A stretch of 64,000 nucleotides of DNA from Arabidopsis thaliana (Eukaryota > Streptophyta > Magnoliopsida > Brassicales > Brassicaceae). Shown piece by piece: positions 1-64,000 of this stretch. A program made the position numbers and the translations under genes. Numbering within the stretch: the stretch's first letter is position 1; each line of letters begins with the position of its first letter. The stretch covers positions 29,559,971 to 29,623,970 of the forward strand of contig NC_003070.9 in assembly GCF_000001735.4 (NCBI RefSeq), read 5' to 3'. Under the pieces are notes generated by a model, which searched no databases, had not been told where the DNA came from, and worked only from the letters and a program-made list of their open reading frames with translations.

Positions 1-940
1 CAAGTAGGCACGGAATCCACAATCACTAGGACCCTACCAAAGATCTTCTATATTGAGTAAAAATATCCCTTTTGAAAAAGATGTAACAATATTTATCACT
101 AAAAAAGATTGTGATTTGTTCTATGGAAAAGTTTACATGCAAATGAGTCTTTTAGTGCTAAAAAATACGAGATTATTATCCAATCAATAGTTGATGATGT
201 TATAACTCAACCAACACACACCATCATTACTATACTTTTTGGATATTGAAACAGAAAGCATCCTATAATTTTAAATTTATGTATGTGGTGGTCATCACTC
301 ATAAGTCATCAGTAAGTAAACCAAATAAGATTAGTAAACGCCTTAAACAGGAAACAAGATGTGTCACTCTAATCTAACGTAAATTAGCATTAGTCTACTT
401 TTTATATGGATTATGATCCCATAAGATCAAGTTCTAGGATCCAAATACAATCACTTGCATATCAAATTCTACTTAAATTCCGGAAACTTATTCAAACAGA
501 GCAAAATCGAATCCAATCATCTAATCAATTACTAGATATATTGATATGAATCAGAGATCAAACAAAATCGATATATATAGATATGATAATTTGAATCTGG
601 AACCGTTTCAAAAACAGATCAGCAATCAGGGGGAAAAATCAATAGACGATCATCGCGATTGAAAATAAGAACAAAAACAAAACCGAATCCCAGGAGAAAC
701 AGCTTAAACGAATCAAAATCAGCGAATCTAACGGAACACGATGAGATTAGGAGATCGAAGGCAGACGAGAATAAACGACTAACCTGGAAGCGGCGGGATC
801 GACTATGATCGGCGAACGATGACGGAGAAGCGCACCAGCAAATCAGAGAACGAAGAAGAAGCGTATATGGAGATTTTTATGAGTAGAGTGAGAGATAGAT
901 AGAAGCAGAGTTGGCTTGAGCCTTGTCTCTGGTTTATGGC
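1..940 (-). other. TPS1: 5' leader exon and first leader intron of a leftward gene, probably TPS1
   Basis: Read on the minus strand, about 783-930 is a pyrimidine-rich stretch without a long ORF that ends in a consensus donor, CCAG|GTTAGTC, with the GT at 781-782. The DNA to its left (1-780) is AT-rich with no coding frame, as expected of a leader intron. No protein sequence of the gene is inside the window. Naming it trehalose-6-phosphate synthase 1 (At1g78580) rests only on gene order, because that locus precedes NADK3. A CCAAT-type motif (CCAATCATT) lies near 941, in promoter position. The transcription start cannot be fixed from sequence. Confidence 0.5.
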
Positions 941-3900
941 CCAATCATTTGGAGGGAATTTGTTCCCCCTTTTAAATTCCCTCTTCTTTTTTTTTTTCCT
1001 TTTGTTATTTCTTCTTTTTCGTCAACCAAAATATAAATATTCCCCCACTCACAACCAAAAGTAACCATATCAAATCTATATTATTATTGCTTCCGTATTT
1101 AAAACCTGTTTTTCTATTATTATCTTGATTTTTTATACAACATTTAATAGATCTTTTAAGAAAAATAACAAACAAATAAGATGAGGGATGACATGTGTTA
1201 TGCATTAGTCATTTAGTCTAATAGTCCAATACTCTTAAATGAATATATATTAGTATTTATTGGTTTAAAAGAGACAAAATAAATATTCATTGACATATAT
1301 TTCTTCCAAAATGTAAGTTAGGTATTTTCAACTGCTAGTCAATAAGTCTAAAACCACACTTCTTTTAACTCTAACATGGGAGTTCGAGCTAAAAAAGAGT
1401 TTGAGTTGACATTAAAGATTGAGCCATCATGCTAATCAACCATTGTCATGCAGTTGGTTTAGCCAGTCCAGTAGAAAGTGACTATTTAAATGCTATATAT
1501 ACCAATTAGTGTTATGCTTAGAAAAAATTATTTACGGCTTGTAAAACACAGCCATATACATAGTCTGAAGATAATTTGGATTGGATCTAAGTAATATTAT
1601 AAAATGAAAGTTCAATTTTATTTCTATTTCTGTTGCAGTAAAGTTTTGAACTTTCGTGCAAAAACTATTCTTAATAATTTAGAGCTAGCTGTTCGAAACT
1701 TTATAGTTTAAACATCCCTTAAAAACTGTTAAAGCAAACTCAAAGCTCTAAAATTTTCAGCAAAATATTATAGTACTCTTTCTTATGGTCCAAAAGCTTA
1801 ATCATCTGGAAAGTTTTAATGCATAGAATAATTTGATTGGTAGCATGAGAGACCACGACGAGGACCTTTACGTCAGCGTATAACTTTTGGTTCATGGGTA
1901 TCATCTGACTCATCATCGCATAAATTTCACTAACTAAACCAAATAATCGATTCCTATTTTGTAGCTATTGCTGTTATATATTAACCTTATTAATATTATC
2001 TTACATACGGTTTTATATATTCGTTTTATATTTAATCTGATTGCGTCAACGTGTTCGAGTATACAGTTGCGGACGAAATTCCATTTTCAGACGACTGATG
2101 AGATTTCAAATCGAATCTTTTACAAAGGCTGCAACTTGTAAAGTGCTTAGAAATTTTCTTCCCCATGGATTCTATGTTGATAAATATAATTAAATTAGAG
2201 ATGCTTCTCGTGGTAGCATGTGTAACTTTTCGCTAAACTTTATTTATCTTTCTTAATTAACTTTTTGTATGGCTTTTGTTGTTGTTGTCGACGACCATTT
2301 TTTATTGCTTTAAGATCTAACTTGAGGGTTAAGAAATTACCAGTGGTTTCGCCGTTGTCAGTGCACTAATTTTTTGTGTTTTCTTTTTCTGCTCTTAAAA
2401 TGTTAGCACTATCCTAAAGTGTAAATTAAGAAACAGATTTACATAACTAGCTAGTCCATAGTTCCATATGTTATGACTTTATAGATTTAAGAAACATCAA
2501 TAAGTTTTGTTTTTGAAGCTTTTTTGGGGTTTTAAGTTGACCTGTTGATGGGCAAATTACTTAATTACTTATCCAGAGTATTGTGTGGTCAAGGAAGATA
2601 ACGACAGGAGTTAAGGAAAAAATAATGATTTGGTTTCTTTCAATTCACTTTTTGTCCAGTTTTGTTATTTGTACAACACTTTCTTGTTTCGAATTAATAG
2701 AAAAATATTCAATGCAATAATGAGTTTTATTAACTTAATCAGTTTGAATTTACCTAGTTGAGATATCTTGAGCCTGTTTAATATTGGGTCAACTTCTTCG
2801 GCCTATATTTTAGTTGAGCTTTGTAGTTGAATTTCACTAATCACTACGCGTTGGAAAATATGTGATTGCAAATGCTTAGATTAAATCTAAATTCTAATAA
2901 GATGGCCAATGGATGTGGAGATTGTACCCCACGCGTCAAAAAAGATAAAGATTAGAGAATGGTCACTATTTGTAGTTTGATCTTTCCATGCACGTAGTGT
3001 TAGCTTTAAATTATTACTCTAGTTCTTGCAACTTTTTTGCCTCCTTTTCTTTTGGTTGATAAAAACGAAAAGATCATATTGCTTGCCAGCTTCTAGAGAT
3101 TTTTATTGGATGAGATTCGTTTATAGGGTAACCTAATTAGTAAAAAGATACGAAATTAATAATCGTAATTTATTTAATGTTAAGTAGGATTCATGAAATC
3201 AAAATTTATTTGATTCAAGGGATTCACATTGTAGAAATTTGTTTACTCTAGTTTTAAGAATTTGATAATTAACCATTCGATACAGAATATGGATAACACA
3301 AGAACAAAGATAGTTTCGTCACTTCTTAGGTTAAGAACTAAATAAAATAATATATGTGAAGCATACTAATTACCTTTTTCTTAGGAAATGCGTTCATGTA
3401 CAATCCACAATAATTTGTCCGTATTATGTTTGGTGACTTGCTTAGGTTATAGCATTGTTTAATTTCGTCCCATTTTGTCACCATTCAAAAATATAATATG
3501 TGGACAAAACTATAAGTTATGTCTTAGGTTGTTCAATTAAAGAGCTCGTACAATAGCTTACTAAATTTGGCCAAAGGAGAGACAAAAACCACGTGAATTC
3601 GGATATTTCGAGGTCAAATTCTTAGGTTTTGTTGGCCACTATATATTACGCTACGCAGTGCCAAAATTATCAACATACGTGGAGCATAACCGGTCCGGTT
3701 AGATCTCAAAACTTACCCCACTTCTGATAAGATTCTAGACCGGACAATCTATAAAGGATTGCACTCGATACGGAGGATCTGATCCTACTAAGGGTTGTTC
3801 CCATTAGGCGAGACGTTAGGACCGGCTTTATATCCAAGTAGTCCAGTTAGGGTTGGACAGGGGACCGGTTAGGACCGTCTAGTATATAAATTGAAATAGA

Positions 3901-4372
3901 CATATGCATCTAGAATATGACCTCAATACGGAAAAGGAAAAAAGATCTCAAAATATTGAATTTTATCAATATCCAGATTTCTAAAATATTTAAGACATTA
4001 CATATTTTTTTAATATCAACTTTGATATTCAAAGTACAGGAAGCTTAAAATTCAGTAACATCTCTAACAAATGAACATTAAATTGAGAAATATCGAGGTC
4101 CAAAACCTGTTTTTACAAGGATCAAACCGGGCCAGACTTCTAGAATTGGTCGTAACTGACAATGTGAACCGGTCCGAATTTTGGAGTTAGGCCAGTTTAG
4201 TACAATAATTGTAGTTGGGCCTATTTTGTTGGGCTCGAGACTTTTCTCTTTTAGAGAGACCCTCTAAACGGAAAAGAGGGCCAGTGGTGACTTCACGAAT
4301 ATCTCTCTTCAGACGTGGTTTGCTCCAGTCCGGTGAGCGCGGCGCCGAGGAATAGAGATTGATTCAGCGACA
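941..4372. other. Intergenic region between the leftward leader and NADK3
   Basis: About 3.4 kb of AT-rich DNA without a convincing gene; short ORFs here have no plant-like codon use or domain. The stretch 3660-4180 differs from its surroundings by repeated ACCGG and CCGGT motifs, including an AACCGGTCCGGTT palindrome near 3687, and may be a decayed mobile element. Paired TGGGCC/GGGCT motifs near 4216-4235 lie in promoter position for NADK3. Confidence 0.6.
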
Positions 4373-6158
4373 ATGGCGATTAGGAAGCTTTTGCTTCTTT
4401 TGAAACCGATTGATCCGTACCCATTCCTTCAAACAGAAGGTGCATCGCTCATCAAAAATCCTCAGGTACTAATTAATTACCTTCCCCAAATGCGTCTCAT
4501 CTCGATTTTGAATCCCGATCATGTCTATTTCGTTTTGTATTGAAGTTGTTTGATAAAATTCACCACAGATTATAACCGAAACGTTGACATTTACGTGAAA
4601 AAGGAACTCTTTTTTTGGGTTCTTATTGGGAATTTTGAAAATATTCGTATCAGCAGTGTTTACTCATATGTATACAAATAAGTAACTAAGAAATAGCTTA
4701 GCTCAAAGACCTATGGTTGTTAATGTTCTAGTTTGTTTTCTCGTGGCTTTTAATGGAAATGGGTTTTGTTTTGTTTAACAGGTTCTTCAATATCTAGAAA
4801 GCAGGTGCAAAGTACACAAGAATGCTATCAAGTTTTGTCAGGAAATACTAAGTAAGAAGCCTGTTGAGTGGAAACCCATTTCACGTAACGACTTATCGCA
4901 TCCCATTCGTGATGTTGATATGGTCATCACCGTGGGTGGAGACGGTACCCTCTTGCATGCCAGTCATTTCATTGATGACTCTGTTCCGGTTCTAGGAGTC
5001 AATTCTGACCCAACACAAGCTCACGAGGTTTTGTAGCCCAATTTTTCTCATATTCCTATATATAAAGAATGTAAAAAAGAATCTAAGTGGTTTGTTATAA
5101 CTATAGGTCGAAGAACTGAGCGATCAGTTTGACGCTAGTAGAAGTACTGGTCATCTTTGTGCTGCAACTGTCGAGAATTTTGAACAGGTAGAGAAATAGA
5201 AAGGGAAGAACGTTAGGCAACCCATTTATGCTCTTACTTGATCCTTAGAATATGCAATGATTACGCAATTTTGGTTTGAACATTCAGCTATTTGTTCACA
5301 GGTGCTGGATGACATTTTGTTTGGCAGAGTGGTTCCTGCAAAAGTATCGAGAATATCATTGAAGTTAAATTCAGAAACTCTTCTTTCACATGCACTTAAT
5401 GACATTTTGATCGCACAGCCATGCCCTGCTGCGGTTTCAAGGTTCTCTTTCAAGTAAGAGCTCCTACTATTAAAAACCATGCATTCTTTTAAACCTGATT
5501 ATTTTGTGTAGACATAATCCCTCGTTTGGTCAGTTGGATAGTTGTTATAAGCATTGGGTTTGGTTTGGTTTGGTTTGGATACCGTTTTGTAGAAACTACA
5601 CCTAGAATTTTGAATGGTTTATCAAAAAACAGGTTTTATTCGTTTTTCCCCTTTTCAGATTAGTATGGTTACACCTGCATGTTTGGATATGGAATAAACC
5701 ATCAGTTCGGTTAAACTGTTGGACATCCCTTTTATATCCAACAGTTATGAATCAATGTTCTTTACAATGTGTGCAGGATTAAGAACAAAGATGGTGCGAG
5801 CAGTCCAAAGACAGTGAACTGCCGCTCAAGCGGTCTAAGAATCTGCACAGCTGCTGGTTCAACTGCAGCAATGCAGTCAGCAGGTGGGTTCGTGATGCCA
5901 ATGTTGTCTCGTGATCTACAGTTCATGGTTAGAGAGCCAATATCTCCTGGTTCAACCGCTTCGTTAATGCATTCGACCTTCAAACCAGACCAATTCATGG
6001 ACGTTAACTGGTATTCAGACCACGGGACTATCTACATCGATGGTTGTCAGGTTCAACACAGCGTGCAGCTCGGAGATACAATCGAGATATCATCGGATGC
6101 GCCAGTCTTAAACGTTTTCTTGTCACACGGCATATCTCAGATCAGATCAAGGTACTAG
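4373..6158 (+). CDS. NADK3: NADH kinase / NAD kinase 3 (five exons, 317 aa)
   Basis: Exons are 4373-4465, 4782-5027, 5107-5187, 5302-5453 and 5777-6158; all borders are GT/AG and phases match, giving 317 residues. The fold is the ATP-NAD kinase family: the GGDGTLLHA motif at residues 83-91 forms the nucleotide site, followed by a VNSDP segment and a C-terminal beta-rich half with TAAGSTAAM and PISPGSTAS. The family transfers phosphate from ATP to NAD(H). This plant member is known to prefer NADH and to act outside plastids, in the peroxisome. The C-terminal tripeptide SRY is close to a PTS1 signal, which fits. No transit peptide is visible. The ATG is the first in frame and gives the length known for At1g78590. 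Intron 4 carries a short GGTTT microsatellite near 5555-5580. Confidence 0.95.
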
Positions 6159-7399
6159 AATTGGTACAATGGTAGATTTTGTTCATAAAGTTAGAGTTGG
6201 TACACATTAAGAGCCCACTTGTCTGTAGATATGGTAAAAGATTCCTTGGTCCGAAAGATTCGTTGATTCTTGAATCTTTGGTGCTTGAAGAAGTTTAATT
6301 CAAGTAGCTATCTTTCTCCTACCAAGAACGTGGATGTGTCTAATCCTCTTGAATAAAACTTATATTTAAAGAAAAATAATATCAAAATCATCTAGAATTC
6401 ATATCTCATTTCCGTGCAAAATGTTAATTTTGGGAAAATATCTTTTTCAAAATGGGACCTTATTAATGATTGATTTATTATTGTCCTTTGCCTGTTAATT
6501 GTATTGTCTATGGCTTGTGTTGTTGAATAAAGATCTTCGTCTTATGTAGGTCCGAATCATCTTCCTCTACTCGTAACCATACGTGGATTCATATAATCTT
6601 CATAATGAAAGATTTTTCTGAAAATGCATGAACCGGGACAAAATTTTCTATATCATAACAAAAAAAAGTGGTCAAAATGAATAGACAATCGTTTGAAACT
6701 TAGATATTCTACTATATTCTACTTGAAACATACATATCAGTCACTTTCAGCTTATAATTTTATTTTATTTTTATAAACTTTTCTCTTCTTAAAAGATCTA
6801 GAAGCAAAAAAAAGAGCTAAAAATCATTTTTCTTTTCTTTTGGGGACCTAATATTTGTGATCTTTTGATTACAATACAGCTTGAGACAGCAAAGACGGTC
6901 TCCTGCAATTAAGACACTTGTATTTAGATTTTTCACGTGTCTATCCATTGTTCACTCATATACTATAGTCTAAAAATAAATATCTCCTTTTAACGCCTTC
7001 ATATTTCTAAATCTACCCCACCACTTTCAAATAGTGCACTGAGACCCTCTCTTTTTTTTTTGATAAGAAATCTTCCTAAAATTACCACTATTTATTATTT
7101 TACTAATATAAATGATATTTTCCAACAACGACTTATCTAGAAATCCAAATGATTCAACTAATTTTATTTAGTCAGAAATTATAAATAATCACATTTTCCG
7201 ATGACAAATAAAAATCAAAGAAGTTGACAACAACAACAAAAAATCCAAAGAGAAAACGTATGAGTTGCTTAAACCATAAACCTCAAGCTCAAAATTTTAT
7301 CAACCTTATAAAGTTTCGTTTTCTCGAGATTTTGAATCTTTTCAGCTAAAAAAGATCACAGCTTTTTGCGTTTTCTGGATGAGTTTGAGATAAGAGAAG
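6159..7399. other. Intergenic region, BBX22 promoter
   Basis: AT-rich with no supported gene. A palindromic G-box, CACGTG, lies at 6934-6939, about 460 bp before the BBX22 start. G-boxes are the classical binding site of HY5, with which BBX22 works in light signalling, so a regulatory role is plausible but inferred. The last 150 bp are pyrimidine-rich leader. Confidence 0.5.
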
Positions 7400-8692
7400 A
7401 TGAAGATTCAGTGTAACGTTTGTGAGGCGGCGGAAGCGACGGTTCTATGTTGCGCCGACGAGGCTGCTCTTTGTTGGGCTTGCGATGAGAAAATTCACGC
7501 CGCTAATAAACTCGCCGGAAAACATCAGAGAGTCCCTCTCTCTGCCTCTGCCTCTTCCATACCCAAATGTGACATTTGTCAGGTCTCATCATCTCTTTGA
7601 CTTTTTCTCTCGATTTACAAAATCTTTGATCTGATTTCAGATTACCCTTGACTGAAATTCTCAATATTTAGAGAAAAGTTTGAATCTTTTTAGGATTAGA
7701 GAGGCCATAAACCAGTTTTTTTAGTTCTGATTCTGTTAGTGTGTTTTTTCTCAAATTTGGGATTTTTGTGTGTACAGGAAGCATCTGGATTCTTCTTTTG
7801 TCTGCAAGATAGAGCTTTGCTATGTAGGAAATGTGATGTTGCAATCCACACTGTGAATCCTCATGTTTCAGCTCACCAGAGATTTCTTCTCACTGGAATC
7901 AAAGTTGGTCTTGAATCTATAGACACTGGTCCTTCTACTAAATCCTCACCTACCAATGATGATAAAACCATGGAGACCAAACCTTTTGTTCAATCTATAC
8001 CTGAGCCTCAAAAGATGGCCTTCGATCATCATCATCACCAGCAGCAGCAGGAACAGCAGGAAGGAGTTATACCGGGAACTAAAGTCAATGATCAGACATC
8101 GACAAAGCTTCCTCTCGTAAGTAGCGGATCAACTACTGGAAGCATTCCTCAGTGGCAAATAGAGGAGATTTTCGGGCTAACCGACTTTGATCAGAGCTAT
8201 GAATACATGGAGAATAATGGATCATCTAAGGTAACAGTTTTGTTATATCTAGTATATGATCAGGATTGATTTGAGATCTTTTTTGGTTCTTGAGACAGAC
8301 GTTCTCAAGATGAAACTTCTAGATAGTGCTTGTCTTGGGAAGAAATTGGAAAAAGTATGATGAATCTTGTGGCTTTTGGATTCATTTCTTTTGGTTCCTC
8401 ATTTTCTAAGCTCGATTCTTTGTTACAGGCGGATACTAGTAGACGAGGAGATTCAGACAGTTCTTCGATGATGAGATCTGCAGAAGAAGATGGAGAAGAT
8501 AACAATAACTGCTTGGGAGGTGAGACATCATGGGCGGTTCCACAGATTCAGTCTCCACCTACAGCGTCTGGTCTAAACTGGCCTAAGCATTTTCACCACC
8601 ACTCTGTGTTTGTTCCGGACATAACTTCTTCAACTCCTTATACCGGTTCATCCCCGAATCAAAGGGTTGGGAAACGGCGGCGACGGTTCTAG
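7400..8692 (+). CDS. BBX22: Double B-box zinc finger transcription regulator BBX22 (LZF1/STH3), 299 aa
   Basis: Exons are 7400-7582, 7778-8230 and 8429-8692, in phase, giving 299 residues. Two tandem B-boxes make up the N-terminal third. The first begins [13 protein letters not shown] and carries the C-x2-C, C-x2-C and H pattern through HQRVP. The second begins with KCDICQ, crosses the first intron and ends at HQRFLLTG. There is no CCT domain, so this is the B-box-only class. The middle is His/Gln-rich ([12 protein letters not shown]) and the C-terminus is a basic tract, GKRRRRF, likely a nuclear signal. The established role is to promote photomorphogenesis together with HY5 while being degraded through COP1. 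A G-box lies upstream. It converges on MSL6, whose stop is 563 bp away. Confidence 0.95.
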
Positions 8693-9255
8693 CATTTGTA
8701 ATTATCTTTTAGCCGCTTGAGAAAAGAGATTGGCAGCTTTCTCAGTAGATGTAAGATCACATAAATGATTTGGAAACTTGTAATGTAGTGATCTGTGAGA
8801 GTCGGTGTTCTTTGTTAGCTGAAAAAACAAAAAGATGTTTATTTGGTTGAAGATTATAAGGGGTTAAATTACTAAGTTATCAATTTGGCTTAACATGATT
8901 TTTCAAAAGGTGTCTGTTCTATTTTGCGTCATGCTTAATCATCTTGTTTACTATCCCTGGGGGAAGAGTTACATCAATTGACCAATTCAGTTAAACCGGG
9001 AAAAAGAAAAGAGAAATACCGTTAAGTTTGGACTAACCGAAATTAGAAGCAGTATTCATAAACCAAAAATCCAAAAGGCAAAAACACTATGAGACCACTA
9101 TGCAGATTGAGAGAGCCAAAATTTATACATCACATTAAAGTAGAGTAATCATCAAGTATCCAATCCTAATTCTAAATTTGTAGAGCTCATAAAAGAAAAA
9201 TGAGAAAACAGAACCTCTTGATCCAAACTATATAAAAAGTTTTATCTATAGTTTC
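8693..9255. other. Convergent 3' region between BBX22 and MSL6
   Basis: Holds the 3' untranslated regions of two convergent genes. It is AT-rich, and no coding frame, repeat or RNA gene was seen. Confidence 0.6.
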
Positions 9256-12156
9256 TCAGTTGCTGCCAGAAGCTGGAGCACTCCAGTTTGGTGGAAGACG
9301 GTCGGAAACAGGCAAAGCCGTAGAAGTGGGCAAGTTTCGGACATTGATATCAAGAGGATACAATCTATACTCAATGTCAAGCTCTCTGCAAATTTTGGCA
9401 ATCTCTTCAACAAGTTGAGACCTTCGAGCCCATTTCTCTCCCATATCTTGATGATTCATTCGATGTGTTGGCCAAACCGCAATTCTCACGCTGTTTAATG
9501 ACTCCATGTCTTTGAATACTATCATTGGCGCTGGATACCAATGATCCTTCTTGCCCTCAATGTAACTATCACAACAACGAATGCAGGTAATGAAATACAA
9601 GAATTTTCAGGTATTAAAATTTGTGAAACTGTGATTCCAAATTTGCAATGTACCTTGTGATTCTCTGTTTGATGAGTATGATTTTCTCAGCTGGAGTAGT
9701 AATGTGGATGGAGAATTCGATACCATCTCCCATATCAGGACTACGGTAATAATTTCCGATGGATTTAGTCCAGAGAAGACTGTTCGGGTACACGACTTTC
9801 TGGTTATCAAATCTCAAGAAAACTGTTGTCAATATGTTCATCTCTTCCACAACCATCTGAAACAAGAAGTTTTTTAAACATTAGAATTGAAAAATGAGAA
9901 CTATTAGTTACTAGTTTTTTGAAGTTACCTGGACTCCATCAATTTCACATCGATCGCCTACATCAAACGGATGTATCACAAACAAGTAGATGATAGATTC
10001 AAATACTATCTTGCACATGTTTCCAAATATGAATGCTACAACCACGACTTGCGAGCTCATGACGACGAGGAATTTGGTGGAAGTGATTCCAAGTATGATA
10101 AGCCAGATAACAAGTATGATGATCCCAACCACGATATTCACCATCTTGTGAAGCCTGTTTACTGCTGTTTTGGTGTCGTTTAGGGTCAATGCAAGAGCTC
10201 TTCTCTCTCTAAAAGCATTCACCTGTGAAAAGGTTGTTGCACATTTTCATTAATATCTGAATTCATTAAAGAGTGTAAATTCATTCCAAATTTCTTACCA
10301 CCCAGTTTTTAAGAGATGACTTGCTGATCCTGTTCGTCTCAGATGCTCCTTCAAAGAGACTTAAAGTCTTCAAAGCTTCGTCATCTGGCAGAAACCGCAT
10401 TATGTCGTTTGCATAGATGAACCTAAATGAGAAAATAAGCAATTGCTACTGGTTAGTATCTATAATGCAATACTATTGTAAAGCCTTTGTATAAAGAAAA
10501 AAGTGATTTTCTTTACTTTGATCCTGGCTTAGCAACATTATGAAAGATCTTTCTTGCAGCGAGCTTTGCCTCAAACTCACTTCTAATTTGGTTTCCTTTA
10601 TCATCATCCAAGCTTGGATCCTGAAGCTGTTCATCCAAAGTGGTAAGTGATCCATTCCGGATTATATTCATCAGCCTCTTCATTTTCCATGCGGAAACAT
10701 TCTTAGGATTCAGCTTATGAAGGCTATCGATCGTAATCCCTTTGTTTTCTCCTCCTCCCCCTCCTCCATTAGATAGAACATGAGAGAGAAACGGGCTTTT
10801 CCCGGTCTTCATTGGACTTTTCTGAGCTCCTGACTGAATCTCAACACCCCCTGGATTTTGAAACTTCTTAACCTCAACACTGATTCTCTCTTCCTCTTCC
10901 TCATTTTTTTGGATCTCAATCAAAGGAGGACCCGAGAGCGTCTCAATCACATACTGAGTAAACAAAGACTCTTGAATCCTATCGAAGTAAGTGCTCATAT
11001 GAAACGATGAAGCAAGAACTTTGACCAACAGTGTCTTCACGAGCCACAACAAGAACCCAACCAACAAACACACAAAGATCTTAGTCACAACACGAAGCGC
11101 CTTAGTGTTTGCTGCTTTAGCCACTTTCTCATCAAACAAGAAATGCCAAGCCAGTAAAACAAGTCCTAACCATAAGCAATTCTGCACCGCTTTTCGGACA
11201 CCATAAACGAAATACAAAACTCTTTTCCTCAAAAGAAAGTTCCTTTCGATAAAGAAGACAACAATCTTCACAATCCAGCTCGAGACTAACCTACCACAGA
11301 TCAACACTAAAACCATTGACTCCCATTTCCATAGCTGAAGTTCCCAGAGTTTCTTCTTACGCAAGGAAGGTATCGCAAGAGTGCAAACAAACCCAGCTAT
11401 AATCAAAATCAAACTCAACCATTCCAACACAATCCATAGACTAAGTTTATCTTTCCTATACTCTTCTGGTAAATCCTCTGCTGCAAATGGATCATCTTCT
11501 TCTTCCTCACCTTGAGTCTTAGGGCTTTTTCCAAAAAAACCTGATTTCATCTGCCCGGATTTCGGAATCCGACCCGACTTCATATCCGCCGTTTGCGGCG
11601 GCAACTGAGGCGTTGGCGGATCCGAAAGACGTGACCTAGTTCTCATCTTAAGTAAAGTGCTAGAGCTTCTCTGAATCGGAGCATTATTACCACTACACTT
11701 GACAACTTCTCCATCATCGTTATTGTTGGTATTACTGCGACTGTCTCGTCTTCCCACGGGGTCACGTTTTGTAGAAACTCTCGGAGATTCCGATACCGGA
11801 GTTAAACCTCTAGATTGAAGCTCGTCCATACCTAAGTCCATATCTAAACAAATCTCACCGGAAGCTTGCTGTTTATGGAGAAACTGACCAATCAGCTTCG
11901 TGGGAGGATCTTCGCCGCGACGAAACTCAAAACCCTCATCTTTTTGTTGCTCCCCCGTCGTGGCGGCGGATCTATCAGAATCAACCGCCGCAGCATTATG
12001 ACCTTTGTTGAGGTTACCTTCACCATCAGTCCAAAAATCGTAGCTTCCGTCTCTCCATATCTTTCCTACAGTCTCTCCGGAGACTCCATTGTTGTTTCCG
12101 TTTTCACCGTCGATTTTGACGATAACTTCTCGCCGGTCAGCCGCATCAACGGCCAT
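9256..12156 (-). CDS. MSL6: MscS-like mechanosensitive ion channel MSL6, 856 aa
   Basis: Exons on the minus strand are 12156-10517, 10422-10299, 10222-9929, 9856-9654 and 9565-9256, in phase, giving 856 residues. The long first exon encodes a charged cytoplasmic N-terminus of about 230 residues and then four hydrophobic segments. The next exons hold two more segments and the conserved MscS pore region, with GNMCKIVFESIIY followed by HPFDVGDR and a beta domain (NQKVVYPNS). Group II plant MSL channels of this layout sit in the plasma membrane and pass mainly anions when membrane tension rises. The ATG is the first in frame. Upstream DNA to about 12.4 kb is pyrimidine-rich leader and promoter. 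Length and gene order match At1g78610. Confidence 0.94.
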
Positions 12157-13891
12157 TACTCAAACAATCCAGCGAAATCTAGGTTTAGCGTACACACCAA
12201 CGATTAGAGAAGGAAAGCAAAAAAAAGAAAGATTTAATCACACTTTTGGGTAACTGTGAAAGCAAGAAGAAGAGAAAACGCTTTTATTTGATCAGAGCTG
12301 GTGATGACTCTTTGTGAGAAAAGAGAGGGTAAGTAATAAGGAAATAAAATTATCTAATTAAAGTATGACGCGTGTAAGCCAATCGCTACCACACAGCTAC
12401 AACATCATCACTTTGAAATTTGGACGACACACAGAGATCCTCTTCTCCCTCTCTCTCTCTGTGTCTTAATATTATTATTTTTTCAATACCAAACTTTGGC
12501 AAAGTTCGAGAAGAAGATGGGAACTTACTCACGGCGAACCATTTAGGTTTTTATTATTTCGTCAAACTTTGGCAAACTAATATTTGTTTAGTATACATTT
12601 TGTTTTAAGGATATCGTTTTACATATTTTGTTTGATTCTACGCTAGCATATAGTATTTCAAAAAAAAATCAAATTATTCCATTTTTGGTATTGTTTATTA
12701 GGTTAGGTTTGTGCCTTTGTGGGGAAGGGACATTCGTCACATGTATGAAGGACTCACGCAAAACGATGAATATTGTATTTAATGGCTTAGTTAGATGTTG
12801 TCGTAATTAATAATAGGTTATTAATTTTTAAAGTAGTTCTTTTAGAACTTAATAAAGAATTAAGCATATTTTAGAACTAGATCAGTTCCAGAAATAAGAA
12901 AGTTACAAACTTACTACTATTATCGAGACAGTAGTAAACCCATGTTAGAGAATTTAACCAAAAAAGTGAAAAAACATTGAAAAAAAGTAAGAAAAAGGGC
13001 AAGCAAGAGTCTTCTTCAGGCGCGCCGTGGCGGACATTTGACTTTAAGAAAGAAAAAGCGAGATTTGCGCTGCGGCGGTGTAAAAATCAGTCGTAAAATA
13101 CACGCGTTTGAGGAGCGCGTGTGAATTTTGACACTTGTCAGCTGTGTGTTAGACAGATGTTGCGGCCCATGGGCCATTGTCGTATCTTATTGCGGACCAC
13201 AGGTTCGTAGAAGCAACGCATTGTATAATTTTTCTTCATGTTTCATAAGTCTAAAAGTAAACAAGCCTGTTAAGTCTCGCTGTCTTGTTTAACAGCTAGG
13301 CCGATGGATGCATTTTTCTCTAGAGGCTTCTAAATTAAAATTGGCCACCAGAAACACTATCTTATGCAACGTCGAGAATATTGCTAAAGATGACAGGAAC
13401 AAGACATAATAATGACAAAAAAGAAGAATGTATTCGAGAAAATCACGACTCTTCGACGACTTCTTTCTCAACCAATTCTTGGTACTTTGTTGTTGCCTTT
13501 TCTTCAAACTTTTTTCTTACATTTTCATCACTACTTTCTCTATTTGCTACATAACTTTTTTTACATGTTCTTCAATTTATGATGTCGCAATAGAATTTGG
13601 ACTTCATGTGAAGGAAATAGAAGAAATCACGTGAATGGATCCCTAAGCAGAAGAAATTTTATAAGTTTCTCTATCTACGGGACAATTGCAAAGGCAAACT
13701 TAATTCACATAAATATCATCCAATAATTGCTAGACAATGGTCCCAGAAGTTTTTTCCCCTCATTGATGTTGGACTACTAGTTGTACACAACAGAGTATAA
13801 TTTATAACACCACTGAATACGTAAGGCTGTGTTTAACAATATAAAAAAAGAATCTAACCTCACTGAGAATACATGACCTTCGTGGCAGGTT
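12157..13891. other. Intergenic region, MSL6 promoter and VTE6 3' flank
   Basis: No supported gene; the ORFs near 12.4-12.8 and 13.4-13.6 kb look like chance. A G+C-rich island at about 13015-13180 stands out from the AT-rich background. It contains a GGCGCGCC palindrome and, near 13163-13174, the palindrome GGCCCATGGGCC, which is two overlapping site II-type (TGGGCC) elements. Such elements normally sit just before transcription starts. Confidence 0.55.
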
Positions 13892-15788
13892 TTACTTGAC
13901 CCAGTTCTGGAGTATAAACTGTTGCATCAAAATCGCCACAATGCTTCCCAAGCTTATGTTGATCACGTTGACTACATCATTGTTTAGCTACACATAGCAA
14001 AATAGTGACTAACATGAGACAGAATACAGTCGAGATCATTGCATTCTTGTTTAGTTGGTAACTAATTGCAAGGAATGGATTCATAAGACGAAAACTTCAA
14101 AATTCTGTATTGAATGGAAATCGTTTTCCACTCAAGCCAGTTATCTATCAGTCTTTCTGCAAGAAGTGACGGTATATTCATTTGATTATCATCTTCTTGC
14201 ATTGACAACAAGTAGACAGAGTGAGATCAATAAAACAAAAAGAAGAGAGTTCATTGAAGTGAGCATACCCATTTGAATCCTTCTTTGTCTTGAAAAGAAG
14301 CACCTATTATGCTCTCTCCAAGATTGGCAATCTGGGAAGCTAGTACACATACAGCTGCTTCTGGAGGAGTTATCTGTGTTCAAGATATCAAAAGGAAAAG
14401 AAGTTTAAAAATCGTGTAATGATAACAGTCTTTAGTAGCATAAAGAAGCTGTGAAGGGAAATTTTGGTAGCAAATAACACTATTACCTGACCCAGGAAGC
14501 AGCCAACAGATGCAAGAAAAAATGATGCTAAAAGTCCAGCCAATGTTCCTTCAAGACTCATAGCTCCCTCTGTTCCTCTTGGTACAATCTTAAATGTCGT
14601 AGCTAAATACCTGCGAATTGGCAATGGTTAGTAAGATCATTTCAGTTGTCGATTGGATTCATGTCATGACACCACAAGTCCATGCCATACATCAGACAGA
14701 AAACAGACACAGACCATAACAGAAGAGGCTATAGCTGGATAACAGTAGCATACTCACGTTGTTTTTCCATAAGCTTTGCCTATCTCGCTCGAGACAGTGT
14801 CAGATACTTTAGTGCAGAAACTGGAAACAAAACCAAGCCGGAAAAGCTGGGAAAAAGCTGCTCCTCCCACTTGATATATTGAAAGAAAAGCACAGACACA
14901 ACCAGCAGCACTTGAACCAATCACACTGCGTGGTCCTCTTCTACCCTTTCTCTTTTCGGCCACACCTTGTGCTTCCTTTTGCGTCATTTTAACCTTCGTT
15001 GCCGCTGTTCCCTGTGATATTGTAAATCATCTAAACCAACTTCAGCGCCAGAATCAATTGCAAATTTACTGTTACTATTTCCAGCTCTGGGGTGAAACAC
15101 GATATTGAAATCTAAAACTTAAAGCATTGCAGAGAAAAGACTAAGTATCTCAATGTTGAGCATGATCAGAAAAAGTAGCTCCTTAATCTGTAAACGTGAT
15201 TTAGGATCTCTAACACGTCCACAATTCCTAAATTAAACAATAACACATCTAAAATCTAAGGACATTCTTCATTCATCAGCTCGAAATCAAAATCAAAGCA
15301 GCGAATTTCTACGTTCTAAGAGTCAGTTACCGAATTACATTCAGGTTGATCACAAATGCACTTACTATGACGAAGTAAGCAGCGACTAAGAGGAAACCAG
15401 CAGAGCCATAAGCTCTCCAAGTTAAAGTACCAAGCAAAAACGCGGCGGCGATCCCAGAAGCGGACAATCCGGTAACAAGAAGCGGTGAACCGAGAACAAA
15501 AATCAATAAATTGTTAGCCACAGCTGATTTCCAAGTTGGTGACGCCGATTGAATCAGTTTCATCGCCTCCGTCATCACTCCTTCCATCGATGCAGCCGCC
15601 GCCGTAGCACCGTCGGCTCTACTTCCCGACGAAAGCATTCCGTTGGAAAGTGGTTCCAGATTACGTCGTCCAAATCTGTAAGATCTAGCGAATGGAGAGG
15701 AAGAAGAAAATCCCGAGAATTTTGGGAATCTTAGTGGTAAAGCTGATCTAGAAGAATTTAAGAGTAGAGTTGACGAAATCGTTGCCAT
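13892..15788 (-). CDS. VTE6: Phytyl-phosphate kinase VTE6 (DUF92 membrane protein), 333 aa, plastid
   Basis: Exons on the minus strand are 15788-15366, 15011-14758, 14610-14487, 14373-14269 and 13987-13892, in phase, giving 333 residues. The first donor is AT-A|GTAAGTGC; the frame continues open for about 12 codons past it, which could mislead gene finders. The Ser/Arg-rich N-terminus (about 50 residues, few acidic residues) looks like a plastid transit peptide. The rest is a string of hydrophobic helices with the family's conserved loops (KRKGRRGPRSVIGSS, KVSDTVSSEIGKAYGK, VPRGTEGAMSLEGT). The family protein phosphorylates phytyl phosphate to phytyl diphosphate, which recycles chlorophyll-derived phytol into tocopherol and phylloquinone. 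It is head to head with RPL13, with 238 bp between the two ATGs. Confidence 0.93.
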
Positions 15789-16026
15789 GACTTAGCTTGC
15801 TTCCGAAGAAGACCTTTCTCTCCTATTGAGAAAAAAAAAACAGTATTTCGGGTTGAATCCGGAGCTCCGAAAAAAACCCGGATCCTTAACCCGTGTTGTG
15901 TTTATTTTTCGGTCGTATTCATCAGATTATTTACGGTGTTGCCACTACTACTATTTACTGAGAACCCAATCTTATCCGAGAAATCGGAAAGAGCAGAAGA
16001 AATTTGCAGAAGAGAGAAAAACAAAA
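15789..16026. promoter_or_regulatory. Short bidirectional promoter between VTE6 and plastid RPL13
   Basis: Only 238 bp separate the start codons of two divergent genes for plastid proteins, so both leaders and both core promoters must fit here. The stretch has purine tracts next to the VTE6 side and an AGAGAGAAAA leader before RPL13. No clear TATA box is seen on either strand. Shared control is inferred from spacing only. Confidence 0.6.
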
Positions 16027-17436
16027 ATGGCGGTTCTTTGCTCGTCTTCGACGGTGATACTCTCTTCTTCTTCCGTGAAATCCTCCGGAAGTGAGAGAAA
16101 GTCTCCGTTTTTAGGGTTCTCTTTAACGGCTATCTCGAAGCCGTCGGTACGAGTCGGCATTTATGCGAATTCGAAAAGAGGATTGCAAGTGAAGTGTGAA
16201 GCTGAGCCGACGACGACGACTTCTCTTGTTCCGGCGAATCAACGATGGATGTTCGACGAAGAAGAAGCTAATGGCCCTGTAACGATAATTTTTCTATCTC
16301 CCTCTGTGTTTAGCATCTACGCATTTATAAAGTGTCGCACTTTAGCTCTTGCTTTGAATTTGAAGTATGGCTTGTTTTTTTCTTCTCCCAATTGCGATTT
16401 ATTAAGTAGTGGATTTTGCCTTTGACTCATTAGCTGTGTTGTCTGCATCAATTGGCTTCGAAAATTGATGTTTATTCTTCTGAATTTGTTAACTTGGACG
16501 TTTTATGAAATTATTAATGTTTGGTTGGAGAGAAGTTAAAAGTCTTTGGCTTGAAACCTTTATTGAGTGTATTCTATGGTTTACAGGACATCTGGAACAC
16601 GACATGGTATCCAAAAGCTTCAGACCATGTGAACACGGACAAGCCCTGGTTTGTGGTTGATGCAACTGACAAAATTCTTGGTAGATTGGCATCGACAATT
16701 GCTAATCACATCCGTGGGAAGAATCTTGCCTCTTACACTCCTAGTGTCGACATGGGAGCTTTTGTGATTGTGGTATGAGTTTCTTTGAGCTATCTGTAGA
16801 GAATAAGAAATTTGATGTGCTGCTTTAGTTAATTTCTTCCTGAAGGAGGAGCCTTGGGATTTGGTTTTAGTAAGATTCACATTAGCAGCAAGATGTAGAG
16901 CCTCTATGTAGATGTTTGGGCAATGCTTGTAACTTGGTACCTCTAATACTGTTTTCAATTGTTTGGTTAAAGGTGAATGCTGAGAAAGTTGCTGTATCTG
17001 GAAAGAAGCGTAACCAAAAGCTGTACAGGAGGCATTCAGGACGACCTGGTGGTATGACAGTAGAGACATTTGATCAATTGCAGCAGAGAATTCCTGAAAG
17101 AATCGTTGAGCATGCTGTTCGTGGAATGCTTCCAAAGGGACGGGTTAGATACATAATCCACAGCTCTTTATTAGTCTCCTTTAAGTCTTAACACTTAGCA
17201 AATCCGTGTTTCTTCAAACTTATGGATTGAACTTGGAAACTACTTGTTGCGATATTGGTATTGATTGATTACTAGTTTTCCAACTCCCTCTTAACTTTGG
17301 TCTGACCATTTTGTGGCAGCTTGGGAGAGCTCTGTTCAATCACCTGAAGGTGTACAAAGGCCCTGACCATCCTCACGAGGCCCAGAAACCGCTTGATCTG
17401 CCTATCAGGGACAAGAGAATACAGCTGCAAAAATAG
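16027..17436 (+). CDS. RPL13: Plastid 50S ribosomal protein L13 (EMB1473), 241 aa
   Basis: Exons are 16027-16278, 16587-16772, 16973-17143 and 17320-17436, in phase, giving 241 residues. The first 50-60 residues are Ser-rich and basic, as in a chloroplast transit peptide. The uL13 core then follows: [16 protein letters not shown], the [20 protein letters not shown] segment, a [12 protein letters not shown] loop and a C-terminal [17 protein letters not shown] stretch that matches bacterial L13. It is part of the large subunit of the plastid ribosome and is known in Arabidopsis as an embryo-essential gene. The ATG sits in a purine-rich AAAAATGG context. It shares a short divergent promoter with VTE6. 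Confidence 0.95.
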
Positions 17437-19744
17437 AAGCTCCACCACTGTTCCATTATCGCCAAGCGCAGAGAGTTTTTTCTTCTCAGGTTTCTGTAGT
17501 TTCTTCATCCCAAAACCAGAGGAGGCTTTACAGATTCTTGTTTTCGCTTCTATCAACTCTGTTATGCTACAAAACTTTCTAATTTGAAATATTTCTCGTT
17601 ATTTTTTTTTGCTACTGAATATCTTCTTCAACATGAAAAAGATGACATGTAATGAATACAAATGCCATAAGCAACAGTAGTCACCATTAACAAAAACTTC
17701 CTCTTCAATTGGTAACAAACCTTCCCAATGAGATCACAGATGCAAGGAAAATCTAATATTCATGCCTTAATCGAGTCATTACTTAAAACTGAAATTTTTA
17801 ATGCTGGATCCAAAATTTGAATGTTAAATATACATAATAATAGGAAATACAATTTGAATGTTTGGAATCGCTAACGACTAATGCTAGATCCAAAATCCGG
17901 TTAGTATTCATATCATTATGTAAATTTTGCATCCAAATAAATTTAAAAACAAACAAACAAACACAAAAGATTTTTAAAATCCGACAATAAACAAAATCAA
18001 AATTTTAAAAACTATTTTTAAAAATCCAAATAAAAATCTTGAATGTTAAATCTACATAATAATATGAAAACAAGTTGAATGTTTGGAATCGCTAACGACT
18101 AATGTTGGATCCAAAATCCGGTTAGTATTCATATCATTATGTAAATTTAGCATCCAAAAAAATAATATTAAAACTATTTTAAAAAATGCGAAGTAAAACC
18201 TTGAATGTTTAATCTACATAATAATAGGAAAAACAAGTTGAATGTTTGGAATCGCTAACGACTATTGCTGGATCCAAAATCCGGTTAGATTTCATATCAT
18301 TATATAAATTTAGTATCCATTAAATAATATAATTTTAAAAAATAAACACATGAAAAAAGATTTTTAAAATCCGAATAAACAAAATCTAAATTTTAAAAAG
18401 TACTTTAAAAATCCGAATGAAAAACTTGAATGCTAAATCTACATAATAATATGAAAACAAGTTGAATATTTGGAATCGCTAACGACTAATGCTGGATCTA
18501 AAATCCGGTTAGTTTTCGTATCATTATATAAATTTAGCATCCAAAAAAATAAAAACTTTTAAAATAACAAACATAAAATAAATCAAAATCTTTATTAAAA
18601 AAAAAAAAAAAGAAAAGGAAATTAAGAATCAACGAACCTGACTCATGGTGGACTAATTATGACTCTCTCGGCATGACTCATGGATTGTTGTTTACTAAAG
18701 CCCATTCGTTGTAATCTGAAGCCCATCTCTTCGTCTTTGACTTGGGCGGAAACTGCAATTTTTGATGATGAAGAAGATCTCGCTTTTCAGGTCTGAAACT
18801 CTGAACCACCGAAACCCCAGATCTCGTCGTCACGTTCACTCGCGATTCTCTTTGCCCGAAATAGATGCATCCAGATTTTGCGTCACGTCAGACTCGTTTC
18901 TAGAACTCAAAGTAATCTTCCTGTATAATTAGCCCGTGATCGTCAAAAATTGATCATACACGAGAGACATCTCTCGACATGGCGTTGGACCAACGCGGCA
19001 ACGCCGTTGGTACCGTTCAGCGATGTATCCGGATCATCAATTTCACGGTCACGAGATATCAGCGATCGTATTTGTAAAACAGTCGCAGAGAAAGAAAATA
19101 TTTTTTTAGGGTTTAGAAGAAGGAGTAATGATTTCTTAAGGAAAGAAGAAAAGATGAATACTATTTATAAGAGAGAGGTTCACGCAACAAAAAAAAGGAA
19201 ACATCAGATTATTATTTTCCTTTTTTCAAATTTGGACTTATAATAAAAAAGGAAATTGATCATGATTACAACGGTCTTATTTTTCTAACTGCAAAAGGTT
19301 AAGTGTTGGAATTTTTTTATACAACGGTCTATCCTTCACGCGCCTACGCGCGCATCATCCTCGCCGTATCTTCTTCTCCCGAGAATTCTCTCCGGTCAGT
19401 CATGCCTCCAATTCACCTTTTCTCGAAGCTTCCCTTCCAAGTTCAGCTTCTTCCGCCGCCAGTTCCACTTTGATGAAGAATTCGCCTTTGGTAAGTTCCA
19501 AATTCCTCTTTCTATCTGATCAAATCTATCACGAATCAAGAATATATAGCTTGTTAGGGACTAATTGGTGAATTCAACTTGAGTTTTACAATCAGTCTCT
19601 CTTTGAAGTTTTTATTATGCATTTCAAGTCATTAACAACAATCAATGTTTGATTACATGAAAAAAACTTCCTCTACACATACGCGTTTCTGAATGAGATC
19701 ACAAAATGCAGATATTCTTAATACAATGGAGATTGATTACTGTA
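17437..19744. other. Intergenic region with a tandem array and a gene-like remnant
   Basis: Apart from the array at 17798-18560, this region has no supported gene. The part from 18650 to 19500 is richer in G+C and has promoter- and leader-like pieces: on the minus strand a TATA-like CTTATAAATAG near 19158 followed by AAACCCTAA and an open frame of about 45 codons, and on the plus strand a short ORF starting near 19401 (MPPIHLFSKLP) that ends shortly before a GGTAAGT donor. These look like fragments of captured or decayed genes, not a working gene. Confidence 0.5.
17798..18560. repeat. AT-rich tandem array, about 4.3 units with alternating unit length
   Basis: Four full units start near 17819, 18041, 18203 and 18428, giving periods of about 222, 162 and 225 bp; a partial unit precedes them near 17798. 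All share a core that includes GGAATCGCTAACGACTA, GGATCCAAAATCCGGTTAG and CATATCATTATGTAAATTT. Units 1 and 3 carry an extra tail with AGATTTTTAAAATCCGA that unit 2 lacks, so the array looks like a duplicated long-plus-short dimer. No ORF, terminal repeat or target duplication was recognised, so the element class is unknown. Confidence 0.8.
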
Positions 19745-20552
19745 TTAATAAGCTTCTTTTTCTTCTGCTGCAGGAGCTTTTGCATTTACACGAAAAAGCA
19801 CACTAAAATGAAGCTTAGAAGTAGAGCATTCCCAGAAGAGACCAATCATGTCTCCTTCCTCCAACCCTCTCCTTTTGACAAATGTTTTCACCCAACCATT
19901 CTTTAGAACATAGCTACACTGGAATGCTAGACATAGCTCGTGCTCAGTGTCAGTATCGTTGTCGTATACCTTAACCGTGATTCCGGGCTTGCCTTTGTCT
20001 ATCTTTTGGGAATCTTCTGGAAGGAGATGCTTGAGAATGTGCTCCTCAACAGAGCTTTTTGACAGAGTAAGCCGTTGGCAAGCATCGCTCTTGGTCAGTT
20101 CCTTCTTGATGGTCCAGTACTGTTGCTCCTCCTCATTTTCTTTTTCCTCTTTCAAGATAATCTTTGGATTGGTAGTTGTAGGCACAGTCTGAAAATTTGC
20201 TAGACTGGTATCGTGAGTATTTGTCATCGAACTTGTGTCGACAAATCCAGGATTAGGGATCATCAAAAACTGCCCAGAGATTCTTTGTGAGCCAAGCGAA
20301 AAGTTAGTCTGGTATCTTCTAGACAGATTACCTGCAAACAAAGAAGAAGTGATGTTATGAATTATATGTGAAGCATATCTTTGATTTGCTAGCTGCGATG
20401 TTATTACTTTCGATGTAATTTGGGTTCTGCGAGAAGCTATGATGACTCTTTAAGGCTTCGTCTGTGTTCAACGGAGACGTCCCCTGCTGCTCTTGGCTCA
20501 TAAACGTCTGACTCTTCTTTGCTGAGGATTTAGAGAGGACGAAGAGAGGCAT
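19745..20552 (-). CDS. B3 DNA-binding domain protein, two exons, 243 aa
   Basis: Exons on the minus strand are 20552-20408 and 20331-19745, joined across a 76-bp intron with a GAAA|GTAATA donor and a TTTGCAG acceptor; phase matches, giving 243 residues. The C-terminal 110 residues form a plant B3 domain of the small REM/DUF313-like class: YWTIKKELTKSDAC, then HILKHLLPEDSQKI, TVKVYDNDTDTEHEL, and FVKRRGLEEGDMIGLFW. The N-terminus is low complexity with an acidic EEKENEEEQQ run. B3 domains bind DNA in the nucleus; targets are unknown. The ATG is preceded in frame by TAA. Its first residues align with an internal point (MPIVDVPKSPAKE) of the tandem paralogue at 21200-22018, so the start may be secondary. 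One of these two genes corresponds to At1g78640; I cannot tell which. Confidence 0.75.
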
Positions 20553-21199
20553 TTTCGTATTATTTTATGGCAAGAGAAAGGATCTTGAGTGGTCTTTTCG
20601 TGGTGCTTGGCTCGATTCTTCTTTCACGGAGATAGAGATCTATGTTCCTTGGTTATCAAGAAAGATGACTTCTGCGATTCTTGGCTTATATTCTTCCGAC
20701 TCTTCTTCGCCGGAGAAGGAGGTCACTGTTTCCTTGGATGCTAAGAAAGAAAGACCATCTCTTGCGCTTCTTCGTCGGAGAATCACAGTAACTTCGGAGA
20801 GTTATCGTTGAGACAATTTTAGAGAGAAACTTTGATCGATATTGATGGGAGGGACACGTATTACGTATATGTAGACGTATTTAATGATTTTTTTTTTTCC
20901 TTTTATACTATAGTAAACATAAATGTAATTTGGTCAGGGGGGAGGGACACCAGCCGTAATTCTCTGTTTTTAATAAACATATTAGTCACCTGAAAACATC
21001 TTTAAAAAACACATTTAATTGATTCATTCACAAAATTTTAAGAAAAAACTTTTCAATGTCAATCATTAACAAAGAAAAGAAAAACACCTTCTCAATAATA
21101 ACTAAGGTAAAATGGAGAGTCTGTATTTTATCTAGGTAAAAAAAAAAAAAAAAAGCACCTTCATTATCTATCGAGAGTCTGCAAACACGATCTCTCTAG
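20553..21199. other. Spacer between the two B3 genes, with a degenerate N-terminal copy
   Basis: On the minus strand, about 20830-20580 contains an open stretch including ASKETVTSFSGEEESEEY that resembles the N-terminal region of the downstream paralogue, but it ends in a stop before the present ATG. It is probably the former 5' coding part of the first B3 gene. Two Ts/As-rich homopolymer runs (about 20888 and 21137) are also present. Confidence 0.5.
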
Positions 21200-22018
21200 C
21201 TAGTTAGGGATTTTTCTCTCAAGCACACTAAAGTGGATTCTAGAGTCAACATTACCCCAAAAGAGTCCAATCTTGTCTCCTTCCTTCAATTCTCTCCTCC
21301 CAACAAACGCTTTAGCCCAGCCACCGTTGAAAACATAGCTTTTTGATGTTTTGACGTGTCTCTTGAAAACCATATCGTGCTCAGTGTACGTGTCGTGGTC
21401 GTACGCTTTAACATCGACTCCAATGCCTTCTTGGATTTTCTTTTGGTCATCTGTAGGGAGATGTCTCATGATGTGGTTCTCGGCATCGGTTGTGTTCAGC
21501 AAAAGTCGGCATTGATGATTGATATCACTTTCCTTCAGTGTCTTCTTGATGGTCCATGTGTAGGGAGGTAGTTCCGTCAAGACTCTGGTTCCCTTCTCCT
21601 CTACTATTTTCTCTTTCGAAAGAGATCTCATCTTCTTAAACTTTATAATATCTTCAGTTAAATCTTTGTTTCCTGCACAAGTAACATTGGAATTAATATT
21701 AGGGTTGTTTCCTAAAATCCCCATATAGGGATCTACGGGGAAGCCTTTCTCCGAGGATTCCGCGTCTAACGAGCAATGAGTCGTCAAGTCTTCCTTCGCC
21801 GGAGATTTAGGAACGTCGACAATAGGCATCACCGTTTCCTCGGATTCCAAAGAAGAGGACTCCACATAAATTGTTCTTCCGAACAGGACCAGGTATACAG
21901 TTTTTTGTTCTTCCTTCTTCGTCGGAGATATAGAAACGTTGGTGAGAGGTATTGCTGTTTCCGCGGATCCCAAGGAAACGTTGTTCTCATGAGAAATCTC
22001 TCGCTGTTCTTCGGCCAT
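21200..22018 (-). CDS. B3 DNA-binding domain protein, single exon, 272 aa
   Basis: An uninterrupted frame of 272 codons from a genuine ATG. The C-terminal half is a B3 domain very close to that of the neighbouring gene: TWTIKKTLKESD, then HIMRHLPTDDQKKIQ, DVKAYDHDTYTEHD, and FVGRRELKEGDKIGLFW. The N-terminal 90 residues contain an internal repeat: ETAIPLTNVSISPTKKE and ETVMPIVDVPKSPAKED lie about 40 residues apart. It belongs to the same small B3 subfamily and is presumably nuclear. The pair is a tandem duplication in the same orientation, and the copies differ in intron content: this one is intronless over the region where the other has a 76-bp intron. The function is not known. Confidence 0.75.
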   Translation of the reverse strand: MAEEQREISHENNVSLGSAETAIPLTNVSISPTKKEEQKTVYLVLFGRTIYVESSSLESEETVMPIVDVPKSPAKEDLTTHCSLDAESSEKGFPVDPYMGILGNNPNINSNVTCAGNKDLTEDIIKFKKMRSLSKEKIVEEKGTRVLTELPPYTWTIKKTLKESDINHQCRLLLNTTDAENHIMRHLPTDDQKKIQEGIGVDVKAYDHDTYTEHDMVFKRHVKTSKSYVFNGGWAKAFVGRRELKEGDKIGLFWGNVDSRIHFSVLERKIPN

Positions 22019-23016
22019 AACTCTTCTTCGACTGAGATTTAGGAGCTTAATTAGGAGAGAGTTATCGTCCGAAATAATTATAGAGAAAAGACTCGAAAGA
22101 TTATTTGTGAGTAAAAGGGATTGATGAGAGTAGTATATATAGAAGAACGGTCAAGGATATAGGTTTTGTAATGAATAAGACCTAATTTGGTCAAAACTCT
22201 ATCCCCCTAATAATTTATTCCAATAGAAAATCGTATTTTTTGTTCGCAGAATTCTCTTCCACATATTTTTATGTTTCTCAACAAACTTATTTTTATGTTG
22301 ATCAACAAAAAATAATGGATATTATTACATGGGAGAAATGGAAATTCTCTGGAGATATTGGAGGAGCTCGAACGTTAATCTGCAATTTTCAGTTTATCAC
22401 GACGTGAAATTTGAAATAGACTCACACAACTAGTCTACGAGGCCCACTGGAAGAAGAAGTGGATTGTATAAGGTGAAACACTCACTAAAAAATATAGATA
22501 GTATAAACCAAACCGAAATTTTGGCTACTTCATTTCGGTTTTATTGGGTGAAACCGATGGCCAAAAGGAAAGATGAAAAATAATAATCGGTTCCGTTCGA
22601 TTCGAAACCACCAAACCAATATTGTATTCTAACTTTATCCGAAATTATAGGAATGTACCAAATTTAATCGAAATCATTGAAAAATTACACTTTATTTTTC
22701 TTACAATAAACTGAACCGAAGTTGGTTTTCAGTTCCAAATGGAAACCGAATTTCAATTCTAGACCCCAAAATACTATTCGAAGAATGTACAAGCCCACTA
22801 AGAACAAATAATAGCAATAAGAAGATGGCTCTCGCGGCCCAACCCAAACAAAATCGCGTCATCACGTGAGTGGCACGGGCCTACAGCAATTCCACAACCA
22901 CATCGAATCGATGACATTTCCATTTGCTTTAAGAACATCCGCCGCGCGAGAACTGGCGGGAAAATTCAGCCATCGCCTCGAAGAAAAAACCTCCCAAATC
23001 TGAGAAATCGGAAAAG
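22019..23016. other. Intergenic region between B3 genes and POLD3
   Basis: The part 22500-22770 is rich in CCGAA, GAACC and CGGTTT words in both orientations, a composition common in decayed Arabidopsis mobile elements, but no termini were found. The last 200 bp before POLD3 hold GCCCAACCC and GGGCC motifs, a CACGTG at 22864-22869 and the E2F-type site listed separately. Confidence 0.5.
22955..22964 (-). promoter_or_regulatory. E2F-type binding site before POLD3
   Basis: GGCGGGAAAA lies 53 bp upstream of the POLD3 start. Its reverse complement, TTTTCCCGCC, is a perfect match to the plant E2F consensus TTTSSCGS. Replication genes expressed in S phase commonly carry such a site close to the start, so E2F control is a reasonable inference. 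Confidence 0.65.
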
Positions 23017-25538
23017 ATGACCCACACCGAAACCCTAAATCTGCTCGATGAAATCGAGTCTTTTGTCTCCGATCAGCTTCAAGTGGTAATTGCCGATTTC
23101 CTTCTCCATTTCTGGATTCCTTAATTTAACTAGTTAGGGTTCTTCGATTTCCACTTCAGTGATTCTAAAATTTGTCGAAACTCGTTTATTTATCATCGGA
23201 ATAGAGTTAATTGTTGAATTCTGAAGCTTCTGATTGTAGTTTGTTGTTGTGTTAGTCCTGAGATCGGAGGTGTTATGTAAAATCGAGTCATTTGGTTATA
23301 ACTACTGATTCGCTCAATCCATTTGGTTTCAGGTATCTTACAAATGGCTGAGTCGAAATTTCTCGCTTTCATCAAATACGGCCAAGAGGTACATTGTTCC
23401 ATTCTCTATTAGGAGCTCATTAGAGTTTAGCTACAAATGGCAGATTTGGTTTTTTGTCTAATAACCGTGTCTCGTTTGTTATTAGGTTGCTCAAGGATTT
23501 TGTAGAGAAACATGGGAAGGGTTTGGAAGTTGTATATATTGTGTCCGGATTGCTAAAGAACGGACCTTCCGATTACCACGCAAGGCTTGCTTCTAGTACC
23601 GAACTTCCAGGTCTCATTCTCATTCAGTGACATGTTTTCTCTTTGTTATTTTTCATGACTGTCTTCTGTATAATGATTAATTTTGCTAGTCTTTTGGTTT
23701 TTCATCTTACTGATTCTATTTTCACCAAGTAGTTGTACAAGTAATTTGCTGCGTTGTCTGTAGTTCAAGATACTATCTCAGATGTTGTTTTGATTATTTC
23801 TCTGGTACAAGTGAGAAGTTAAGTGATGGCAAAAGCGAAAGTGATTTGACTCTTCCTTGTCATTACTTCTATGCAGAAGTAGAGAAAGAGTTCAATGGAA
23901 AATATTCAGTACATATCTACAGTGTTCAAGCTAGTATTCCAATGGATCCAGCAGCCATATGGAACACTGAGTTTGTACAAGCAGAAGAACTCTTCAGGCA
24001 GCCTTCTGCCACTGATAATTGTTTGAAAGGCAACAGGTACAACTTTTCTGTTATTGTATGAAAGCTGTCCAGTACTGTTGACCAGCCTTGCCCATTCTAA
24101 CTAGAGAGGTGTGACTTTTATACCAGGTTTTGTGGCGTCTCCAATTCTTGTGTGAAGCGCAATATAGAGGGAGCCACTGAAAATGTTACCGCCCCGCGAA
24201 CTGAAAGTGTGAGAACTACAGGACAATCTAAAAGTAGTTCAAATTTTCAAAAGAGTACAGTGCCGTCAAACCAGGGAAAGAATTTCCAGCACTCAAGCTC
24301 TAATGTTGGCCATCAGGCTAAGAGTGAATCTATTGCTGCTCCAGCTAAAAATCAGTCTGCGAAATCCTCTTTGGATAAAGAAAAAGCTTTTCATGTGCCC
24401 GCTAATAAAAAGAATGGACAGGGCGAGAAGAGCGTGACTGGAACTGGTGGTTTGTTGAAAAATATGTGGGGCCGTGTGCCTGTGAAAACAGAAGATGATT
24501 CTCCAACAGTAGATGTGAAAAATCATATTACTAATCATTCGGGTATGTTTTCTAATCTATCCACCTTGGTACTATCAATGGCTTGGGTTTACTTGGTGCC
24601 TGTTTGAGCTAGTTTTGTTCCTCTATATAATGTTATGTAATTGGTGCAGAACCCCAAAAACCTTCTCATGATGCTGACAAGAAGGGAGGCAGCGATGATG
24701 AGACTCGAGACGCCAATTTCATGAGAGCGCCTAAAGATAACAGAAAAAGAAAGGTGATATTTGATTTTTCAGATGACGAGTATGAAGATGTAATCAGCTT
24801 AGCATCTCCTAGTAGTCCAAAGGTTAATTCACGTCCAGATGTCGAACTCAGTTCGGAAGATTCAGGTCCAGAGAAGCCTGACGCAGATGTTTCTCCAGAG
24901 ATAAAATCTGAGGAACCAGAGGCCAGCAAAGAAGACAGGCAAAACACTGCTTCTGTTGATGCTTCTACGACTTTGTCAACGGAGAAGATCCAGGCCATTG
25001 GTTCTGAAGCTGAAGTGAATCCCTCAAAGAGAAGAACTACTGCAGTTCCTAGTTCGCCGAAAAGGAAAAAGGTGTTGAAGTCACGGATTGATGATCGTGG
25101 GAGAGAAGGTATGCTAAGCATCCATATCGTTCTAAATAGTAACAAAAATAAACAAACGTATGTCAATGTCTCTTACTTAAACAATTCTCTTTTGGCTGGA
25201 TATAGTAACTGAGGTAGTGTGGGAGGAGACAGAAACGAACGCAAAGAAGAAAGAGGACACTAATACAAGTAAGAAGTTAGATGATGGCAAAACCGCAAAT
25301 GCTGTTAACAGGTATGTTTTTTGGAGATCATTCTGTAAGCATGTTTGTTGTGAAACCCGAATACAATATTATAGCATCTATCTGAGTTTCTTATTTCAGG
25401 GCGGTTGCACAGAAGAAGAGTCCGGCCATTGGAAACACAGCAGCGACAAACGCAGGAGGAAAAGCGGGAAGCAAGAAAGGAGGAAACGTCAAAGATCCAA
25501 AGCAAGGGAATATAATGTCCTTCTTCAAGAAAGTTTAA
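23017..25538 (+). CDS. POLD3: DNA polymerase delta subunit 3 (POLD3), 509 aa, with C-terminal PIP box
   Basis: Eight exons: 23017-23085, 23333-23388, 23486-23610, 23877-24036, 24127-24542, 24650-25108, 25206-25311 and 25400-25538, in phase, giving 509 residues. The N-terminal 130 residues match the p66/Cdc27 fold (YKWLSR, LLKDFVEKHGKGLEVVYIVSG, and SVHIYSVQ after the EVEKEF start of exon 4). The rest is charged and disordered, with Lys-rich tracts (SKRRTTAVPSSPKRKKVLK). The last residues, Q499-GNIMSFF-506 then KKV, are a canonical PIP box for PCNA. It acts in the nucleus as an accessory subunit of polymerase delta. Exon 4 uses the acceptor TATGCAG at 23871-23876; an alternative frame just upstream is open but does not fit the exon 3 phase. 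An E2F site sits before the gene. Confidence 0.92.
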
Positions 25539-26043
25539 AAAGGCTTCTTTTTTGTATTTATTGTTTGCTAAGTTTGAGTTGAGGATATTATAGGAAAATC
25601 AGAACTTGGATTCATCTGACTGTATGTTCTGATCCATTGTGTCTAAGAAAAAAAACTTTTGAGCCGTTTCTTATTAAACTAGTCATGTCATAAAAAACTG
25701 TATTATTTCAGGTTTGAGTGTATCGGTGATCATCGTCGCTGGCTTCTAGAACCATTTTTTTATTCTGAAAACATGGGCCCCACTCTGACAGGTAAATTCG
25801 TAATTAATAAAAAATAAAATACATATCCACGTTTTTGGTGTTACAAATAATTTAGAAAGAAGGTGGATTGGTTATGGAAGAATGTGCAAGGAGAGTAATT
25901 TGAGATATACAACTTGGGCAGAAGAATCAGATGATCGACAACAATTGTTTATATAAAGAAGAGCTGAATCGCAATTCTTACTCAGGTCACTCTCTCTCCC
26001 TCACTTCTCATTTCAAACCATTGACTCTTCTTCTTGCTCCGAG
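25539..26043. other. Intergenic region, GGH1 promoter
   Basis: AT-rich 3' flank of POLD3 followed by the GGH1 promoter. A TATA-like stretch TTTATATAAAG lies near 25948. No gene or repeat seen. Confidence 0.5.
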
Positions 26044-28147
26044 ATGTGGCGTTACATTTGTTTACCGTTTTTCCTCTTGCTTTGGAACGATATAGGTCTG
26101 GCCAAGGAGGCTTCTGAGTCGATTTTGCTCCCTAGTGAATCCGGATTTGACGGTTCTCGGAGTCCGGTTTGCTCCTCGCCGGATCCGAACCTCAACTACA
26201 GACCTGTCATCGGTATCCTGAGTCACCCTGGAGATGGTGCGTCTGGTCGGTTGACCAATGATACGAGCTCGACGTACATCGCTGCTTCGTATGTGAAGTT
26301 CGCTGAGGCAGGTGGTGCTCGTGTTATCCCACTCATCTACAACGAACCTGAAGAAGTGCTCTTCCAGGTCTGTCTTATTATGTTTTAAAATCTTGCGCTG
26401 AAGAATTGGATTGCTTGATTTAAGTTATCTTTTTGGTGAATTACATTATTGGATCTGCAGAAGCTAGAGTTGGTCAACGGTGTGATATTCACTGGTGGTT
26501 GGGCTAAAAAATATGATTATTTCGAGATCGTCAAAAAAATCTTCACTGTAAGTTAGTCATCTTCGTTTACCACTTATTTGTTTGCTCACAGAATACTAAT
26601 ACCAATATATATGTCTCTGACAGAAAGCTTTGGAGAGAAATGATGCTGGAGAGCATTTCCCAGTATATGGCATTTGCCTCGGATTCGAGCTTATGTCAAT
26701 TATCATAAGTCAGGTGACTCTCTTCTTCTTCTTTCCTTGTGTAGAGATTGAAGTCTTTCTAGGTTTTGCTGAGTACTGGAATCTCTGTTTAAGTAAAGAA
26801 TCTTCCTTCCCTCCATGGTAGCCAGGGAGCTATAGTTTTCATGAATTAGGATCTGAGAATACAACAATATAGTTTTGCTTTGGGATTTGCAGATTCTATT
26901 CTTAAACCTCTCCAATCCTTTGTCATTGTAACAGAACAGAGACATTCTTGAAAGATTTGATGCAGAGGATAATGCATCAAGTCTCCAGTTTGTTGATAAT
27001 GTTAATAACGATGGAACATTATTCCAAAGGTGCATAGCTTTTCCATCATCCTTTTTTAGGTTTCTGTTTATAAAGACTTCAAATTATTCTCATATATTAA
27101 TTCATGTTTGCAGATTTCCGCCAGAGTTGTTGAAAAAACTCAGTACAGATTGTTTGGTTATGCAGAAACACAAGGTTAGTATTGCAATGTCTATTTCTTC
27201 TGCAGAATATGGAATATAGTTGTCAAAAGTTAAAACTTATTATGCATTATTTGAAGAGAGGAATTGTGTTGCTCTCTTATTATTTTGTTTACCTCTGTGG
27301 TTCCTTGAACGGTGACTATCTTCTCATTCCACATGCTTGCTGATACGAATTGTTGTTATTATCTAGTATGGTATCACACCAGCAAACTTTCAAGCCAATC
27401 CTGCTTTGTCTAGTTTCTTTGAAATTCTCACAACCTGCATTGATGAAAACAGCAAGGTAATATCTTCCCATTAACCATGAGGACTCTATATATGAATTCC
27501 ACAATCTGACCTTACTCTGCGAAAAGATCTAATCATCATAGTTTGCAGACTTATGTTTCAACTGTTAAAGCAAAGAGATACCCAATAACTGGCTTCCAGT
27601 GGCATCCTGAGGTAAACTGACCAATTAAACTTATGTTTCTACTACTAATTCTCAGTGTTGACAACATTGATTTTAGAAAAAAAAAAGAAAAAGTCTTAAT
27701 ACTCTAAACTAATTCTCTGTAGAAAAATGCATTTGAATGGGGATCATCTGCGATTCCACACTCTGAGGATGCAATCCAGGTGACACAGCATGCTGCTAGT
27801 TATTTAGTCAGGTAAGATCTCCCTCATCAACGTTTTCACAGTTTTCCCAACAACATTTTGTGCACTAGTTTTCTTAATGATTGCGGGTTGAATGTGGTGC
27901 AGTGAAGCTAGGAAGTCACTGAACAGACCAGAGTCTCAGAAAGTGCTGAGCAATCTCATTTACAACTATAAGCCTACTTACTGTGGATACGCAGGGTAAA
28001 GCCACTCAGGACAACAGTCTTTGCACAATTCTCTTGTTTTTAGTTGTTGACAGTGATGTCCTTTAACGATTTCTTTGGATCATATAATCTTGCAGGAGGG
28101 GTTACGACGAGGTTTACATTTTTACACAACCAAGATCCCGTTTCTAA
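26044..28147 (+). CDS. GGH1: Gamma-glutamyl hydrolase 1, vacuolar folate/antifolate polyglutamate hydrolase, 347 aa
   Basis: Ten exons: 26044-26367, 26461-26547, 26624-26713, 26935-27029, 27114-27174, 27367-27456, 27549-27611, 27723-27811, 27903-27995 and 28096-28147, in phase, giving 347 residues. A hydrophobic start (MWRYICLPFFLLLW) is a signal peptide for the secretory route to the vacuole. The class I glutaminase-like fold shows IGILSHPGDG, the oxyanion-type FTGGWAK, the nucleophile Cys155 in YGICLGFE and the catalytic His268 in FQWHPE. The enzyme removes glutamates from folyl polyglutamates. It is the first of three tandem copies with matching exon structure (second to ninth exons 87, 90, 95, 61, 90, 63, 89 and 93 nt in all). 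The ATG chosen gives the MWR/MWS start shared by the three. Confidence 0.95.
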
Positions 28148-28372
28148 GAACTTTACTCGTCGTCTTGTGTGTTTGTTTGGAACTCTTATTTACATTTAGG
28201 GAGCCGGATTGTCTTGCATGATTTCCCTTGTTGATTTTATCTCTTTGGAATTACATTTCAAAAGATACAAACTGTGTTTGATTCGTCTTTCTAGCAAATA
28301 ACATTTGACTTTTGAGATTGATTACCAAAACAGCAAAACCTTAACTTTGTAAATGAGTAATATTAACGAAGC

Positions 28373-29690
28373 TTTACTGCATTGAAATTTAACAATCACT
28401 TAGCTTATTTGAAAAAAAATATTTTATAGAATGAAAACATTAGTTAAAATAAAATAAAATCATAAACAAAAACATATTAAAAAATATGATCCAAAGATAA
28501 TTAAAACAATAAGTTTACATACTAAAAATATTTGTAACAAAAACCATAAAAATTAATCTAAAGATTAAATTTACTTGCGTGAAAAGCGATTAAACTAATA
28601 ACACCTCTTATGGACTTGTAGGATGGAGGGATGCTTAGATAAAAATAAGTTTACATAATTAAATTATTTGTAACATAAACCATTAGAAAAAATTTAAGAG
28701 CTAAATTTACTTTCATGAAAAACGGTTAAACTAATAATACCTCTTACAGACGGGATGCTTAGGTCTTTTGTTTTCAACACTTAAATTTTTTAATTAAAAG
28801 TATTTTATATAATAAAAACTTTAGTTAAAATATAAGTTTACTTAATAGAATTATTTGTAACAAAAAGCATAAAAATTAGTCAAAAGGTTAAATTTACTTG
28901 CGTTAAAAGTGGTTGAACTAATAACACCTCTTACGGACCCGTAGGATGGGACGGGATGCTTAGTCCGGTTTGTTTTCAATGCATTGAAATTTAATTCTTA
29001 GATTTTTTGAAAACGAAAATATTTTATATAAGAAAAAACTAGTTAAAAAAATAAGTTTCTATAATAAAAATATTTATAACAAAAATCATAAAAAATAATC
29101 TAAGAGTTAAATTTACTTGCGTGAAAAGCGCTTGAACTAATAACACCTCTTACGGACCCGTATGATTGGACGGGATGCTTAGTCCGGATGTTTTCAATGC
29201 ATTGAAATTCAACACTTAGATTTTTTTTTGAAAACGAAAATAATTTATATAAGAAAAACTCTAGTTAAAAAATAAGTTTACATAATAAAAATATTTGTAA
29301 CAAAAACCATAAAAAATAATCTAAAAGTTAAATTTACTTGCGTGAAAAGTGGTTGAACTATAACACCTCTTACGGACCTGTAGGATGGGACGGGATGCTT
29401 AGTCCGGTTTATTTTCAATGCATTGAAATTCAACACTTAGGATTTTTGAAAACCAAAATATTTTATATAAGAAAAACTCTAGTTAAAAAAATAAGTTTAC
29501 ATAATAAAATTATTTATAACAAAAACCATAAAAAATAATCTAAGAGTTAAATCTACTTGCGTGAAAAGCGGTTGAACTAATAACACCTCTTACGAACCCG
29601 TAGGATGGGACGGGATGCTCAATCCGGTTGTTTTCAATGCATTGAAATTTAACACTTTTAAAACCAAAATATATCTATAATAAAACGTTT
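28373..29690. repeat. Tandem array of about six units between GGH1 and GGH3
   Basis: Copies of TTACTTGCGTGAAAAG-type sequence start near 28571, 28706, 28893, 29113, 29333 and 29553. The last three intervals are exactly 220 bp and the earlier ones are 135 and 187 bp, so the left end is older or deleted. Each unit also contains CACCTCTTACGGACCCGTAG, GGGACGGGATGCTTAGTCCG and TTTTCAATGCATTGAAATT. There is no ORF. Tandem arrays of this sort occur inside non-autonomous Helitrons of Arabidopsis, but I did not find Helitron termini, so the class is only a guess. Confidence 0.8.
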
Positions 29691-30000
29691 AATTAAAATA
29701 AAAAAAACTTTTGCTATCGTAAAAAGAGAAAAATAAAAATTTTGAGGTAAAACTAAATAAAAAATCAAGAGGCTGAATCCCTAAATTCCAAATTGATGAA
29801 CAAAAATAACATTCACCTAAATCCCTAAATTCCCAAATTCCAAATCCCTATTAGTAGAGAAGAGGCTAAAGCCCTAAATTCCAAAATTCCAAAATTCTAA
29901 AATTCCAAATCCTAAATTCCAAACAAGAGGCTAAATTCCTAAATTCCAAATTGATGAACAATAACATTCGTCGAAAAGACATACCAGTGAACGAAACATT

Positions 30001-30105
30001 AGATCGGAGCATTCACGTGTTATCAAACAGACAGAAGAAAGCTATACCAATTTCTGATCGAGATCGGAGCATTCACGTGTTGTCAAACAGTCAAAAGAAC
30101 TCTAT
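30001..30105. repeat. 58-bp tandem duplication
   Basis: AGATCGGAGCATTCACGTGT starts at 30001 (preceding base context ATT) and again at 30061; the two copies also share the following TCAAACAG and AAGAA segments with few mismatches. Each copy contains a CACGTG G-box core. Confidence 0.65.
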
Positions 30106-31082
30106 ACATGAAGAACAAAGAAGATACTAAGTCCCAGCAAATCAAAATCCAATTTTAAAATCAATTTAAAGTAACAAAAATCTATTACCATTCGTCCTTA
30201 CTTGCTTAAACCCGAGAAGAATCACTCCATACAAGTCTGTGACACGCAAAAATCAGAAAAACAGAGTCACACAACAATGAAAAGAGAATCGATGAACCCT
30301 AGAAGACCCTAATGTATGGAATTACAAATCATCGATGACAGAATGAAACAGAAATAGATACAATTGAAAGAGAGAGAACGACTATAACTAAGTAACCTGA
30401 TCGTAGATAGATGGCTCTCTCAGGTTGAGATTGGTGATCCTTTAGTCGATCGGAATCATACGTGTGATGAAAGAATGAAGACGAAAAACAACAAGGGTAA
30501 GAGATTGTAGTTTGCAAACAATCTTAATATGGGGGAGAAACTCTCGTCTCCGTATATGTAAATAACAGGAGCGTGGATAAAAAAAATGGAAATCACTAAC
30601 GGCTACTTACGAAAAAATGGAAATTAAGTAGTTGTTAATCTTAATAAACTACTTAAGAAAAATGGGAAAATAATAATTGTAACCGACTTTAATTAATTTA
30701 CAATGACGCTTTTGCCCTTCCATCGTTGACGTCATTGTTACTTCTTCTTCTCTCCTCCATTTAAAAAACGCAAGCTTGAAAATGGAAATTGTTTTACGAC
30801 GCCAACGGGCATAGGTGATGGCACGGACCCGTTTTAATGACAAATGTTGGACTGGGCTCAGTCAAAGCCCAATATAAAGTTAAACCACTCTGAGAGGCGC
30901 GAGTGGGCTCAGTTAATGACAAACGTTTTTTTTTTCTGTTTTATATAATTTTTAAATGATGGTGGACGTTGGGGATGATGTCACTTGACAAGACAGATCC
31001 TGCAGAATGATTGATATGAAAACAAAAAAGCTAAAATCGTGAACAATCCACCATTGGAGACGTGCCATCTTCATCCTCTGAG

Positions 31083-33349
31083 ATGTGGAGATTCTGCTTC
31101 TTCTTATCGTTACTATTCTTTGATGTTAGCGCGGTGAAATCTGCAGAATCGATTTTCCTCCCAAGTCAAATCGGAGTTGAAGATTCCCGCGTCTTTGAAT
31201 CTCTTAGTCTTAGTCCTGTATGCTCCGCGGCTGATCCAAACCTCAACTACAAGCCGGTCATCGGGATTCTGACCCACCCTGGCGAAGGTCGATGGGACGC
31301 TCGTCTTCACTCTCTGAAAAACTACGCCTACGCGACGAACATATCGTACATCGCAGCTTCGTATGTGAAGTTAGCTGAGACTGGTGGAGCTCGTGTGATT
31401 CCTCTTATCTACAACGAGCCTGAAGAAATCTTGTTTCAGGTTTACTCTGATGATTTTGCTCTTATGGATTCCGTTCACTATGTAGCCTTCTTTAATCACT
31501 AATCTTACAACTATTTATTCTACTTGAACTTGGCTACACCTGATTTGTTTACATCACATAAACAGGCAATTTGAAATAAGTTCAAGGTTGATGTTACCAT
31601 GTTATTGTTTTGGCTATTGCTTGTCAAAATTAGTTCATGTTATCTTAGTGAATTTCATTTTTGAGTTGCAGAAGCTAGAATTGGTAAATGGTGTGATATT
31701 CACAGGTGGTTGGGCTAAAACAGGGTTATATTACGATGTTGTGGAGAAAATCTTCAATGTAAGTTCTCATTATGCAAACACTCTCTGTTGCTTTCATGTG
31801 TTAGCTGAGCTGTACAACGTAATAGTCTTTTGAAATCCTTATGTTTCTCACAGAAAGTTATGGAGAAAAATGATGCTGGAGAACATTTTCCGGTGTACGC
31901 CATGTGTCTTGGATTCGAGATTTTGTCAATGATCATAAGTCAGGTCACTCTTTTGGCTTCTTGCTTCTTTTGTTGCTTAAGTAACTTCCATATATGTAAA
32001 GCAATGTTTCACACTGCCTAAAATTTAAAAGAGCTTTAAGCTGCATATCTTGAGCTGAGAGGGATATGCAGTTTCCATCCTAAATTTCTGACGATTTTGT
32101 GTGTTTTGAAACAGAACAGAGACATTCTTGAGAGGTTTAACTCAGTAAACTATGCATCAAGTCTCCAGTTTTTTAAAAACGTTAATATCGAAGCAACCGT
32201 GTTCCAAAGGTGCATATATAGCTATGCTTTAAACTTTTCAGTGATCCAAAGAACAATATCCCATAATTGTAATGTTTCATATTTGCAGATTTCCTCCAGA
32301 GCTGTTGAAAAAGCTCAGTGCAGACTGTTTGGTTATGCAGAACCACTATGTTAGTATCTCTCTAATTTTCTGCAGAATATGAATATAGGCTATAGCTCTC
32401 ACCTTTTGTTGCTCTTAAGTATACTTTGATTGCTGTTTTCTTCTTATAAGTATCTTTAATCCTATACAGTTACACAATTTTATATTTCCTGTTTTCTTGT
32501 TCATGAATGATTTATTATATTCTCTCTGCTTTTCTGAAATGAAATGCTATTGTTTCCCAGTTTGGTATCTCACCAGACAACTTTCAAGGCAATCCTTATC
32601 TGTCTAGTTTCTTCAATATCGTCACAACCAGCGCCGATAAAGACAGCAAGGTATAGTTAATATGTTCCTATACACCGATTATACAAATTCCACAAGCTGA
32701 CAATTTCAATGAAGGGATAAATTTATCTTTTTTCTTTCCAGACTTTTGTTTCAACTATTCGATCAAAACGATACCCTGTGACCGCCTTCCAATGGCATCC
32801 AGAGGTATTACACACAAGTTAACTTGTGTCTCTCATTAGTCTTCTCAATCCTTTGTTAACTTATATCTTTTACTATGCTATATGCTTTATAATGGATATA
32901 TGTTTCTAAAAAGATCCTTAAAATATACTCTGCAGAAAAATGCATTCGAATGGGGATCATCTGAAATCCCACACTCTGAGGACGCAATTCAGGTGACTCA
33001 ACATGCTGCAAATTATCTAGTCAGGTTAGTTCTCTATTGATCAATGTTGGAAAGTATCATTAAAAGAATTATGTAGTGGTTCAATTTTCTTATTTGAATG
33101 TTGGTGCAGTGAAGCCAGAAAGTCAATGAACAGACCATCTTCTGAGAAAGTGCTGAGCAATCTCATCTACAACTACAAGCCTACGTACTCCGGATACAAA
33201 GGGTACAACAAAAAAAAAGCCACTTCATAATTGGAGTCCAATCCTTACAGTTCTTGCTGTATGTTAACAAATATTGGATCATGTATGATCAACCTCGTTG
33301 GGTTTTTTTTTGCAGGAGCGGTGACGACGAGGTTTATATTTTCACGTAA
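31083..33349 (+). CDS. GGH3: Gamma-glutamyl hydrolase 3, 352 aa
   Basis: Ten exons: 31083-31439, 31672-31758, 31854-31943, 32115-32209, 32289-32349, 32561-32650, 32742-32804, 32936-33024, 33110-33202 and 33316-33349, in phase, giving 352 residues. It has a signal peptide (MWRFCFFLSLLFF), then IGILTHPGEG, FTGGWAK, Cys166 in YAMCLGFE and His279 in FQWHPE, so all catalytic residues are kept. Compared with the other two copies it has an 11-residue longer first exon (insertions near EDSRVFESLSLSP and RLHSLKNYAYATN) and a shorter tail that stops after YIFT. The middle copy of the triplet is the most diverged at protein level. Upstream in-frame codons lack an ATG, so 31083 is the start. Location and reaction are presumed as for GGH1. 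Confidence 0.94.
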
Positions 33350-33962
33350 CAAAGATCCCTTCTCTGTGTGTTTTCGCCAAAACATAGCAATTTATATTAG
33401 TTACTAAGAGCAATACAGTGTTTCTCCTTATCCACCATTGATTGTAAGTTGTAACCAAGGTGTTGAACTATAATTTAAAAAAACACAGTATAGATCACAT
33501 GAGGCGTGAGGACGCAATCACTTGTTCCCATATCTTCCTCTAAAACCTAAATCCTAAAAAATCCCTTTTCAAAGATCAAGTTTTAAGGCAAAAAAGCAAT
33601 CATGATTTTGGCCAGACACAGCGAAAGGACCTTGTCTGTTTCGAAAAACTCATTTAATCATGTGTTATTAATTTATTATTATCAACAATACAATCGTACT
33701 GGGTGACCAATAATGAGACGCACCCATCAAATTGGGCCCTCCACGGCTCCACCACTGAGAGGGATACACGAAAGTCGTTTTACAAAAACACCTATTAAAA
33801 ATAAATGTGCATAAAAATCTATTACCACGTGTACGGTGAAGATTAGGTTCTCGATTTTGTATAAGAAGGTCGAAGTGTGAAGAAATCAAAAACCCAAAAT
33901 CGTGAAAGTTCATTTCTCCTCCATTGATCTTTCTTTACTCAGATCTTTCCTCTTCCTCTGAG
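33350..33962. other. Intergenic region, GGH2 promoter
   Basis: 3' flank of GGH3 and promoter of GGH2. A CACGTG core lies at 33826-33831 (ACCACGTGTACGG), about 130 bp before the GGH2 ATG. No gene or clear repeat. Confidence 0.5.
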
Positions 33963-36067
33963 ATGTGGAGCTACGTTTGGTTACCGTTGGTAGCTCTATC
34001 TCTCTTTAAGGATAGCATCATAATGGCCAAGGCTGCGACGATTCTCCTCCCTAGTCAAACCGGATTTGATATTTCTCGGAGTCCGGTATGCTCTGCTCCG
34101 GATCCGAACCTAAATTACAGACCGGTTATTGGTATTCTGAGCCATCCTGGCGACGGTGCGTCAGGTCGTTTGAGCAATGCTACAGACGCGTCCTCCATTG
34201 CGGCTTCGTATGTGAAATTAGCTGAGTCTGGTGGAGCACGTGTGATCCCACTCATCTTTAACGAGCCTGAAGAAATTCTCTTTCAGGTTACTCTCATTTT
34301 GCTCAGCCGATTCTGTAATCTGTTCTAGCTTAAGAATTTGATTGCTTCCAAAATTGATTTACATTTGGAACTGCAGAAGCTAGAATTGGTCAACGGTGTG
34401 ATACTAACTGGTGGTTGGGCTAAAGAAGGATTGTATTTTGAAATCGTCAAGAAAATCTTCAATGTAAGCTCAACTTTTTTTCCTGGTTGATTTATATAAT
34501 TCCTATACAATGCTTTTTTTTGTTGATATCTCTATGATATCCTCTCAGAAAGTTTTGGAAAGAAATGATGCTGGAGAGCATTTTCCTATATACGCTATTT
34601 GCCTCGGATTTGAGCTCTTGACAATGATCATAAGCCAGGTGACCCTTTCTTCTTGCTTATCATATGTGTTTGCTAAGCTGTAAAGTTAAGCCATACCAGA
34701 TGTTGTGTAGTTTAACACCATTTGAAAATTTCTAATATGTGGCCTTGTAAACAGAACAGAGACATTTTTGAAAAAATGGATGCAAGAAATTCTGCATCAA
34801 GTCTTCAGTTCGTTGAAAATGTTAATATCCAAGGAACCATATTCCAAAGGTAATCCAGCTTTTCATGAGGATGTGTATATACAGATACCAAAAATATTAG
34901 TCAAATATTTCATATGTAATTTGTAATGTCTCATAGTGCAGATTTCCTCCAGAGCTGTTGAAAAAACTCGGTACAGATTGTCTGGTTATGCAGAATCATC
35001 GGGTTAGTAGTATTAGTAACCAGTACTTTGTCTTTACAGTTAATACTATGGAATATAGTTTTCACCATTTTTGTTGCTAAACATACTTATACATTCAATT
35101 CAATACTCATAGTTTTGTTGACCTCTGCAGTTAAGCAACTTTTCTTGCCACTTCTTTGATTTCTTGTTCTTGAATGGTTATTATCATCGGTTCTCTCTGC
35201 TTTCTGATATGAATTGTCCTTATTTCCAGTTTGGTATCTCACCACAAAGCTTTGAAGGAAATATTGCTCTGTCTAATTTCTTTAAAATTGTCACAACATG
35301 CGTTGATGACAACGGCAAGGTATTTTTATGTCCCCAAGAATACCTAAAAAGATTCAATAGCCTGTGACCTTATAGACCAAATCTATTAAAACATATATCC
35401 AGGTTTATGTTTCAACAGTTCAATCAACAAAATATCCAGTGACCGGCTTCCAGTGGCATCCTGAGGTATATATACAGTCACAAGTTAACTTTACGTCTCT
35501 CATTTAGTCTTTCACGCCTAGGCATTGTCATTGTGGTCCACTGCGGTATCCTATCATCTATTAAAGAAAATCTCTGTACTATACTCTGCAGAAAAATGCA
35601 TTCGAGTGGGGATCATCTAAAATTCCACACTCTGAGGACGCGATCCAGGTGACTCAGCACGCCGCAAATCATCTAGTCAGGTTAGTTCTCTATCCATTTT
35701 TTTGAAATAATTGATAAGAGAGTGCACCAACTCTGATTGCTACATTAGAATCAGTATAACTGAGAGTTGGTTAGATCATGAAGTACTCATGGATCGTGTT
35801 TGAATGTGATGCAGTGAAGCTAGGAAGTCACTGAACAGACCAGAGTCTAAGAAAGTGCTGAGCAATCTCATTTACAACTATAAGCCTACTTACTGTGGAT
35901 ACGCAGGGTAAAGCCACTCTGACAATCTTTACATAATTCTCTCTTCTTCGTCTTCTTCTTTTTTCTTCTAAGTTTTAACGATTCTTAGGATCGAATAAAA
36001 TGGTGGATTTTGCAGGATTGGTTACGACGAGGTTTACATCTTCACACAACAACGATCCCTTCTCTAA
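33963..36067 (+). CDS. GGH2: Gamma-glutamyl hydrolase 2, vacuolar, 347 aa
   Basis: Ten exons: 33963-34286, 34377-34463, 34549-34638, 34755-34849, 34942-35002, 35230-35319, 35403-35465, 35592-35680, 35815-35907 and 36016-36067, in phase, giving 347 residues. Signal peptide MWSYVWLPLVALSLF, then IGILSHPGDG, LTGGWAK, nucleophile Cys155 in YAICLGFE and His268 in FQWHPE. Known as a major vacuolar pteroyl-polyglutamate hydrolase in Arabidopsis. Exon 9 and the start of intron 9 are almost identical to GGH1 (one mismatch in 93 exon bases) while exon 8 is closer to GGH3, which suggests gene conversion. A second in-frame ATG at codon 23 would remove most of the signal peptide, so the first is preferred. 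Confidence 0.95.
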
Positions 36068-37031
36068 TAACTATAACCTCTCCTGTGTATCCTCTCGTGT
36101 GTATAGTGAAATATGTACCTTCGACTCTGTTATTATCTGTGAACTTGTTGTAACTTTGAACGTCAGCCTATGGCTTGTGTTTGACATTAAACTAGATAAT
36201 GTACGCTTTTCTATCTTTAGTCTAATTCATAAAACAAAACAAAAAGCTTATATATGTTTACTCACTATTAATAAGATAATGAATCTATGTTTTGTTACAT
36301 AAAACTTTGTCATTTAATATAAAATATGTGATCTGTCTGTTTCATGACATTTTATAAGATTCGAGTTCTGTTTTTCATTCAATTGGTAACCTGTTCTTCT
36401 AGAATTTACAGTTTCTTTACATGTTATAGTTGTTACATAAAATGATCATTACAAGAATATATTTGTTGGGCTTAGTTAAATATTTAATATATGGGCCCAT
36501 AATATATCTATATGTTGGGCTCCACAAAATCCCTATGGCCTGATAACAAATTGAATGGTCTTCATTGCCAACCGACAGACAGAGTCTGACTAGCAAAACT
36601 TCCCGGTTTATTATTCCTTAAACCGAAATATACCAGCCAAATTCGACTGTTCTTCATCGATTTGCACTGTGTTGTTTCTCTCTCGATGAATTCCTCCCAA
36701 GCAAGCTTCTTCGACTTCCCTCTAACACCAATCGTCTGGTCTCGTTTCTAATTGTAAGTCTTCTTCCTTCTCTAAGTTTTGTTTCAGTGTCAATGTAGAT
36801 CTTCTTAGGTGGAATCAAGTAAAAGAGATTGATAAACCCTAATTGTTCCGTTCTATCGTTAAAACTTTCCTAGATTAGTCGGGGTTAGGAAACGAAGTCT
36901 AGCTATGAAACCGTTGCATCGAATTTTGTCATAGATATGATAATTTCCGGTTCGCACATCAGAACCGGCCCTGTATGCAAGTAGCTTGAGGTTCTGTTAT
37001 AATTTGTTGAAGGGAGAGAACTTTGAAGCTA
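36068..37031. other. Intergenic region and leader of the acyltransferase gene
   Basis: The plus strand runs into a pyrimidine-rich leader near 36620-36750. A likely leader intron begins at a TAATT|GTAAGTC donor near 36753 and ends before the ATG at 37032. TGGGCCC and TTGGGCT motifs occur at about 36490-36520. No other gene. Confidence 0.5.
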
Positions 37032-38439
37032 ATGGGGAAGATAATGGAATGGGCAGCAAGATCTGATCATTTGGGAGGAATTCCAAGGAATACTGTGATA
37101 ATGGCTGTTAGTGCATTTGCAAAAGCAGTAGCAAATCTTTGCAATAAAAGCTCAGTTCACAATGCAGATACTCTTATGAATCTTGTCCAGTCAAGACCAC
37201 CTGGTGTTCCTCTCATCACTGTTAGTAATCACATGTCGACGTTAGTTAATATTAAAACCTTAATAGTATGATCCTTTCTTCATGTCATCTCTTTCCACTC
37301 ATTTGTGTTTTTGATGTTGATTTATCTTCTTTGTTGTGTAATCAGTTTGGATGATCCAGTAATGTGGGGGGCATTTAAGGGTCTCCTTTCCTTAGATCCA
37401 GAATTGGCTCGGTGGGTTCTTGCTGCAGAGGATATATGTTTCAGGAACCCTATATTCTCCTACATTTTCCGCACTGGTATGTCACTTTTTTTCTTTGTTG
37501 CTTCTTCTCTTGGGAAAGACTGTAATCAGTGATTTGTTCTTGTTTTGTATGGATTTGGACTTGTATCACAACTTTTTTTAGTAGATTTGGTGGATTGCCT
37601 TCTTAACAAAATAGGATTTTCTCATGATGCATGTTAGTGATTTCTTTTGAGCAGGAAAATGTATACCTATAACTAGAGGTGGTGGAATCTACCAAGAAAA
37701 CATGAATGAAGCTCTCCAGCGATTAAAAGATGGATCTTGGGTATGTTATCTTGCACCTTTAAACTAATTGTACTTAGATCTTTTCAGACCTCTGACCTTT
37801 GGATTTAACCATGACTAGTAGCTGCATACCTTCCCAGAGGGAAAGGTGTTTCAAGATGATGTTCCTATAAGACGACTTAAATGGGGAACTGCAAGCCTCA
37901 TCGCCCGTTCCCCAGTTACCCCAATCGTTTTGCCAATAATTCACCGTGGTTTTGAGGAGGTAACTCGTCCAGTTCCCTTCTAAGTCTGCTTAACTCAATA
38001 ATCGTTTAAACTTCGATAGCTAAATGTCTGCGGGAAAGAGAAAAAGCCATGAATTATGTATCCATTTTCCAAACTTCGAATTTCTGCTTGATAGTATTAT
38101 TATGTCTTCATTCGAAGGTCACTTACCCACATTGTTGTAACGGCTTAGATGATGCCGGAGAACTACAATAATGGACGAAGACCACTGGTACCGTTGCCGA
38201 ACAAACACCTTAAAGTTGTGGTTGGTGAACCAATTGAGTTTGATGTTCCAATGATGGTTGAGACTGCTGTCTTGGACTCCCGCCATGTAACCCCTCCTCT
38301 TCAAGAAGTGAAATGGCCTGTCCTCACTTCTGCTGGCCAAGTGCTAGACGAAACTGCTCAGAGACACCTCTACATAGCTCTGTCCGAGAAGATTCAATCC
38401 TCCTTGGAAACATTGAGACTCTTAGCCAAGCGGTTGTGA
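37032..38439 (+). CDS. Phospholipid/glycerol acyltransferase, tafazzin-like, 284 aa
   Basis: Exons are 37032-37240, 37346-37476, 37655-37740, 37822-37959 and 38149-38439, in phase, giving 284 residues. It has the four blocks of the PlsC family: NHMSTLDD with the HX4D pair His67/Asp72, GKCIPITRGGGIYQ, FPEGKVFQ and a VTPIVLPIIHRGFEE block. The order and the MEWAARSDHLGG N-terminus match the tafazzin branch. The Arabidopsis protein (At1g78690) has been studied as a lysophospholipid/N-acyl-phosphatidylethanolamine-forming acyltransferase at membranes; which activity matters in the plant is not settled as far as I know. No transit peptide or strong transmembrane helix is evident. The start is the first ATG in frame. 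Confidence 0.92.
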
Positions 38440-39883
38440 CTTCCGCCGGGAAACTTCATATCAAAATCCGGTTCACAACTTTTAAAGTTCCGGTTTAGAT
38501 TCGCCATGGTAATCAAATATTATCTTTATTCAATTTCCTGAAGCTGAGAAAAAATTATATAACTATGAAAATTTAATAACTCGCATTTTAAATTATTTTA
38601 TCGACTAGGATATATAGCAACCCGCAATAATGTATGTTGTTGAAATGTTATATCTTATCAATATCTTATGATTATAGCAAGATTTCAGTGAAAAACCTTA
38701 ACAAAAAAAAGATTTCAGTGAAAACTTTTTTTTTTTTTTCAGTGAAAACTTAAAAAGCGACAATAATCGAATATAAGCATCAACAAAATATAATACAAGA
38801 CCGTTATTTGTGTGATGTCTGTAACGCTGATGATCTGGCCAGTTCTGTCTTTCTGCTGATGATGTTGGACAGAAACAGCATTAAACGACCAGTTTGAACA
38901 GAGAGAGAAGGTTCTTTCTGATAAGAGAGACAACGTGGGTGGCAAACAGACGCGGCGGCCACGTGAGCCTATTGAGCCACCGGTGCGGCGAGTGGTGCTT
39001 ACGCGAATGCAAAAAAATCAGTTAATGGGCCCTACAGGGTCACGCCGGGGACGCACTATCACGTGAAAAGGAAACTTCCCAAGGTCAGCCAAAACGGTTT
39101 CGTGGCATTTTGGTAAATCAGATCACGTTTTAGGGGTAAACGCTAGCTCTTGCACGTGGTAATGGTGCTCGATGTATGGCAAATTGGTAAATTATGGCTG
39201 AATCGCGGGGTAATGGTGTATGCTCCCACGTGCTAGGTCCGGAGGACATGCGTGACCTCATGTAGTGGCAATTTCGTAAATATAGGGTCAAATCTCGGGT
39301 ATAAAGGTAGTTTCAATAATTTGTTTTATTTTGGCTTCTTTCACTATGAAAGTAATAACTCCTCTTCTCTGGCACGAGAGAGTTCATGATTAGCTTAAGC
39401 TCCTTCATCTTCTTCTCCAATTCCCGGGTTTTTTCTTCTTCCTCCGATAACCGGAAAATTCACCTCTATCGAATTTCCCAAGCATCTTGATCCACCAAGT
39501 TCATCTTAAAATTTCTTCTCTTTTTCTCAATTGAAGAAGGTGAAGCAGCCAACAAGTTACTGCAACTGTTTCCACGATTTTTGCTTTTTTCAAGATTCTC
39601 GCCGTCGGGAGTTTTCTCGGTGAGATCATTTCGCTCCGACGGAAAATTCAAGTTGCATATCTGATCGGAGATTGAAAAGTGTTGGTTCACGCAGTATCGA
39701 TTCGTTTGTTTTTGATGCCAGATCTGATATATTACTTCACCGAAGATTCAGGAACTCTTTCTTAGGTTGAATTAGCTTGAGTTTAGCTTCGAATTTTATC
39801 TTTGATCTAGCTAAAGAAACAGAGAGTTTTCAGAGGAAGAAGAAACAGAGAGTTTTCAGAGGAAGAAGAAACAGAGAGTAGTG
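38440..39883. other. BEH4 upstream region and leader
   Basis: Contains oligo-T and direct-repeat sequence near 38680-38760, then four perfect G-boxes (CACGTG) at 38960, 39060, 39153 and 39227 and a set of tandem modules described in the findings. From about 39370 it becomes pyrimidine- and purine-rich leader and ends in a 26-bp tandem repeat. No protein gene is supported. Confidence 0.6.
39816..39879. repeat. 26-bp tandem repeat in the BEH4 5' leader
   Basis: About two and a half copies of a unit AGAAACAGAGAGTTTTCAGAGGAAGA end 5 bp before the BEH4 ATG. It is purine-rich and has no start codon, so it would not create upstream ORFs. Confidence 0.8.
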
Positions 39884-41569
39884 ATGACATCAGGGACGAG
39901 AATGCCGACATGGAGGGAAAGAGAGAACAACAAGAGAAGAGAAAGACGACGGAGAGCAATCGCAGCTAAGATCTTCACCGGATTAAGAATGTACGGTAAT
40001 TACGAGCTTCCGAAGCATTGCGACAACAACGAAGTGCTTAAAGCACTCTGTAACGAAGCTGGTTGGATCGTCGAACCTGATGGAACTACTTACCGCAAGG
40101 TTTGTCTCTCGAATCCGGATCTTAGTTTTGTTCTCTACGCTTCAAGTACATGAAAGTTTTGAATTTTGGATACAAAATCATTCAGTTTTTGTTAAATTAC
40201 TGATTGCATCTAACATGCGCCGGAGCCGATCGGTCGCGTGAATGCTAACGTGTTCCTGATATACCTCTCCGCGTAGGTTAGCTAGCCTTAGCTTAGAGGA
40301 GCGTTAGTCAAATGTTAGATTCTTTATGTGTGACTTTTTATTATGCGTTTCTCTAAAAAAAGATTCTTTCTCTCTCTGTTTCATGGTGTGTGTGTGTGAC
40401 TAATTCACTTGTTGTCCAGGTCGAGTCTATTCTCAGATGATACTCACCACAAAAAAAGAAAGTAGCATAGATCTCAATAAAAACTGATAAAAATAATGTC
40501 CTCTTGCACAGAATTCAAAGTGTACGTTTTGATCTGTAGATTTTTTGGGAAAGCAAGTTGGCACTTTTGCTTTTATGTCTCAAGTCTTTTTACTCAAACT
40601 TCGAGAATCGAGTCCAATGATAGATAATCTGTCGGTTCAAGAATCCTTGACCTGATCACTGTCTCTTTCACTTGTTTTCACAATGATAGAATCAAAACTA
40701 GTTCTACTTGTAACTTCCTTGTCATTATTAACAGAGTAATTTCTTGGTAATTCATGTAATTAGAAGGATTACGTCACATTGATCATGTTTGTTTGATATG
40801 TTTTCAGGGATGTAGTAGACCTGTAGAGCGTATGGAGATAGGTGGTGGTTCAGCAACCGCTAGTCCTTGCTCTTCCTATCAGCCAAGTCCCTGTGCTTCT
40901 TATAATCCTAGTCCAGGCTCCTCCAACTTCATGAGTCCTGCTTCATCCTCATTTGCTAATCTTACCTCTGGTGATGGCCAATCTCTCATCCCATGGCTAA
41001 AACACCTCTCAACAACATCATCCTCATCAGCTTCTTCATCATCAAGACTCCCTAATTACCTCTATATCCCTGGAGGCTCCATAAGCGCTCCTGTAACTCC
41101 TCCTTTAAGCTCTCCAACAGCTCGTACCCCGAGAATGAACACTGATTGGCAGCAACTCAACAACTCCTTCTTTGTCTCCTCAACACCGCCAAGTCCCACG
41201 CGTCAGATCATCCCTGACTCTGAATGGTTCTCAGGGATTCAACTAGCACAAAGTGTTCCAGCTTCACCAACGTTTAGCCTCGTCTCACAAAACCCATTTG
41301 GATTCAAAGAAGAAGCAGCCTCTGCTGCTGGAGGCGGAGGAGGGTCAAGGATGTGGACACCAGGTCAAAGCGGAACCTGCTCCCCTGCTATTCCTCCTGG
41401 TGCTGACCAGACAGCAGATGTTCCAATGTCTGAAGCCGTGGCTCCTCCAGAGTTTGCTTTTGGGAGTAATACAAACGGGCTAGTGAAAGCATGGGAAGGA
41501 GAGAGGATACACGAGGAGAGTGGTTCAGATGATCTTGAACTCACTCTTGGAAACTCAAGCACCAGGTAA
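39884..41569 (+). CDS. BEH4: BES1/BZR1 homologue 4, brassinosteroid-signalling transcription factor, 325 aa
   Basis: Exons are 39884-40099 and 40808-41569, in phase, giving 325 residues; the single 708-bp intron is at the family's conserved place. The N-terminus [20 protein letters not shown] opens the atypical bHLH-like DNA-binding domain (to about residue 95). A Ser-rich middle ([37 protein letters not shown]) holds many S/T-x3-S/T sites of the kind phosphorylated by the GSK3 kinase BIN2. A PEST-like part follows, and the C-terminus has the EAR repression motif LELTL. The protein acts in the nucleus on BRRE and G-box sites to carry brassinosteroid output. Its own promoter has four G-boxes, so feedback is possible. 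Confidence 0.95.
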
Positions 41570-42737
41570 TTCCAAAGCCACATGTACATTTTCAAACCCG
41601 GTTGAACCAAAACCGTTCTTGATATGTTGCTCCAAATTTTATTTAAATTGTTCTCTTCCCATGTAATGCTCAAAGTTAAAACACAGCTTATAATATTCGT
41701 TTATCTGTCCCCGACCGTAATCTTTTCTTCCTAATATTGTACCCTTAGCTTGTGATTGAATTCTATCACTGCCTATGTTTCACTGTCTCGTTTCGTAACC
41801 TTCCCGGTTTAACAGCTAACGTAAAACCCCGGTTTGAGTGGTTATAATTAGACGGTTTATGTTAACACTTATAGTCAACGAAGGAAATTATGTTATTGTT
41901 TTATAGCATTATCATGGTTATTAGTCAACAAAAAACGCTTCAACACGACGAAATAAGGAAGGTTTTTGCAGTGACAGAGGAGTCTCTGTTTATAACGGCT
42001 AGAGATTCCATATTCTGACATGGGCTCGATTTTGTTCGTCTTTGGTCCTTACGACTTTTTTTTTGTAATTCACAAAGGAAGGTGGATGACGAAAGTGTAT
42101 CCATATTCGCTATAATCATCACATGGAAGACAACACAAAGCTTAGGTCGTGGTCAATGCACGTACGTATAACTGAGAGATGGTCACATGCTATCCATTAG
42201 CATTCTGCCACGTGTAATTTATAAATAAATTATTGAGTTTATCCCTACCAGTTTATTGATCACCAGTAAAAAAAAACTTTTATTCAGTAAACCATTTCCA
42301 TTTGAGAACAAAATTCAAAATGTAAACATTCAGTAAAACTGTTCACAAAAAAAAAAAAAAAAAAAACATTCAGTAAAAATATTTTAATTCAGTAAATATT
42401 ATGTTGTCATATTGTTACGCAAGAGGTCACCACCAATTGGAAGACTCTGAATCGAGTGAAATTAAACGTAAGAATGTATATATCCTGCGTCTAAATTAAT
42501 AAGTTTTACGAAAAGAGAAAGAAATTTTTTTCTAGTCCAATTAACCAAAAGAGAAAGAGATCTTTTTCTTGACTATTGACTATTCTCAACAAAAGGTCTT
42601 TATTAATTTCCCAAATTATAGATATTTAGCAATTTACGTAAATTTTACACTCATGCGAATACGTGTATTAATTCTATAAATGCAAAACTTAGTCCTTAAT
42701 ATATATCACATTACATCGTCTCTTCTAATTACAAAAA
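41570..42737. other. Intergenic region between BEH4 and TBL42
   Basis: AT-rich; no supported gene. A run of 20 A at 42347-42366 is flanked on both sides by AAACATTCAGTAAAA, with further copies of ATTCAGTAAA nearby. A CACGTG core occurs at 42210 (GCCACGTGTAA). Confidence 0.6.
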
Positions 42738-44587
42738 ATGAATTTCCATCAGGTCCTCTTTCTCCTTCTTCTTATTTTTCTTGTTGATTTATCAGATTAT
42801 GGTGTCTTAGCAGATAAGACCAATGATGGTTACAAGAACGCAACAAAGTGTAACATTTACCAAGGACGTTGGATTTATGACAATTCTTCTAATCCTCTTT
42901 ATGGAACATCAACTTGTCCGTTCATTGGATTGGATTGCCAGAAGTTTGGTCGGCCGGACAAGAACTACCTTCATTACCGATGGCAACCCACCGGATGTGA
43001 CATCCCAAGGTGATATTCACTTTCACTTCTATAAATTTTGTTTTTAACCCCTTGATCACGATGAAATGGATTACGTTTTCTTGTTCATTGTAACGAAGCA
43101 TATAATTTGAATAGTGGGGAAGTAATCTTGGAGATTTCGCATTCATTTCATATATAATTGGTCAGAGATCTCAAATTAATACTAATGAAATGTGATATAA
43201 ATCTTACACTTTTAAATGTAATAAATATTTGTTATTTTATAATTATGACTATTTAGCAATATTTGACAATTTTAATCATTGCATATTAATATTCTATGAA
43301 AAATAGGAATTGAGTCAAATTGACATAAGAAATTGATTAACAAAAATTGAAAACAAATTGAATATTTTAAAGTTCTGAAAATTTCAGATAAGTGTGTACC
43401 AAAGTTTGTCATGTTCAGATCTCAAAATGCAAAGTTACACAGCAAATTAATTATATTTTGATAAGAATTAAGTAATTAACGGCTGAGATGTATGACGTTG
43501 CAGATTCAACGGACGAGATTTCTTAACAAGATTCAAAGGGAAAAAAATACTGTTTGTGGGAGATTCACTAAGCAACAATATGTGGGTGTCACTAAGTTGC
43601 ATGCTTCACGCGGCCGTTCCTAACGCTAAGTATACCTTCCAACTCAACAAGGGCCTCTCAACTTTCACCATTCCAGTACGTAGCTCAACCGGTTTATTTC
43701 TAATCAAGACGAACAATTTCATATCATTGATTTGTTTCCCCCATTGATATTATAGGAATATGGAATATCTGTAAATTTCCTGAAAAATGGGTTCCTGGTG
43801 GATTTGGTATCGGACAAAACAAGAGGATTGATTCTGAAATTAGATTCGATCAGTAGGGGAAATCAATGGTTGGGATCTGATGTCGCCATCTTTAACACAT
43901 TCCACTGGTGGTCTCACACTGGCCGTGCCAAAACGTAAGTATCAACCAACGATCTTATATATGAGCTTAATTAATAATACAAGTATACAACATACATATT
44001 ACATAATATACTCTAATGATGATGATGATGATAATGTAGATGGGATTATTTTCAAACGGGAGATAAAATAGTGAAAGAGATGAATAGAATGGAGGCTTTC
44101 AAGATTGCTTTGACAACTTGGTCTAAATGGATTGATCACAATATCGATCCTTCAAAAACTAGGGTTTTCTATCAAGGCGTCTCTCCCGTTCACTTAAAGT
44201 TAACTCTCTCTTTCTCTAGTAATCATAATAAACTAATTAATCAATTAACAAGACGTAACCGTATTTTTTTGTTTTTGGTTAATTTGAAGTGGTGGTGAAT
44301 GGGGTAAACCGGGGAAGACTTGCTTGGGTGAGACGGTACCAGTGCAAGGACCAAGTTACCCCGGACGACCTAATGAAGGTGAAGCTATAGTGAAAAGTGT
44401 GATCGGAAGGATGGCTAAACCAGTGGAGCTCCTTGATGTGACGGCTATGACGGAGATGAGGAAGGACGGTCACCCTTCCATCTATGCCGGTGGAGGCGAT
44501 CGCTTAAACGACTGCAGCCATTGGTGCCTCCCTGGAGTCCCAGACGCTTGGAACCAGCTCCTTTATACAGCTCTTCTCAGCCACTAG
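42738..44587 (+). CDS. TBL42: Trichome birefringence-like 42, cell-wall polysaccharide O-acetyltransferase family, 359 aa
   Basis: Exons are 42738-43009, 43504-43675, 43756-43934, 44040-44198 and 44290-44587, in phase, giving 359 residues. A hydrophobic N-terminus ([13 protein letters not shown]) is a signal peptide or anchor. The TBL domain follows ([40 protein letters not shown]), then the GDS motif at residues 110-112 (FVGDSLSNN) and the C-terminal DxxH motif at residues 335-338 ([16 protein letters not shown]). Proteins of this family acetylate xylan, mannan or other wall polymers in the Golgi; the substrate of this member is not known to me. The last junction rebuilds the codon in SPVHLNGGEWG, which confirms the splice choice. 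Confidence 0.93.
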
Positions 44588-45219
44588 ATAAATTTTTGGT
44601 AGCAAAGAAAGTTTGGATTTATTATTTCAAGATAATTAAGCAACTTTTCCAATAGATAATTTTTTTTTTTTTTGAGATAATTAAGCAACTTTTCCAATAG
44701 ATAAACTTTTCCAATTAAATTTTATTATTGCTTTCTTAAAATCCTAAGAAAGATAACATAAAAACGAATAATTATCTTTCGTTAAAACTTTACTTGTAAT
44801 ATAAGTTACGTAAACAAATTCTTATTAGACCATATAACAAATTCAGAATAACATGACCAAATAACAATATTCCTTAAACATTATTTTTCCTTTATCTACT
44901 AAAGAATTACATAATAAGTAAATAAATCAAAATCAAAAGTTTTAAAATCAGAACAATTTTGTAATAGAAAAAGGATTTACAAGAAAAAAGTTCTTATGTA
45001 AATTCCAAGTAGAAATAGGTTATTATATGTCAAATTAGTTCAGATTTTGAATGATCTTTTAGACCATATACATGGGTGATATTTCTAAAGTATTACAAGT
45101 TAAAAAAATATTTTTATATTAACAAAACAATTAGAATGAACTTGATCAGTAGTGATATTTTTAATACAAGTATCATCTATGTGGCATTCGAATTGGTCAC
45201 ACATTTGTCAAAAGCAAGA

Positions 45220-45259
<40 letters not shown>

Positions 45260-45658
45260 CAAATATTATAAATAATATTAAAAAATTCTTAAGTATCACT
45301 TTTGTTTTTTTTGTCAAAGATGATAAGTATCACAACTCATTGCCCTATTTTTTGCTTAACATTCTCACAGGATACCAACGCATAATATATTTCTTTTCCT
45401 AAGGTTCTCCTTCTACATTTTTCCTTTCCATTAGAACCGCATGTTCTCTACGTTTATCTGATTTTCTATTACGCGTGCGTATGTGTCATCCTGTGTACTA
45501 GACGTTGATACTTAGCTTCGCATATGGGTCTTGTGATCTTCTTTTTTTTTACGTAGTTCTGAGAACCAAGAACTTGTTAGCGATTCTTTTTTTGATATTG
45601 TCATTAGTTAATTGCGTTTTGTTTCAGATTTTTTACAGATAAAACACTTCACAAGAAG
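44588..45658. other. Intergenic region between TBL42 and the SecY gene
   Basis: A 29-bp identical direct repeat (44631-44659 and 44676-44704) flanks an oligo-T run, a (TA)n microsatellite lies at about 45230-45255, and the rest is AT-rich. The last 200 bp are leader of the next gene, with a probable leader intron ending at TTTCAG near 45626. Confidence 0.6.
45228..45256. repeat. (TA)n microsatellite
   Basis: An uninterrupted alternating TA tract of about 14 repeats follows an oligo-A run; it is likely to vary in length between accessions. Confidence 0.9.
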
Positions 45659-47540
45659 ATGGTAGGAGGGTTTAGAGTGATTCATCTTGTGAGACCGTTC
45701 CTTGCATTCTTACCAGAAGTCCAATCTCCAGAAAGGAAGATTCCGTTTAGAGAGAAAGTCATATACACTGTGATCTCTCTCTTCATCTTCTTGGTTTGTA
45801 GTCAATTGCCACTTTATGGAATCCATTCCACTACAGGCGCGGATCCATTCTATTGGATGCGCGTCATTCTTGCTTCAAGCCGAGGTACTGTTATGGAGCT
45901 TGGTATTACACCAATCGTCACCTCCGGAATGGTTATGCAGCTTCTTGCTGGTTCCAAGATCATTGAAATCGATAACAATGTCCGTGAAGACCGTGCACTC
46001 TTGTAAGGGTTTAATTACACCCTTATGTTTCATATGCTCAAAGTCTTTAAAGATCGATTCATAGAGACTAATAGGGTTAAGTTTTTGGTTATAGGAATGG
46101 TGCACAGAAGCTGTTGGGAATCCTCATCGCGGTTGGCCAAGCAGTTGCATATGTTCTCTCTGGGATGTATGGTAGTGTTGGGGAACTAGGAGTTGGTAAT
46201 GCTATTCTTATCATAGTTCAGCTCTGTTTTGCTGCCATTATCGTTCTTTGTTTAGATGAGCTTCTTCAGAAAGGTTATGGCCTCGGTTCTGGTATTTCCC
46301 TTTTCATTGCTACTAATATCTGGTGAGTTTTAAGTACTCCAACGTCTAGCTTTCTCGGTTAAACCGTTATGCGCATTTCAGATGTTAATGGAGTTTCTTT
46401 TCTTAGTGAAAGCATTATATGGAAAGCATTCAGTCCTACAACCATCAACAGTGGGCGTGGAGCTCAATTTGAAGGAGCTGTTATTGCTCTTTTCCACCTT
46501 CTCATTACTCGAACGGATAAAGTCCGCGCACTTCGTGAAGCGTTTTTCAGGCAGAACCTTCCCAATGTGACGAATCTGCATGCCACAGTCTTGATCTTTC
46601 TGATAGTGATTTACTTTCAAGGCTTTCGGGTAGTTTTACCAGTGAGATCAAAGAATGCTCGTGGACAACGAGGCTCTTATCCTATCAAATTGTTCTACAC
46701 CTCCAACATGCCTATCATCTTGCAGTCAGCTCTTGTTTCCAATATCTACTTCATCTCTCAGGTATCAATCTACACATAGTCTTTAAATCTGTACTTAATA
46801 TTGAAGCTCTTTATACTTAAAAACGTTGTGAATCTGTTTCTATAGATATTATACAGAAAGTTTGGTGGGAACTTTTTGGTGAACTTAATCGGTACGTGGA
46901 AGGAGTCAGAATACAGCGGGCAATCTATCCCCGTTGGTGGTATTGCGTACTACATAACCGCTCCGTCAAGGTAAATTAGTTCTTTGCTTCGTTTCTTGAT
47001 ATGTTGTCTACCTTTTGGTTAACTTTTCATCTTTCGTGTGTTTCTGTTTTGCAGCTTAGCTGAGATGGCAACTCATCCTTTTCACGCTCTGTTCTATCTT
47101 GTGTTCATGTTAGCCGCGTGTGCGTTGTTCTCTAAAACCTGGATTGAAGTCTCCGGTTCATCAGCCAAAGATGTCGCCAGACAACTAAGAGTATGTTTGT
47201 TTGTTGATCACCCTTGTTCTAAGCAAAGTTGCGGATCCAATTCTTATCTTTGGGTCTTTTGCATGACTATAACTCTTAAATTTGTGTTGATTTTTTTCAG
47301 GAACAGCAAATGGTAATGCCTGGTCACCGAGACTCAAACCTTCAAAAGGAACTGAACCGATACATTCCCACGGCTGCAGCTTTTGGTGGTCTGTGTATCG
47401 GTGCACTCACTGTCTTGGCTGATTTAATGGGAGCTATTGGGTCAGGCACTGGAATCCTTCTTGCGGTTACAATCATATATCAGTATTTCGAAACCTTCGA
47501 AAAAGAAAAAGCAAGCGAGCTAGGTTTCTTCGGTTTGTAA
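45659..47540 (+). CDS. Sec61 alpha / SecY-type protein translocase subunit of the ER, 475 aa
   Basis: Exons are 45659-46002, 46095-46322, 46407-46761, 46846-46970, 47055-47190 and 47301-47540, in phase, giving 475 residues. The start ([29 protein letters not shown]) and the motifs [54 protein letters not shown] and [16 protein letters not shown] are those of eukaryotic Sec61 alpha, not plastid SecY, and there is no transit peptide. Ten membrane helices are expected from the hydrophobic spacing. It forms the protein-conducting channel for secretory and membrane proteins. Splicing into exon 3 uses TTTCTTAG at 46399-46406; an upstream AG would put extra residues in the ICES junction. It corresponds to At1g78720, one of several Arabidopsis paralogues. 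Confidence 0.93.
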
Positions 47541-47869
47541 AGCTCATTAGAGCCTAGAAGTAGTCACTCACCATTCATACATGAATAGTTTAAAAGCTCG
47601 TAAACAAATAGAGATAGACTCTTAACTGGCCAGAAGTTTATAGTTTAGTTTTTACCTAACCATCTTAGCTGTATTGGTAAAGAGTTTTCATTTTTGGTTC
47701 AATTGAAGCATCTTACCTGAGTCGAAAGAAAAGATTACTAAATTTTAACCAAAACATATGACCTTCTTAAGGTTCACATGACATCAAAAATCATCCCAAA
47801 CGAAGAAGACGAAAAAAGAGCAAAGAATTCAGATTAACTAAGTACTTAAAGAGTCTATGACTATGAGGA
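47541..47869. other. Convergent 3' region
   Basis: 3' flanks of the SecY gene and of the first F-box gene, which converge here. No other feature seen. Confidence 0.5.
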
Positions 47870-49471
47870 TCAGAGAACTACAACTTGGCATGAGCTAGAG
47901 AGTCTTGGAATGGTAAGGAGTTTCTTGAGCAAGGCAGATTCTTCATTTCCTCTGAAATCACCCAAGCGTAGTGTTAGTTTCTTGAGGATTGTTGACTTCT
48001 CCAGAAAGTAACTCATTAGTTTCAATTCTGTTTCCTTCTCTACCATTGGCTTTAGTATGTCAACAAACTCGAGAGCTGGTAGGTTGCACTGAGGTCCAGG
48101 TAAAATACTAATTGGCTCCTCCCCTGGAGTTTTACTAAATCCCTGCAAGTAAGACCAAGTGTACGAAACAAGTTGAGTATGTGATACTTTCAGTATTTGC
48201 ATTAAGAAGAGAGTAAGTTTATGGTTTCAGTAATAAATCCTCACCACAGAGAGAGATTTCAGTTTCGGCCGCTCTCCAGAAAGACTGGCAACATTTCCCA
48301 CCTGTAGTCGTCGAAGTCAGCATGCAAGGAAGATAAGTTACGGAATACGGGTAATCGTTCACATCTTGAGTAATTATAGATGACCTGCAAGAAAAACAGA
48401 AACAGAGCATAGGTAATAAACGCATTTGAGAGGTAATACAAGTTCTCACATGAAAAACTTAAGCATGAACATAAGAGAATCCAGCAGATGTTACCTCGAG
48501 GGTATGCGAAGAGATTTCCATTTCTTTGACACCAGAGATCCCGAGGAGAAAATTACGGATCATATTTCTCTTTGGTAGATCATTTGGGTCAAACTTCTGT
48601 TCGGAAGACAAGTTAAACATAATGTCGATGTCCATCTTAACAAGGGAAGCCGGATTCTTTATTATGAAACTTGCAGTTTCATGACAATAAAGCTTGAGAT
48701 CCTCAAGCCTGGGAGCATCTATTGCAACTACTTGCTCTTTAACCATATCCTCGTTACAGTGGCCAACAAGGGTGAAACTCAATAGAGACTGAGAGCACAC
48801 ACGTAAATAATCTACATTGTCACAAGCACTCCTCTTTATAGTTAAGCTTTCGAGAACTGGGCAGCCAGAGATGAGCATTTCGAAAGCCAAATCGTTGGCA
48901 AACTTAACCATATCTAGATACATAACTTTGACACAAGGTAAAGAAACAGACTCGGGATTACTGAAGGTCACGTCAGAGAGCTTCAATGATAACAAGCTCT
49001 CACATGTTTAAACTGTTTGAGGTATCTGCAATTCACATTCCAATTCACATTACTGTTTGAGGTAACATGAAGATGTTCAACTTTCCGCTTAATAACTGTG
49101 TTGATCCACCGGGTGACATTAGCATTATCAAGCTCAGTCCACTTCCATTCATACTTTAGCCTTAAATATTGGTAGTTTAACTTGAAATTTTGCAGGCGAG
49201 ATTCGCTGTTAAAACCCAGAAAGCTATCGACAAAGCTCACAAAAGCGTTGTACTCCGGGAAGTCACCATACCCCAAGTCCAAACCAGGTACACTTCTCCA
49301 TATATTTCCCCATGTACTTGATAACACACTAGTCTTAACCACATCTTTTGTGGGAAGATTCAAGAAAACCTGACATAGCAATGAATCTGGTAATTTTCTC
49401 AGCCAATCTAGATGACCTCTCCTATCATACGAGCGTGTGGAACTCACACGACTCTCTGCGTCTTCATCCAT
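47870..49471 (-). pseudogene. F-box/LRR/FBD gene, apparently degraded (first of four paralogues)
   Basis: Homologous exons on the minus strand are 49471-48495 (interrupted), 48384-48245 and 48142-47870. The F-box is good ([24 protein letters not shown]), LRRs follow, and the last exon encodes an FBD domain ending SSSCQVVVL. Three defects show against the paralogues. Near 49020 the upstream frame is out of phase, and in the frame of the rest the Tyr codon before TCESL is TAA. Near 48270 one base is missing (GGCCGAAACTGAAA), which gives a stop after LESGR. Removal of about 68 bp as an unusual intron could bypass the first two but not the third. It corresponds to At1g78730, which I recall as annotated protein-coding, so a shorter product cannot be excluded. 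Such proteins are substrate receptors of SCF ubiquitin ligases. Confidence 0.65.
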
Positions 49472-50143
49472 CTACTCTACCTAGTAAACAAACATCAAAT
49501 CGGAAAAAAATTCCTGTAAAACTATTTTCGGATGAAGAATCAACTTGGAACGATGAATCAAATAGATAGAAAGAAAGAGAGAGCGAGTACCTGAAGAATG
49601 AGAACAGTGTGAGAAAAATCGCCGTCTAATTTTCCGGCCAAAGTATCTGCTTCGTCTAATTGTCTCTCTAGTCTCTACTCGTCTGGCCGTGGCCGTGACA
49701 GTGTCACTGTAGTGGTTGATTAGCAGGCGTCCTTATAGATGTAATATTTTATAGGCCTCACATAATTGGGCTCACAATGGGCCTGTTGGGTTTTGGTCGT
49801 GCAAGTTTCGTCAACTATAATATTTTTTCATTATGATCCCCAAATTTACAATTTCTTTAGCCTCTGAACCTGCTATTATTTTTCCAAGCCTCTGTACTGT
49901 ACAATATTTATAAAAATAAAGCAACACGACAAATGAGGAGGAAAGCAATAACATATATATTTGGCAAAGTACCACCTAAGAGAATCGCGTGTTTACATTG
50001 ATAAACTTCTCTAAAAAGAATTAAGCTACGATAATCATGAAAACGATAATGAAAGAAGAAAGAAACAGAGTTCAAATAAATAAAGTTATCAAAAAAATCA
50101 AACTTTTGTGTTAGTTAATCGGCGGCATCAACGACTACAAGGA
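49472..50143. other. Intergenic region between F-box copies 1 and 2
   Basis: Promoter and leader of copy 1, with a leader donor CTTCAG|GTACTCGC near 49590, then AT-rich flank of copy 2. No gene seen. Confidence 0.5.
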
Positions 50144-52553
50144 TCAGAGAACCACAACTTCGCAAGAGGTAGAAATTCTTGGAATGGCAAGGATTCTGGG
50201 AATGAGAGATTCTTTTCTCTTTCTGTAATCATCCAAGCATAGGGTTAGTTTCTTAAGGATTGTTGCTTTCTCAAGAAAGTAACCCACTAGCATCCTGATC
50301 TCCAGCAGCAACCCTTTCTTCAATGGCATTTTCATCTCAACATACTCGAGAGATGGTAAGAAATCTTGAGGTCCGGAAAACATACTACTTTCTTTGATCC
50401 CCAGTTCTTCAGTAGATTTCTGCAAGTACAATCAAGTGAACCAAAACAAGTTGCGTTTATGATATTTTCACGATTTGCATTATAACAAGGGTCAATGAAA
50501 AATCCTTACCAATATAAGCGATTTTAGATTTGGGCAGATCTCAAGAAAGGTTGGCAACATTTTAAACCTGTAGTCGTAGAACTCAACATGCAAGAAATAT
50601 AGATTACGGAATGGGGAGGTAGTGGTTCACATCTTAAGTAATCATAGATGATCTGCAAGAATAAAAAGAAATATGAGGAAAAAACTTATAAGATAAAGTT
50701 AAGCATTCAAATATCCAATTCAACATAGGTTACCTTAAGAATAATGGAAGAGATGGTCATATTTTTGACGCTAGAGATCCCAACAAGAAAATCACGAATC
50801 ATATTCCTCGAATCGAAGCCGGAAGACAAGTTAATATCAATATCCACCGCAACAAGGGAACCAGGATTTTTTATTATGAAACTTGAAGTCTGATGATCAC
50901 TGAGTTTCAGATACTCAAGCCTGGGAGCATCAATTACAATTGATAGATCTTTTTCAGCCAAAGGCTTTCGCACAGCATGAGTAAAGACAAGCTTGGGCGC
51001 AACATGAGTGAAGCTCAGTAGAGACTGAGAAGACACTTGTAAAACTTGGACGCGATCAAAGAATCTTATAGCTAAGGTTTCGAGAGCAGTGCAGCCTGAG
51101 ATGAGTGTTTCTAAATCCAAATGGTCGGCGAACTTAACTGCACCTAGCTTGAGAACTCTGAGAAAAGGTAAAGAAACAGACTTGACACTAGGCAGGGTAA
51201 CAGTAGATAGCTTTAAGGATACCAAGCTCTCACAAATGTAAATGGTTGAAGGTAGCTGAAAGTTATCAAACCCCCATTCCCATGAATAGTCAAAAAAATC
51301 TAAATCTTTAACCTTCAGCTGAATGACAGTATCGATCCACCGCTTGAGCAGATCAACTTCACGCTCAGAACTCCCATCACCAGGGTAGCTTAACTTAAAA
51401 TATTCTATCTGATAGTTCCTATTAAATCTCAGAAATCTATCCACAAATCTCACGTATTGGTAGTACATTTCGATATCCTCGCCACTTAAGTCTAATCCAG
51501 GTACCGTTTCCAGAGATTTTTCCATCTCTTAGAAAAAACACTAGTCCTAACCACATCCTTAGTGGGAAGATTCAGAAGTACCTTACATAGCTAGAGCTGT
51601 CAATTGGGCAGGACGCCCATGGGCTTGCCCAGTCCAAATGCATATGGGCGAACTATATTCCAGACAAAAAAAAATGGTCTAATTGGGCATATTATCAGTT
51701 TTGTCCATAGACAATATGGGCTTGACCGTATGGACAATGGGTTGCTCATGGACATGAATTGAGTCAATAGATATGTCTTCATTTTAATCATATTTTTATA
51801 ATTTTAATTACAATTACAACTAAATAATTTTCAAATTATATATTTTACATTATAAGTTTCTATTTTTATGAAAATTTTAAATTTTAATAAATTATTTCTT
51901 ATTAAATTATTTACGGTTTTGAAAGAAAATAGTATTCCACAATTTTTTGGAATACGCAAATTTTCGATTTTACGGTTTTGACGGGAAAAATACAATTCTC
52001 CGATTTTATAATTTTGACGGAAAAACGCAATTCTCTAATTTTACGGTTTTCACGGAAAAACGCAATTCTCTAATTTTACGGTTTTGGCGGGAAAACGCAA
52101 TTCCATAATTTTTCCGCCAAAATCGTGATTTTATTGTATTGGTAAGAAAAACACAATTTTACTGTTTTGTCGGAAAAATGCAAGTCTCCGATTTTTACAA
52201 TTTTTTTGGAAAAATAAAATTTTTAAATTTTTCTTTAAAATCATGATTTTTGATTTATCAATAATAACAATAATAAAATGGGCTGACCATGGACTTGCCC
52301 ATATGGACATGGTCTTTATTGGGCATGGACATTTTCGGACCATTGTCCATTATGGACCGTCCAACTTGGCCCATAAAAAAAACTGTCCGTACGTACACGC
52401 CCAATGGTCTTTGGACGGACCATTTGACAGCTCTATACATAGCAATGCTTCTGGCAAATCGCTTATCCAATCAACCCCAACCTCAACCTCTCTTTTTCTT
52501 TTCCTCGATCGTTTGGCTTTGGCAGGAACACGTTTCCTTCCAGCTTCACCCAT
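50144..52553 (-). pseudogene. F-box/LRR/FBD pseudogene split by a hAT-like element (second of four paralogues)
   Basis: Homologous coding parts on the minus strand are 52553-52436, then, beyond an 844-bp insertion, 51591-50734, followed by exons 50652-50510 and 50419-50144. The start MGEAGRKRVPAKAK and DWISDLPEALLC begin an F-box that is cut by the insertion; the other side continues [11 protein letters not shown]. Besides the insertion, one base is missing in TGGAAACGGTACC near 51508 compared with the three paralogues, and two extra bases lie in exon 2 near 50613 (CTACCTCCCCATTCC). The FBD exon (LPSLEYVEMKMP to TSCEVVVL) is open. The copy matches At1g78740 in position. It is almost certainly not able to make a full protein. 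Confidence 0.85.
51592..52435. mobile_element. Non-autonomous hAT-like element, 844 bp, in an F-box gene
   Basis: Both ends carry the inverted terminal sequence TAGAGCTGTCAA, and the element is flanked by a perfect 8-bp target duplication, TACATAGC, at 51584-51591 and 52436-52443. Eight-bp duplications and TAGRG-type ends are hallmarks of hAT transposons. Sub-terminal regions are dense in CCCAT/ATGGGC words on both strands, as expected for transposase binding sites. The centre (about 51970-52110) has four units of a 35-bp repeat with ACGGTTTTGACGGAAAAACG-like sequence. There is no transposase ORF, so it depends on a helper element. It interrupts the F-box codon after LLC. Confidence 0.9.
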
Positions 52554-53151
52554 GTGAATCGAAAAACCTCGCATTGAGAGAAACGATTCAAATTCTTCCC
52601 TCCAACGTTAATTAAGATTATTATCGCGAAAGAGTTGGTCAAAATAGAACAAATTTTCAAAACGAGGGCTTATCAAAAATGGCGATAGAGAGAAACAAAT
52701 ATGTACTTGTGTGAACCCGGTTCGAATCCATTCGGTTTAGTCCGATTAGGATATCCGTCCTTAGGAACCCTAGTTGTAAACGTTAACGTTTTTAGTATGA
52801 ATTGCAATTGTTGATCAGGTAATTGGGCTTTTAATGGGCTAGGTTATTACTTCTTAGGTGTCTTGTTAATCAACTTAAGCCCCAAATTTGCAAGACTATA
52901 GAAAACAAGTAATTTAAAGCTACTAAATGAGCCTTTTGCATTACTAAAAGTCAATCATGAAAAACAAATATACTAATGCCTGGTCTGGGGGTGTTATTGG
53001 TTTGTGACTTTGAAAGAGTCTTCAAAAAGAACTCAACCGTTTTATGAAATCACTCGCAAACTACCAAAAAAGAGCAAGGAAATCAGACTAACTACGTACT
53101 TGAAGGAAACTTTAAAAATATGTTTCATAGTCGATATCTAGAGCATAAGGA
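52554..53151. other. Intergenic region between F-box copies 2 and 3
   Basis: Promoter of copy 2 and 3' flank of copy 3. The stretch near 52710-52760 (GGTTCGAATCCATTCGG and after) has a diverged counterpart near 54855-54900 upstream of copy 3, so promoters were duplicated with the genes. Confidence 0.55.
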
Positions 53152-54725
53152 TCAGAGAATGACAACTTGGCATGCGCTAGAGAGTCTTGGAATAGTATTG
53201 AGTTCTTTTAGGATGACAGATTCTTCTTTCTTTATGGAATCATCCAAGCATAGGGTCAGTTTCTTGAGGATTGTTGAATTCTCAAGTAAGTAACTCACTA
53301 GTTTCATCTCCATCGCCTCTCCTTTCAATGGCCTTTCTATCTTAACATACTCGAGAGACGATAGGAAACCCCGAGGTACAGACAAGATATTAATTCCCTC
53401 CTTCTCCCGATAATTAGCAGATCCCTGCAAGTACCATTTAACCAAGTGAAAGAGACATAAGTTCAATATATTATGCTATTATCACCATTTCCATCTTAAG
53501 ATAGAAAGTTCATGGTTCAGTAGTAGACAATCCTCACCACGACAAGAGATTTTAGATTAGGGCAGCTTTCAAGAAAGATTGGCAACATTTCCCACTTGTA
53601 GCCGTAGAAGTCAACACGCAAGGAAGATAGGTTACGGAATAAGGGTAGTGGCTCACATCTTGAGTAATCATAAATGACCTAGGACCACACAAAAAAAAAA
53701 GTATCAGTGTAAACTTATAATATAAAGTTAAGCATTCAAATAGCAAATTCAATATAGGTTACCTCAAGAGTACTTGAAGCGATGATCAAAGTTTTTATGC
53801 TAGAGATCCCGACGAGAAAATCACGAATCATATTTCTTTTATTCAGATCATTTGGATTGAACATCTTCTTGCAAATCAAGTTAAAGACAGTATCGATATC
53901 AGCTTCAACAAGGGAAGCCAGATCATTTAGTATAAAACTTGCAATACGATGATCACTGAGCCTCAGATACTTAAGCTTGGGGGCATCAATTGCGACTACT
54001 AGATCTTCATTCAACATTTCATCAGTGTCCGCAACATGAGTGAAGCTCAATAGTGACTGAGAACGCACACATGTAAATTCAAAATCATCACAGAAACTCC
54101 TGTTGATATTTAGGTTTTCTAGAACTGGGCACTGTGAGATGAGTGTTTCCAACGCCATATGGTCGGCAAACTTAACTATACTTAGATGGAGTTCTTTAAG
54201 AGAAGGTAAAGAAACAAACTTGGGACTAGCCAAGGATAGTCCATCGAGCGTTAAGTATACTAAGGTCTCACAAGTGTAAAGGGTTGGAGGCATCTCGAAC
54301 TCATAATTATCACATGAATCATCCAAAACACCGAGATATTTCACTTTCCGACTAACAACACTGTTGATCCACCGCCTGATCAGAGCCAGTTTAGGCTCAC
54401 CATACCCACTAGAATCGTACTCTAACCTAAAACTTTGTAAGCAAGATTGACTGTTGAAACCCATAAAGCTGTCGACAAAACGCAAGAATGTGTTGTGGTC
54501 ATACGAGAATGTGTTGCGGACATGGAAATCACAATAACTCAAGTTGAATCCAGGTACATACTTCCAGAGATTTCTCCATCTACTAGATAACACGCTACTC
54601 TTAACTACATCTTTCGTGGGAAGATAGAAGAGTACCTGACATAGCAATGTTTCTGGCAAGTTGCTTATCCAGTCAACTTCACGCGAGCCTTTGGCACGAA
54701 CACGTTTCTCACCGGCTCCATCCAT
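53152..54725 (-). CDS. F-box/FBD/LRR-repeat protein, 458 aa (third of four paralogues)
   Basis: Exons on the minus strand are 54725-53763, 53678-53538 and 53424-53152, in phase, giving 458 residues. Order of domains: a basic start ([13 protein letters not shown]), F-box ([36 protein letters not shown]), leucine-rich repeats with the [12 protein letters not shown] and LPSLKELHL signatures, and a C-terminal FBD domain ([40 protein letters not shown]). The F-box binds SKP1-like ASK proteins and the LRR/FBD part should choose the substrate, which is unknown. Length and position match At1g78750. It is one of two intact copies in the cluster. Confidence 0.92.
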
Positions 54726-55203
54726 GAACTATCAAATGGAAAAGAAATCCGTAAAAGCTTGTAATAGAGGAAGTATCGATCGACAGTTCCTATATTTTGT
54801 CTACCAGTTCCACATTCTTCGGCGGCCGTTCAGACTTCAGAGTTTCACTCTGTTCCTTATCCGGTTCGGATCAATTCGGTTTACTGATCCGATTAGTCTT
54901 TGGTATCATGATTAGTTAATACGACAGCATTTGTAATTTTAACTTGTAAGTCAAGTGATTGGGCTTGTAATAATGGGCTAATGGGGTTAGACCAAACCGT
55001 TTGGTCGTTTTTGTGCCTTGACAATCAAGGTCTCATATAAAATCTTCAAATTTACAAGTTCCTTCCCACTTTCTTTCAGAACATAACTTATAAATAATAA
55101 AATGGACAGAACATAGTCATTACAACCAACAAACACATGATTGTCTTCCAAGATACGAAACATGAAAATCATCACAAACGATGAAGAAAACATATACTTA
55201 ACA
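54726..55203. other. Intergenic region between F-box copies 3 and 4
   Basis: Promoter of copy 3 with motifs shared with the copy 2 promoter, then the 3' flank of copy 4. No other gene. Confidence 0.5.
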
Positions 55204-56768
55204 TCAACCAAGTACCCAACAACTACGAGGTTCAAAAACAACAACTTTGCATGAGGTAGAGAGTCTTGGAATTGTAAGGAGTTCTTTGAGAATGACAGAT
55301 TCTGATTTCTCTCTGGAACTATTCAAGCACAGATTCAGTTTCTTGAGGATTGGTGAATTCTCCAAAATGTAACTAACTACTTTCATTCCCCTTGCCTCTC
55401 CTGTGATTGGCCTCTCTATCTTAACATACTCGAGAGTTGTGAAGAAACACCGAGGTATGGATAAAACTCTATCTCCGTCCTCTTTTGAGGAATCCTTAAA
55501 TTCCTGCAGGTATAAACCAAATAGGAAAAACACAAGTTAAGCATATGATAGTTCACCATTAGCATTATATAAAAGAGATTAAAGTTTCTTGTTTAATTAA
55601 AGTAAAATAATCCTAACCACGACAAGAGATTTAACATTTGGGCAGCTCTGGAGAAAGGTGGACAACATTTTCAAGGTGTGGTCTTCGAAGTCTATGTGCA
55701 AGGAGGATAGGTTACGAAATAAGGGTAGTTCACACCCCAAATCATGTATAACCTGCAAAGAAAAGTTGGGTGATTATGTTTCTTAAGCACCAAAACAACG
55801 AATTCAGCAAACCAAAAAAACTTAAGCGCAAATACAAAGGTTACCTCAAGAGTATGCGAAGAGATGAACAATTTTTTGACACTAGAGATCTCGGCGAGAA
55901 AATCTTGAATCATTTTTCTCTTTGGCCGATCATTTGGATGCGGTAGCTCTTCCATATTAAATATAATATTGATCTTCGCCTCCACAAGAGAACCCGAATT
56001 CTTCATTTTGAATTTTGCAGTTGAATGATCACTGATGTTCAGATACTCAAGCTTAGGAGCATCAATTGCAACTTCTAATTCATCCCAACCGTCAGAACAG
56101 TTGCCAATATGTTTGAAGCTCAGTAGAGACCGAGAACTAACACGTAAAACATTTATATCATCAACGGAACTCCTGCTTATAATCAAGCTTTCAAGAGCTG
56201 AACAGCTTGAGATGATCTTTTCCAAAACCAAAGCATTGGAAAACTTAACTATATCAAGCTCAATAACTTTGACCAAAGGCAAAGATATAACCTTAGGATT
56301 AGGCAAGATCACATTACAGAGCTTTAAAGACACCAAGCTCTCGCATGTGTAAACGGATGGAGGTATCTGGACTTCCTCATTCCCCCAAGTGTAGTCCAAA
56401 ACGTCGAGAACTTTAAGTTTTTGGTCGACGACAATGTTGATCCACCGCTTGACATTAGAAATAGTGCGCTCTTCTTCATCACAATCGTACCTTAACCTAA
56501 AACTTTGGAAGCAAGACTCTCTGTCTAAAGCCAGAAACCTATCAACAAAACTCACGAAAGCATTATAGTCTAGAAATTGATTGTACTCCACGTTCAAACC
56601 AGGTACATATCTCCAGAGATTTCTCCATCTTTTGGATAAGACACTACTCTTAACCACATCCTTCGTGGGGATATTCAACATTATCTGACATATTAAGGAT
56701 TCTGGTAAGTTGCTCAGCCTATCCTCTTCGCTTCTTCTTGCACGTTTCTCATCTCCTCCTGTATCCAT
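55204..56768 (-). CDS. F-box/FBD/LRR-repeat protein, 452 aa (fourth of four paralogues)
   Basis: Exons on the minus strand are 56768-55845, 55752-55618 and 55503-55204, in phase, giving 452 residues from the ATG in [12 protein letters not shown], which aligns with the starts of the paralogues; an in-frame ATG four codons earlier (56780) is possible. F-box [36 protein letters not shown], then LRRs ([15 protein letters not shown]) and FBD ([40 protein letters not shown]). The C-terminus runs ten residues past the point where the other three stop ([13 protein letters not shown]), a small stop-loss extension. A leader intron donor CGCAG|GTACAG lies near 56891. It matches At1g78760. Confidence 0.92.
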
Positions 56769-57450
56769 GTTAATCTGCATCACAGATGTCAAATCAGATA
56801 GAAATACTCAACATTTGATAGAAAAATTTCGCTAGAATCATACAAAATATCTATTGAATTACACAAGGAACCTAAGGAAATAAATCTGTACCTGCGATGT
56901 CGCGAAGCAGCATGAAGAAATCAAATATGAAGGCTCCTGAAGAAGTATGATATATAGAGAGACGAATCCTCGTGGAATTCACCGGCCCAAGGGTTTTCGT
57001 AACGCTTGTTTTTTCTAACTGTTCCACTCCACTAGTGGCTAATAACCAGAGTGGCGCACAATAGAATAACCGACTTGTGTCATTAGTCAAAGAAGCGCAT
57101 AATAGAACAATTAACTCGTGCCTCTGTGGGTCCCATATTTTAATTATAGGCGCGTCCCTTAACTTTTTTGTACTATGTCAATGGGCTGAAAGCCCACAAC
57201 TTAATTTAGGCTGCGGCAATTGTTACTGCGTAAAAGGCTATACATAATGGGCCTAAGCCCATATGTATAGAAGGTGGGATAAAATAATTACACTCCCGCC
57301 GAGGCTCTTCCCTTGTCCCGCCTCTCTCGCTCAAACACTTTTGACTAGAGAAATCGGAAGAACAAAAATTTCCCGATAATCTTCCCCAACTTTTTTTGTT
57401 ACGATCTTTGCTTAGATTTCGTCTGGAATAATTCGATAGGCGAGGAAATT
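56769..57450. promoter_or_regulatory. Divergent promoter region between the F-box cluster and APC6
   Basis: Contains two imperfect copies of a GCGCA-(C/T)AATAGAA stretch (57053 and 57095). Closer to APC6 are two short inverted repeats built from site II-type words: ATGGGCTGAAAGCCCA near 57180 and AATGGGCCTAAGCCCATA near 57247. Two CCCGCC words follow at about 57295 and 57317. TGGGCC/GGCCCA elements are typical of genes active in dividing cells, which fits APC6. Confidence 0.55.
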
Positions 57451-60400
57451 ATGAGGGAAGAAGAAATTGAGAAGATCCGAGGCGTGGTTCGAGACTGCGT
57501 CAGTAAGCATTTGTACTCGTCGGCCATCTTCTTCGCCGACAAAGTAGCAGCTCTTACCAATGACCCATCTGACATATATATGCAAGCTCAAGCTCTTTTC
57601 CTCGGCCGCCATTACCGTCGCGCTTTTCACCTTCTTAACGCTTCTAAGATTGTCCTCCGAGATCTTCGATTCCGTTACCTCGCCGCAAAGTGCCTCGTAA
57701 TTCCGAATTCCACTATCTATTTCACTTGTTTTGATTGGGACTGGTTTAGGAATCTCAGATTGTTTCTCTTGATTTGAGGGTTTTAGGGTTTATCGGTAAT
57801 TAATTTCTATGTGTTCTCAGGAGGAATTGAAGGAATGGGATCAGTGTCTATTGATGCTTGGTGATGCGAAGGTTGATGATGATGGAATTGTGTATGATGC
57901 TAAAGACGGGAACGTGATAGATTTTGATAAAGATGGAGAGGACCGAGAGATTAATGTAAGTTTTTTCACGACTTTTAAATGTATAATAGAGATCTAGGTA
58001 GTATTATCTTCTCGATTCTGGAAGGTTTGTTAGCGAAACTGTTGGAATTACATTAACTGGTTGACTACTACTTGGTTAGGATAGTAGCTGAACTGATATA
58101 TGGTGATTTACTTTTGCAGATATCATCGGCGATATGCTTTCTAAGAGGAAAAGCATACGGAGCCTTACAAAACCGGTCTCAGGCTCGACAATGGTTAGTG
58201 AGCCTTCTTTCACCTATCTTTCTTGTTCAGGGATCATTTGTTCATCTGCATTTTGATGATTGTGAGAGAGTGATCTTATTGATTTAGTGGTGTTACATGA
58301 ACTTAGCATGTGTATAAGATTTACTCAAGTGCTAGTAGGAAATATTGTGAACTTGTGTGTATGTTGGCTGATCCATCTATTAGGATTGAGTGTTGTGTGG
58401 GAATCTTGAACTTCATAGCTATTTAACTCATCATTTCGGTTTGTTTGCAGGTACAAAGCTGCTATCAAGGCTGATCCTCTGTGCTATGAGGTACTTCTAG
58501 CGCCCTAGTCAATTTGTGCATGTTATTTTTTACTTACTATGGGAAGTTGCAGAGCTAATGTGGGAAGATAAAATTCTTTTAATTTATTGTATAGTAGTGA
58601 AAACCTGATGTACCTCTGTAGATATCAGAAAACTGACATGGACGTGATTTCTATAATCTATCCTTTCAGGCTTTGGAATGCCTTATTGAGAGCCATATGC
58701 TTACATCTGAAGAAGGTGAGTTATAGTTTATGCATTCTTGTTGCTTTTTATTTTTCGTCTTATTTGTTTCATGGTCCAGTCGTTTACATGACTAGAAGGT
58801 TACTGAGACTTCAATTATATAAAATTCAGAATCGAGTCTGCTTTCTTCACTACAATTTAGTCCAGAAGACGGATGGCTCTCTTCTTTCTATTCATGCTTG
58901 ATTAAGAAGGTAAACATTATCTATTGAGTAAAGTGTCTGATCCAATGTGTCAATAGTTATGTGGCACTTATATTTCGAATTTGCTTGCTGATTCTCTGTT
59001 CTGTCGATTTCCTTTTGTAAGCATCTTTTCTTTTCTTCTTGGTACTTACTAGTTCTTCGTGTCCAGTATGACAAAGAGAGCACAGTAGAACTCAAGTTTA
59101 AGAAGCTTGAGAATGAGACTAGTGGTAGTGTCTCTGGCTCATCTATGATCACATTGGCTAATAACACTGATCTGTTGGCCTGTAAAGCTGAGTACTACCA
59201 TCAATGCTGTGAATATCAGAAGTGTTTTGAACTAACCGCGGCGTAAGAAACTTGAGAATGCTGTGTATATTACTGCTGATTCTAAATTCTGAGCAATATG
59301 AAACTTGAATGATTCTAGCAGTGTGGTCTCTTTTGGTCTTATTTGACAGACTCCTTGAGAAAGATCCTTTTCATCTGAAGTGTACGCTGGTACATTTGGC
59401 CGCTGCCATGGAACTTGGTAATTCAAATGAGCTCTATCTAATGGCGTGCAATTTGGTTAAAGACTACCCTTCGAAGTGAGTATTAAATTTATTTTCTCAA
59501 GCTATATGGCATGTGGGTGAGCATGTCAATTGGGATATAATTCTTATGTTTTATCCCAATCCTAGCTAGGATAGTTAACCTGTTTTATGGTTCAGCTTTT
59601 CAAGACCATGAATCAACGTTGAGAGCTTGTTTCTTTGGCTGAATATGTTTTTTGTACTTGATCTCGTTGATCATGTGAAAATGTTTCAAAGTTTTGTGTT
59701 TGAGACAAATTTCATGATTACTTGATGCTCTGTGGTATAAATACTCATACATGGTCTTGTAGGGCGTTGTCTTGGTTTGCGGTGGGTTGTTACTACTATT
59801 GTATCAAAAAGTATGCTGAAGCTCGGCGGTACTTTAGGTAACTATGCTGTGGCATTATGCTGTCTTGATCAAATCTAGTAGGTAGGTGCATATGTGTCTG
59901 ACCTGGAGCTTCATTTCTTTTAATATGGTCTTGCAGCAAAGCTACGGGTATTGATGGCTCATTCTCACCAGCTCGGATAGGTTATGGTAATTCCTTTGCC
60001 GCCCAAGAGGAGGGTGACCAAGCCATGTCTGCCTATCGCACTGCCGCTAGACTATTTCCAGGGTAATCAAGTTACTCTTGTTTTCTTCAAAACTAGTGAC
60101 TGTAAATCTGTAACTTGTGACTAAAATGAATCATCCTTAGCCCTGAAGCATTGTAGAAGTCTTCTTATTACGTTACAAATTGTTTTTTACAGGTTGAATC
60201 TTGATATTATTTTGTTCCAGGTGTCATTTGCCAACTCTGTACATTGGAATGGAGTATATGCGAACTCACAGCTACAAGCTTGCGGACCAGGTAACAAATT
60301 AGAAATTGCTGTGTGGTGTCTTCAACTTATATGACTTAGTGTTTTGCTAACATTGTATTTACTTTAATCCCTTCTATTTTGTCTAGTTTTTCATGCAAGC

Positions 60401-61303
60401 AAAGGCGATATGCCCTTCGGATCCACTTGTTTATAATGAACTCGGAGTTGTTGCATATCATATGAAAGAGTGCGTTCCTCTTCTCTTTACAGTCTGCTTA
60501 TCTCCGAAATTTCCAAATGCTAGTAATGACAAAGCTACATTATAGAATGGGGAGAAGATAACTATCTAGTAAACTGAGTCAACAACATTAACTACATTTC
60601 AGGTATGGTAAAGCTGTGCGGTGGTTTGAGAAGACATTGGCCCATATACCATCTGCATTAACTGAATCCTGGGAACCAACTGTGGTCAATCTTGCTCATG
60701 CATATAGAAAGCTAAGGTATATTGGCGCACACAGAACTACCATGATCTTCCTCTTATGTAGATAATCTCGTGTTGTGAATTGACTGGTCAAAATTCTTGT
60801 CAACAGAAAGGACCGTGAAGCTATCTCCTATTATGAAAGAGCACTTACACTATCAACTAAAAGCTTAAGCACTTATTCCGGCTTGGCTTACACTTACCAT
60901 TTGCAGGTATTTGAATGTACTTTTAAACACCAGTCATTTATTCGAAACAATACTAACTTTGATTATCACAAAACCCGTAATTTTTCCATTTCAATCTCAT
61001 TCTATTCCAGGGGAATTTCTCAGCTGCCATCTCATATTATCACAAGGTATCATATTATACACACTACTATAACTAAGAGAACTATAATTATTTCCTTAAT
61101 AATTAACATATAAACACTTCTCTTCTCTATCAGATGGTGAGCTATACATTTTTCATTTCCTCTGAGTCTTTTATTCTGTTTCTCTTCTCTATTTTCAGGC
61201 CTTGTGGTTGAAACCTGATGATCAATTTTGTACGGAAATGTTGAACGTGGCTCTCATGGATGAATGTCAGAACGGGGTTGATTCAAAGGTTGAGCTCTGC
61301 TAG
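57451..61303 (+). CDS. APC6: Anaphase-promoting complex subunit 6 (CDC16), TPR protein, 543 aa
   Basis: Sixteen exons: 57451-57696, 57821-57955, 58120-58193, 58450-58489, 58670-58715, 58830-58909, 59067-59242, 59350-59475, 59763-59837, 59937-60062, 60221-60290, 60387-60469, 60603-60716, 60807-60906, 61011-61046 and 61199-61303; all phases match, giving 543 residues. The protein is a row of tetratricopeptide repeats, clearest in the C-terminal two thirds (SWFAVGCYYYCIKKYAEARRYFSKA, PARIGYGNSFAAQEEGDQAMSAYRTA, VYNELGVVAYHMKEYGKAVRWFEKTL, TYSGLAYTYHLQGNFSAAISYYHKAL). CDC16/APC6 forms part of the TPR arm of the anaphase-promoting complex, a nuclear ubiquitin ligase for cyclins and securin. The small exons (36 to 46 nt) need care in gene models. 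It corresponds to At1g78770. Confidence 0.94.
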
Positions 61304-61476
61304 GAATTGGTCAGTTAAAATTAACCGCCTTATTCTAGTTCTTGTTGTAATTTATCTGTACTATCATCATTGTGACGCCTAACATAACTTATAATTTATT
61401 CCATGCATCAATAACCAAGAGACTGTTACAATATATTCTTTAAAGGGTCAAATACACTTCTACTTTTCTTATTATC

Positions 61477-62461
61477 TTAGTGTGTGAATGGGCAGCTTTG
61501 TTTCTCTGCAGTGTTGTCTCCACTGTCTGTGGTTTTGGTCTCTGATATAGGAGGTCCCTTGAGTAGTCCCCCGAACAGCTCTCCTGGATCATAGTAAATC
61601 TCAATCTCCTCTGCTCTAAGTGATTCGTCAACCTGTATAGAGAACCTCTAGAAGTAAGTAAATCCTGATGCTAGAGTTTTAGCCATTAAAAGATTATAAG
61701 AAGGGACCCATTCATGTTTCAGACATACCTTTAGAACTCCTAGACCCAGGAATTGAACCATTTCCCCAGTAGGAGCATGACCTTTGAAAGTTCCTTCAAA
61801 GTATCCCCAGTGTCTAAATTTGAAGGCTATAACAGGAGGCCCCGAGTACACAGAGAGTATTTCCCACGCAAACCCGCGTGGTAAAGCAGATCTAAAGGCG
61901 TCATGTGATGACTCAAAGCTCTCTTCCTCGGGCTTATAGTACTGAAACTCTTCAGGCAAAGAGTTCTTGAGCAAAGCATTGTAACTCCCAAGCCTAAGCG
62001 TCTCTTCAGCTGATAAACCTTCTCTCCCTAATAAATAAGAGACTTAAATCTTTGTTTGGTAATTATCCAGTTTAAGATCATAGTGATCAAGTGCTAGCTG
62101 TAACTACCATTGACAAAGAGCTTAAACTTCTCAGGGTTTATAGTCTTGAAGTCCTGTAAACGGATCTTATGTGAGAACTCCATCTCCCATGACTTGATCG
62201 CGTTTTGCACTGTCTCTTCTAACGAACCTTCTGGCCACACCTGCGCTCAAAATCAAATACTATCAACGAATCAGATTCACAAAATATAAACATAGCACAT
62301 ACCTTAAGTGAAACATATATTAACCGAAGGACCTTAGTCTGGCCTTCTTCAAAGAGCTGGTTCACACTATTGAAGTCTGGAGGGTTATCATACCTCCATT
62401 GAACCTGTCCTGCATCTTCAAGGACTGATCTATACTTATCTCTCTCTTCCCTAGTAGCCAT
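61477..62461 (-). CDS. Pathogenesis-related family protein, 238 aa
   Basis: Exons on the minus strand are 62461-62333, 62240-62108, 62027-61729 and 61632-61477, in phase, giving 238 residues. The N-terminus (DKYRSVLEDAGQVQWRYDNPPDFNSVNQLFEEGQTK) and VWPEGSLEETVQNAIKSWEMEFSHK, then VYSGPPVIAFKFRHWGYFEG and a tail TEKQ-like acidic region, are those of a plant family named after a barley pathogenesis-related protein. The biochemical role is not established; the core resembles small SnoaL-like cone folds, but I cannot prove that here. A second possible donor for exon 1 at 62301-62302 would add ten residues (VLRLIYVSLK) in frame. A homologous extra first exon lies 560 bp upstream. It corresponds to At1g78780. 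Confidence 0.85.
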
Positions 62462-63018
62462 ATTAGCTTTTTAATGGAGAATGAGTTATGATTGCTTGTA
62501 TCTTTTATAATCTCACAATACATGTTGATTGATATTTAGAAATTAGTTTAAAATGGATTAGTGGTGAATCCCGTTTTCTTATCCGCGTAAAGTTGACATT
62601 TTGAAGTTGTTAATTGTCTCAATCATATTTTCTAAAAAGTTGCAACCAATAACCAACAATTACTTCTTTGGCTGTCCAAATTGGCTTCTTTTCTATCCAA
62701 TTACATAATGATAATTTCTAAGACTAGGAAATAGAAAATGTAAACCAAGGAATTTTACAAGAAAATCTTGTGCAACTTTTTGAAGTATATGTTTGCTATA
62801 TGTCACATCGGATATCATATGGTAATCAAAGATTTTTGAACTTTTTGGAAATTATTACAGCAACTAGTGAACCATTTAATTACTATATAGGTCTCTACTT
62901 AAATTTTATGATGTTTTCGTACATCTAGTCTAACAGCGTGGTGATTTGTGTTAGTAATCTAAGCATAGTGTTGAAAGAAAATAAAGATAGGCAAGAGAAA
63001 GGAGTTGGTTTTAGTTAC

Positions 63019-63189
63019 ATGGGTTCTTTCTTCTTCGAAAAGCTTGTTCACGGTGTCGAAAATCGGAGGACCACCGTATCTCCACCGTATGTTTCCCGTT
63101 TTTTCATCGTTCAAGATTGATCGGTACTTGTCGGCGGCCAATTTAAGAGACGAAAGTCCACCCTCCAGAGCATCCGCAGAAAAAGACAT
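63019..63189 (-). CDS. Duplicated first exon of the PR-family gene (alternative first exon)
   Basis: A 57-codon exon starting MSFSADALEGGLSS and ending NKLFEEERTH|GTAACT. It is homologous to exon 1 of the gene at 61477-62461 (both share DKYRS-L, WRYxxPP-F-(S/T)VN-LFEE) and ends at the same place and phase. No further homologous exons lie between 62462 and 63018. Splicing to exon 2 at 62240 would stay in frame and give 252 residues with a different N-terminus. I read it as an alternative promoter plus first exon; an orphan exon duplicate is the alternative. Confidence 0.7.
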
Positions 63190-63377
63190 TTTTGTGAGTT
63201 TGCCTAGAGATTATAAAGATAAGAAGACAGAACCTCTACTACATATATAGTAACCACCATTGTAACGTTTTTTACAAAAGACAGATGTCACGATTTTGTC
63301 GTAAAGATTAGAAGAGTCATCATTCGAAGAGTCATCATCACTCACGGTTTGAAGAAGTTTTTTCCTGGCGGGAGAAT

Positions 63378-63423
63378 CTAGTTTAAACTGAGGAAATATT
63401 ATCTTTTCCTCAGTTTAGACTAG
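63378..63423. repeat. Inverted repeat, about 19-bp arms
   Basis: CTAGTTTAAACTGAGGAAA is followed after about 7 bases by its near-perfect reverse complement ending GTTTAGACTAG. The arms would form a stable hairpin in DNA or RNA. It could be the end of a mobile element, but no partner terminus was found. Confidence 0.75.
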
Positions 63424-63712
63424 CTCTTATATTCTGCTTGCTGTTTCTGCAGATCTTCAGGCTAAAGAAATTGCTGTTTCATACCGTAAGAAGATTCCTA
63501 CATCTCGCTTTTCTGCTTTAGGTCAACGTTCTACGATCAAGGAAGGGAAAATCTCTAAGAGCAGAAGATCGATGATGGCTAAGATTTATTCTTACATTTC
63601 AGAGTATTTTGGTGTGTTACTGAAGCACACAGAGCATATATCCAGAATAAAGTCAAATATATCTATTTCGTTCTATATGAAGTATGAACCATATATTACC
63701 ACATTAGCCTAG
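63419..63712 (+). other. Unidentified open frame of 97 codons, possible exon remnant
   Basis: Open between TAG at 63416-63418 and TAG at 63710-63712, in a region where random frames are much shorter. The translation includes AKEIAVSYRKKIPTSRFSAL and SKSRRSMMAKIYSYISEYFG; the only ATG pair is at codons 52-53. A TTTCTGCAG acceptor-like site lies at 63444-63452. I do not recognise the family. It may be an exon of a gene continuing outside the window or a captured fragment. Confidence 0.35.
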
Positions 63713-64000
63713 CCTATAATAAACAAACCAGTAGTATGATCTTCAGAATAACTTGTGTGGAATAATCCCTGTTATAATCTTCACATATGTCTACAAAAGA
63801 AAAGATCAAATAACATATCACTACAAGAACACATACCATGATCTAAGCGTTTATGTATTTTTAGACAGAGAAGCAAAAGAAAAGAGATTTCACTTTCATT
63901 AGTTCATAAGGATAAAAAGAAAGATGCAGGGACAAGCATGTGCTATTTTCAATCATACCTTAAAAGTCCAGAAGAAGCTGGGGAAGAATCCTCTCTAAAT

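Follow-up and report, generated by a model that had tools for sequence, protein, structure and literature searches.

The window analysed here, a 64-kb stretch at C1:29559971-29623970 of a 119.66-Mb genome searched in 7 contigs, contains a tandem cluster of F-box genes, one member of which is interrupted in exon 1 by an 844-bp element that splits its F-box codons (Table 1). This host locus is presumably AT1G78740, AT1G78730/50/60 being the names that we take to belong beside it. A literature search by the locus name AT1G78740 found no mention, and a search on hAT, non-autonomous, F-box and 8-bp duplication returned nothing on the host locus by title.

Table 1. Features of the interrupted F-box gene and of the inserted element, in window coordinates.
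Feature	Position	Strand	Basis or remark
F-box gene, likely start codon to insertion (MGEAGRK...DWISDLPEA)	52444..52553	-	joined reading frame
Rest of exon 1, LRR region PF24758	50734..51591	-	splice donor predicted from neighbouring paralogue
Frameshift 1, loss of one nucleotide after RWKNLWK	51505..51507	-	paralogue alignment
Exon 2	50510..50652	-	limits from comparison with paralogue
Frameshift 2, two extra nucleotides, exon 2	50613..50618	-	paralogue alignment
Exon 3, FBD domain PF08387, open to stop	50144..50419	-	Pfam match; paralogue comparison
Non-autonomous hAT element, 844 bp	51592..52435	+	boundaries set by inverted ends and duplications
Left target site duplication, 8 bp, TACATAGC	51584..51591	.	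perfect pair with right copy
Right target site duplication, 8 bp, TACATAGC	52436..52443	.	perfect pair with left copy
Terminal inverted repeat, left, TAGAGCTGTCAA	51592..51603	+	exact 12 bp; pairing to 51607 with one mismatch
Terminal inverted repeat, right	52424..52435	-	exact reverse complement of TAGAGCTGTCAA
Left subterminal region	51592..51763	+	11 other genome places match
Right subterminal region (element 687-844)	52278..52435	+	resembles one end of L029-L035, L037 (73-76%)
35-bp tandem array, 4.1 copies, 84% matches	51967..52112	+	repeat detection
E2F-like motif TTTTGGCGGGAAAA	52082..52095	+	sequence match to consensus TTSSCGSS

Structure of the host gene and of the insertion

F-box, LRR and FBD regions stand in order in the host gene. 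Pfam matches both its LRR (PF24758) and its FBD (PF08387) regions; the piece with the split F-box, searched unjoined, gave no match. The F-box model PF00646 matches the neighbouring paralogue. An alignment of the joined flanks of the insertion with that gene covers 103 nt at 81.6%. This neighbouring F-box/LRR gene (window 53152-54728), from which the splice pattern was taken, has an open exon 1 of 330 aa. A second broken F-box paralogue also adjoins the host gene (window 48486-49294; C1:29608456-29609264); it is 60% identical over query 90-268 and lies in two frames with one stop and lacks the insertion.

When the flanks are joined with one copy of the duplication, the F-box reads in one uninterrupted frame. 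The corresponding site is empty in all 11 paralogous loci compared (L042-L052, the best 11 after the host locus itself among 136 matched places), each of which aligns across the junction; some of these overlap a neighbouring paralogue, and for L043 the first alignment row is the host locus's own flank, the paralogous row standing at 81.6%. The proposal of the earlier note that the element entered sequence still reading as coding is thus borne out by the joined frame and the empty paralogous sites.

The other two lesions that the earlier note ascribed to the gene are also real when seen against the paralogues. The nucleotide missing at frameshift 1 is present in seven of the seven paralogous loci that cross the place (four of the 11 do not), and the two extra nucleotides of frameshift 2 are absent from nine of nine (two of the 11 do not cross), so that by alignment both are private to the host gene among the paralogues compared. 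Each piece of the exon stretches, read in its own frame, lacks a premature stop, and exon 1 stays open for 273 codons after frameshift 1. The gene retains 27 of the 29 residues invariant among 10 paralogues open over the stretch; leave-one-out values for the paralogues at such columns are 67-100%. Because it combines two private frameshifts with the lack of a premature stop, the host gene is a recently dead pseudogene in a family where such death is common. Against the 10 paralogues, crude NG86 estimates over 233 codons give dN of 0.37-0.63 and dS of 0.44-1.79, values too large and noisy to serve as a clock for the death of the gene.

The element itself, which with its duplications spans C1:29611554-29612413, has a GC content of 32% and inverted ends that pair over 16 nt at 94%. 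Short inverted ends of hAT elements fit the pattern YARNG, as does the start of this element (TAGAG...). Its 844 bp hold no trace of a transposase: tblastn with five transposase pieces gives no match better than E 0.30. The perfect 8-bp duplication, the inverted ends, the length and the missing transposase are therefore all as first described. A literature search for the TAGAGCTGTCAA end as a 12- or 11-letter string returned matches that, judged by title only, are unrelated.

The element family, its relatives and its target sites

Searched against the genome, the element matches at least 68 places, many of them in the core repeat only, whereas its left 172 bp match 12 places including itself and its right 166 bp match 26. 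There are 48 exact occurrences of the 12-base end, compared with 11 for the pattern read backwards, and 25 of the 48 lie within the 29 distinct places fetched (L001-L040, several twice). Both ends and an 8-bp duplication, with no more than two mismatches allowed in each end and in the duplication, are present in 23 of these 29, host locus included; 19 of the duplications are perfect and four have one mismatch (L002, L013, L015, L034). Six places lack the full structure: L018 has lost its left end, L036 and L038 retain one end only, L027 and L028 have no ends, and L012 has both ends and no matching duplication. The last of these (C3:10980465-10982936; 2472 bp, exact ends on both sides) has one end like that of the 844-bp element and another like that of the transposase-bearing group, and may consist of the termini of two elements flanking other DNA; given its mixed ends, unmatched duplication and lack of a transposase match, it was rejected as a transposase-bearing relative, and a look at its inverted repeats added nothing further. 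The 3323-bp copy L015 likewise gave no transposase match.

The closest copy, L002, lies on another contig and differs by 22 substitutions in 831 sites (K2P 0.027), and a FastTree phylogeny groups it with the 844-bp element at a support of 0.959. In the alignment of eleven copies from which the distances were taken, the others stand at K2P 0.064 (L003), 0.080 (L004), 0.094 (L018), 0.098 (L007), 0.101 (L005), 0.106 (L009), 0.114 (L010), 0.119 (L011) and 0.231 (L013).

Transposase sequence is found in related elements. The hAT domain PF05699 matches 112 places in the genome, and five elements of 2.4-3.3 kb (L029-L032, L035), with ends TAGAAGTGTCAA or TAGAACCGTCAA, each carry it between their ends. 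A 1558-bp element (L039) with ends TAGAGCTGTCAA (exact) and TTGACAGCTTTA (one mismatch) and a perfect duplication matches both PF14372 (E 8.9e-27) and PF05699 (E 1.4e-30). In a further element of 1282 bp (L016), with exact ends on both sides, tblastn detects a match to the N-terminal transposase region of L031, and Pfam finds none in the L016 piece; the BED match of L031 itself is below the Pfam cut-off (19.9 versus 20.6 bits). L016 and L039, the two elements with the identical end, share no more than about 34-47 bp of terminal sequence with the 844-bp element. The group that resembles it over the right 159 bp, at 73-76%, departs from the 12-base end by two mismatches; several of the right-subterminal matches, L029-L035 and L037, carry transposase. 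The hAT assignment put forward in the earlier note holds, because 8-bp duplications flank 23 of the 29 places, the siblings for which that note had proposed to search, and hAT transposase domains occur in relatives with the same or nearly the same ends (L039, L029-L032, L035). As for the autonomous relative with these termini that the note proposed to seek, the domains are there, but the transposase frames seen among the copies are split or contain stops. On sequence grounds, either one such transposase-domain relative or a relative since lost would have moved the 844-bp element.

Two of the transposase-bearing elements, L030 (C1:6273523-6276128) and L031 (C1:5679267-5681873), are 99.65% identical, with 9 differences in 2606; each lies at a site of its own and is flanked by its own perfect 8-bp duplication. 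Their identity and distinct duplications indicate that the wider family moved recently, as a derivative: both carry the same reduced transposase, without the RNase-H-fold piece.

At positions 3-6 of the 23 duplications there is a preference for T, A, T and A, with 55 of 92 positions agreeing (nnTATAnn-like), as compared with a mean of 30.5 (sd 4.3) in flank controls, none of 20000 of which reaches 55; this control overstates the significance, because the score was defined only once these very duplications had been viewed column by column. The target TACATAGC of the 844-bp element fits three of the four core positions. The Ac-type preference is nTnnnnAn, and the same 23 duplications give no signal for it, with T at 2 or A at 7 in 16 of 46 positions against a control mean of 15.4 and none of the 23 having both.

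Within the core tandem array lies the E2F-like motif of Table 1. The consensus TTSSCGSS is counted twice in the element (one site, both strands), where shuffles average 0.32, and from none (L003, L013, L014) to six times (L007, L010; three sites) in its siblings. The 14-mer TTTTGGCGGGAAAA occurs 1184 times in the genome and its letters read backwards 0 times. It is also present at C1:16986392-16987012 (L028), in an 81-bp tandem array of 7.7 copies that has none of these hAT ends. A motif of this kind in a transposon array is a known phenomenon, since a review, in the portion available, places ~85% of the E2F motifs of Brassicaceae within transposons, among them hAT MITEs (PMC12595863).

Age of the insertion and order of the lesions

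Polarised by the simple majority of L003, L004, L005 and L018, the 22 differences to L002 divide into 14 private to the 844-bp element, seven private to L002 and one left unassigned, most outgroups having a third base at two sites. Changes from C to T or G to A make up 11 of the 14 and six of the seven, respectively. This excess would fit a methylated, silent element, and is weak evidence for one because the 11 changes are spread over CG (3), CHG (2) and CHH (6) contexts and because C to T is in any case the commonest change in plants. At a substitution rate of 7e-9 per site and year, the 14 private changes correspond to an upper age of ~2.4 My (1.3-4.0); the three changes of other kinds, assigned 40% of that rate by assumption, give 1.3 My (0.3-3.8), and the terminal branch of the element in the tree, 0.022, about 3.1 My. 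These ages are upper limits, because part of the change may predate the insertion, in the donor. From the private substitutions and this rate, the age of the insertion would not exceed about 1.3-4 My. The split between A. thaliana and A. lyrata dates to 5-13 My, beyond this upper age; to the extent that rate and split date hold, the insertion is probably younger than the split, and an empty site is therefore predicted in A. lyrata.

The earlier note had read youth from the perfect duplication and good termini, a conclusion that is only partly upheld here. The terminal branches of L003 (0.041), L004 (0.032) and L005 (0.045) are all longer than 0.022, yet their duplications are perfect, while that of L002 is shorter (0.011), yet its duplication has a mismatch. 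Perfection of the duplication is thus uninformative on youth and was discarded as a clock; the age limit from private substitutions is what speaks for a young insertion.

Two sequences of events would lead to the present gene. The chances are about even that a frameshift killed the gene and that the transposon later entered a pseudogene whose F-box was still in frame, an order in keeping with two private frameshifts, each disabling alone. Plant F-box pseudogenes with frameshifts are, moreover, described as common in the part of PMC3030570 available. Nothing counts directly against this order, the intact reading of the pieces and the 27 conserved residues pointing to a recent death by either route. 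Somewhat short of even odds attach to the insertion as the inactivating event, with the frameshifts following: the F-box is the SKP1-binding domain, an 844-bp insert in its codons would break it, and the upper age fits a recent pseudogene, but in a single genome the reverse order fits equally well. An old insertion, common to other Brassicaceae, is very improbable; perfect ends and duplication alone would allow several My, the probability of a perfect pair at 5 My being 0.57 at the rate used here, but the short distance to a copy on another contig argues against it. A chance arrangement of repeats can be dismissed outright, as the only place in the window with an exact 12-bp inverted pair 200-3000 bp apart and an exact 8-bp duplication is the one described, 20 dinucleotide shuffles of the window yield 0 such arrangements by the same scan, and the 96%-identical L002 has a duplication of its own (7/8 bases).

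Interpretation and comparison with known systems

The reading preferred here, with a probability of roughly 95%, is that of a non-autonomous hAT element mobilised in trans. The element, which has TAGAGCTGTCAA ends, would have been moved by a hAT transposase supplied from another locus of the genome. It entered the first exon of a tandemly duplicated F-box/LRR/FBD gene, generating the 8-bp duplication and splitting the F-box codons. The element is in this sense real and cleanly preserved but ordinary, one more member of a non-autonomous hAT family, lodged in a pseudogene, and quite possibly already recorded in public annotations of transposons. What it offers is a clean, roughly datable insertion that hit a coding exon within a rapidly evolving cluster of genes, while the genome also contains its siblings and relatives that bear transposase. 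It would be of use as a marker, since scoring the site as empty or occupied in different accessions would put the three lesions of this dying gene in order. It is improbable, though conceivable, that the insertion is still polymorphic among A. thaliana accessions and silenced the gene, and that the family steers to TATA cores and scatters arrays of E2F sites; each landing would then break or mark a site and seed a cell-cycle-type regulatory motif.

The 844-bp family resembles other plant non-autonomous hAT elements in its 8-bp duplication, short inverted ends, AT-richness, lack of a transposase and the presence of transposase-bearing relatives alongside. It differs from Ac in its targets, which are nnTATAnn-like. 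Henaff et al. (2014) reportedly found that Brassicaceae transposons amplify E2F sites. hAT elements are among the carriers in the available portion of the review cited above (PMC12595863), and the 844-bp element has TTTTGGCGGGAAAA in its core array, but keeps one putative site. Non-autonomous hAT families of the ATHATN type are named in the accessible text of PMC6027215 and PMC7385995. The latter describes two Brassica nigra hAT MITEs, BniHAT-1 and BniHAT-2, of 673 and 666 bp, with 8-bp duplications and 70-75% AT; BniHAT-2 ends in a 12-bp inverted repeat, and its homologue in A. thaliana goes by the name ATHATN1 (PMC7385995). The likeness of both to the 844-bp element is one of description, as given in that text. 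The host gene, for its part, matches the birth and death of plant F-box genes, a family known for pseudogenes in the section of PMC3030570 available: it is likewise a tandem copy broken by frameshifts, and what sets it apart is that the third of its lesions is a transposon lying within the F-box.
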